Assembly: GCA_023265925.1 (NCBI GenBank)
Contig: JAHFSD010000013.1
Coordinates: forward strand, 1 to 33,064
DNA from: an archaeon
GTDB taxonomy: Archaea > Nanobdellota > Nanobdellia > Woesearchaeales > GW2011-AR9
DNA: 33,064 bases
Reading direction: 5' to 3'
The position numbers were made by a program, and so were the translations under genes. Each line of letters opens with the position of its first letter. Position 1 is the stretch's first letter. The notes under the pieces were generated by a model. That model saw only the letters and a program-made list of their open reading frames with translations, was not told the DNA's origin and made no database searches. This document shows, in pieces, positions 1 to 33,064 of the stretch.

Positions 1-4
1 ACCC

Positions 5-1270
5 TTGGAATATCCTGAAAACACCATTTTAATATTAAAAGAGGCAATAAATGATGAAGTATTGCGAGTTTTGAGCGACTTTTATGCGCAGGAGGTATGT
101 ATCAAAGAAATGAGTAGATTACCGGGCGTTTCCACTAAAATAAATAAAAATGATCAGGCACTTGTGACCTATATAGTAGATAGCGAGGAGAAACAAGCAC
201 TTATCAAGAGCCATAATTTTTCCCGTAAAACAGAGAATGACTGGTATAGTGCAGGTAAAGAATATTTTACCCGTGAAAAATCGTTCCTTCAGAGGTTTCA
301 TCAGCTTGGATGTTCTACTCCCGCCTACTTTGGTTCGTTTAAATTTTGCGACTATGAATTTATCCTGATGAAATATTATCGGGGCCTGGTGCTGGATGAA
401 CATATTAAAAACTTGACAAAAAGAGAAGAGGGAATGGGCCTTCTGCACCAAATTGCGTATTCATTAGCCAAATTCCAGATTCGTGCAACATTAGATGCTG
501 ATGCCTTGGAAAATGAATTAGGTACCCAAACAATGGAATCACTAAAAATGCAGGAATTTACCGTAGATGCCTTAACATCCTACTGGAAAAGCAAACTACA
601 CTCGAGAATATCAAACAACTTAGGGATAAATTTGGAATTAGATGAAATAGATACCGATATAATTGAAATCCTGGCTATTGCTAAAAGATATGCGGTTCAT
701 CGTGATATACTGCCGCGGAATATAATTTATACTGGAAGAAATGACGATAATAATGGTTCTTCTTTTGTATTTATTGATTTGGAATCTGTATCAATTCCTG
801 CCTCGGGCAAAAAGACCGGTGGACCAATTGCATTAGATTTAGGATTTTTATTGACGTGGCCATTGCTGGATATGCCCCACCTTTTCTCATTTGATGGATA
901 TATGTGTCCCTTTCCAACTGAGATCATTTCACCAATCATTAATACTTATATAAACTCAGTCAATGAAGAATTAAAAACCACGGAACAGATACAAAGATAC
1001 AAAATTGAATTAAACAAGGAATTTATGTTTCAGGTTATGTCAGCTATGTATTTAGCGTTTAGTACGAGGATACGTAATTATGCACATGAATTTCATTCGA
1101 CGAGAACAAGCGACAAAGAGATGCTTAATGCTTCAGCTGGTGCGAGTACAATGAAAAGTATACTTTGGCCGCTGATCCAAAGAGAAGTTAAACATTTAAG
1201 CGAGGAAGAGATTACTGCATTATATCTTGCTCATCAGATGGAGATGATGAAAAGGATAAAAGAATTGTAG
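5..1270 (+). CDS. APH-fold small-molecule kinase (possibly truncated at the window edge)
   Basis: Probable ATP-dependent kinase of the aminoglycoside phosphotransferase (APH/choline kinase) fold. The catalytic loop is visible as VHRDILPRN at residues 231-239 (D234 as base, N239 as metal ligand), followed by the metal-binding FIDLE (D258) and a later IALDLG (D278). The N-terminal lobe has the usual pattern of a Glu in EKSFLQRF followed by a 'gcstPay' stretch at 101-107. The start is a TTG at the very edge and the frame is open upstream, so the 5' end may lie outside the window. At 421 aa it is longer than typical 260-330 aa APH proteins. The substrate cannot be read from sequence. The next operon is peptidoglycan- or peptide-related, and AmgK, a MurNAc kinase, belongs to this fold, so a sugar kinase is one option. 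Codon use is more AT-rich than in the genes that follow. Confidence 0.6.
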   Translation: MEYPENTILILKEAINDEVLRVLSDFYAQEVCIKEMSRLPGVSTKINKNDQALVTYIVDSEEKQALIKSHNFSRKTENDWYSAGKEYFTREKSFLQRFHQLGCSTPAYFGSFKFCDYEFILMKYYRGLVLDEHIKNLTKREEGMGLLHQIAYSLAKFQIRATLDADALENELGTQTMESLKMQEFTVDALTSYWKSKLHSRISNNLGINLELDEIDTDIIEILAIAKRYAVHRDILPRNIIYTGRNDDNNGSSFVFIDLESVSIPASGKKTGGPIALDLGFLLTWPLLDMPHLFSFDGYMCPFPTEIISPIINTYINSVNEELKTTEQIQRYKIELNKEFMFQVMSAMYLAFSTRIRNYAHEFHSTRTSDKEMLNASAGASTMKSILWPLIQREVKHLSEEEITALYLAHQMEMMKRIKEL

Positions 1271-1444
1271 GGCAGAATTCTTCATAAAGACAAACGTTGG
1301 CGGAGGGTATGTGGATCTTGAGATTGGAGGGATCCTGCCGATTCTAAATCGTCAAAAATAGGACATTTTGCCGATTGGAAATCGGGAAAAGCCGGGAAGC
1401 GTTGGCGGTGATGAAGCTACTACCAAGTACTAAAATAAGAAAGA

Positions 1445-1454
1445 TTTATAAATA
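1445..1454 (+). promoter_or_regulatory. archaeal TATA box of the amidase operon
   Basis: TTTATAAATA is centred about 26 nt upstream of the ATG at 1475. This spacing predicts transcription starting at or next to the start codon, i.e. a leaderless mRNA. No Shine-Dalgarno sequence is seen before the ATG. The preceding 1271-1440 stretch holds two imperfect short repeats (GCGTTGGCGG-like near 1295 and 1400; TGCCGATT..AAATCG near 1336 and 1370) of unknown meaning. Confidence 0.65.
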
Positions 1455-1474
1455 GCCGCCCTATCGGGCTCCAT

Positions 1475-2107
1475 ATGAACAAAACATGTGCCTTTCAGGA
1501 GACAGAATTTCACGGCTGGCCCCTTCTGAAAATCAATTATCCCCAGGATGTATCCCGGTTAGAGCCCCATCCGCAGCCGTACCGCAGAATTGTCGTTCAC
1601 CATGCCGGTTCGGTGGATTACACTATTGAGGACTTAATCGGCCTTCATCGAGAAAAATTAGGCTGGGGAGCAATCGGCTATCATTTTCTCATTGGTTCTG
1701 CCGGGGAATTATATTATGCCCGTGACCTGCGCTTTAAAGGGGCCCATGCCTATCCGAATACGGGAAAGATCGGAATCAGTTTCCTCCGCAGTTTTGAGGA
1801 GAAAGAACCCAATGAGCGGGAACTGGCCACCTGGACCACTTTTACCAAACATCTCACGGAACAATTGCCGATTCCCGTTGTCGGGCATAATCAGGACCAA
1901 TTTTTAGAACTGTCGAAACGGTACGGCCTTGTTGCTGATTATCCTGAACTGGCACAAAGGTTACTTATCCCCAAAAGCAGAGAAGACTTTGAACAGGCCA
2001 AGCAACAACTTCATCGCCTTCATGATACCTTCGAATATCACCAACTAATCACAAAGCTTAAAACCTGTCCCGGCATCGGGTTTTACCGGAGGATGCCGCA
2101 TGGCTAA
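1475..2107 (+). CDS. amidase_2/PGRP-type zinc amidase
   Basis: Resembles N-acetylmuramoyl-L-alanine amidases of the T7 lysozyme/PGRP family, zinc enzymes that cut the bond between the sugar lactyl group and the stem peptide. Visible motifs: VVHHAG (H42/H43), GYHFLI (Y69), GAHAYPN (H91) with the following IGISF strand, GHNQ (H138) and TCPG (C198). The usual final His and Cys zinc ligands are separated here by an unusual insertion of about 55 residues (141-196) rich in charged residues. There is no signal peptide or transmembrane segment, so it is either cytoplasmic (recycling type) or exported by another route. It is first in an operon: its last 8 bases overlap the next gene, and its TATA box predicts a leaderless message. 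The family call is fairly firm. The actual substrate in an archaeon without known murein is open. Confidence 0.8.
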   Translation: MNKTCAFQETEFHGWPLLKINYPQDVSRLEPHPQPYRRIVVHHAGSVDYTIEDLIGLHREKLGWGAIGYHFLIGSAGELYYARDLRFKGAHAYPNTGKIGISFLRSFEEKEPNERELATWTTFTKHLTEQLPIPVVGHNQDQFLELSKRYGLVADYPELAQRLLIPKSREDFEQAKQQLHRLHDTFEYHQLITKLKTCPGIGFYRRMPHG

Positions 2108-2972
2108 ACTGGAAGAATTATTTACAGGGAAGTTGTATTCCATCCAGAAGAAAGTAAAAGAAAAAACAGGGGCAGATCTGAAAATAGCTTTCGATGATTT
2201 ACAGAGCAACACTCAATATAGCGTGAATGGAACGAAGCCAGGCTGGGCAGCATCGATGATTAAAATTCCAGTGCTGATAGCAACATTTAGGGCTATCGAT
2301 GCCGGAAGGCTTTCGTTGGAGGATGAATTATCCATTGACCATCGTTTTACGTTAGATCCTACTTCCGAAATCAGCTATCGGCAGCAAGGCAGTACTGCCA
2401 CAGTGACAGAATTAGCTAATTATATGATTTTAGCTTCCTGTAATGAATCCACCAATATGCTGGCAGATCGTATTGGCATACCATTTATTAATTCAACAAT
2501 GCAGGAATTGAACTGTTCTGCCACACGGATGAGCCATCTGATCTATCAAATGGCGCCTTTAGAGGATCCCGGTATCGATGGAACTTCGTCTAACACGACA
2601 ACGGCAGAAGAAATGACATCCCTGATGAAAAGGATTTACCGTTCAGAACTTGCTTCTCCCGCCTCCTGTACCAGAATGAGGCAGATATTGGAAAATGATC
2701 CCGCCTTGGAGTATGGAAGAGCATCAGTAAATCATTTCCTGCAAGCAAGCCTCCCCCGAGGAACTTTGGTAGGAGCAAAATGCGGCGTATTAGGTGACGA
2801 CATCATGGAGACAGGTGTTATTAACGGAGATTATGCACTCACGGTTATGCTCAACAAACTTTCCTCTGCTGCGGGAGGAGCAGGAGTAATCTCAGCAATT
2901 TCGGAGGCAGTATATCAAAGATATTACCATGACCAACTACCAAGCGTTAATGGGGATCGAGAGCGAGTTTAG
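2100..2972 (+). CDS. beta-lactamase-fold serine hydrolase (class A-like, SxxK)
   Basis: Serine hydrolase of the class A beta-lactamase/DD-peptidase fold. The nucleophile motif is S52-M-I-K55, the second motif is S113-C-N115 in place of SDN, and the third is K227-C-G229 in place of KTG. The stretch NTTTAEEM after the omega-loop region is also typical of class A proteins. No ExxLN-type general base is evident, so real beta-lactamase activity is doubtful; a carboxypeptidase, transpeptidase or esterase role is equally possible. There is no signal sequence, unlike bacterial periplasmic relatives. The gene overlaps the amidase by 8 bp and the ligase by 44 bp, which implies co-expression. About 290 aa is normal for the fold. 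Confidence 0.8.
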   Translation: MAKLEELFTGKLYSIQKKVKEKTGADLKIAFDDLQSNTQYSVNGTKPGWAASMIKIPVLIATFRAIDAGRLSLEDELSIDHRFTLDPTSEISYRQQGSTATVTELANYMILASCNESTNMLADRIGIPFINSTMQELNCSATRMSHLIYQMAPLEDPGIDGTSSNTTTAEEMTSLMKRIYRSELASPASCTRMRQILENDPALEYGRASVNHFLQASLPRGTLVGAKCGVLGDDIMETGVINGDYALTVMLNKLSSAAGGAGVISAISEAVYQRYYHDQLPSVNGDRERV

Positions 2973-4599
2973 GTTGATGGACGCTGGCCATCCCCGGGAC
3001 GGAAAGGAACACTTTTCTGCTGTAGTCAACGCTCTTCCCATTCCTTACTTTAAACGCAGCGATAATTGTGTTCGCCTCGCCACTGGCGGATCATTTTATA
3101 TCGACGGATCGGAGCCGGAAGTTACCACTGCCCCTTTCTACGTGGAGCCAGGAGCAGTTACCGGGTTAGCCTCTAACCTATACCTAAACTTAAATCCAGT
3201 CCTGGCGGCATTGCAGAAAATAAATGGCGAGAACGGAAAACTGTATTTACAGGGCTATTCTGCCCATTTTAGTTTTACTTTTCCGGCAATCTCTTCCAGG
3301 ACCGCTCAAGTTGCCCATCTCTTGGCGACAACTGCTAATCCCGCTATCCAATTATTCATCGAAAACAGGAAAAGTAGCGGCGTGATGTTTCGTCATCGGG
3401 CGAATGGAAGATTGGAAATTTGTGGGGATTATGTTCCTGGGTTAGAAAATTTGGTGTCAGCAGTTGCCTTTCAGGCAACATTGCTTTCCACCATAGACCA
3501 TTGGCTTAGCGAGGGAGCAAGCCTGGATGACGTGAAGCATCAATTACGTTATAGTTTACCGCCAGAACAAGTGCGAAGTTGCCGTTTACGTCGGGGATAC
3601 CTGCTGCCAACGCCGGAAGTAATTCAGCAAGGCCGCAGGGCCCTTCTCGAGATGCATGATGGCTGGGATGGGCGTACTGCTGCCCGGCAACTTTCTGTAC
3701 AGGAACTCCTGGAACATCTCTACCAGCTGTGTGAGCCAGCGGCAGAAACAATTCTTTCTCCTGCCGAGCAGAAACTCCTGCTGGCCGCAGTGGAAAGGAC
3801 AAAGAAACTTCCCATTGACAGTCATGGTTATCCGGCTGGCTATGCGAAAGTTGAGCCTGTACCTGTCAATGCCAGAATTGCCGTCTCTCCGTTAACCAAA
3901 GCGCTGGGCAATGCCGTGCAGGAAAGACAGGTAGAAGGGGTGCGGTTAATTCCTGACTACGTTGGCTGGGATGCCGTTGGGTATTCCTGCCAGAATGGAA
4001 AACAACCTGAAAAAATATGGGTGCCATTGAAGGATCTGGTTGCCTTTGACCGGCTGGTAGAAGAGCATCCGGAACTGCTTAAACCATTGATTGCCAAAAC
4101 ATTGACAGAACAGCAAAGAATAACACTGGCAGCAGTAGGGATTACCGATCCGGATAGATTCTCTACCTACGTGCCGCCACAAGAACAGCCGGCAGATCAA
4201 CATCATAACTATCTCTTAAGCTTCCTCAATGGGAACATTATAGAGCTAGATCAAAGAATGGAGAATTTGCGTGAAGAAAGGCAGATGTATTATAGTTCCA
4301 TCGAAAACATAATTAATTACTCCATTAAAAATAACAGTAAAAATGGTGAGTCTATTTTCAAAGAAGAATACAATAAAGATAAAATAGTGGCATATACCTC
4401 TGTTCTCTCAGACAAGATTAAGATTAATGAACCGAAGAAAAAATCGCCTCCGCGAAATAAACGGCCAGGAAGATTCGATAAAGAAGATTTTGGAAGTGAG
4501 CTGGAGGAGATTGTTTCTGAGTACTTTAATTTACATGAAAATAGTATGAATCGAGAAAAGGATGAGAGAAAGAGAGAAACCAAAAAATATATTCCCTGA
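2929..4599 (+). CDS. glutamine-synthetase-fold carboxylate-amine ligase (GCS2/Pup-ligase-like)
   Basis: The N-terminus has the pattern seen in ATP-dependent carboxylate-amine ligases of the GS superfamily (gamma-glutamate-cysteine ligase, PafA/Dop): GIESEFRL (E11, E13), then TGGSFYIDGSEPEVTT (residues 52-67), which matches the 'NG.rlY.D..HPE.sT' signature of Pup ligases in shape. Further on are GYSAHFSF (109-116) and RLEICGDY (161-168), the latter like the conserved Arg/Glu strand. It would activate a carboxylate as acyl phosphate and join it to an amine. After residue 430 or so the protein changes to a lysine-rich, low-complexity, partly coiled-coil tail and the DNA becomes AT-rich, which suggests a later addition. 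It starts inside the preceding hydrolase gene (44 bp overlap). An alternative start is the Met at 2950. Precise family and substrates are unknown. Confidence 0.6.
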   Translation: MTNYQALMGIESEFRLMDAGHPRDGKEHFSAVVNALPIPYFKRSDNCVRLATGGSFYIDGSEPEVTTAPFYVEPGAVTGLASNLYLNLNPVLAALQKINGENGKLYLQGYSAHFSFTFPAISSRTAQVAHLLATTANPAIQLFIENRKSSGVMFRHRANGRLEICGDYVPGLENLVSAVAFQATLLSTIDHWLSEGASLDDVKHQLRYSLPPEQVRSCRLRRGYLLPTPEVIQQGRRALLEMHDGWDGRTAARQLSVQELLEHLYQLCEPAAETILSPAEQKLLLAAVERTKKLPIDSHGYPAGYAKVEPVPVNARIAVSPLTKALGNAVQERQVEGVRLIPDYVGWDAVGYSCQNGKQPEKIWVPLKDLVAFDRLVEEHPELLKPLIAKTLTEQQRITLAAVGITDPDRFSTYVPPQEQPADQHHNYLLSFLNGNIIELDQRMENLREERQMYYSSIENIINYSIKNNSKNGESIFKEEYNKDKIVAYTSVLSDKIKINEPKKKSPPRNKRPGRFDKEDFGSELEEIVSEYFNLHENSMNREKDERKRETKKYIP

Positions 4600-4643
4600 T
4601 GAAGTAGCGCGACTGCTTCTTATATGTATAAATAAATATATCC

Positions 4644-4729
4644 CTAGACTAAACTCCTTCCCGTCATCTCCTTTGGCTTCTTAATACCAAGCACCTGCAG
4701 AATTGTGGGCGCCACATCGGCCAATCCGT
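4644..4729 (-). pseudogene. displaced 3' end of a second gpmI
   Basis: Read on the minus strand, this piece encodes the last 28 residues of a phosphoglycerate mutase ([14 protein letters not shown]... ending EMTGRSLV) followed by TAG. Over 4651-4729 it matches 5441-5519 in direct orientation with about five differences. Its LADVAPTIL is closer to the usual GpmI ending than the intact gene's LADVALTIL, so this may be the original end. No start or upstream coding sequence remains. Confidence 0.85.
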
Positions 4730-4737
4730 ATCCTCGT

Positions 4738-5085
4738 CTACACTTTCACCAGCACCGGCGCAGGAAGAGGTATTCTTCTCTCTACTGACCTTGAAAAAGT
4801 GAGCTTCAGCCAGATGTAGGTAACCTCTCCCCCCCGGCCTTGCTTTATCAGGAGGCCAGCACCATTCAGTTCCGCCAGCTGTTCTAGAGTGATCTCTGCT
4901 TCTTTAAGAAATTCAGTGGCATTCATTATCTCTACCCCTACAATATTTCCAGCGGCATCAAAATCGACGGTAAAATCACCTAATTCGGCACTACCAGCGG
5001 TGGCAATACTTTTCTTGTGAATGTTAAGGATATCGGAATGTTCACTATAGTCCCAAACGAATTGATCGGTTTCCCCTAGTGCCAT
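4738..5085 (-). CDS. DUF2283-like protein, antitoxin-like partner
   Basis: 115-aa protein whose first 70 residues follow the DUF2283 pattern: a short beta-rich domain with [13 protein letters not shown] near residues 13-25 and [16 protein letters not shown] near 38-53. The C-terminal 40 residues are extra to the usual short family. DUF2283 genes are commonly found next to DUF4258 genes in prokaryotes and are thought to form a toxin-antitoxin-like pair; here the 107-aa neighbour upstream fits that partner. A TATA-like ATTTTAAATAG lies about 28 nt before the ATG (near 5109-5118), giving this gene its own leaderless promoter. The gene ends 8 bp from the displaced gpmI fragment, so it sits inside the block bounded by gpmI duplications. 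Function is inferred from family habit only. Confidence 0.65.
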
Positions 5086-5110
5086 TGGTAGTGTAATATT
5101 CCCATTCTAT

Positions 5111-5434
5111 TTAAAATCTTCGCTCTCTGATGAAGCCAAGCTTAAATGTTGATGTTAGCCTCTTGACTGTTCGGATATTTACCTTTTGATGTGTAAAGAG
5201 ATCAATAACAACTTTCAACTCCTGCCGCCGGCTTAATCGGTAGTATAATTTGTATACTTGAGGCCGGTCTTCAACGAGACGTATCAGTTTAGAACTTTCA
5301 TAAAGTATCATTCTCTTTACATCATCAACCGTGATGCTGTTCTCTTCACAGCGCATACCAACGTGAGGGTCATCAGTAAGGATATTATCTTCTGTATAAT
5401 TTCGAACCAGTCGTTGGAAGTCGTCTACGTTCAT
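5111..5434 (-). CDS. DUF4258-like protein, toxin-like partner
   Basis: 107 aa, with the arrangement seen in DUF4258 proteins: an acidic-amphipathic helix around HVGMRCEENSITVDDVKRM (residues 24-42), a Lys/Arg-rich beta section around VYKLYYRLS (60-68), then ELKVVIDLFTHQKVNIRTVK. The fold is related to RelE/BrnT-type small toxins. The ATG overlaps the stop of gpmI as ATGA (5431-5434), so it is probably translated by coupling with gpmI. The putative partner (DUF2283) follows after 25 bp. Identification rests on pattern and on pairing, not on catalytic residues. Confidence 0.5.
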   Translation of the reverse strand: MNVDDFQRLVRNYTEDNILTDDPHVGMRCEENSITVDDVKRMILYESSKLIRLVEDRPQVYKLYYRLSRRQELKVVIDLFTHQKVNIRTVKRLTSTFKLGFIRERRF

Positions 5435-6921
5435 CCTACCAAACCCCTTCCCGTCATCTCCTTTGGCTTCTTAATACCAAGCACCTGCAGAATCGTCAGC
5501 GCCACGTCGGCCAATCCGCCGTTTCTTAATTTTCCTTTGATTCTTCTTTCTTTATCCACGATGATCAGTGGCACAGCATTTAACGTATGGCTGGTCTGCC
5601 ACCTCCCGGTCATGTCCTCGCAATTCCCATGGTCAGCAGTGATGAAAATGATGCCCGGAAACATTTTCACGATTCTTCCTATCTCCCGATCCACTGCTTC
5701 CACCGCTTTCACTGCCGCAGTAATCTTACCGGTATGCCCCACCATGTCGCCGTTGGCAAGATTGACGACAAAGAAATCGTGGCCATCAAGGTTGTGCAGT
5801 AAGGCAGTAGTGATCTGTTTTACTTTCATTTCAGGGGTCTTATCGTAGGTTGTAACTAACCTGCTTTTAACATGAATCCTTTTTTCATGCGGGAAAACAC
5901 ATTCGCACAAGCCATTGAAGAAATACGTCACATGGGCCCATTTTTCGGTCTCGGCCAAGCGTAACTGGCTGATGCCCGCCAGGGAAATAACTTCGCCTAA
6001 GGTATGCAGCGGTATAATTGGGGGAAAGGCGACAGGCACTTTTACCAACGAATCGTACTGCGTTAAACCGACAAATTTCAAATCAATCAGTTTCTTCCTC
6101 TGAAACCTGTTGAATTTCCCCCAGACAAAAGCGCGGGTCAGCTCACGGGCACGATCCGATCGGAAATTAAAAAAGATAACGGAATCGTGCTCTTCCACGA
6201 CGCATTTGTTGGTCAGGACGGTAGGTTTGACAAATTCGTCGGTCTCGCCGTGATCATAGGCATACTGAAGTGCTTTCCAGGGATCAGCAATTTTCCGGCC
6301 CAGACAATTGACCATGCAATCGTAGGCTTTATGCTCGCGGTTCCAGCGATTGTCACGGTCTAGGGCATAGAATCTGCCCATCATCGTGGCTAACGTTCCC
6401 ACGCCCAGTTTGTTCATTTCCAGCTGCAGCCGCAGGAGGTATTTCCCCGCCGATTTTGGCGGCGTATCCCGGCCATCCAGGAAAGCGTGGACATAGACCT
6501 CTTTCACGCCATGGTGTTTAGCCATTTTCAGCAGGGCTAATAAATGATTGATATGGGAATGAACACCGGCATCACTCAATAATCCCATCAGATGTAATTT
6601 CCGATGATGTTTCTTCACATGATCAATCGCCTCCAAAAGAGCCTGGTTGCGGAAGAACGATTTATTCCGTATTGCCCGATTGATCCTCATCAGATCGGAA
6701 TCAACGATCCTTCCTGCTCCCAGAGTTAAATGTCCAACCTCAGAATTGCCCATGAAGCCGGGAGGAAGGCCAACTGCTGGACCGGCTGCCTGGAGAGTTG
6801 TATGAGGATATTGTTTCCAGAGCTTATCAAGGAGAGGTGTTTTTGCTAAAGCGATGGCATTTCCTCTTTTTTCCTGGCGAAATCCCCAGCCATCGAGGAT
6901 GAGCAGCAGGATTTTGGGCAT
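5431..6921 (-). CDS. gpmI: 2,3-bisphosphoglycerate-independent phosphoglycerate mutase
   Basis: Cofactor-independent phosphoglycerate mutase, which interconverts 3- and 2-phosphoglycerate in glycolysis/gluconeogenesis using two divalent metals and a phosphoserine. With the start at 6921 the protein is 496 aa, close to the usual ~510. Motifs in order: LLLILDGWG (D10, metal), GNSEVGH (S60, phospho-acceptor), DGRDTPP, MGRFYALDRDNRW, FNFRSDRARELTRAF, VVNLANGDMVGHTG, TADHGNCEDM. The frame stays open to 6999, but the start at 6921 gives the canonical MPKILLLILDGWG and avoids running into the previous gene, which ends at 6935. The gene follows the zincin with 13 bp and overlaps the DUF4258-like gene by 4 bp, so all are probably one transcript. 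Its 5' 42 bp recur exactly at 10733-10774 and its 3' end recurs, with changes, at 4651-4729. Confidence 0.95.
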   Translation of the reverse strand: MPKILLLILDGWGFRQEKRGNAIALAKTPLLDKLWKQYPHTTLQAAGPAVGLPPGFMGNSEVGHLTLGAGRIVDSDLMRINRAIRNKSFFRNQALLEAIDHVKKHHRKLHLMGLLSDAGVHSHINHLLALLKMAKHHGVKEVYVHAFLDGRDTPPKSAGKYLLRLQLEMNKLGVGTLATMMGRFYALDRDNRWNREHKAYDCMVNCLGRKIADPWKALQYAYDHGETDEFVKPTVLTNKCVVEEHDSVIFFNFRSDRARELTRAFVWGKFNRFQRKKLIDLKFVGLTQYDSLVKVPVAFPPIIPLHTLGEVISLAGISQLRLAETEKWAHVTYFFNGLCECVFPHEKRIHVKSRLVTTYDKTPEMKVKQITTALLHNLDGHDFFVVNLANGDMVGHTGKITAAVKAVEAVDREIGRIVKMFPGIIFITADHGNCEDMTGRWQTSHTLNAVPLIIVDKERRIKGKLRNGGLADVALTILQVLGIKKPKEMTGRGLVG

Positions 6922-6934
6922 GGTACAATCCTCT

Positions 6935-9529
6935 TTATCGAACAGCAGTTCCTTTTGATATCCTGAATATATTTGTTGATGATTGCTTGAACGTTCCAAT
7001 TCCTAATAGTGAGTTAGCACATTCGAATTCCACTGCCACAGAACCACAGCGCGAATCTTCCTTTGGCGTTTCTGTGGGTGTTTGTGCTTCTTCAGTGTCC
7101 ACAGTAGAGCCACGCTGGCAGAATCCCGCACTTTCTCCGGAAGCTGCTGCCCCCTCACCACCTGTAAACATCTCACAATCAATCATGCCAAACAGGTCTA
7201 ACAATGCCTCGCCACAGGGAATGCCTTCGTAATCCTGTGATTCTCCGCGTGTATCGCCACCTAAACCATAACCTGGCCCCTTCGCACCGGGAGCCACGCC
7301 CCCGATATCAACCGGCTGGCCGGTTTCACCTAATTCTAACGGTGGTTTCTTTCCTGCATCCTCACAGATTGCCCATTTACACCAGTCTGCCCTAGAAATT
7401 TCTGACAAGGGATTTGGACCTGTTCCGCGAATGCAATTGTCAAGGGCACCATTAAAAGCTGCGGAACATACACTGTTATCTACACTAAAACTTGCACCAC
7501 CATCGTTAACATAATCAGCAGCACACTCTGTCCCCGATATAGAAATATCATCAGTAGAATCTCCGGCGGTACCCCCATTCTTTTTATTTGTATCCCATAC
7601 TTCTGCGTGCGTGTCGTGTCCTCTTACTTCTGTTTCACTTGCTCCTCCAAAAGCATTGCTGAGGGCATGGTCTATTTCATGCCGTACAACTCCTTTCGTC
7701 GTCATCTTAGTTCCACAGGCTTGTGCTCCACTAGGTGAACCATAAACGTTGGGAGCAGCCCAATCAGGGTTAGCTTGAGCTGTACTCTGTGCGATATAAA
7801 TTTCCTGCCCATAAGTACAGGCTGTTTTACCGTTGCATTTTTCAATAATGCCTTTATCTGAAAGTACGTTAATATTAAATAGTTTAGAAGCATCTTTCTT
7901 AAAATTTTCTTTTTGCTCCTTTGTAGCCGTATCCCAATCGCTTATTCCGAACATCTTTTTCAACTGTTCGCCACACCCTTTCGTTTTACCACACTCTTCT
8001 AATGCCGCCTCCTTCAGTTGGTCTAGCTTCTTAGACTGTTCAACTCCATCATAACCGCCGTTTGTATCCTTTCCTTCTTCTTTTACGCCCCCACCTTCTC
8101 CACATCCTGATTTTGGGCCAGTGATGCCGTGTTGCGTCAACCTCTGATTAAAAACAATGACTGGCTCGGGCTGAATTCTTCCGTAGTTCTGAAACCTGTT
8201 GGCACAGGCAAGATGTTCTCCGGGAACTTTTCCCTTATTTTCGCTTTCCGTTCCACCTTGCGTCAATCCATTTTCAGGCTCTACGTCGCTTCCTCCTGCA
8301 GATCCTCCCGACGGCTGTACTTCACCAGAAACCTGCTGTACAGCGAATCCTACACTAGTACAGGACAGCTTCATTGCATTTCCGACGCTTTCCCAGCCTT
8401 GACCGCTGCTTCCTTCCGCACAGGGAAGTAATGGGCGAACCAGAGCGGAAAGACGATCTTCCCCGATGGTAGCAGAAAGAATTCCGCCAGGAAGGCCAGA
8501 ACCGGGAGTGACCCGTCCTCCTCCGGAAGCCCCACTGATTGTCCCATTGGCTGCCGGGCGTATTGATGATGAGCCTGTTCCGGCAGTGGGAATCGTGCAT
8601 TTCCCCGCAATATTATCGACAATCTCTTTTCCTGATATTCCCAACGGGCTCACATACATCATCTGGACATCCTCCTGAATAATAACATTGTCCTTTAATT
8701 TTGCTTCCAGTAATCCCCCCGGGCTGCGGAAAGCAACTCCTTTTGCACAGACAAACCCGCTGGAAGCCCATTCGGTTAAGGTACAGCCCACTCCATAATT
8801 CACCGGGTCGAGAGCGAACTTCCAAAAGAGATCATGTGCTGCCCAGCAGAAAGGATTTTGTTTCCCTTTCTCACAGACTATGCCATAAAGATCAAACTTA
8901 CCTGAATAAACATTCCAAGTAATGAATGGGAAGCTTACTTTGGGATAATAGAAGTTGCACCGTTGTCCAACATCTTTTGCTTCTTTGAATTCATGGTATA
9001 TGGACGATTTGCCGGTGGGCAGAGTTAAGTCCATGACCAGAAGGGAGGGCTGAACCAGAGCATTAAAATTATTGCAGGCAGTAAATTCCTCTTCTGTCGC
9101 TGTTGTCCTTCGAACGAGAGCGGCTAGTTGGTGGAGAGCATTTCCCAAGGGATCATCTATCTGGAGAATAGTTTCCGTATCCATACAGGATAGCTTATCC
9201 TGGAAAACTCCTAATCTGGTTATCCATTGAGTATTGTTGCCTTGAAGAAAAAGAGTTCTCAGCACATTGATTTCTGAGTCAAGATTCAATTTACACCCCT
9301 CAAGACCTTTCCAAGCAGCAACTTGAGTACTATGCTCACGGGGGGGAAGAGAAGAATAAACCTGCTCGATCTGGAGCCGCAGTTTCTTTTCAGCTTGTTT
9401 CTCAGAGACAGATAAGTATAATATTAGCACCACAATAATAACAACGAAAAGAATTATTGCAACAATCGCTGTCTTTGTTTGGTTCTGAAAAATAGGCTGT
9501 ACAGAAGTTCTCTTCTGGCGATATACCAT
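6935..9529 (-). CDS. membrane-anchored extracellular protein with an HExxH zincin motif
   Basis: 864 aa. An N-terminal hydrophobic helix (about residues 20-40) follows a short basic head, so the protein is anchored with the bulk outside. Residues 45-400 form a Cys-containing region of unknown family (Cys-rich around 219-261). Residues 310-500 are Gly/Ser/Glu-rich linker. A charged helical stretch (500-560) leads to a domain with VVRHEIDHAL at 614-623, a HExxH zinc-metallopeptidase motif (H617, E618, H621), followed by candidate third ligands in GHDTHAEVW (637-645). The C-terminal 200 residues are Cys- and Gly-rich. A TATA-like TTTAAATAA at about 9569-9577 and a GAGG just before the ATG suggest a short leader. 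It is divergent from the helical-repeat gene at 9650 and runs into gpmI. Substrate unknown; a surface protease acting on host or self proteins is plausible. Confidence 0.65.
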   Translation of the reverse strand: MVYRQKRTSVQPIFQNQTKTAIVAIILFVVIIVVLILYLSVSEKQAEKKLRLQIEQVYSSLPPREHSTQVAAWKGLEGCKLNLDSEINVLRTLFLQGNNTQWITRLGVFQDKLSCMDTETILQIDDPLGNALHQLAALVRRTTATEEEFTACNNFNALVQPSLLVMDLTLPTGKSSIYHEFKEAKDVGQRCNFYYPKVSFPFITWNVYSGKFDLYGIVCEKGKQNPFCWAAHDLFWKFALDPVNYGVGCTLTEWASSGFVCAKGVAFRSPGGLLEAKLKDNVIIQEDVQMMYVSPLGISGKEIVDNIAGKCTIPTAGTGSSSIRPAANGTISGASGGGRVTPGSGLPGGILSATIGEDRLSALVRPLLPCAEGSSGQGWESVGNAMKLSCTSVGFAVQQVSGEVQPSGGSAGGSDVEPENGLTQGGTESENKGKVPGEHLACANRFQNYGRIQPEPVIVFNQRLTQHGITGPKSGCGEGGGVKEEGKDTNGGYDGVEQSKKLDQLKEAALEECGKTKGCGEQLKKMFGISDWDTATKEQKENFKKDASKLFNINVLSDKGIIEKCNGKTACTYGQEIYIAQSTAQANPDWAAPNVYGSPSGAQACGTKMTTKGVVRHEIDHALSNAFGGASETEVRGHDTHAEVWDTNKKNGGTAGDSTDDISISGTECAADYVNDGGASFSVDNSVCSAAFNGALDNCIRGTGPNPLSEISRADWCKWAICEDAGKKPPLELGETGQPVDIGGVAPGAKGPGYGLGGDTRGESQDYEGIPCGEALLDLFGMIDCEMFTGGEGAAASGESAGFCQRGSTVDTEEAQTPTETPKEDSRCGSVAVEFECANSLLGIGTFKQSSTNIFRISKGTAVR

Positions 9530-9649
9530 TGTTTTGCCTCTTTTTTATGGAGATAATAAACTGAGTTATTTAAATGAATCGGTTTTTTGATTCGTAAAAT
9601 AAATGTTTTAAAAATTCTTGCAAAAAGTATTTAAAGATTCTTACCTTAA

Positions 9650-10678
9650 ATGCCCCTGATTATGAAAAACAAAGTATCTACTAAAACATTTCTGTTAGCT
9701 GGATTACTGGCAGTGCTCGGGCTGCGAGCCTGGTACCCCTGGCCAACAGGCAACCCACCTCAGCCTCCCAAGATCAGCATAATGAAAGATGGAAAAGGAA
9801 ACTATCGCTACCATGATACAATTAAGCCCCCTTTCATTGAATGCAAACAATACACACACTCCGCTGGTAACGAAGATGAATATATTAAATATGTCCATTC
9901 GCTGAAAGTGGTTCCACCCAACTTTTATGGAGATCCTGTTCTTGATGGATTAAAGCATGATTGCAATAGAACAGAAATACGGCGAATCCACGACCAGATA
10001 GAAGAACACGTTTCAGAATTAAAGAAAGAATTAAAAAAAGAATCTAATTCTGCTCTGATGCATGCCGAATGGAATTACGTTGGTGATCTCATTACTCTTG
10101 ATAAGAAATTGGCAAATTGTAGCTATCGGAATGATGAACGACGGTACAAACAACTCTGGGAAGAGATCGCCGGGCATCATCTTAGCCTCAACAGGTTTTC
10201 AGCAGCGGCAGAAGCGTACTGCGCTGCTGGTGACACGCAAAAGGCAAAAGAATATTTTTTAAGAGATATTCAGCGAAGTAATGATAGTATTGGTTTTTCT
10301 GCAGAAAAATTAATTGAGATAACCCCAACTAAAGAGCTGTCCGAACTCGTTACAACTTATTTGCAATGGGGTGATCTTCTCAACGCTGGAAAAGTTGAAT
10401 GGGTGCGAGGAAATGATAGAAGAGCAAGGGAGCTTATTATCTGGTCGCCGACGTATCAAATCATTGTCAGTAATATCCAATCTCTCATACAAAAAGGAGA
10501 TTATTGGCAAGCTGTCCGAAAAGCATGGGGGGGTGCACGAGTGCCTTTCTATCGGGACATTCTTAAAGAGTTGTGCGTAAACAACCCTGCCTGTATAGAT
10601 GAACTGAATAACTTCTACATCTCAGAAGACTTTCAAGAGGCAGTACAGCGGCGGAATCTAGCGCGGGTAATGCCCTAA
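9650..10678 (+). CDS. membrane-anchored or secreted protein with TPR-like helices
   Basis: Unknown family, 342 aa. The N-terminus (residues 5-28, KNKVSTKTFLLAGLLAVLG) is a signal anchor or signal peptide. The rest is mostly helical and charged; residues about 170-215 (NRFSAAAEAYCAAGDTQKAKEYF) read like a tetratricopeptide unit, with further weak helical pairs after it. A second in-frame ATG at 9662 is also possible. The TATA-like box AGTATTTAAAG near 9627-9637 lies 18 nt from the first ATG and 30 nt from the second, which slightly favours 9662. It is transcribed away from the zincin gene across a 120-bp shared promoter region and ends 55 bp before the gpmI 5' remnant. Confidence 0.6.
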   Translation: MPLIMKNKVSTKTFLLAGLLAVLGLRAWYPWPTGNPPQPPKISIMKDGKGNYRYHDTIKPPFIECKQYTHSAGNEDEYIKYVHSLKVVPPNFYGDPVLDGLKHDCNRTEIRRIHDQIEEHVSELKKELKKESNSALMHAEWNYVGDLITLDKKLANCSYRNDERRYKQLWEEIAGHHLSLNRFSAAAEAYCAAGDTQKAKEYFLRDIQRSNDSIGFSAEKLIEITPTKELSELVTTYLQWGDLLNAGKVEWVRGNDRRARELIIWSPTYQIIVSNIQSLIQKGDYWQAVRKAWGGARVPFYRDILKELCVNNPACIDELNNFYISEDFQEAVQRRNLARVMP

Positions 10679-10732
10679 TCAGAAAAAGGCGGGAAAAATT
10701 GTAAATTGCCTGGATTCTTTAATTCCTGTGGT

Positions 10733-10772
10733 ATCCCCAGCCATCGAGGATGAGCAGCAGGATTTTGGGCAT
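10733..10772 (-). pseudogene. 5' remnant of a second gpmI
   Basis: Minus-strand start codon at 10770-10772 followed by 13 codons (MPKILLLILDGWG), then the similarity stops. The matching segment 10733-10774 is identical over 42 bp to 6882-6923 at the start of the intact gpmI and is in the same orientation. It keeps a promoter-like element 24 nt upstream, so it looks like the front end of the original gene left behind after the locus was split. Confidence 0.85.
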
Positions 10773-10790
10773 GGAAGGTAAGGAATTCTC

Positions 10791-10800
10791 TTTTATACAT
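10791..10800 (-). promoter_or_regulatory. orphan TATA box of the broken gpmI copy
   Basis: On the minus strand ATGTATAAAA is centred about 24 nt upstream of the remnant ATG at 10772, the spacing of a leaderless archaeal promoter. If still active it would transcribe toward the 3' end of the helical-repeat gene, antisense to it. Confidence 0.45.
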
Positions 10801-10863
10801 AAAGTTTTCTAAAAACAGAAATTCTGCGAAAGATTTATAAGGAACAGTGTCTACAATGTAAAC

Positions 10864-11163
10864 ATGGAAGCATTGTCAGTACGAATATCGAAAGATCTGG
10901 AAGCGGGCCTTATCGAAGTTGCCAGGGAAGAAAAACTTGAGCAGCCTTCAGAAGCAGCACGAAAAGTTCTCTCCATTGGATTAGAGCACTGGCGGCAGGA
11001 AAAGGCACTGCAGTTGCTCACCGAAGGAAAAATATCCTTTCTAAAAGCGGCAGAGGTTACCCGGATGAATGTCTGGGATTTTGCACAATTAGTGAAAGAG
11101 AAAAAAGTAGCCTGGGTAACTGACCAAGTGATTCGGGAAGATTTGGAATCGGCAAGCAGATGA
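10864..11163 (+). CDS. UPF0175-family antitoxin
   Basis: 99 aa. The N-terminus LSVRISKDLEAGLIEVAREE resembles a ribbon-helix-helix strand and helix, followed by the UPF0175 pattern with EGKISFLKAAEVTRMNVWDFAQLV (residues 54-77), a helix-turn-helix-like end. Such proteins bind their own promoter and neutralise an adjacent PIN-domain nuclease. The TATA box (TTTATAAG, 10834-10841) is about 27 nt before the ATG, so the message is leaderless. The stop overlaps the PIN gene by 4 bp (ATGA). Confidence 0.8.
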   Translation: MEALSVRISKDLEAGLIEVAREEKLEQPSEAARKVLSIGLEHWRQEKALQLLTEGKISFLKAAEVTRMNVWDFAQLVKEKKVAWVTDQVIREDLESASR

Positions 11164-11669
11164 ACGAGCCCTCCATTTTCGATGCCACACCACTCATCTA
11201 CTTAGGGAAAGCACGAATTCTCGATAAAATACAACTTCTCTCCCGAAGGAATATTATTCCTACTCGCATTTTTGAGGGAGTAGTCAGCAAAGGAAAACAA
11301 CGTGGAGATGCCGATGCTTTCTATGTTGAAGAATTAGTACGGTGTGGCCTCCTGGAAGTGCAGGAAGTGCCAGAGCAACGGCAGGTTCTTAAGGAAAACC
11401 AAAACCTTTCACCTGCCGATATTGATGTATTAAGCCTCGCGCATCAGCTTCGGGGGCGGGCAATTACTGATGACCAGGCAGTGCGGCTGGCAGCAGCGAT
11501 AGAAAACATTCCTGTCGGAGGCACACTTTCTATAGTGCTCGGCTTAGTCAAGAGAGGAGAGATTACCAGGCAGGAATGTCGACAGCTTATCGAGACAATG
11601 ATTGAGCAAGGCTGGTACTGCTCGGTATCGATGTATGCTCGTATCCTTCAGAAATTAGATTTTATATGA
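11160..11669 (+). CDS. PIN-domain ribonuclease toxin (DUF3368-like)
   Basis: 169 aa. Acidic residues of the PIN active site are visible: D8 in IFDATPLIYLG, E39 in RIFEGVV, D87/D89 in SPADIDVLSLA and D104/D105 in AITDDQAVR. PIN toxins of this type are Mg-dependent RNases acting on tRNA, rRNA or mRNA. The C-terminal extension (residues 120-169, containing GGTLSIVLGLVKRGEI) is typical of DUF3368 members. Translationally coupled with the upstream UPF0175 antitoxin. Confidence 0.85.
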   Translation: MNEPSIFDATPLIYLGKARILDKIQLLSRRNIIPTRIFEGVVSKGKQRGDADAFYVEELVRCGLLEVQEVPEQRQVLKENQNLSPADIDVLSLAHQLRGRAITDDQAVRLAAAIENIPVGGTLSIVLGLVKRGEITRQECRQLIETMIEQGWYCSVSMYARILQKLDFI

Positions 11670-11686
11670 AGAGCATAATGCAAAAG

Positions 11687-11776
11687 TATAGCAAATGACG
11701 CAAATATTTATACAAATCGGTCATTTGCTATATTCGGAAGACGCAACTATTTTTGTATAATTATTTGCGTCTTCCG
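11687..11776. repeat. overlapping inverted repeats downstream of the PIN gene
   Basis: Two perfect stems: TATAGCAAATGAC (11687-11699) with its complement (11720-11732), and CGGAAGACGCAA (11735-11746) with its complement (11765-11776). A longer, imperfect pairing links GACGCAAATATTTATACAAA with TTTGTATAATTATTTGCGTC, so the DNA or RNA could switch between folds. It could be a bidirectional terminator or a small foldback element. Its right arm overlaps one of the 17-bp direct repeats flanking the element at 11787. Confidence 0.6.
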
Positions 11777-11786
11777 TTATAGAGGT

Positions 11787-12210
11787 GTGTAGGTTCATAG
11801 GATTTGTCACCCCCTGTTCTTAAATGGTAGATTCGAAAGTAAGGAAAACGCCGCCAGTGCCAAGAGGGGAGCTCGGCTACACGATTGCTTGCACCCCGCC
11901 GTTTTGGGACGGAAAACCAACCATGAATCCATCCTCGTTGCCGCAAATGACACAGCCTGTTTTCCGCCGAGCTCCCGGCACGGGGCGGCGTTTTCCCGTG
12001 ACGCGCCGCCGGCCCGCCAGTCTGCCTCGCCCCTGCTCGATTCCATTATGGCAGCATATCGCTGTATTCATCGAGGGCAGGGGAACTAACGACGGGCGGG
12101 GTCTGACGAATAGCATAGCTCGGCAGACTCGTTAAGGGCGGGGCCGGCGGCGCTACTTTCGAATCTACCACAACTGATTAAGGGGGTGACAAATCCAGTG
12201 AACCATGACA
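11787..12210. mobile_element. 424-bp foldback element, composite member of structured family (E1)
   Basis: Bounded by a 17-bp direct repeat, TCTTCCGTTATAGAGGT, at 11770-11786 and 12211-12227. The ends are imperfect inverted repeats of about 50 bp containing GGATTTGTCACCCCC and the perfect TGGTAGATTCGAAAGTA (11825-11841 and 12154-12170). Inside is a first hairpin (GGAAAACGCCGCC arm at 11843 pairing to 11996) enclosing a core shared with the element at 14494, and a second GC-rich branched hairpin (about 12003-12152). There is no convincing coding sequence. It looks like a non-autonomous transposon or structured RNA gene. The 611-bp gap between the PIN gene and the next gene is filled by this element and the preceding hairpins. 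Confidence 0.75.
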
Positions 12211-12280
12211 TCTTCCGTTATAGAGGTAAGATTCACAACGTTTATAATCAACTCCTCGGCAACTCACCAAGGTGATACTC

Positions 12281-12592
12281 ATGGCATCCAACGAACCTAT
12301 CCGCTTAGGATATAGAGGCGTCCAGATTCTGGAAACAGGTGACAAGGTATTGTACAAAATTGAAGATGATGCCGGCTTTGTTCCGGCAGTGGTAGTCCAA
12401 GAACCTGATCCGGGATCCACAGGAATCTACATAAAGTTATTAGACGATTACAGGGGGAAGGTGACCAAAATCGCTTGCGGAAATGAATTTATTGCCGGCA
12501 CCAGAGAATTATATTGGGACCGGAAAAGCCCCATACCAGCCAGCAAGCTGGAAAAGATTCTTGCCGGGCTGGGAGAGCCGATCGCAAAATAA
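12281..12592 (+). CDS. small protein of unknown function
   Basis: 103 aa from the ATG at 12281. An AAGGTGAT ribosome site (12269-12276) sits five bases before that ATG, which decides against the in-frame GTG at 12272. A TATA-like GTTTATAATC is at about 12239-12248. The sequence is beta-rich with alternating hydrophobic residues (GDKVLYKIEDDAGFVPAVVV) and a Lys-rich helix at the end, somewhat like an SH3- or Tudor-type barrel, but no family is recognised. The right copy of the E1 direct repeat lies just upstream of its promoter, so the element inserted close to its regulatory region. Confidence 0.55.
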   Translation: MASNEPIRLGYRGVQILETGDKVLYKIEDDAGFVPAVVVQEPDPGSTGIYIKLLDDYRGKVTKIACGNEFIAGTRELYWDRKSPIPASKLEKILAGLGEPIAK

Positions 12593-12623
12593 TTTATTTT
12601 TCTACCGGTACCAGACAATCGGT

Positions 12624-13217
12624 TTACAAAGGGGTAAGATTAATTCCGCTGTGACGAATTTCCTGCAGCAGAGGATCTTTTTTCCTCTTGGTGAATTCTT
12701 CTTCATCCATAATAATAGTCTGAATGGTATATTTATGTTCATATTTTTCTTTAATTTTTTCCAGCTTTGCTTTAATCGTAGGCGTATTCCCCCCTTTTTC
12801 CACTACCATAAATAGATCAATATCAGATTTCTCTTTGGCTTTTCCTTTGGCAACCGAACCGAATAACCAGATACCTTTCAGGCCTTCCAGCTGCTTGATG
12901 CCATCGTTCTCGACATTAGCTATGACCGTCAGTTTTTTGGGGTCAATCCCCTGAAAAAACCGTTTTTCATATTCCAGCAGCCCTTTTAATTGTTCTACTA
13001 TTGGGCTCTCTAATTTCAATTTGTATCTCTTGCCACCTTTCTTTTCCACGTATACCAGCCCGTAATATTCCAATTTTTTCAAGGCGAGCAGCATTCCGGC
13101 CCGGCCCGCTCCCACAAATCGCTCTATCTCCAAAAATGAGAAATACCTGTTCGGAGACAGATATAAAAAGCGGATGATCCTTATCAGTACTTTATTTCCA
13201 ACGATGTTGTCAATCAT
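12624..13217 (-). CDS. MNT-type nucleotidyltransferase antitoxin with N-terminal winged helix
   Basis: 197 aa. Residues 1-70 form a winged-helix-like domain (SFLEIERFVGAGRAGMLLAL helix-turn-helix, then a GLVYVEKKGGKRYKL wing). Residues 108-197 are a minimal nucleotidyltransferase with LFGSVAKGKAKEKSDIDLF (G120-S121 and D132/D134). In HEPN/MNT modules the MNT protein AMPylates and inactivates the HEPN RNase. The added DNA-binding domain suggests it also represses the operon. The ATG overlaps the stop of the HEPN gene by 4 bp. Confidence 0.85.
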   Translation of the reverse strand: MIDNIVGNKVLIRIIRFLYLSPNRYFSFLEIERFVGAGRAGMLLALKKLEYYGLVYVEKKGGKRYKLKLESPIVEQLKGLLEYEKRFFQGIDPKKLTVIANVENDGIKQLEGLKGIWLFGSVAKGKAKEKSDIDLFMVVEKGGNTPTIKAKLEKIKEKYEHKYTIQTIIMDEEEFTKRKKDPLLQEIRHSGINLTPL

Positions 13218-13723
13218 ACGTCCAGCTCCTTCATGATCCTGATAAACGGCGCCACAATCGTGTCCATAAATTCCCTTGCTTTCCTGCTCTCCGCTCGCTG
13301 TTCCGCTGTTTGTTTGGAATGGTAATAACTTTGCGCTGCCCTTTCCGACCGGCCCTGCCGCAACAATATTGGTAATAATTCCGGTGTTGGCTTGGAGAAG
13401 ATTTCATACTCTTCCTGTGCTTGTTTCATCAGCTCCAGGGCTCTTTTCCTGGTGACTTCCTTGGCAATCTTCTCCTTCAAAGCCCGGAGTGTTAGGCTAT
13501 GAGTGTCGTCGTGAGGAATTTTAATGCTGAAAACATCCCCCAAATATTTTTTAGCGATATTGTGCATTGAATAATAACCCAAGACAATCGCGTTTCGGGG
13601 ATGCCCTTCTATCAGCAATTCCGCAGAAACCCAATCATCCCGGTAGGCCTGCTCATGCCATCGGACATAAATCTCTTTCTCCGTGATGTCCATGATTTCC
13701 CACGGCTGAGCTGATATTACCAT
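13214..13723 (-). CDS. HEPN-domain toxin
   Basis: 169 aa helical protein with the HEPN pattern: a helix around HPRNAIVLGYYSMHNIAKKYLG (residues 41-62) followed by charged helices. It is the usual upstream partner of an MNT nucleotidyltransferase. The canonical RX4-6H RNase motif is only loosely present as RAAQSYYH near residue 128, so activity is uncertain. A TATA-like ACTTTATAAGT (13748-13758, minus strand) lies about 30 nt from the ATG at 13723. A later Met at 13693 (MDITEKEI) is possible. The TATA box is flanked by an inverted repeat, a likely operator. Confidence 0.7.
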   Translation of the reverse strand: MVISAQPWEIMDITEKEIYVRWHEQAYRDDWVSAELLIEGHPRNAIVLGYYSMHNIAKKYLGDVFSIKIPHDDTHSLTLRALKEKIAKEVTRKRALELMKQAQEEYEIFSKPTPELLPILLRQGRSERAAQSYYHSKQTAEQRAESRKAREFMDTIVAPFIRIMKELDV

Positions 13724-13773
13724 TTTTAGTAAAGAAATATGTTTTCACTTATAAAGTTTACTATTTTTGGTAA
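13717..13773 (-). promoter_or_regulatory. HEPN/MNT promoter with flanking inverted-repeat operator
   Basis: TTACCATTTTTAGTAAA (13717-13733) and TTTACTATTTTTGGTAA (13757-13773) are imperfect inverted repeats with 12 of 17 positions matching. They flank the TATA box, and the left arm covers the predicted transcription start and the start codon. This is the layout expected for autoregulation of a toxin-antitoxin operon, probably by the winged-helix MNT protein. Confidence 0.5.
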
Positions 13774-13806
13774 TAAATAATGGCTTCTTTCAGAATACTG
13801 CCTACA

Positions 13807-14394
13807 TTATTGTAAAGCGGGTCCCGGTACGCCTTCCACCGGCACCAGATAATTGGTAAAGACCAGTGATACTAAAGCTGTGCCAAATTTCTTGACGGGA
13901 ATGAAGCTGTTAGTCATCAATTTGATCTCCCCTAATTGAAATGTATCGGAAAAGCCGTTCCGGTACAATTCCTGTAAGCTCGCTTTCAAGGATGTTCCTG
14001 CTTCTTCCTCCGAATCATTGCCGTTATATTCACAGACTAACCCGCCATATTTCTTTCCGCTGATTTTATCGTACAGCCAGCCGAAGATGATGCCGGCAGT
14101 CGCTCTTTTTCCAGTGGTAGAATGCGCCGTAGCCATAATCGTCTCAGCCACTGAGCCATGAACATACTTCTCCGGCTTGTCCACTTCCGTGGCAATGGCC
14201 GGAAGAATCGAGGAATAGGTCATGATGTTATAGCATTCGATTCCAGCGTCTTTCAGCGCCAGATGATAGCTTCCGGCATGGATAGTAATGTCGCTCTCAC
14301 CCGTTCCCATCGCTATAAAGAAATCTTTGGGAATGCGGTTACCAACAATAATGGGCTGCTGGACACTTTCCTCTTTTAAGACTGTTACTTGCAT
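13807..14394 (-). CDS. pdaD: pyruvoyl-dependent arginine decarboxylase
   Basis: Converts arginine to agmatine, the first step of archaeal polyamine (and agmatidine) synthesis. The proenzyme self-cleaves between two serines to create a pyruvoyl group; here the site is Y60-S61-S62-ILP in NIMTYSSILPAIA. Other family blocks are GTGESDITIHAGSYHLALKDAG (GTGESD from residue 30), HGSVAETIMATA and GKRATAGIIFGWL. At 195 aa it is somewhat longer than the ~165-aa methanogen enzyme, the extra residues being mostly at the C-terminus. A TATA-like TTATAAATATTT (minus strand, about 14452-14462) gives a leader of some 35 nt, and AGGAGA five bases before the ATG supports the start. Confidence 0.93.
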   Translation of the reverse strand: MQVTVLKEESVQQPIIVGNRIPKDFFIAMGTGESDITIHAGSYHLALKDAGIECYNIMTYSSILPAIATEVDKPEKYVHGSVAETIMATAHSTTGKRATAGIIFGWLYDKISGKKYGGLVCEYNGNDSEEEAGTSLKASLQELYRNGFSDTFQLGEIKLMTNSFIPVKKFGTALVSLVFTNYLVPVEGVPGPALQ

Positions 14395-14493
14395 TTCTCC
14401 TAACGAAAACTCGTTGTTACCTCCTTTTTTGGCAATGAAACGACCGGTTGCTTATAAATATTTCGATTGGGAAAAAAATCACCTTTCTAAACG

Positions 14494-14682
14494 GTATAAG
14501 GAAAGCTGGGAAATTGCTGGCTTGGCCAAGAGGGAAGCTCGGCTACACGATTGCTTGCACCCTGTCGTCGTTGGGGACGGAAAACCATCGAAGGATACCA
14601 TCTTGTTGCCACGATCATTCCATCTGGTTTTCCGCCGAGCTTCCGGCCTGCCAGCAATTTCCCAGAGCAGCTTTCCTTATAC
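14494..14682. mobile_element. 189-bp foldback element of the structured family (E2)
   Basis: The ends are nearly perfect inverted repeats (left 14494-14521, right 14650-14682) that differ by a 5-nt insertion (CAGAG as read) in the right arm. TCTAAAC occurs on both sides (14486-14492 and 14683-14689), like a target duplication. The inner stem GGAAGCTCGG (14533-14542) pairs with 14635-14644, and a second stem GGAAAACCA pairs with TGGTTTTCC. The bulge CTACACGATTGCTTGCACCC is identical in the E1 element. The rest of the 332-bp gap between arginine decarboxylase and uL11 holds the two divergent promoters and nothing else visible. Confidence 0.8.
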
Positions 14683-14696
14683 TCTAAACATAAACC

Positions 14697-14705
14697 TTTT
14701 TAAAT
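14697..14705 (+). promoter_or_regulatory. TATA box of uL11
   Basis: TTTTTAAAT is centred about 26 nt upstream of the ATG at 14727, predicting a leaderless transcript. The box starts only 15 bp beyond the end of the E2 foldback element. Confidence 0.6.
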
Positions 14706-14726
14706 CACCCCCGGTTCCAACTGCTC

Positions 14727-15455
14727 ATGGGCACTCAACGCGTCGAAGTCTTGATTGAAGGCGGGAAAGCAACGGCAGCTCCTCCGTTAGGCCCGGCCCT
14801 GGGCCCTCTCGGTGTCAATATCGGACAAGTCATCATGGAAATCAATAAAAAGACCGCTGACCTGTCCGGGATGCAAGTGCCCGTCAAAGTCATTGTTGAT
14901 ACGGATTCTAAGCTGTTTATGATCGAAATTGGCACGCCGCCTGCTTCGGCTTTGATTCGCAAGGAAGCGGGCGTGGAAAAAGGCGCCTCCAATCCCCTGA
15001 CGGAAAAAGTCGCTGACCTGATGATTGAACAGATCATCAAGATTGCTAAAATGAAAGAAGATTCTCTTCTTGGTAAAGATCTGAAGGCAAAAGCCAAAGA
15101 GATTATCGGCACCTGCAATTCCATGGGCATCCTGGTGGAAGGAATGCCGGCGAGAGAGGCATTGCGGGCGATCGAACAAGGCCGGTTTGACGAGGAGATC
15201 AGGCTGGAAAAGACCGAACTTACCGCTGAAGAAAAAGCCCACTTAACGGAAGAGCGCAAGCGCCTGCAGGAAGAGATTGAAAAGCGCCGGGCTGAATTCG
15301 AAGCGAAAGCCAAGCAAATCCTCAAAGAAATGGAAGGACAGGAGAAAAAGAAGATCAGGACGGCGATGTCCACTGCCGGAATTCCCCAGAAGATCATCGA
15401 TGAGCTGGCTCCCCCCGAGAAGAAGGAGGAAGCGCCGGGCGGGAAGAAAAAGTAG
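14727..15455 (+). CDS. rpl11: ribosomal protein uL11 with long C-terminal extension
   Basis: Archaeal-type uL11, which binds the GTPase-associated region of 23S rRNA. The first 155 residues match the family: VLIEGGKATAAPPLGPALG (8-26), LGVNIGQVI, INKKTADLSGMQVPVKV, FMIEIGTPPASALI, and the C-terminal rRNA-binding block KEIIGTCNSMGILVEG. After residue 158 there are about 85 extra residues, mostly charged and predicted coiled coil (LTEERKRLQEEIEKRRAEF), then a short stretch TAGIPQKIIDELAPP and a Lys-rich tail. Normal archaeal uL11 is about 160 aa. It stands alone rather than next to uL1/uL10 genes as in many archaea. The base composition matches the neighbours. Confidence 0.95.
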   Translation: MGTQRVEVLIEGGKATAAPPLGPALGPLGVNIGQVIMEINKKTADLSGMQVPVKVIVDTDSKLFMIEIGTPPASALIRKEAGVEKGASNPLTEKVADLMIEQIIKIAKMKEDSLLGKDLKAKAKEIIGTCNSMGILVEGMPAREALRAIEQGRFDEEIRLEKTELTAEEKAHLTEERKRLQEEIEKRRAEFEAKAKQILKEMEGQEKKKIRTAMSTAGIPQKIIDELAPPEKKEEAPGGKKK

Positions 15456-15486
15456 AGCGAAATGATTTCTGAACACTACAAAAAAT

Positions 15487-15642
15487 TTATTGTTTCTCAG
15501 CAGCCCGTAATTTCCTGGCTTTCTGGAGTTGCCGGGCAATTAAAGCCAGAAGGATAACGACTTCTAGGGTGATCACGCCCAACAGTATTCCTATCCCTAG
15601 AAGAACCTCTGTTAACGGGATATCCACACCAAAGACGAGCAT
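15487..15642 (-). CDS. 51-aa single-pass membrane protein
   Basis: A short gene: MLVFGVDIPLTEVLLGIGIL, then a hydrophobic helix to about residue 37, then a basic tail ending AAEKQ. Support comes from a good ribosome site (GGAGGA, 15649-15654, six bases before the ATG), a TATA-like ATATTTATAAG (15668-15678, about 31 nt upstream), and the clean pattern of one membrane span plus a positively charged tail. It lies 37 bp after the large glycoprotein gene on the same strand. Function unknown; it could be a small partner of the glycoprotein. Confidence 0.65.
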   Translation of the reverse strand: MLVFGVDIPLTEVLLGIGILLGVITLEVVILLALIARQLQKARKLRAAEKQ

Positions 15643-15679
15643 CGTATTCCTCCAAATCATCCCATTCTTATAAATATTT

Positions 15680-18214
15680 CTATCCCATCGTCACCGGATA
15701 GCGTTGTTCCGCCAGGACTTCTCCATCATGATAGACTTTTGTTACAACGGTTACCGGGCCATAATACTGCCGCTCATCATAGGCAAATTGCTGTGCAAAG
15801 ATAAAACCCTGCTCCGCCGGAAGGTGGAATGAGCCAAACAACTCGCTGTACAGCATGCGCTTTTTCTGCCGGCCAAGCAGCCGGGCGAACAATCGGGCGG
15901 GAAGGCTGCTGCTGACCACAGCTTCTTTCTCGATCAGCAGTTCCAGTTGATAGTTCCCCGCAGCAGCTCGTGACGGAAGGACAAAGTAGAGGTCAAAAGT
16001 ATTGGCGTTCCGATCGACGTCCACCGCTCCTCCGGTGACGACTTTTTCTGCCGGGAGTTCTTTCTGTAACACTTGTTGTCCGGCAGAGATGAAGCTTATT
16101 TTCACCGGCTTCGGCGTTAATGACAATCCCCGGCGGACTTTAATTTCTGTCTCTACCGTCGAGCCGGGGGGAACGACAATCTTTTCCAGCCCTTCCAATT
16201 CTGTTTTCAGGAGTGTTCCACTGATGCGTTCCCCCGTCAGGGAAATGCCGCTAAGGGAACGTTGGTCTTGATGAAGTATTGTTCCGGCACGGAAACTTTT
16301 CACTGCCACCGCTCCGCCGGTGAGTCCGGTTCCTTCTCCTCCTTCTTCTCCTCCAAACAAAGGTAAAAAGCTGTACTGCTCGCCAATAATGTATTGGCCG
16401 TTCTCCTGCTCCCATAATTCTATTGTTTCTAATTGTTCATTTGCTTCTTCCTGGGCCTCTTCCGGTGAAAGATCAAGATGGGCAGCAAGAATTGCCTCAG
16501 TGAGAGCTTTCCTTACTTTTTCTTTATCAAACGAAGGTTGTGGTGGTGGACCGCTGGTGCTTACCTCTGCTTCCAGTATTATTGTTTCCGATCCAGTATT
16601 GGTAACAGCCACCTCCACTGTTTCTGTCCCGCCGAGTTCCGCTGCTGTTCCTTCTTCTCCCTGGGCAGAAGTATCTTCCGGAGCTGCCGGCGGTTCCGCC
16701 TGAGTCTGGATATCAACGTGCTGCTGGAAATACTGTTGCTGTTGTTGTTGCTGCTGCTGTTGTTGCTGTTCCGGCGTCGGTGCAGAAGGTGCAGGGTAGG
16801 CGGCCTCTGGCTGTTGCTGCTGTTGTTGTTGTGGTTGTTGCTGTGTTGATGGTGCATCCCGGGAGGCAGCACCGCCACCGCCATAACTTGAAGTTCCTCC
16901 TGACCCGCTACTGCTGGGACTAGGCTGGTCTGCACACTGGCTGGGAGCACCTACTTGTTGCCACGTCACACGGATACTTAGATTGGCAACACTATTATTG
17001 AGATTGTTCAGCGTGTCATTGGCGTAAACCCGGATGTCGTGCTCGGCACTACAGACCCGGGCTGCCACGAAATCCACCGTCCAGTAACTTCCCGCCTTGG
17101 TCGCCGTTTCGTTCCATACCGAGCCATTGACTATCTGGGTAAACTGGAACTTAACGGTATCAATGCTGGTCGTAGAATCGTTCAACGTAACATTGATTTG
17201 AACTACACCACCATCCGTTTGAACTGTATTTGCTTGAAGTACACCACCGATGGTAACATTACTGATATTCATCAAAAACACACTCACGTTCGGCGGCGTG
17301 CCGTCAATCCTAAAACTTAGATTGGCAACGCTATTGTTCACATTATTGGCCGTATCATTGGCATAAATTTTCAGCGTATAGAGGCCATCAGTCAAGGTAT
17401 TCAGGCGCAGCGGCGTATGGTAGACACTGAGATTTCGGGTAAGGGTAACATTAAATTCTGTCCCGTTGCGAAAATCATTGGTTAAGCCGATACGAACTTC
17501 CTGGACAGTTAAGGTCGAGTCGTTGGCCGTGACGTTCAATTCTATTGTTCCCCTGGCAGTATAATTGCTGTTGTTTAAATCGCCCGTAGAGTTCATTAAG
17601 AATTGGGTTACATTAGGTGGAAGAGAGTCTATTCCTACCTCAAATGCACTGCTGAGATTAATTTCACCGATGGAAGTGCCATCAACCGTCAGGTTCTGGA
17701 TAAAAATAGAGAGGTTATAGATACCATCAGGAAGAGGAGTTTGTTGCGGAACCAGCTGTAAGGTAAAGCTTGACTGGTTGGCTGTCGCATTTCGCACGGT
17801 CTGGTTGAGCATATAAGAGCCATTTAACCTGGCCAGCTGCCAGCCAAAACTCACGTTCACGATATTGCCATGCGTGACATTGAGAATGAGGCTGATGTTA
17901 AAGAAGAGAAAGCTGCCCTGGCCGCCCACCACGGCAGTGCTGATATTCTGGTAGGAAACTGACGAGCCGTTGATATTCCGGGCAAGGGTGGTGGAAACGA
18001 CAAACCCGCCACCACTCGTAGAAGTGCCAAAGGTGCTATTAATCATCTGCACCGCTACATACTGAGGAAAATGGCCCGCAACGTGATGCTGCACACCAAT
18101 TGCTGCGCCGGTAAGTTGGTAGAGTACTGGCCGGACCGCCAGATAGCCCAGCCCGAGGAAAAGCAGTAGCAGAACTACAGATACGGCAACGTCACCCTTT
18201 TTTGTCCTGTACAT
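15680..18214 (-). CDS. surface glycoprotein with Ig-like repeats and poly-Q linker
   Basis: 844 aa from the Met of MYRTKKGDVAVSVVLLLLFL. The frame is open further upstream, but this start gives a canonical basic head plus signal-anchor helix and sits about 31 nt from a TATA box (CTTTATATACC, about 18239-18249). The outside part carries at least two related beta-sandwich modules (each begins PPNVT/PPNVS..FLMN and ends with a YANDT..NNSVANLS segment), typical of adhesins, with dozens of N-x-S/T sequons that predict N-glycosylation. Next is a linker with two poly-glutamine tracts, Ser/Gly and Pro stretches, then an alpha/beta C-terminal third with no family recognised. Likely a cell-surface or S-layer-associated protein. 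Confidence 0.75.
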   Translation of the reverse strand: MYRTKKGDVAVSVVLLLLFLGLGYLAVRPVLYQLTGAAIGVQHHVAGHFPQYVAVQMINSTFGTSTSGGGFVVSTTLARNINGSSVSYQNISTAVVGGQGSFLFFNISLILNVTHGNIVNVSFGWQLARLNGSYMLNQTVRNATANQSSFTLQLVPQQTPLPDGIYNLSIFIQNLTVDGTSIGEINLSSAFEVGIDSLPPNVTQFLMNSTGDLNNSNYTARGTIELNVTANDSTLTVQEVRIGLTNDFRNGTEFNVTLTRNLSVYHTPLRLNTLTDGLYTLKIYANDTANNVNNSVANLSFRIDGTPPNVSVFLMNISNVTIGGVLQANTVQTDGGVVQINVTLNDSTTSIDTVKFQFTQIVNGSVWNETATKAGSYWTVDFVAARVCSAEHDIRVYANDTLNNLNNSVANLSIRVTWQQVGAPSQCADQPSPSSSGSGGTSSYGGGGAASRDAPSTQQQPQQQQQQQPEAAYPAPSAPTPEQQQQQQQQQQQQYFQQHVDIQTQAEPPAAPEDTSAQGEEGTAAELGGTETVEVAVTNTGSETIILEAEVSTSGPPPQPSFDKEKVRKALTEAILAAHLDLSPEEAQEEANEQLETIELWEQENGQYIIGEQYSFLPLFGGEEGGEGTGLTGGAVAVKSFRAGTILHQDQRSLSGISLTGERISGTLLKTELEGLEKIVVPPGSTVETEIKVRRGLSLTPKPVKISFISAGQQVLQKELPAEKVVTGGAVDVDRNANTFDLYFVLPSRAAAGNYQLELLIEKEAVVSSSLPARLFARLLGRQKKRMLYSELFGSFHLPAEQGFIFAQQFAYDERQYYGPVTVVTKVYHDGEVLAEQRYPVTMG

Positions 18215-18268
18215 GAATGGAAGTAGAGAAAGAGTTTTGGTATATAAAGGTTTAGAGTTCGCCGTTCC

Positions 18269-19217
18269 CTGTAGTATCCCGAAATTATTTCCTGAGGATA
18301 GGATTTGTTGGGTTTCTATGAAACTCAATAAATCGAAAATACTTGAAATCCTCAGGAAAAAGAACAAAGGGATAAGCAGTTATCAAGCCAGAAAAGAAGC
18401 CGGAGTAAGTGAAAGAAGAGTAAATCAAATCTGGCAGGAATACGTAGCAATCCAGATAATACCTGAGCTTAAGAAGCCTGGCAGACTACAAAAACAGATT
18501 GAGCCAGAGGAAACAAAGCTGGTGAAAGCTGTTTTTACCAAATATGGCGCTTCTGCCATCATACTGGAGAGACTGATTATGCGCGACCATAATCGACATA
18601 TCTCCCATAATCGGATTCACAAAATCCTGTTGCAGGAAGGTTTAGCAACGAAAAGAGAATATATGCCACGAAAGAAAAATTGGATTCGATATGAGAGAAA
18701 GCATAGTTTAACGGCAGTTCATATTGATTGGCATCAAAGACCTAATGATGGCATCTGGGTTTTTGCAGTGGAAGATGATGCCAGCAGAGCTATGCTTTCT
18801 CTCATTGAAACGGATAGCCCAACGACAGAGACAAGCATTGCTGGAATGAATGAGGCGCTAAAGTTTGGCCTCATTCGCGAATGCATCAGCGATCATGGCA
18901 GTCAATTTACGAGTAATATCGGCGGAGAGAGTAAATTCAAGGAATTTCTTGAAGCTCAGGGTATTAAGCAAATACTCTGCCGGATAAAGCATCCGCAAAG
19001 TAATGGGAAAGTAGAAAAATTTTTCCATCTCTATGAGAGGCACAGGGATCATTTCCTGACCGTTGAGCAATTTAAGCAGTGGTATAATGAAGTGAGACCC
19101 CATATGAGCTTAAATTTTGACCTATTGGAAACGCCTTGGCAGGCGTTCCAACGGAAAAAGAGGTCTTAATCAATGGCAAAATTTATATCGTCAGGAAATA
19201 ATTACGGGATAACACAG
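18269..19217. mobile_element. intact IS481-like insertion sequence
   Basis: Inverted ends: TATCCCGAAATTATTTCCTG at 18275-18294, continuing to 18300, against the complement of 19186-19211, 24 of 26 positions matching; weaker similarity extends outwards to CTGT (18269) and ACAG (19217). One transposase gene fills the inside. No clear target duplication was seen at either edge. It sits in the short space between two divergent surface-protein promoters. Confidence 0.85.
18318..19169 (+). CDS. IS481-family DDE transposase
   Basis: 283 aa from the Met of MKLNKSKILEILRKK, located 18 bp inside the left end of the element. The N-terminus has a helix-turn-helix (ISSYQARKEAGVSERRVNQI, from residue 19). 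The RNase-H-like integrase core carries the DDE triad: D137 in HIDWHQ, D192 in ISDHGSQFTS and E233 in NGKVEKFF, with spacings of 55 and 41. The C-terminus has the usual WYNEVRPHMSL. The frame appears intact, so the element may be active. An upstream in-frame extension to 18213 would overlap the glycoprotein start and is rejected. Confidence 0.9.
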   Translation: MKLNKSKILEILRKKNKGISSYQARKEAGVSERRVNQIWQEYVAIQIIPELKKPGRLQKQIEPEETKLVKAVFTKYGASAIILERLIMRDHNRHISHNRIHKILLQEGLATKREYMPRKKNWIRYERKHSLTAVHIDWHQRPNDGIWVFAVEDDASRAMLSLIETDSPTTETSIAGMNEALKFGLIRECISDHGSQFTSNIGGESKFKEFLEAQGIKQILCRIKHPQSNGKVEKFFHLYERHRDHFLTVEQFKQWYNEVRPHMSLNFDLLETPWQAFQRKKRS

Positions 19218-19269
19218 TGCAGTTTTGCTGGGAAAGGTTTAAAAAGAATGTTACTCTGAACGAGTCATA

Positions 19270-21549
19270 ATGGCTCTGGAAAAAATCATCCGGCAGGAGT
19301 CTTCCTGGCTCGTGAGGGTACAAAAATTCTCCCGAAGGATTGCCCTGCGCTACTCTCTGGGAATTTCCTTAGCTGCGGCTGCCTGTGCCGGCAGCGATAC
19401 CGTCGGAGTAGCTTCCAGCGATGGTGGTACAAAGCCCGATTCCGGCATAGCACGCTGTGTTGATAACGATCAGGACGGATTTTATGCAGCTGAAAACTGC
19501 GGCACTCTTGTTGACTGTGACGACCAGAATTCAGCGATTTATCCGGGAGCATTCGAGTTTTGTGATGAAATAGATAATAATTGTAAAGACGGCATTGACG
19601 AAGGTGTGACCAGGCCTTTTTATGAAGATAAAGATAAAGACGGTTTTGGCAATGGCGATCCGGCAAAAGTTGTGCAAGCCTGTCTGCCGCCAAAAGGAAA
19701 CGATCCTGACACCCTGCTAAGTTACGTGGAAAATGCTGATGATTGTGACGATAATGATTTTCATATCAACCCCAATGCACTGGAAGATTGTGACGGGCTG
19801 GATAATAATTGTAATGATCTGACTGATGAGAATTTACTGGTTCCTACCCAGGTCTGCACCGCAGGCGAAGGACAATGCCAGCAGTATGGATCAGAATATA
19901 AAACCTGTTTAGGAGCAGCTGGATGGAGTGCAGGTTATAGCGGCTGTGACGCTGTTGCCCTTGATCCCCTGCCGGAAGAGTGTGACAGCCTCGACAATGA
20001 CTGTGATGGATTCAGTGACAACAATTTAAATTACCCCTCGCAGCCTTGTTCTGCCGGTGTGGGAGCCTGCCAGGCCTCTGGGCTGGAATATAAAACCTGC
20101 CTGGGAGAATTGGGCTGGAGCACCGATTATAGCGACTGCGATGCTGTTGAAGGAACACCTTCTGCCGAGATTTGTGATGGCTTTGATAACGACTGCAATG
20201 ATATTGTCGATGACGGTGTTTTGTCCCTCTATTTTCTCGATAATGATAATGATGGCTTTGGCTATGTCAATGAATGGGTTCAGGCCTGCAGTGCTCTGCC
20301 AGGCTATGTCGCCAATTTCTTTGATTGTAATGACAACGATTCTGCCATTAATCCCTTTGCCGGCGAAATCTGTGACGGTATTGACAATAATTGTGCTAAT
20401 GGAATTGATGAAGGGCTCACTCCACCTTCACAACCTTGTTCAGTAGGAATGGGAGCCTGTAAAGGGTTAGGGTTAGAATACAAAATCTGCCTGGGGGGAG
20501 CCGGGTGGAGTGCAGGTTATAGCGGCTGTGACGCCATTGAAGGACAGTCTGCTCCAGAAATCTGTGACGGGCTGGATAACGATTGCAATGAAGTCATCGA
20601 TGATAATTTAACACCTTCTTCCCAGCCTTGCTCTCTGGGCGAGGGGGAATGCCAGGCTTTTGGGCTCGAATATAAAATTTGCCAGGGTGCAGCCGGGTGG
20701 AGCCAGACATATACTAATTGTGATGCCGTTCCGGGACAGCCAACGGATGAAATCTGTGATGGCCTTGATAATAATTGTAATGGTCAAACCGACGAAGGAT
20801 TGATTCAACCTTTTTACAGAGATCAGGATGGTGATGGATTGGGAAACCCTAACGATAGCGTTCAAGGCTGCTTACCTCCCGATGGCTATGTTGTCGATAA
20901 CACTGATTGTGACGATACTGATCCTGATAATGGGCCAGGATTGTCTCAACTCCTTGATGATTTTAATCGGCCGGATCAAAATGGATTGGGAACGAACGCT
21001 TTAGGCAATCTTTGGGCTGAAGCGGGACAGCTCGATGATTGGGATATCATCAATAACACTGCAGAAACCAGTTACACAGGAGGGCCAGCTGCCAACCCTA
21101 AAGCATATTCAATTATTGGTCATAGGAACCATTTTGATCTTGAAATTAAATGGAAAACGAACAACGTCTCTGCAGTTGGCGGCGGGGTTGTCATGGTAAT
21201 AATGAATGCAGACTCTACCGGAAGTGCTGGTTTTCTTGCACGTTTATGTGTTGCCAATTGTTCAGTTCATAACATCAGTAGTCCTACAGGATTAGATAGT
21301 AATTCTGATACTTTGCCCCCCCTCAGCGCAGGCGTGTATTATCTCACCCGTTTTAAGTATGACGGTACTAATTTAATGTTAAAAATATGGGAGGATGGCG
21401 CCGCTGAGCCACTTGATTTCTTAATCACGGGCAGTACGGCTGATACACCAGCGTCCCAAAATAGGATTACTATATCCAGCGATTTAGATACGGGCGAAAG
21501 CGCAGCCGTAACCATTGATTACATCATCGACAAGAAGGGTTGCCAATAA
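19270..21549 (+). CDS. Tat-type lipoprotein with MopE-like Cys/Asp repeats
   Basis: 759 aa. The N-terminus has SRRIALRYSLGISLAAAAC, a twin-arginine-like signal ending in a lipobox-like Cys. The middle holds seven C-D-x-x-D-N-(N/D)-C units of the kind found in Myxococcus MopE and other 'putative metal-binding' repeat proteins, alternating with five copies of a QPCSxGxGxCxxxGxEYKxC module. Four DxDxDG loops (DNDQDGFY, DKDKDGFGN, DNDNDGFGY, DQDGDGLGN) look calcium-binding. The last 200 residues (from DDFNRPDQNGLG) resemble a concanavalin/laminin-G-like beta-sandwich. A TATA box GGTTTAAAAAG (19235-19245) is about 30 nt upstream. Likely a large Ca-stabilised surface protein, possibly an adhesin; uncommon in archaea. 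Confidence 0.75.
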   Translation: MALEKIIRQESSWLVRVQKFSRRIALRYSLGISLAAAACAGSDTVGVASSDGGTKPDSGIARCVDNDQDGFYAAENCGTLVDCDDQNSAIYPGAFEFCDEIDNNCKDGIDEGVTRPFYEDKDKDGFGNGDPAKVVQACLPPKGNDPDTLLSYVENADDCDDNDFHINPNALEDCDGLDNNCNDLTDENLLVPTQVCTAGEGQCQQYGSEYKTCLGAAGWSAGYSGCDAVALDPLPEECDSLDNDCDGFSDNNLNYPSQPCSAGVGACQASGLEYKTCLGELGWSTDYSDCDAVEGTPSAEICDGFDNDCNDIVDDGVLSLYFLDNDNDGFGYVNEWVQACSALPGYVANFFDCNDNDSAINPFAGEICDGIDNNCANGIDEGLTPPSQPCSVGMGACKGLGLEYKICLGGAGWSAGYSGCDAIEGQSAPEICDGLDNDCNEVIDDNLTPSSQPCSLGEGECQAFGLEYKICQGAAGWSQTYTNCDAVPGQPTDEICDGLDNNCNGQTDEGLIQPFYRDQDGDGLGNPNDSVQGCLPPDGYVVDNTDCDDTDPDNGPGLSQLLDDFNRPDQNGLGTNALGNLWAEAGQLDDWDIINNTAETSYTGGPAANPKAYSIIGHRNHFDLEIKWKTNNVSAVGGGVVMVIMNADSTGSAGFLARLCVANCSVHNISSPTGLDSNSDTLPPLSAGVYYLTRFKYDGTNLMLKIWEDGAAEPLDFLITGSTADTPASQNRITISSDLDTGESAAVTIDYIIDKKGCQ

Positions 21550-21565
21550 TTATTTAAAATACTTC

Positions 21566-23887
21566 TCACCCAAAATACTTTTCCCTTTCCACCTTAATCT
21601 GCTTCGCTCTTGCCACCGAAAAATAATTCTCCAGTTCCTGATAAGCAGTTTCCACTTCTTTATCCACCGACGGTTTGACGGCTTTCAGGGCCTCCTCAAA
21701 ATGCTTCAGGCTTACTTCCTTTGACTTCATGTCTTCCCGCAGGGCGATCATCGCCGCTTCCCGGCAGACCCCTTCAATGTCGGCACCAACATACCCTTCT
21801 GTCTTTTCTGCCAATGTATCCGCATTTACGTCTGCCGCCACCGGCATCTTCTGCAGGTAAATTTCAAAGATCCTCTTACGGCTCTGCTGCTCAGGAATCT
21901 GGGTCAGGATGATGCGGTCAAACCGTCCCGGACGCAATAAAGCCGGGTCTAACATGTCCGGCCGGTTAGTGGCGCCAATCACAACGACGTCATGCAGGCT
22001 TTCCAATCCGTCCATCTCGGTCAGCACCTGATTGACCACCCGTTCATAGACGCGGCTTTCATCGCCCGCACCCCGGCGGGGAACCAGGGCATCAATCTCA
22101 TCAAAAAACAGGATCGTGGGTGCAGTTATTCTCGCTTTGCGAAAGATTTCCCGGACGGCTTTTTCGCTGTCGCCGACCCATTTACTCAACAAACTAGGGC
22201 CATTGACCAGGATAAAGTTTGCTTCACTTTCCTTAGCAACTGCTTTTGCTAACATCGTTTTCCCCGTTCCCGGCGGGCCATACAGTAAAATGCCGCGGGG
22301 CGGGCGGATACCCATGCGTTTAAAGACTTCCGGCTTCTTGAGCGGCCATTCCACCGCTTCCTTCAGCTTATCCTTGATATCTTCCAATCCACCAATGTCT
22401 TCCCAATTGATGTCGGGTGTTTCCACCAAGACTTCGCGCATGGCACTAGGACGAACGACCTTGAGAGATTCCATGAAATCTTTTTGCATAATCTGCAATT
22501 TTTCTAAAATCTCTTTGGGAATGGGCTGGCCTTCCTCGATGCCTTCTAACTTAAGGTCGGGCAGGATGCGGCGCAGGACGATCATCGCCGATTCTTTGGC
22601 CAGAGCATTCAGGTCAGCGCCGACAAAGCCATGGGTGATGCGGGCTACCTCTGCCAGATTGACATTTTTAGCAAGAGGCATGTTACGGGTATGAATTTTC
22701 AGGATCTCCAGACGGCCATGCTTGTCGGGCACGCCAATTTCAATCTCCCGGTCAAACCTTCCCGGCCTTCTCAAAGCGGGATCTAACGTGTTCGGCATGT
22801 TGGTGGCCGCAATGACGATGACTTTCCCCCGGCTTTTCAGGCCGTCCATCAGGCCCAGAAGCTGGCCAACAACCCGTTTCTCGACCTCGCCCCGCAGCTC
22901 TTCCCGCTTGCTGGCAATGGCATCAATCTCATCGAAGAAGATGATCGAGGGTGCATTCTTTTCCGCTTCTTCAAATTTCTTGCGCAGGTTTTCCTCGCTC
23001 TGCCCATACCACTTGGACATGATTTCCGGCCCATTAATCAGAATGAAATGCGAGTTAGTTTCCGACGCAACCGCTTTCGCCAGCAGGGTTTTACCCGTTC
23101 CCGGCGGGCCATGCAGCAGCACTCCCTTCGGCGCTTCAATTCCCAGCTTTTCAAAGATTTCCGGATGTTTCAGGGGCAGCTCGACCATCTCCCGGACTTT
23201 TTTGATCTCTTCTCCCAATCCACCAATATCTTCATAGTTGACGCCGACGCTGATGCCGTCTTCTTCCTTCAATTCCACGGCCTGCGGATTGAATTCCACT
23301 TCCGTTTCCTGGGTGATGACGACGATTTCTTTCTTGGGCATGGTGTCAACACATTGGAAAACAATGTCGCCAAAGCCAAAGCCAGAAAATTGGTCTTCCA
23401 TGGCAGCAAAAATCTCTTCAATATGCCCGTGAACATTGACCCGGCGCCGGCTTCTGCCGAGAGAAACTAAATCGCCTTTGACGACGGCTTTGCCCAGCAG
23501 GCCCTGCTTAAATAACTGTGGATGGGCTTTGACCAGGATGCCCTTGGTAGCCGGGGCGATGACGACACGCTTGGCGGCCTTGACTTCCGCTTTCTTGACG
23601 GCAACCATTTCGCCGATCGACGTGCGGGAATTCCGCCGGGTATTTCCGTCCATGCGGACGATATTCAGGCCAATGTCGCCGGGATAAGACCGGTCAACGA
23701 CTGCGGCGGTGCTGCGTTCGCCTTTTAATTCCACCACATCGCCGGGGCTGACGCCAATTTGTTTCATGAAACTGGAATCTATCTTAACCAGGCCGCGATT
23801 GACGTCATCCTGTACTGCTTCCATCACCTTCAGCCGGATCAAAGGCCGGGAAGGCGGCGGTGGTGGAGGGACTGTTCCTTGTTCCAT
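21566..23887 (-). CDS. cdc48: CDC48/VAT-type AAA+ ATPase
   Basis: Archaeal homologue of p97/Cdc48, a hexameric unfoldase that feeds proteins to the proteasome and remodels complexes. Residues 14-190 are the double-psi-barrel plus 4-fold N domain ([19 protein letters not shown]...). The D1 ATPase has Walker A GPPGTGKT at 260-267 and Walker [11 protein letters not shown] (DE at 319-320). D2 has Walker A at 537-544 and Walker [11 protein letters not shown] near 592-601, with arginine fingers in the LRPGRFDR motifs. 773 aa is close to the usual 730-810. A proline-rich head PPPPPPSRP precedes the N domain. A TATA-like CTTTAAAAAG is about 34 nt upstream (23916-23926). Convergent with the lipoprotein gene, with only 16 bp between the stops. 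Confidence 0.95.
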
Positions 23888-24071
23888 GGTTTGCCTATCG
23901 TTATGCTTTTAGAGCCGGTTCTTTTTAAAGATTGTTAAGTTGTCAACTATTTTTCTCTGTAAGTGCCTGGCACCAACCCAACACCATTTTCTTTATAAAC
24001 TTTTCCGCTTCATGACTTAGGGGTAGTTATGGAAGAAAGGTTTAAATAGTTCTGGCTCTCCACGAGAAATA

Positions 24072-24500
24072 ATGGCTGGTCTACCCCCGGAGGTGCAGCA
24101 GGAATTGGAACAGTTGGAACGGTTTAAAGCAGCCTGTGCACAACAAAAACAAAGTTGGGCATCCTTTCTGAACAATTTTGTCAACCGGCTTCCTTACAGT
24201 GAGCGCATTGGCAGCCCGCGCTGTTATTTTGAAAATGATTATCCTGATGTTCTTGATAAGAAAGTAGGGGATTTCGAGCAGGCCGATCCCTCTTTATATA
24301 GTGACCGTTACCGCTTAGAAACTCAACGCGAGTTTTATGCCACGATCGACCAGGCGCTGAAGGCGGAAGGAATTTATGACCTGGTAAAAAGTCTGGTTAA
24401 ACCGGGATTCAATATAGAGGAAGTTTATGAAGCAGCCTTGCCGGCCTACCTTCGCCTGCGGGCAATGGGCTATAAAGCCTATCCGGATTTGACGGCGTAG
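24072..24500 (+). CDS. unknown protein, 142 aa
   Basis: A mostly helical, acidic protein with no family recognised. It starts with MAGLPPEVQQELEQLERFKA, resembling the N-terminal helix of prefoldin-like proteins, but the rest does not follow that fold. A TATA box GGTTTAAATAG (24038-24048) lies about 29 nt before the ATG, so a leaderless transcript is likely. It is divergent from cdc48 and upstream of another short gene on the same strand. Confidence 0.6.
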   Translation: MAGLPPEVQQELEQLERFKAACAQQKQSWASFLNNFVNRLPYSERIGSPRCYFENDYPDVLDKKVGDFEQADPSLYSDRYRLETQREFYATIDQALKAEGIYDLVKSLVKPGFNIEEVYEAALPAYLRLRAMGYKAYPDLTA

Positions 24501-24556
24501 CATCAGATTTAACTGCATAACATTTAAATTAATCAGATGATTCCCTGACATAATTA

Positions 24557-24916
24557 ATGCTTTATAATTCATTCCACACCATGACACTCGATGCCTATCT
24601 GTCCGGAACGGTTGTGCACCGTCTGGAAATATATAAAGGAGAACAGACTGGGGAATTGCAGTTGCGCCGAATACCAGGAGACGGCGACGGGTTTAATATC
24701 GTCAAGGAAAGGTACGCCCTCTGGTACGTCCATCCGGCAACACCGATGGTCAGGCAATTCCTCCGCAACCATGATAGGAGATTAACTGGTGAAGATTATC
24801 GCCAGCTGTTTAAAGAGATTGATCTGAAAGAAATCAAGCAGTATGACCAGCTGCAGAGATTTTTGGAAGAGTATGAAGAAAAGATGACGGATTCCGATGA
24901 AAGAAAAACAGAGTAA
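24557..24916 (+). CDS. unknown protein, up to 119 aa
   Basis: Unrecognised. Strand-rich in the first half (VVHRLEIYKGEQTGELQLRRI), then helical and charged, ending in an acidic/Lys tail. Two starts are possible: ATG 24557, about 32 nt from a TATA-like ATTTAAATTA (24521-24530), or ATG 24581 (MTLDAYLSG), which would lie only about 18 nt from TTTATAA (24561-24567). The first fits the spacing seen elsewhere in the window. Confidence 0.5.
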   Translation: MLYNSFHTMTLDAYLSGTVVHRLEIYKGEQTGELQLRRIPGDGDGFNIVKERYALWYVHPATPMVRQFLRNHDRRLTGEDYRQLFKEIDLKEIKQYDQLQRFLEEYEEKMTDSDERKTE

Positions 24917-24949
24917 TGAACAGATAATAGCAAAACACATTAATAATGT

Positions 24950-25251
24950 CATGAAAATGCGGGAAAGCGCCGCATTTTCAGGACGCCAAAAAAGAAAACC
25001 ACGCCCTAAAATGAGGGGCTTTCTTTTTTGTGCGGAACAAATAGTGTGTTTTGATAGGATAGTAAAGTGCCTATCAATATAGACAATTGCGTTGATTATG
25101 TTACACGGAAAAAGCCAGAAAGCTACGGGCTTTAGCCCGTAGATGAAAGGCTCTGGCTTTTTCGTGTCCTGAAAATGCGGGGGCAAGAAAGCGCCTCAGT
25201 TCAAGCCACGGACTTTAGTCCGTGGTGAGGCGCTTTCCCGCATTTTCATGA
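24950..25251. repeat. large inverted repeat with REP-like hairpins
   Basis: GTCATGAAAATGCGGGAAAG at the left (from about 24951, continuing into CGC) pairs with its complement at the right end (to about 25251). Inside are two IS200/REP-type hairpins with a TTTA loop: CTACGGGC-TTTA-GCCCGTAG (25123-25142), enclosed in a longer stem 25103-25168, and CCACGGAC-TTTA-GTCCGTGG (25206-25225), enclosed by GCGCCTCA/TGAGGCGC (25191-25233). A further hairpin lies near 24987-25030. No transposase is present. The element occupies most of the 463-bp gap before the sigma gene. Confidence 0.75.
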
Positions 25252-25349
25252 CTTTGATACGCAATTGTCTATCAGGAAATTGCGCTGGATATAATGTCAC
25301 TAAATTAGCGCAATTGACTATAAGTCCCATTATTTGTGCACTTTACTAT
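25059..25349. repeat. second inverted repeat, interlocked with the first
   Basis: ATAGTAAAGTGC (25059-25070) pairs with GCACTTTACTAT (25338-25349), and GACAATTGCGTTGAT near 25082-25096 pairs imperfectly with ATACGCAATTGTC near 25257-25269. A short AATTGCGCT/AGCGCAATT hairpin lies within 25277-25315. The left arms fall inside the first large inverted repeat and the right arms outside it, so the two cannot both fold at once in a simple way. Confidence 0.65.
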
Positions 25350-25379
25350 AAGAACAAGCAAGTGATTAATTCATCTTTA

Positions 25380-26699
25380 TCATTCTACAAATCCATTTAA
25401 TAACCTTGCCTGTGCCGGCTGCCGTAATTTTCGTAACGCCCGTTCTTCCACCTGGCGAATGCGTTCCCGCGTAACGCCATATTTATCTCCTACCTCCTGC
25501 AAGGTATACACCCGCCCATAGCCGATGCCAAAGCGCTGCCGCAGGATTATCTGCTCCCTATCGGGCAATTGCACCAGGGCCTGCTCGACTGCTTCTTCTA
25601 ATTCCCGGTGAGTGCTGTAATGCGATGGCAACGGAATCTCCGTATCTTCCACTTGGTCATGGAGGGTGTAATCCTGGTCATCTCCCCTGGGCGCTTCCAG
25701 CGAGAGCAGCCCACGGGCATGAACAGCCAATTCTTCTATTTTCCGCAGCGGCTGGCCCAGATATTCGGCGATTTCTTGCCGCGTCGGCTCCCGCTGCAGT
25801 TGCTGCTCCAGAGAATGGCGGGACTTGCGGATGTTCCTGGACTCTCCCATTTTGTTGACAGGCAGCCAGATCTGCCGCTCGTACCCAAAACAATTCCAGG
25901 TATTCCTCCTGATCCACCAGATGGCAAAGGTGTTGAAACGGTTTCCCCGCCGCCAGTCGTAGCGATCAATCGCCTTCAGCAGCCCAACATTGCCTTCCTG
26001 CACCAGGTCAAGGAAAGGTATGCCGCGGCCGGCGTATCCGCCTGCTACCATCATTACCAGGCGCAGATTGGCTTCGGCAAACTGGCTGCGGAGCTGGTGG
26101 TACTCAGCTACCCGCGGTTCGACTGCCGCTCGGGCTTGTGGGGTAACGGTAGGATCACTGTTCACGTAGTTGACCAGGCCGGGCAATTCTTCCGGCTGCA
26201 GGGGAGGAATCAAATCAATTCCGCGTTGAATGTACTGCTCGCGCAAGTGCGGCCGCTTCTGCATTGCCGTTTCGATCGTTTTATATTTTTGAATTACTTT
26301 GGCAAAATATTCCTTCCTTTTTTTGGTCTTGACCTTTTGAAACGAGAGAACAGTTTCGATTTTTACTTCCTTCCTGTCCACCTTTTCCTGCCGGGAATAG
26401 AGGAAGGCATAGGCTTGCTCCGGCACTTCCCGGAAAATACAATGGTACAGTTGTGTTCGTGCCGCATCTAATTGTTGCGCCAGGAGCCGTTCGCCATCCC
26501 GGGTCAGGAGAGGCACACGGGATGCCCGGGCAAATAGAGGTTGAGAAGACTCTTCCCATCCTATCTTCGTTTCCAGGGAAGTGGAAGCACCGTTATCTGA
26601 TGAATATAGTGGTGAATATAATGGAGAAAATGGTGGTGAAGTGGGTGGACTGCCTAATGGAGAAGATGATGCGGAAAATGACACAGGATAGGCTTTCAT
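25380..26699 (-). CDS. sigma-70 family RNA polymerase sigma factor
   Basis: 439 aa with all the functional parts of a primary-type bacterial sigma. Residues 52-84 resemble region 1.2 (PLFARASRVPLLTRDGERLL). A non-conserved charged spacer runs about 90-200. Region 2 spans about 205-282 and includes the core-binding PFLDLVQEGNVGLLKAIDRY and the -10-recognising NTFAIWWIRRNTWN. Region 3 is about 284-350. Region 4 (about 365-432) ends in the -35-recognising helix-turn-helix VGDKYGVTRERIRQVEER. The N-terminal 35 residues are an odd Ser/Pro-rich tract (PLYSPLYS). The gene itself has an archaeal TATA box (TCTTTAAAAAC region, about 39 nt upstream) and an AGAGG before the ATG. It is divergent from a phosphatase-superfamily gene. 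Complete sigma factors in some DPANN genomes have been reported from single-cell work; how they act is not known to me. Confidence 0.95.
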   Translation of the reverse strand: MKAYPVSFSASSSPLGSPPTSPPFSPLYSPLYSSDNGASTSLETKIGWEESSQPLFARASRVPLLTRDGERLLAQQLDAARTQLYHCIFREVPEQAYAFLYSRQEKVDRKEVKIETVLSFQKVKTKKRKEYFAKVIQKYKTIETAMQKRPHLREQYIQRGIDLIPPLQPEELPGLVNYVNSDPTVTPQARAAVEPRVAEYHQLRSQFAEANLRLVMMVAGGYAGRGIPFLDLVQEGNVGLLKAIDRYDWRRGNRFNTFAIWWIRRNTWNCFGYERQIWLPVNKMGESRNIRKSRHSLEQQLQREPTRQEIAEYLGQPLRKIEELAVHARGLLSLEAPRGDDQDYTLHDQVEDTEIPLPSHYSTHRELEEAVEQALVQLPDREQIILRQRFGIGYGRVYTLQEVGDKYGVTRERIRQVEERALRKLRQPAQARLLNGFVE

Positions 26700-26732
26700 G
26701 GGTCCTCTTTCTGGCAGCAGCCTCAGCGAAGG

Positions 26733-26742
26733 TTTTTAAAGA
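26733..26742. promoter_or_regulatory. shared divergent TATA region
   Basis: TTTTTAAAGA is centred about 27 nt before the ATG at 26765 (plus strand), and its complement about 39 nt before the sigma ATG at 26699 (minus strand). One AT-rich core therefore probably serves both divergent genes, leaderless to the right and with a short leader to the left. Confidence 0.5.
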
Positions 26743-26764
26743 TATATGAAACTGTGTTCGTGGG

Positions 26765-27916
26765 ATGATGAAACCAAATTATAAACAGGGGAATATTGTC
26801 AATCTGATGAGTTCTCTTCTGCAGGGATTGGGGGCTCACAGTAGATACCCACAACTGGACCGCACTCTGTCGAAGGAAATCAAAAAAGCCAGCAATGTCG
26901 TACTGGTGGTCATTGACGGGTTGGGAGCCGATTCACTGCGAAAGCTGCCCCAAGGAAGTTTTTTGAGGAAATACTATTATCGGACTTTAACCACTGTCTT
27001 TCCCTCCACCACAACGGCAGCGATAACGACTTTTCTTACCGGCGTAAGCCCGCAGGAACATGGTTTCGTCGCCTGGTACATGAAGCTCAAAGAATTTGGC
27101 GGTGAAGTCGTCATCATCCTTCCCTATATAACTAAGGAAGGAAAGCCACTTTCCCACTCGGTCTCCCTGAAAATGCCCCGATCCTTATTTGAGCAAGTTC
27201 CTGTCCCCACCTACCTTATTCTCAAGAGAAGATACTATGAAAGCAGATATAATCATCTATTGGGCGGAAAGGCACATTTTCTTGGCTATCGGGCCGCAAA
27301 GCTCGCTGAATTTGCCCAAGCGACACAGAAAGCGATACTTTCCCCCGGGCGGAAATACATCTATACCTACTGGTCACGATTTGACGACCTCTCACATTGG
27401 TATGGGAAGGAGAGCCGGGAAGCACGGCAGCATCTGTGGGAATTGGATGGAGCACTGGAAAGATTGGCCGGGAAACTACTGGGAACAAACACGCTGCTGT
27501 TGATCACTGCTGACCATGGGCAGATTTCCACGACGAAGGAAAAAACAATTATTCTGGAACAGCATCCGCAATTCCTGAACTGCCTTACGGCATCGCTGTG
27601 CGGGGAAGCCCGGGCGGCAATGTTCTATGTCCATCCGGAAAAACGAAAGCAGTTTGAACAGTATGTTCAGAAGAAGTGGGGGAACTATTGTCAGCTGTCT
27701 ACTTCTTCAGAGCTACTGCAGCAAGGATATTTTGGCCTTCATCAACCTCATCCCTCATTAAAAGATCGTATCGGTGATTATATCCTTATTCCCCAATCGA
27801 ACTACATCTTCAAGGAACATACCATCAGCAAGAAACATCCTTTTCTGGTCGGCCATCATGGCGGGCTGAGCCGGGAAGAGATGGAAGTGCCGCTGGTGAA
27901 AGTGGTACTCTTGTAA
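26765..27916 (+). CDS. alkaline-phosphatase-superfamily phosphodiesterase/pyrophosphatase
   Basis: 383 aa, type I phosphodiesterase/nucleotide pyrophosphatase-like (two-metal hydrolase). Metal ligands and nucleophile are visible: D49 (or near) in VVLVVIDGLGADS, the nucleophile Thr in TVFPSTTTAAITTFLTG (about residue 80), YWSRFDDLSHWYG (Asp/His, about 205), LLITADHGQ (about 247-255) and VGHHGG (about 367). No signal sequence, so it acts in the cytoplasm. Substrate not predictable; relatives cleave nucleotide pyrophosphates, phosphodiesters or phosphonates. ATG at 26768 is an alternative start. Divergent from the sigma factor with 65 bp between. Confidence 0.8.
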   Translation: MMKPNYKQGNIVNLMSSLLQGLGAHSRYPQLDRTLSKEIKKASNVVLVVIDGLGADSLRKLPQGSFLRKYYYRTLTTVFPSTTTAAITTFLTGVSPQEHGFVAWYMKLKEFGGEVVIILPYITKEGKPLSHSVSLKMPRSLFEQVPVPTYLILKRRYYESRYNHLLGGKAHFLGYRAAKLAEFAQATQKAILSPGRKYIYTYWSRFDDLSHWYGKESREARQHLWELDGALERLAGKLLGTNTLLLITADHGQISTTKEKTIILEQHPQFLNCLTASLCGEARAAMFYVHPEKRKQFEQYVQKKWGNYCQLSTSSELLQQGYFGLHQPHPSLKDRIGDYILIPQSNYIFKEHTISKKHPFLVGHHGGLSREEMEVPLVKVVLL

Positions 27917-28138
27917 TTATCCTATATACATAGCAGGGGAACATTTGATGCAGTGAGATTTATTGTCCAGTGCGGGAGTGGCTCGGCAAAAAGAGGCATT
28001 ACGGCTTAAAAATTAAAAATTCTCTGGTTTTAGGGGGTGGCAGGAGTTGTCCAGTGGCTAGGAGTGGTAGAGATTTTTGTGATTAGCGAGTAGGATTCTC
28101 TTTTGGCTTTATGGAGTCAGTAATACGGCTTTATATAG

Positions 28139-28176
28139 AGAACTGCGCAACTTATATCCTATTTGTGCGCAGTTCT
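28139..28176. repeat. short perfect hairpin
   Basis: AGAACTGCGCA (28139-28149) and its complement (28166-28176) form an 11-bp stem with a 16-nt loop. It is the first of three foldbacks in the 687-bp gene-free stretch 27917-28603. The part before it (27917-28138) shows nothing recognisable. Confidence 0.6.
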
Positions 28177-28180
28177 AATC

Positions 28181-28322
28181 TGGTAAACTGCGTATCAAAG
28201 TCTACACTTTTGCGTTTCTGAGAGAATCAATCGCCGCAAAAGTGTAGATTACGAGGCTTTTGCCTAATCAGATATAAAACGCAAAAGTCGAGGAAGTGTG
28301 CTATAAGCTACGCAGTTTACCA
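28181..28322. repeat. 142-bp foldback with 14-bp terminal inverted repeats
   Basis: Ends TGGTAAACTGCGTA (28181-28194) and its exact complement (28309-28322). Inside is a perfect 14-bp hairpin TCTACACTTTTGCG (28201-28214) with 28235-28248. No coding sequence. No clear target duplication. It looks like a miniature inverted-repeat element. Confidence 0.7.
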
Positions 28323-28365
28323 TATCACTAATTTTGCCAGTTGTGGCCCAATTGGAGATATAGGG

Positions 28366-28528
28366 GGTTATGTTTAATTTTTGCCCATGCTAATAAGCTT
28401 AAAAACCACGATTTTTAGGGCAAAAACTCTGCGGATTTCTGCGGAAATCCTTGCCTCGCACCCAGACTTTTCCAGCTCTAAAATTTCCCTGAAATTTCGA
28501 GGGAAAAGTCGGGCTCGGAAACATAACC
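28366..28528. repeat. 163-bp foldback with two inner hairpins
   Basis: GGTTATGTTT (28366-28375) and its complement (28519-28528) close a unit with two inner stems: TTTTTGCCC (28378-28386) with 28418-28426, and CCCAGACTTTTCC (28461-28473) with 28501-28513 (a near-perfect complement). Same general build as the preceding foldback but different sequence. Confidence 0.6.
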
Positions 28529-28603
28529 TAGTTAAGCGACATATTACTCAGGAGCACTTTTTGGATTTAAAACGGGCAGGAAAATTTAGATCGCTGTCGT
28601 TCT

Positions 28604-29053
28604 TTACAGCGTTACGAACTCTGTCTTCAATTGCTTCAGCGATGTTAATGAAACGATTTTGTTAATTCCTCTTCGTGAAATGACATTCTTTACTAGATTA
28701 TAATATGTATCTTGATCTTTAACTCTTACTTTTAGAATCATCTCCCAATTGCCTGTACAAATATCTACACTTTCAACTTCTGGATGTTTGGCTAAATCCT
28801 TACCAATCTTTTCAGGATTCCCATATTCATCTGGGGAAAGACTAATCAGTACAAAAACACAGAATCCCTCATCAATTTTCTTATAGTCAAAAATTGCCTT
28901 ATAGGTTTTAATGGCTCCCTCTTTCTCTAACTTCTTAATATTGTAATGAATTGTCGTAGATGGCTCTTTGAGCTTTTTTGCTATCTTGGCTATCTGAGGA
29001 GTGCAATTTCCTTCTTTGAATAGTTTTACAATTTTTTCCGTGATGTTCTTCAT
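28604..29053 (-). CDS. Lrp/AsnC-family transcriptional regulator
   Basis: 149 aa from the Met at 29053. Residues 1-55 are the winged helix (IVKLFKEGNCTPQIAKIAKK, then STTIHYNIKKLEKEGAIK); residues 60-149 are the RAM/ligand domain (FVLISLSPDEYG..., VESVDICTGNWEMILKVRV). Such regulators sense amino acids and often control a divergent metabolic operon. Here the divergent neighbours include an Asp/Glu racemase, so an amino-acid ligand is likely. A seven-codon upstream extension to 29074 would cover the operator and lie too close to the TATA box (29079-29090), so 29053 is preferred. DNA is markedly AT-rich. Confidence 0.9.
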   Translation of the reverse strand: MKNITEKIVKLFKEGNCTPQIAKIAKKLKEPSTTIHYNIKKLEKEGAIKTYKAIFDYKKIDEGFCVFVLISLSPDEYGNPEKIGKDLAKHPEVESVDICTGNWEMILKVRVKDQDTYYNLVKNVISRRGINKIVSLTSLKQLKTEFVTL

Positions 29054-29059
29054 AGTGAA

Positions 29060-29074
29060 TTGAATAATATTCAA
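29060..29074. promoter_or_regulatory. perfect palindrome, probable Lrp operator
   Basis: TTGAATAATATTCAA is a perfect 15-bp palindrome between the TATA box (29079-29090, minus strand) and the start codon of the Lrp gene, where binding would block its transcription. A second candidate site is the inverted pair CTTAATAT (29093-29100) and ATATTAAG (29122-29129), which overlaps the TATA-like AAATATATTA of the divergent operon. Confidence 0.6.
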
Positions 29075-29195
29075 TAATATATAAATTTATCGCTTAATAT
29101 TCGTATTTTGTTCAATCAAATATATTAAGATGCTACAACTTCTACTATTTGAAGTAAAATGAAAAATCAATCACTAGAGGCTAAGGCACAAAATT

Positions 29196-30053
29196 GTGCT
29201 GGTCGCCGGTATCACAAGCAAAGAAGATTTAGCTAGATTTATCACTCAGGAGCCCCTAGTTGAGACTAAACCGTCATTGACCGGAATTTCTCAAATACCA
29301 GAAGTAAATGCTTTATACTTTGGAGTTGGCCTCTGTAATGGAGTCCCTATGCTCAGTACAGGTTTACCAGTTGACGTTTTGAGCATGATTCTTAGCGGAG
29401 AACAGCTAGATGCACCTAAACATATTCTTGTTGCAGATACTCACGCTATTACAAATGGTTTTGACACTCAATCGGTAGATAGATTAGCTGGACAATACCA
29501 AGAAACTCTTCAACGAGCTGTAGAAAATTTAGGCTTTTCAGGATGGGAAGTAACCAGAGCTTCCGAAGTAGATCAAACTACTACTTACCAAGATTTACTT
29601 AGAACTATTGAAGCTTCCCACGATTACATCAGAAGAGAATTGGCAGATATGCGTTGGTTCAATCAAGAACATGACGTGAATCTCAAAGTAGGCTGGGCTC
29701 TTAATGGAAGCAAGAACTCAGATGAAACATCATTTGACCAAGAATTCCAACGCCAGTTTGATGACCATTTGGGATTTATCTACGTGATGCCCGGCAGAAC
29801 GTTTGATCCTAAGAGGCTTCGCTCTGCGCCATACTTTTGCACTAATCCGGAAGAGAGAATCTTGCTTCAAGCAGGTGAAAATGTCGCGAATAAGATAGCT
29901 TCAGCTCAGGAACAATTTGGTCAACAAGCAACAAGACCTTACGAAAAATTCCTCAGCCAAGTTATCAGGCTATACGACAAAACAGTTGAGAGAACGGAAC
30001 GAGGGCTTATTGCCGGCAGACTACAACAAGTAATAGACAGGTGTACAAAATGA
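29196..30053 (+). CDS. unknown enzyme, possibly class-I synthetase/cyclodipeptide-synthase-like (HUP fold)
   Basis: 285 aa from a GTG. Not recognised with confidence. The N-terminal half reads as a Rossmann/HUP domain: LYFGVGLCNG (residues 46-55), MLSTGLPVDVLSMIL, HILVADTHAITNGFD (77-91). It then has long helices with VTRASEVDQTTTYQDLL, a layout reminiscent of class-I tRNA synthetases and cyclodipeptide synthases (which have a 'vDthID' strand and 'vtR.SEl....Y..l'). The catalytic Ser of cyclodipeptide synthases is not evident. The stop overlaps the racemase start (ATGA), so the two probably act together on an amino acid. The start is uncertain: the nearest promoter (about 29118-29127) would give a leader of some 45 nt. 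Confidence 0.5.
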   Translation: MLVAGITSKEDLARFITQEPLVETKPSLTGISQIPEVNALYFGVGLCNGVPMLSTGLPVDVLSMILSGEQLDAPKHILVADTHAITNGFDTQSVDRLAGQYQETLQRAVENLGFSGWEVTRASEVDQTTTYQDLLRTIEASHDYIRRELADMRWFNQEHDVNLKVGWALNGSKNSDETSFDQEFQRQFDDHLGFIYVMPGRTFDPKRLRSAPYFCTNPEERILLQAGENVANKIASAQEQFGQQATRPYEKFLSQVIRLYDKTVERTERGLIAGRLQQVIDRCTK

Positions 30054-30751
30054 ATCAAGAAATCTTAGGAGTAATTGGAGGACTAGGCCCCGAAACAGGA
30101 TGTAAGTTTTGTCTAAATGTAAACAGAAAATTTAAACCACTTACAAAAAGACAACCACACATTTTGCTAGATAATCTTCCAATCTCTCAAGAGGCAGAAG
30201 AACGCCTGATCAATGGAGGACCATCTCAAGAACATCTAGACTTGTTACTTGAATCCGTACAACGCCTCAATAAACTAGGGGCAGATTTGATTGTTATTGC
30301 CTGCAATACAGTTCATATCTTTATTGATGAGCTTAGAAAAGAATCAACTGTTCCGATACTAAGTATTATTGAAGAAACAGCAAAAAAATGTAAAGACATG
30401 AACATTTCAAAAGTTGGAATTCTTGGCTCTACTAAAACTATCAAGTCTAATCTTCATGCTAACGAACTCAGAAAACAAAATATTAAATCAACAATTCCTG
30501 ATGAGGATAGTCAACGATTTGTAAGTGAGTGTATTCTAAAAATTATCAACAACCAGATTAAAGATGATGATAAAATACGGATGATAAAAATAATAGAAAA
30601 ACTTGAGAAAGAGGGAGCCGAGGGGATTATTTTAGGATGTACTGAGTTACCATTACTAATATCAGATCAAGACGCAAAAATACCAATAATTAACACTACA
30701 GAAATCTTAGAAGATTCTTCTGTAAACAACTTAATTAACAAAATCAAATAA
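30050..30751 (+). CDS. aspartate/glutamate racemase family protein
   Basis: 233 aa, PLP-independent Asp/Glu/hydantoin racemase family. Two catalytic cysteines are in place: IACNTVH (about residues 83-89) and LGCTELPLL (about 192-200). The N-terminal GVIGGLGPE is the family start motif. It makes a D-amino acid (D-Asp or D-Glu) or a related epimer. Translation starts at 30050, overlapping the previous stop by 4 bp. AT-rich like the rest of this island; probably under the Lrp regulator. Confidence 0.9.
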   Translation: MNQEILGVIGGLGPETGCKFCLNVNRKFKPLTKRQPHILLDNLPISQEAEERLINGGPSQEHLDLLLESVQRLNKLGADLIVIACNTVHIFIDELRKESTVPILSIIEETAKKCKDMNISKVGILGSTKTIKSNLHANELRKQNIKSTIPDEDSQRFVSECILKIINNQIKDDDKIRMIKIIEKLEKEGAEGIILGCTELPLLISDQDAKIPIINTTEILEDSSVNNLINKIK

Positions 30752-30887
30752 ATTTTCTGCCCTAGAAAAGTAATATCGCCATGTGCTCAAAGAAAAGTGC
30801 TCCTTGCGTCATAACTCTTCGTCGGGCTACGCCCTCCTTGTTCCTCCCACTTCGTAGTCGGAAGAATATAACAAGCATTAAGCTTAA

Positions 30888-31015
30888 TATTTTGGTGGGC
30901 TTAATTATTGACCAGATTAGAAGTTACGGGCACAAAGAAAAAGAAACAAAAACATAGCTGTGCACTTACACTACCTCTTGGTCATATTAACGGAACAACT
31001 TAGCCCACCAAAATA
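30888..31015. repeat. inverted repeat in a gene-free stretch
   Basis: TATTTTGGTGGGCTTA (30888-30903) pairs with 31000-31015 (15 of 16). Short GGGCTACGCCC (30823-30833) and other weak stems lie around it. The whole gap 30752-31187 has no gene-like reading frame. It may be another foldback element marking the edge of the AT-rich island. Confidence 0.5.
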
Positions 31016-31187
31016 CTTCTCGCCTTCGGCTCGACCTCTAACGAGGAAGCTTAACAGCACAGGCTGTCCCATAGCAGGAATAGGGATAAAACTTACAAAG
31101 TGATGAAAGAGACGAGATCCAAATACACCTCCCATTTTTATACTGGAGAAATACCAACAGAGGGGTACGTGGTGGCCTTCTATGAAA

Positions 31188-32168
31188 TTAGAAAGGTATT
31201 TGGGCGTACTCCTCCACCGTCCTTCTCGCATTCGGCTCAATCTCCAGCTCTCTCAAAGCGACCAGGGGCGGCAGCCAGAGATAGTTCTCTGCTTCCTCGT
31301 TTAACGTCACACTTCGCGATCTTACTTTAACCACCCGGTCAATGAAAATTCTCTGCATTCCGGGAAGGTAATACCCTCCCTGAGGAACTTCATCAAAGGC
31401 ACAAAGCAATTTCCCAATACTGCCCTCCAGAGCGGTTTCTTCCTTAACTTCCCGGAGCAACGCGGTCGGCAACTTCTCTCCTTTCTGCACCTTCCCACCG
31501 ACAATAGAAAAGCGGTTACCCCATTTATGCGTCTGCACCAGAAGAATATCTCTGGGCTGATTTTTCCGATATCGCTTGTTGCTGTCATCAACAATAATTG
31601 TGCCCACCGCGATGGTGGCGTTCCCGGTGGCAGTTGTATAATCAACTGCGGCCCGTTCGGCGAGATTATATAATAGTACGCGAGCAGAGACCGAATCAAG
31701 ACGAGGAGCCTGCTGGGGATCAAAAGTATTGACTAACTGCTCAATGCCGACGGTGGGATTGACATAGGCACGCACAATCGGTTCCTTACTGGCCTGAATT
31801 TCCTCAATCCGGGAGTAGACTGGAACCTGGTGAGCTAAAGCCCAGCCCGTTTCAAAAGCGGTCGCTGCTCCACAATATCCGCCCGGAAGGGCGAGGTAGA
31901 GAAAATCAGACTGGATAATTGCCCGTAAATGATCGTTTTCAACCAGGCGAATCGCCTGATCGAGATAATTCGGTGAAAGCGCACTGATCCGGGAAATTAA
32001 ATCGCCTTTCAACGAGACGAATCCTTCCACGGAAGAGATAATCTCAGCACTGCGGGGAGAAAGCACTTTCACGCCCCAATCCTGGAATTCCTGCAGTGCC
32101 CTGGCAATCTGTTCTGGGAACTTGCGATAGCTGCCGGAAAGGGTGACTGTTAAATGATTAGCTAACAT
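31188..32168 (-). CDS. NDT-like domain fused to a Nudix hydrolase
   Basis: 326 aa. Residues 5-120 resemble nucleoside 2-deoxyribosyltransferase-like proteins (LTVTLSGSYRKF start; ALPGGYCGAATAFETGWALA near 93-112 with the Glu in the catalytic position). Residues 184-320 are a Nudix domain; the box runs GKVQKGEKLPTALLREVKEE from residue 225, matching Gx5Ex7REUxEE with Ala instead of the usual Gly near the end. Nudix enzymes cut nucleoside diphosphate derivatives, so the fusion suggests nucleotide clean-up or salvage of a base from a modified nucleotide. A TATA-like GTTATTTAAAGC (about 32193-32204) is 30 nt upstream. Confidence 0.75.
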   Translation of the reverse strand: MLANHLTVTLSGSYRKFPEQIARALQEFQDWGVKVLSPRSAEIISSVEGFVSLKGDLISRISALSPNYLDQAIRLVENDHLRAIIQSDFLYLALPGGYCGAATAFETGWALAHQVPVYSRIEEIQASKEPIVRAYVNPTVGIEQLVNTFDPQQAPRLDSVSARVLLYNLAERAAVDYTTATGNATIAVGTIIVDDSNKRYRKNQPRDILLVQTHKWGNRFSIVGGKVQKGEKLPTALLREVKEETALEGSIGKLLCAFDEVPQGGYYLPGMQRIFIDRVVKVRSRSVTLNEEAENYLWLPPLVALRELEIEPNARRTVEEYAQIPF

Positions 32169-32216
32169 CGGAGAAAATACCAGTACTTCCTTGCTTTAAA
32201 TAACTTTGGAAATTAA

Positions 32217-32372
32217 GTATGTGGAAAGCTGGCTTGGCCAAGGTGCGAGCCGAGAACTGCTTTCGTTCATGAGGATTATCAAGGTGCTTTTCAGCGGGAA
32301 GAAATACTGGATTTGGACGATCGACACTTCCTGAAAAGCACGAGGCTCGCGGCCCGCCAGCTTTCCACGTAC
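32217..32372. mobile_element. 156-bp foldback element of the structured family (E3)
   Basis: Terminal inverted repeats GTATGTGGAAAGCTGGC (32217-32233) and the complement of 32356-32372 (16 of 17). They are directly abutted on both sides by GAAATTAA (32209-32216 and 32373-32380), an 8-bp target-like duplication. Inner stems: GCGAGCC/GGCTCGC and GTGCTTTTCAG (32284-32294) with 32331-32341. It shares the 15-nt GCTGGCTTGGCCAAG with element E2. It fills most of the 304-bp gap between the Nudix fusion and the last gene. Confidence 0.8.
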
Positions 32373-32472
32373 GAAATTAAAGATCCCAATCACCGCACGC
32401 GAGAAACAAAACAACTAAAACACTTCCTGGATCATCAGGCACGCAAAAGCTATGCGGTATTCACCATGCTAC

Positions 32473-33003
32473 TTATTTCTTCTTCTCCTTCCCCGACGGG
32501 GTCGGCTTTGCTGCCGGAGCATCGGCCGGTGGCGGAGAAAGGGCAGCAGCGGTTGCCGGTGGAACTGCTGGTGCCGGCGGTGGTGCTGAAGCAGGAGCTG
32601 GTGCCGCGGTCACTTTGGGCATCGGCAAGGGGCTGGGCAAGTTTACTTCTTCACTGATCTTGATCGCCTCAATATTTCCCTTGTGCAGCGAGGCATTGAT
32701 GATCTCCTGCATCACATCGAGAGGAATTCGTTTCTCTTTCTCCCAGCCTTTCTTGATTTCCTCGACTTTGGCATCCTCACCGACGTAGAGAACCTGCCCT
32801 TCCACGTCAATCTTGCCCAAATCCGGCTCATAGCTGCAGTTGAACGAGAACGTAAATCTCAGCCCTTTTTTACCTTCCACGCCGAAGCCCAGGTCTTCCA
32901 CGCTTTTTAAAGAGACATTGTTGTTGATTTTGATCGTTCCGCCTCTTGATTCCAGGTTTCGTTCGGCGCTGATCTTATGCAGATTTATTTTGACGACAGT
33001 CAT
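32473..33003 (-). CDS. unknown protein with Pro/Ala-rich tail
   Basis: 176 aa. Residues 1-125 look like a compact alpha/beta domain (VVKINLHKISAERNL; GLRFTFSFNCSYEPDLGKI; IDVEGQVLYVGEDAKVEEI; then a helix ending in ISEEVNLPSP) that seems conserved in style with DPANN proteins but is not assigned here. Residues 128-176 are a Pro/Ala low-complexity tail with a Lys end. A strong ribosome site, AGGTGATC (33007-33014), lies before the ATG, and a TATA-like TTTATAAATAATC is at about 33046-33058, so this message has a short leader. Confidence 0.65.
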   Translation of the reverse strand: MTVVKINLHKISAERNLESRGGTIKINNNVSLKSVEDLGFGVEGKKGLRFTFSFNCSYEPDLGKIDVEGQVLYVGEDAKVEEIKKGWEKEKRIPLDVMQEIINASLHKGNIEAIKISEEVNLPSPLPMPKVTAAPAPASAPPPAPAVPPATAAALSPPPADAPAAKPTPSGKEKKK

Positions 33004-33064
33004 GATGGATCACCTGTTTAAGTTATTAAACGCGGTAATCGGGCTGATTATTTATAAATGTTGC

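Follow-up and report, generated by a model that had tools for sequence, protein, structure and literature searches.

A sigma-70 factor resembling primary sigmas in an archaeal genome with a single archaeal RNA polymerase

A 33,064-nt stretch of archaeal DNA (contig JAHFSD010000013.1 of assembly GCA_023265925.1, order Woesearchaeales), called the window below, encodes a genuine sigma-70 factor that resembles the primary (group 1/2) sigmas. Chromosomes across this archaeal phylum harbor a resident repertoire of such factors, yet it is patchy and fast-evolving. We tentatively favor the reading that the protein is an accessory specificity factor acting on the archaeal polymerase through altered docking; its binding to that polymerase and its service to a small regulon are both things we infer. 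The single archaeal polymerase would transcribe nearly all genes, the sigma gene included, from TATA promoters. Region 2.2 of the sigma would dock, in a modified way, on the clamp coiled coil of that polymerase, region 4 would read a −35-type box, region 2 would read and melt a −10-type element, and a small set of genes would be switched by the sigma-bearing polymerase. Our interface data weaken this reading, and there is positive proof for none of its rivals.

Pfam profiles matched regions 2, 3, and 4 of the protein in the expected order (Sigma70_r2, E = 1.4e-16; r3, 1.7e-14; r4, 7e-17), all above the curated cut-offs (60.5 bits against 24, 54.1 against 25.3, and 61.1 against 24.1, respectively). 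Region 1.2 fell below the Pfam threshold in the profile search. It is supported by a confident helical block at residues 50–100 of an AlphaFold model (pLDDT 85–95), and it aligns both with E. coli RpoD and with region 1.2 of the sigma of a congeneric genome, G001. The confident helical blocks of the model, which has a mean pLDDT of 76, are regions 1.2, 2, 3, and 4. The best PDB relatives of the protein are RpoD and SigA (best E = 3e-62), and the top Foldseek matches of the model are sigma-70 chains of RNA polymerase holoenzymes (E = 8e-18), with low overall TM-scores that stem from a different orientation of the domains and from uncertainty in part of the model. The open reading frame, the profile and structure matches, and the modeled region 1.2 thus bear out the preliminary description of this gene as a complete sigma-70 factor with all four regions. 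The Ser/Pro-rich head that it called unusual is also present, and those residues are predicted to be disordered. Ahead of region 1.2 there are just some 50 residues, most of them disordered; a region 1.1 of primary sigmas was looked for there and not found. We therefore classify the protein as resembling group 1/2 and not as a true group 1 primary sigma (Table 1).

Table 1. Features of the window, with positions counted from its first letter.
Feature	Position	Strand	Basis
Sigma-70 family gene, 439 aa	25380..26699	(-)	ORF, ATG at 26699; Pfam; PDB RpoD/SigA matches
Ser/Pro-rich N-terminal head, residues 1-40	26580..26699	(-)	pLDDT about 40, without secondary structure
Region 1.2 and start of helical N-terminal block, about residues 50-92	26424..26552	(-)	pLDDT 85-95; alignments
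Non-conserved stretch between regions 1.2 and 2.1, about residues 93-198	26106..26423	(-)	start homologous to G001 sigma
Region 2 (core-binding 2.1-2.2; -10 reading 2.3-2.4), about residues 203-268	25896..26093	(-)	PF04542
Region 3, about residues 283-360	25620..25853	(-)	PF04539
Region 4, -35 reading helix-turn-helix, about residues 370-437	25389..25592	(-)	PF04545
TATA-like box TTTAAAAA	26733..26740	(-)	34-41 bp upstream of sigma start; sequence
Cdc48 AAA+ ATPase, archaeal context marker	21566..23887	(-)	PF02359 and AAA; 83% identity to G001
Ribosomal protein uL11, archaeal context marker	14727..15455	(+)	PF03946 and PF00298

We examined the positions that we take, from general knowledge, to contact the clamp, the −10 element, and the −35 element (E. 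coli numbering by position). Those of region 2.2 are also given in PMC8321222. The equivalents of D403, Q406, E407, and N409 in region 2.2 are all identical in the window sigma, as are those of R554, R584, E585, R588, and Q589, which read the −35 box. Among the −10 reading positions, W433 and W434 are kept, Y430 is replaced by F, Q437 by R, and T440 by W, with a one-residue gap nearby; Y425 is replaced by N. The core-binding and both promoter-reading elements had been described as recognizable. This stands for core binding and for the −35 reader, but the −10 reader is not fully canonical, and because of the changes at Q437, Y425, and T440 the −10 preference of this protein is probably altered relative to canonical sigmas. 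Across 49 archaeal sigmas, the beta′-clamp-contacting residues (D403 in 47, Q406 in 44, E407 in 43, N409 in 40) and the promoter-reading ones (W434 in 42; Q437, E585, and R588 in 41 each) are held about as well as in bacterial sigmas. A loss of polymerase-contacting residues among close homologues, raised earlier as a possible objection, was not found in this set. Some family members do lack clamp or −10 residues. A syntenic copy in genome G010 (L223:9693-11123), for example, retains its N-terminal part but is degenerate at the residues that read the −10 and −35 boxes.

The genome (1.2 Mb in 57 contigs, 86% complete) encodes one archaeal Rpo1, one archaeal Rpo2, which is fragmented, and TFB. 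In this genome and three relatives, a TATA-like motif peaks at −21 to −40 before start codons, with about 13–49 occurrences per 1000 positions against mostly 2–8 outside the peak (about 10–20 in the AT-rich genome G055). The same count gave no such peak upstream of start codons in E. coli. Together with uL11 and Cdc48, these features match the expression setting first described, with TATA promoters and archaeal informational proteins. The sigma gene has its own TATA-like box in the 65 bp that separate it from a divergent gene. TATA-like boxes precede 13 of 42 sigma genes and 143 of 625 neighbors. That they are about equally frequent before both favors an accessory factor.

Contamination, in which a bacterial gene was binned or assembled into an archaeal genome, has only a minimal chance of being the explanation. 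In its favor, regions 2–4 are about as close to bacterial RpoD (42–45% identity) as to archaeal homologues (34–41%), or slightly closer. However, the contig carries archaeal genes, and the Cdc48 encoded 1.5 kb away from the sigma closely matches the congener's. The N-terminal part of the sigma is also homologous to that of the G001 sigma (residues 53–147, E = 2e-10; best of 20 shuffles, 0.0065). Many independent genomes carry a sigma, which refutes contamination for the family, and Castelle et al. 2021 (PMC8204110) ruled out mis-binning in their own set. With homologues in 39 of 60 near genomes and a conserved gene order as well, we conclude from these comparisons that the window locus is not the chimera of bacterial and archaeal reads that had been considered at the outset.

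Those 39 genomes are our own, 28 of the 36 others in the family, and 10 of the 23 that belong elsewhere in the order. In the phylum at large, 128 of 371 genomes, about a third, have sigma-70 region 2, and its distribution is patchy. Gene order around the sigma is conserved over genera. In about six genomes the gene lies between IleRS and a DUF7343 protein, and in two it lies beside the S13-S4-S11-Rpo3-L18e-L13-S9 cluster, where the gap of about 180–230 bp to S13 means that co-transcription with the cluster is not to be claimed. The chromosomal and partly syntenic position of the sigma genes favors the accessory-factor reading. Their diversification into primary-like, FliA-like, and fused forms is as expected of regulators. 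Our own genome holds a second, FliA-type (group 3)-like sigma on contig C56 (L025:9132-10487), which lacks most of the contact and reading residues; its neighborhood, with NurA and PLD-like genes, resembles that of a primary-like sigma in genome G006. Sigma proteins of 666–1741 aa are common in the order, and a 1550-aa frame in G012 (L039:9696-14348) combines a FliA-like and a primary-like sigma-70 module with helix-turn-helix domains.

In two families of the order (G016 and G117), a GHKL-type ATPase gene directly adjoins the sigma gene (L031:12065-14446 and L212:6320-8359), and the C-terminal part of this ATPase resembles the gene upstream of the sigma in G006. As a general sigma partner the ATPase was set aside, since a sequence search found it in only 3 of 60 relatives; it remains a local candidate. 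An RsbW-like anti-sigma (HATPase_c_2), found in 28 of the 60 genomes, had no clear tie to sigma presence and was likewise dropped as a partner.

The sigma evolves far faster than is usual for a core initiation factor, which weakens the accessory-factor reading. In two syntenic congeneric pairs, the sigmas are 41% and 49% identical while their neighbors are mostly 65–96% identical (50–61% for one duplicated neighbor family in the second pair). Sigma dN was 0.60 and 0.44 in the two pairs against mostly 0.02–0.25 for neighbors, which puts the sigma at or near the top for divergence, and sigma dS (1.7 and 1.2) was high within the neighbors' range or exceeded it. Between our genome (G000) and G001, Rpo1 is 82% identical and the sigma about 30%. 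Divergence is uneven along the protein: regions 2.1–2.4 and 4.2 are mostly held, and regions 3.1–3.2 and 4.1 change most. When matched for overall divergence, archaeal sigmas are constrained like bacterial ones in regions 2.1–2.2, 4.1, and 4.2 and are looser in 3.0–3.2 (0.31, 0.24, and 0.33 in the closest class, against 0.57, 0.42, and 0.50 in bacteria); the comparison draws on a small bacterial sample with non-independent pairs. Constraint on 2.1–2.4 and 4.2 with loosening of 3.0–3.2 fits kept clamp and promoter contacts and altered contacts inside the polymerase, and in this respect favors an accessory factor.

That the sigma genes are relics or mobile cargo, arriving repeatedly from bacteria or their viruses and decaying without function, is in our judgment quite improbable. 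Their patchy distribution and fast evolution would suit such an origin, sigma genes do occur on phages and plasmids, and in a tree with 49 rows from archaea and 16 from bacteria the two groups mixed without resolution: the branches were long, the archaeal rows did not form one clade, and we claim no origin from it. But the open frames are kept and dN/dS is below 1 (about 0.35–0.6), constraint is concentrated on the functional helices, and gene order persists over genera. No relative turned up when viral contigs were scanned with the window protein. The same protein, scanned against named genomes, gave a single match, one Silvanigrellales sigma.

Where a relative gave a polymerase match, it had a single archaeal Rpo1 and lacked a second polymerase, which favors action of the sigma on the resident enzyme as an accessory factor. 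The known docking surface argues the other way. In all 30 genomes aligned, our own included, E. coli beta′ R275, E295, and A302 are matched in the Rpo1 clamp by I, L, and H. Each of the single changes R275Q, E295K, and A302D makes holoenzyme formation deficient (PMC8321222). The alignment also has E at the position of R281; R278 and N276 are kept. The net charge of the coil is −6 in our genome (range −6 to −4), compared with +1 in E. coli, while the sigmas retain the acidic D403 and E407. Our Rpo2 also has no flap-tip helix, a lack that is common in archaea (PMC8321222). The alignments thus give a resident polymerase without the known bacterial sigma-docking determinants, and these mismatches weaken the accessory-factor reading. 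It is weakened further in that nothing about the clamp sets sigma-bearing genomes apart from sigma-free ones. As far as the aligned residues tell, the polymerase has no visible adaptation to sigma, though the sigmas retain their bacterial-type residues.

These interface data make room for a DNA-binding regulator that forms no holoenzyme, in which regions 2 and 4 would bind promoter-like DNA or compete with TBP/TFB. We regard this as unlikely, though it deserves serious weight. Besides the absent docking sites, it could account for the relaxation of region 3, which lies inside a holoenzyme, and for the loss of clamp or −10 residues in members such as the G010 copy. The region 2.2 residues may also serve folding, allostery, and −10 box reading (PMC8321222), so their conservation is no proof of docking and might reflect folding or allostery instead. 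Against this, regions 2.1–2.2 are as constrained as in bacterial sigmas, with D403 and Q406 among the best kept positions of the set, and a pure DNA binder would have no need of the melting residues W433 and W434, yet most members keep them.

Promoter searches gave no sign of a sigma regulon on the scale of a genome. Pairs of TTGACA-like and TATAAT-like boxes at a spacing of 16–18 showed no clear excess in G000 (about 280 kb taken in), G016, or G055, nor in the sigma-free G049. The controls were weak, with E. coli only 1.4–1.8 times background and Paenibacillus flat, so the power of this test is low. Auto-regulation found no support either, as −35/−10 boxes were not enriched before 42 sigma genes (mean rank 0.50). 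The paired boxes that had been suggested as a check therefore did not appear as a global set. The missing signal, genome-wide and before the sigma genes, weakens the accessory-factor reading, and it makes a role as the main specificity factor of the genome unlikely; with controls this weak, the sigma may still serve a small regulon. Which polymerase the sigma partners and which promoters it targets had been posed as the live question, and the docking mismatch and the absence of a global −35/−10 set have sharpened it.

The sigma could instead act on a bacterial RNA polymerase, for example after delivery into a bacterial partner or host whose transcription it would redirect. We consider this improbable, if a little less so than a relic or mobile cargo. 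It would fit bacterial-type clamp-contact and promoter-reading residues that are kept despite a mismatched clamp at home, as well as the fast evolution, the lack of a target promoter signal in the genome itself, and the lack of clamp co-evolution. The window holds genes for a peptidoglycan amidase domain and a beta-lactamase fold, and PMC8204110 mentions a suggestion that some relatives have bacterial hosts. Even so, a hydropathy scan found no signal peptide or membrane segment in any sigma, which speaks against export. Regions 3.0–3.2, which contact the inside of the bacterial polymerase, are less constrained than in bacteria, and several sigma copies have housekeeping genes as neighbors. Just 11 of the 60 relatives have Amidase_2, whose occurrence does not visibly follow that of sigma, and we dropped it as a mark of bacterial hosts. 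Cross-domain transcriptional hijacking, with an archaeal sigma working on a bacterial RNA polymerase in another cell, would explain docking residues without a matching polymerase, fast evolution, and missing target promoters of its own; we hold it to be slightly less probable than even the relic origin.

Transcription initiation is among the sharpest divides between bacteria and archaea, with sigma on one side and TBP/TFB on the other. TFB works with the polymerase clamp and helps open promoters. It belongs to a different sequence family from the window sigma and reads BRE/TATA with TBP. Complete sigma factors in archaea were reportedly described from single-cell genomes by Rinke et al. in 2013. 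The archaeal sigma factors of that study are cited in a review (PMC6126073). Castelle et al. 2021 (PMC8204110) described sigma-70 in Woesearchaeota, excluded mis-binning, and left function and control open. Their Woesearchaeota/DPANN sigma-70 (fam00359) likewise comes from small-genome archaea with TBP, TFB, and TFE and has no known regulator. The kind is thus already published, and the window sigma is a new member. The accessible part of PMC8204110 is silent on the polymerase interface, the rate of evolution, gene order, and promoters, and in the accessible literature we found no earlier account of the interface mismatch, the evolution rate, the conserved positions, or the promoter tests.

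Compared with RpoD/SigA (group 1), the window sigma shares 42–45% identity over regions 2–4, a complete −35 set, and the core-binding residues. It differs in its short and dissimilar N-terminal part, in the changes at Q437, Y425, and T440, in belonging to a genome without a bacterial polymerase, and in evolving much faster. With intact sigmas in a third of the sampled genomes of the phylum, beside an archaeal polymerase that seems not to fit them, nature offers a test of whether the two systems mix or sigma is put to another use. Given the interface mismatch, the rapid divergence at conserved loci, and the lack of a global promoter signal, what was a known curiosity now leads to concrete predictions that can be refuted.

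The window has further features of its own. Just downstream of the sigma gene, positions 24925–25353 hold dense nested inverted repeats, and matching repeat pieces lie together within about 65–100 bp at L170:2715-2812, L025:11586-11688, and L183:3147-3210. By its repeat pattern, the stretch resembles a small palindromic element that two further insertions have broken up. At 1475–4599, overlapping genes encode an N-acetylmuramoyl-L-alanine amidase domain protein, a beta-lactamase-fold protein, and a 556-aa protein without a Pfam match, a gene set unusual for an archaeon. GC content drops to about 0.35–0.39, against about 0.48, over the Lrp/AsnC and Asp/Glu racemase genes at 28000–31000, which is perhaps a recent acquisition.
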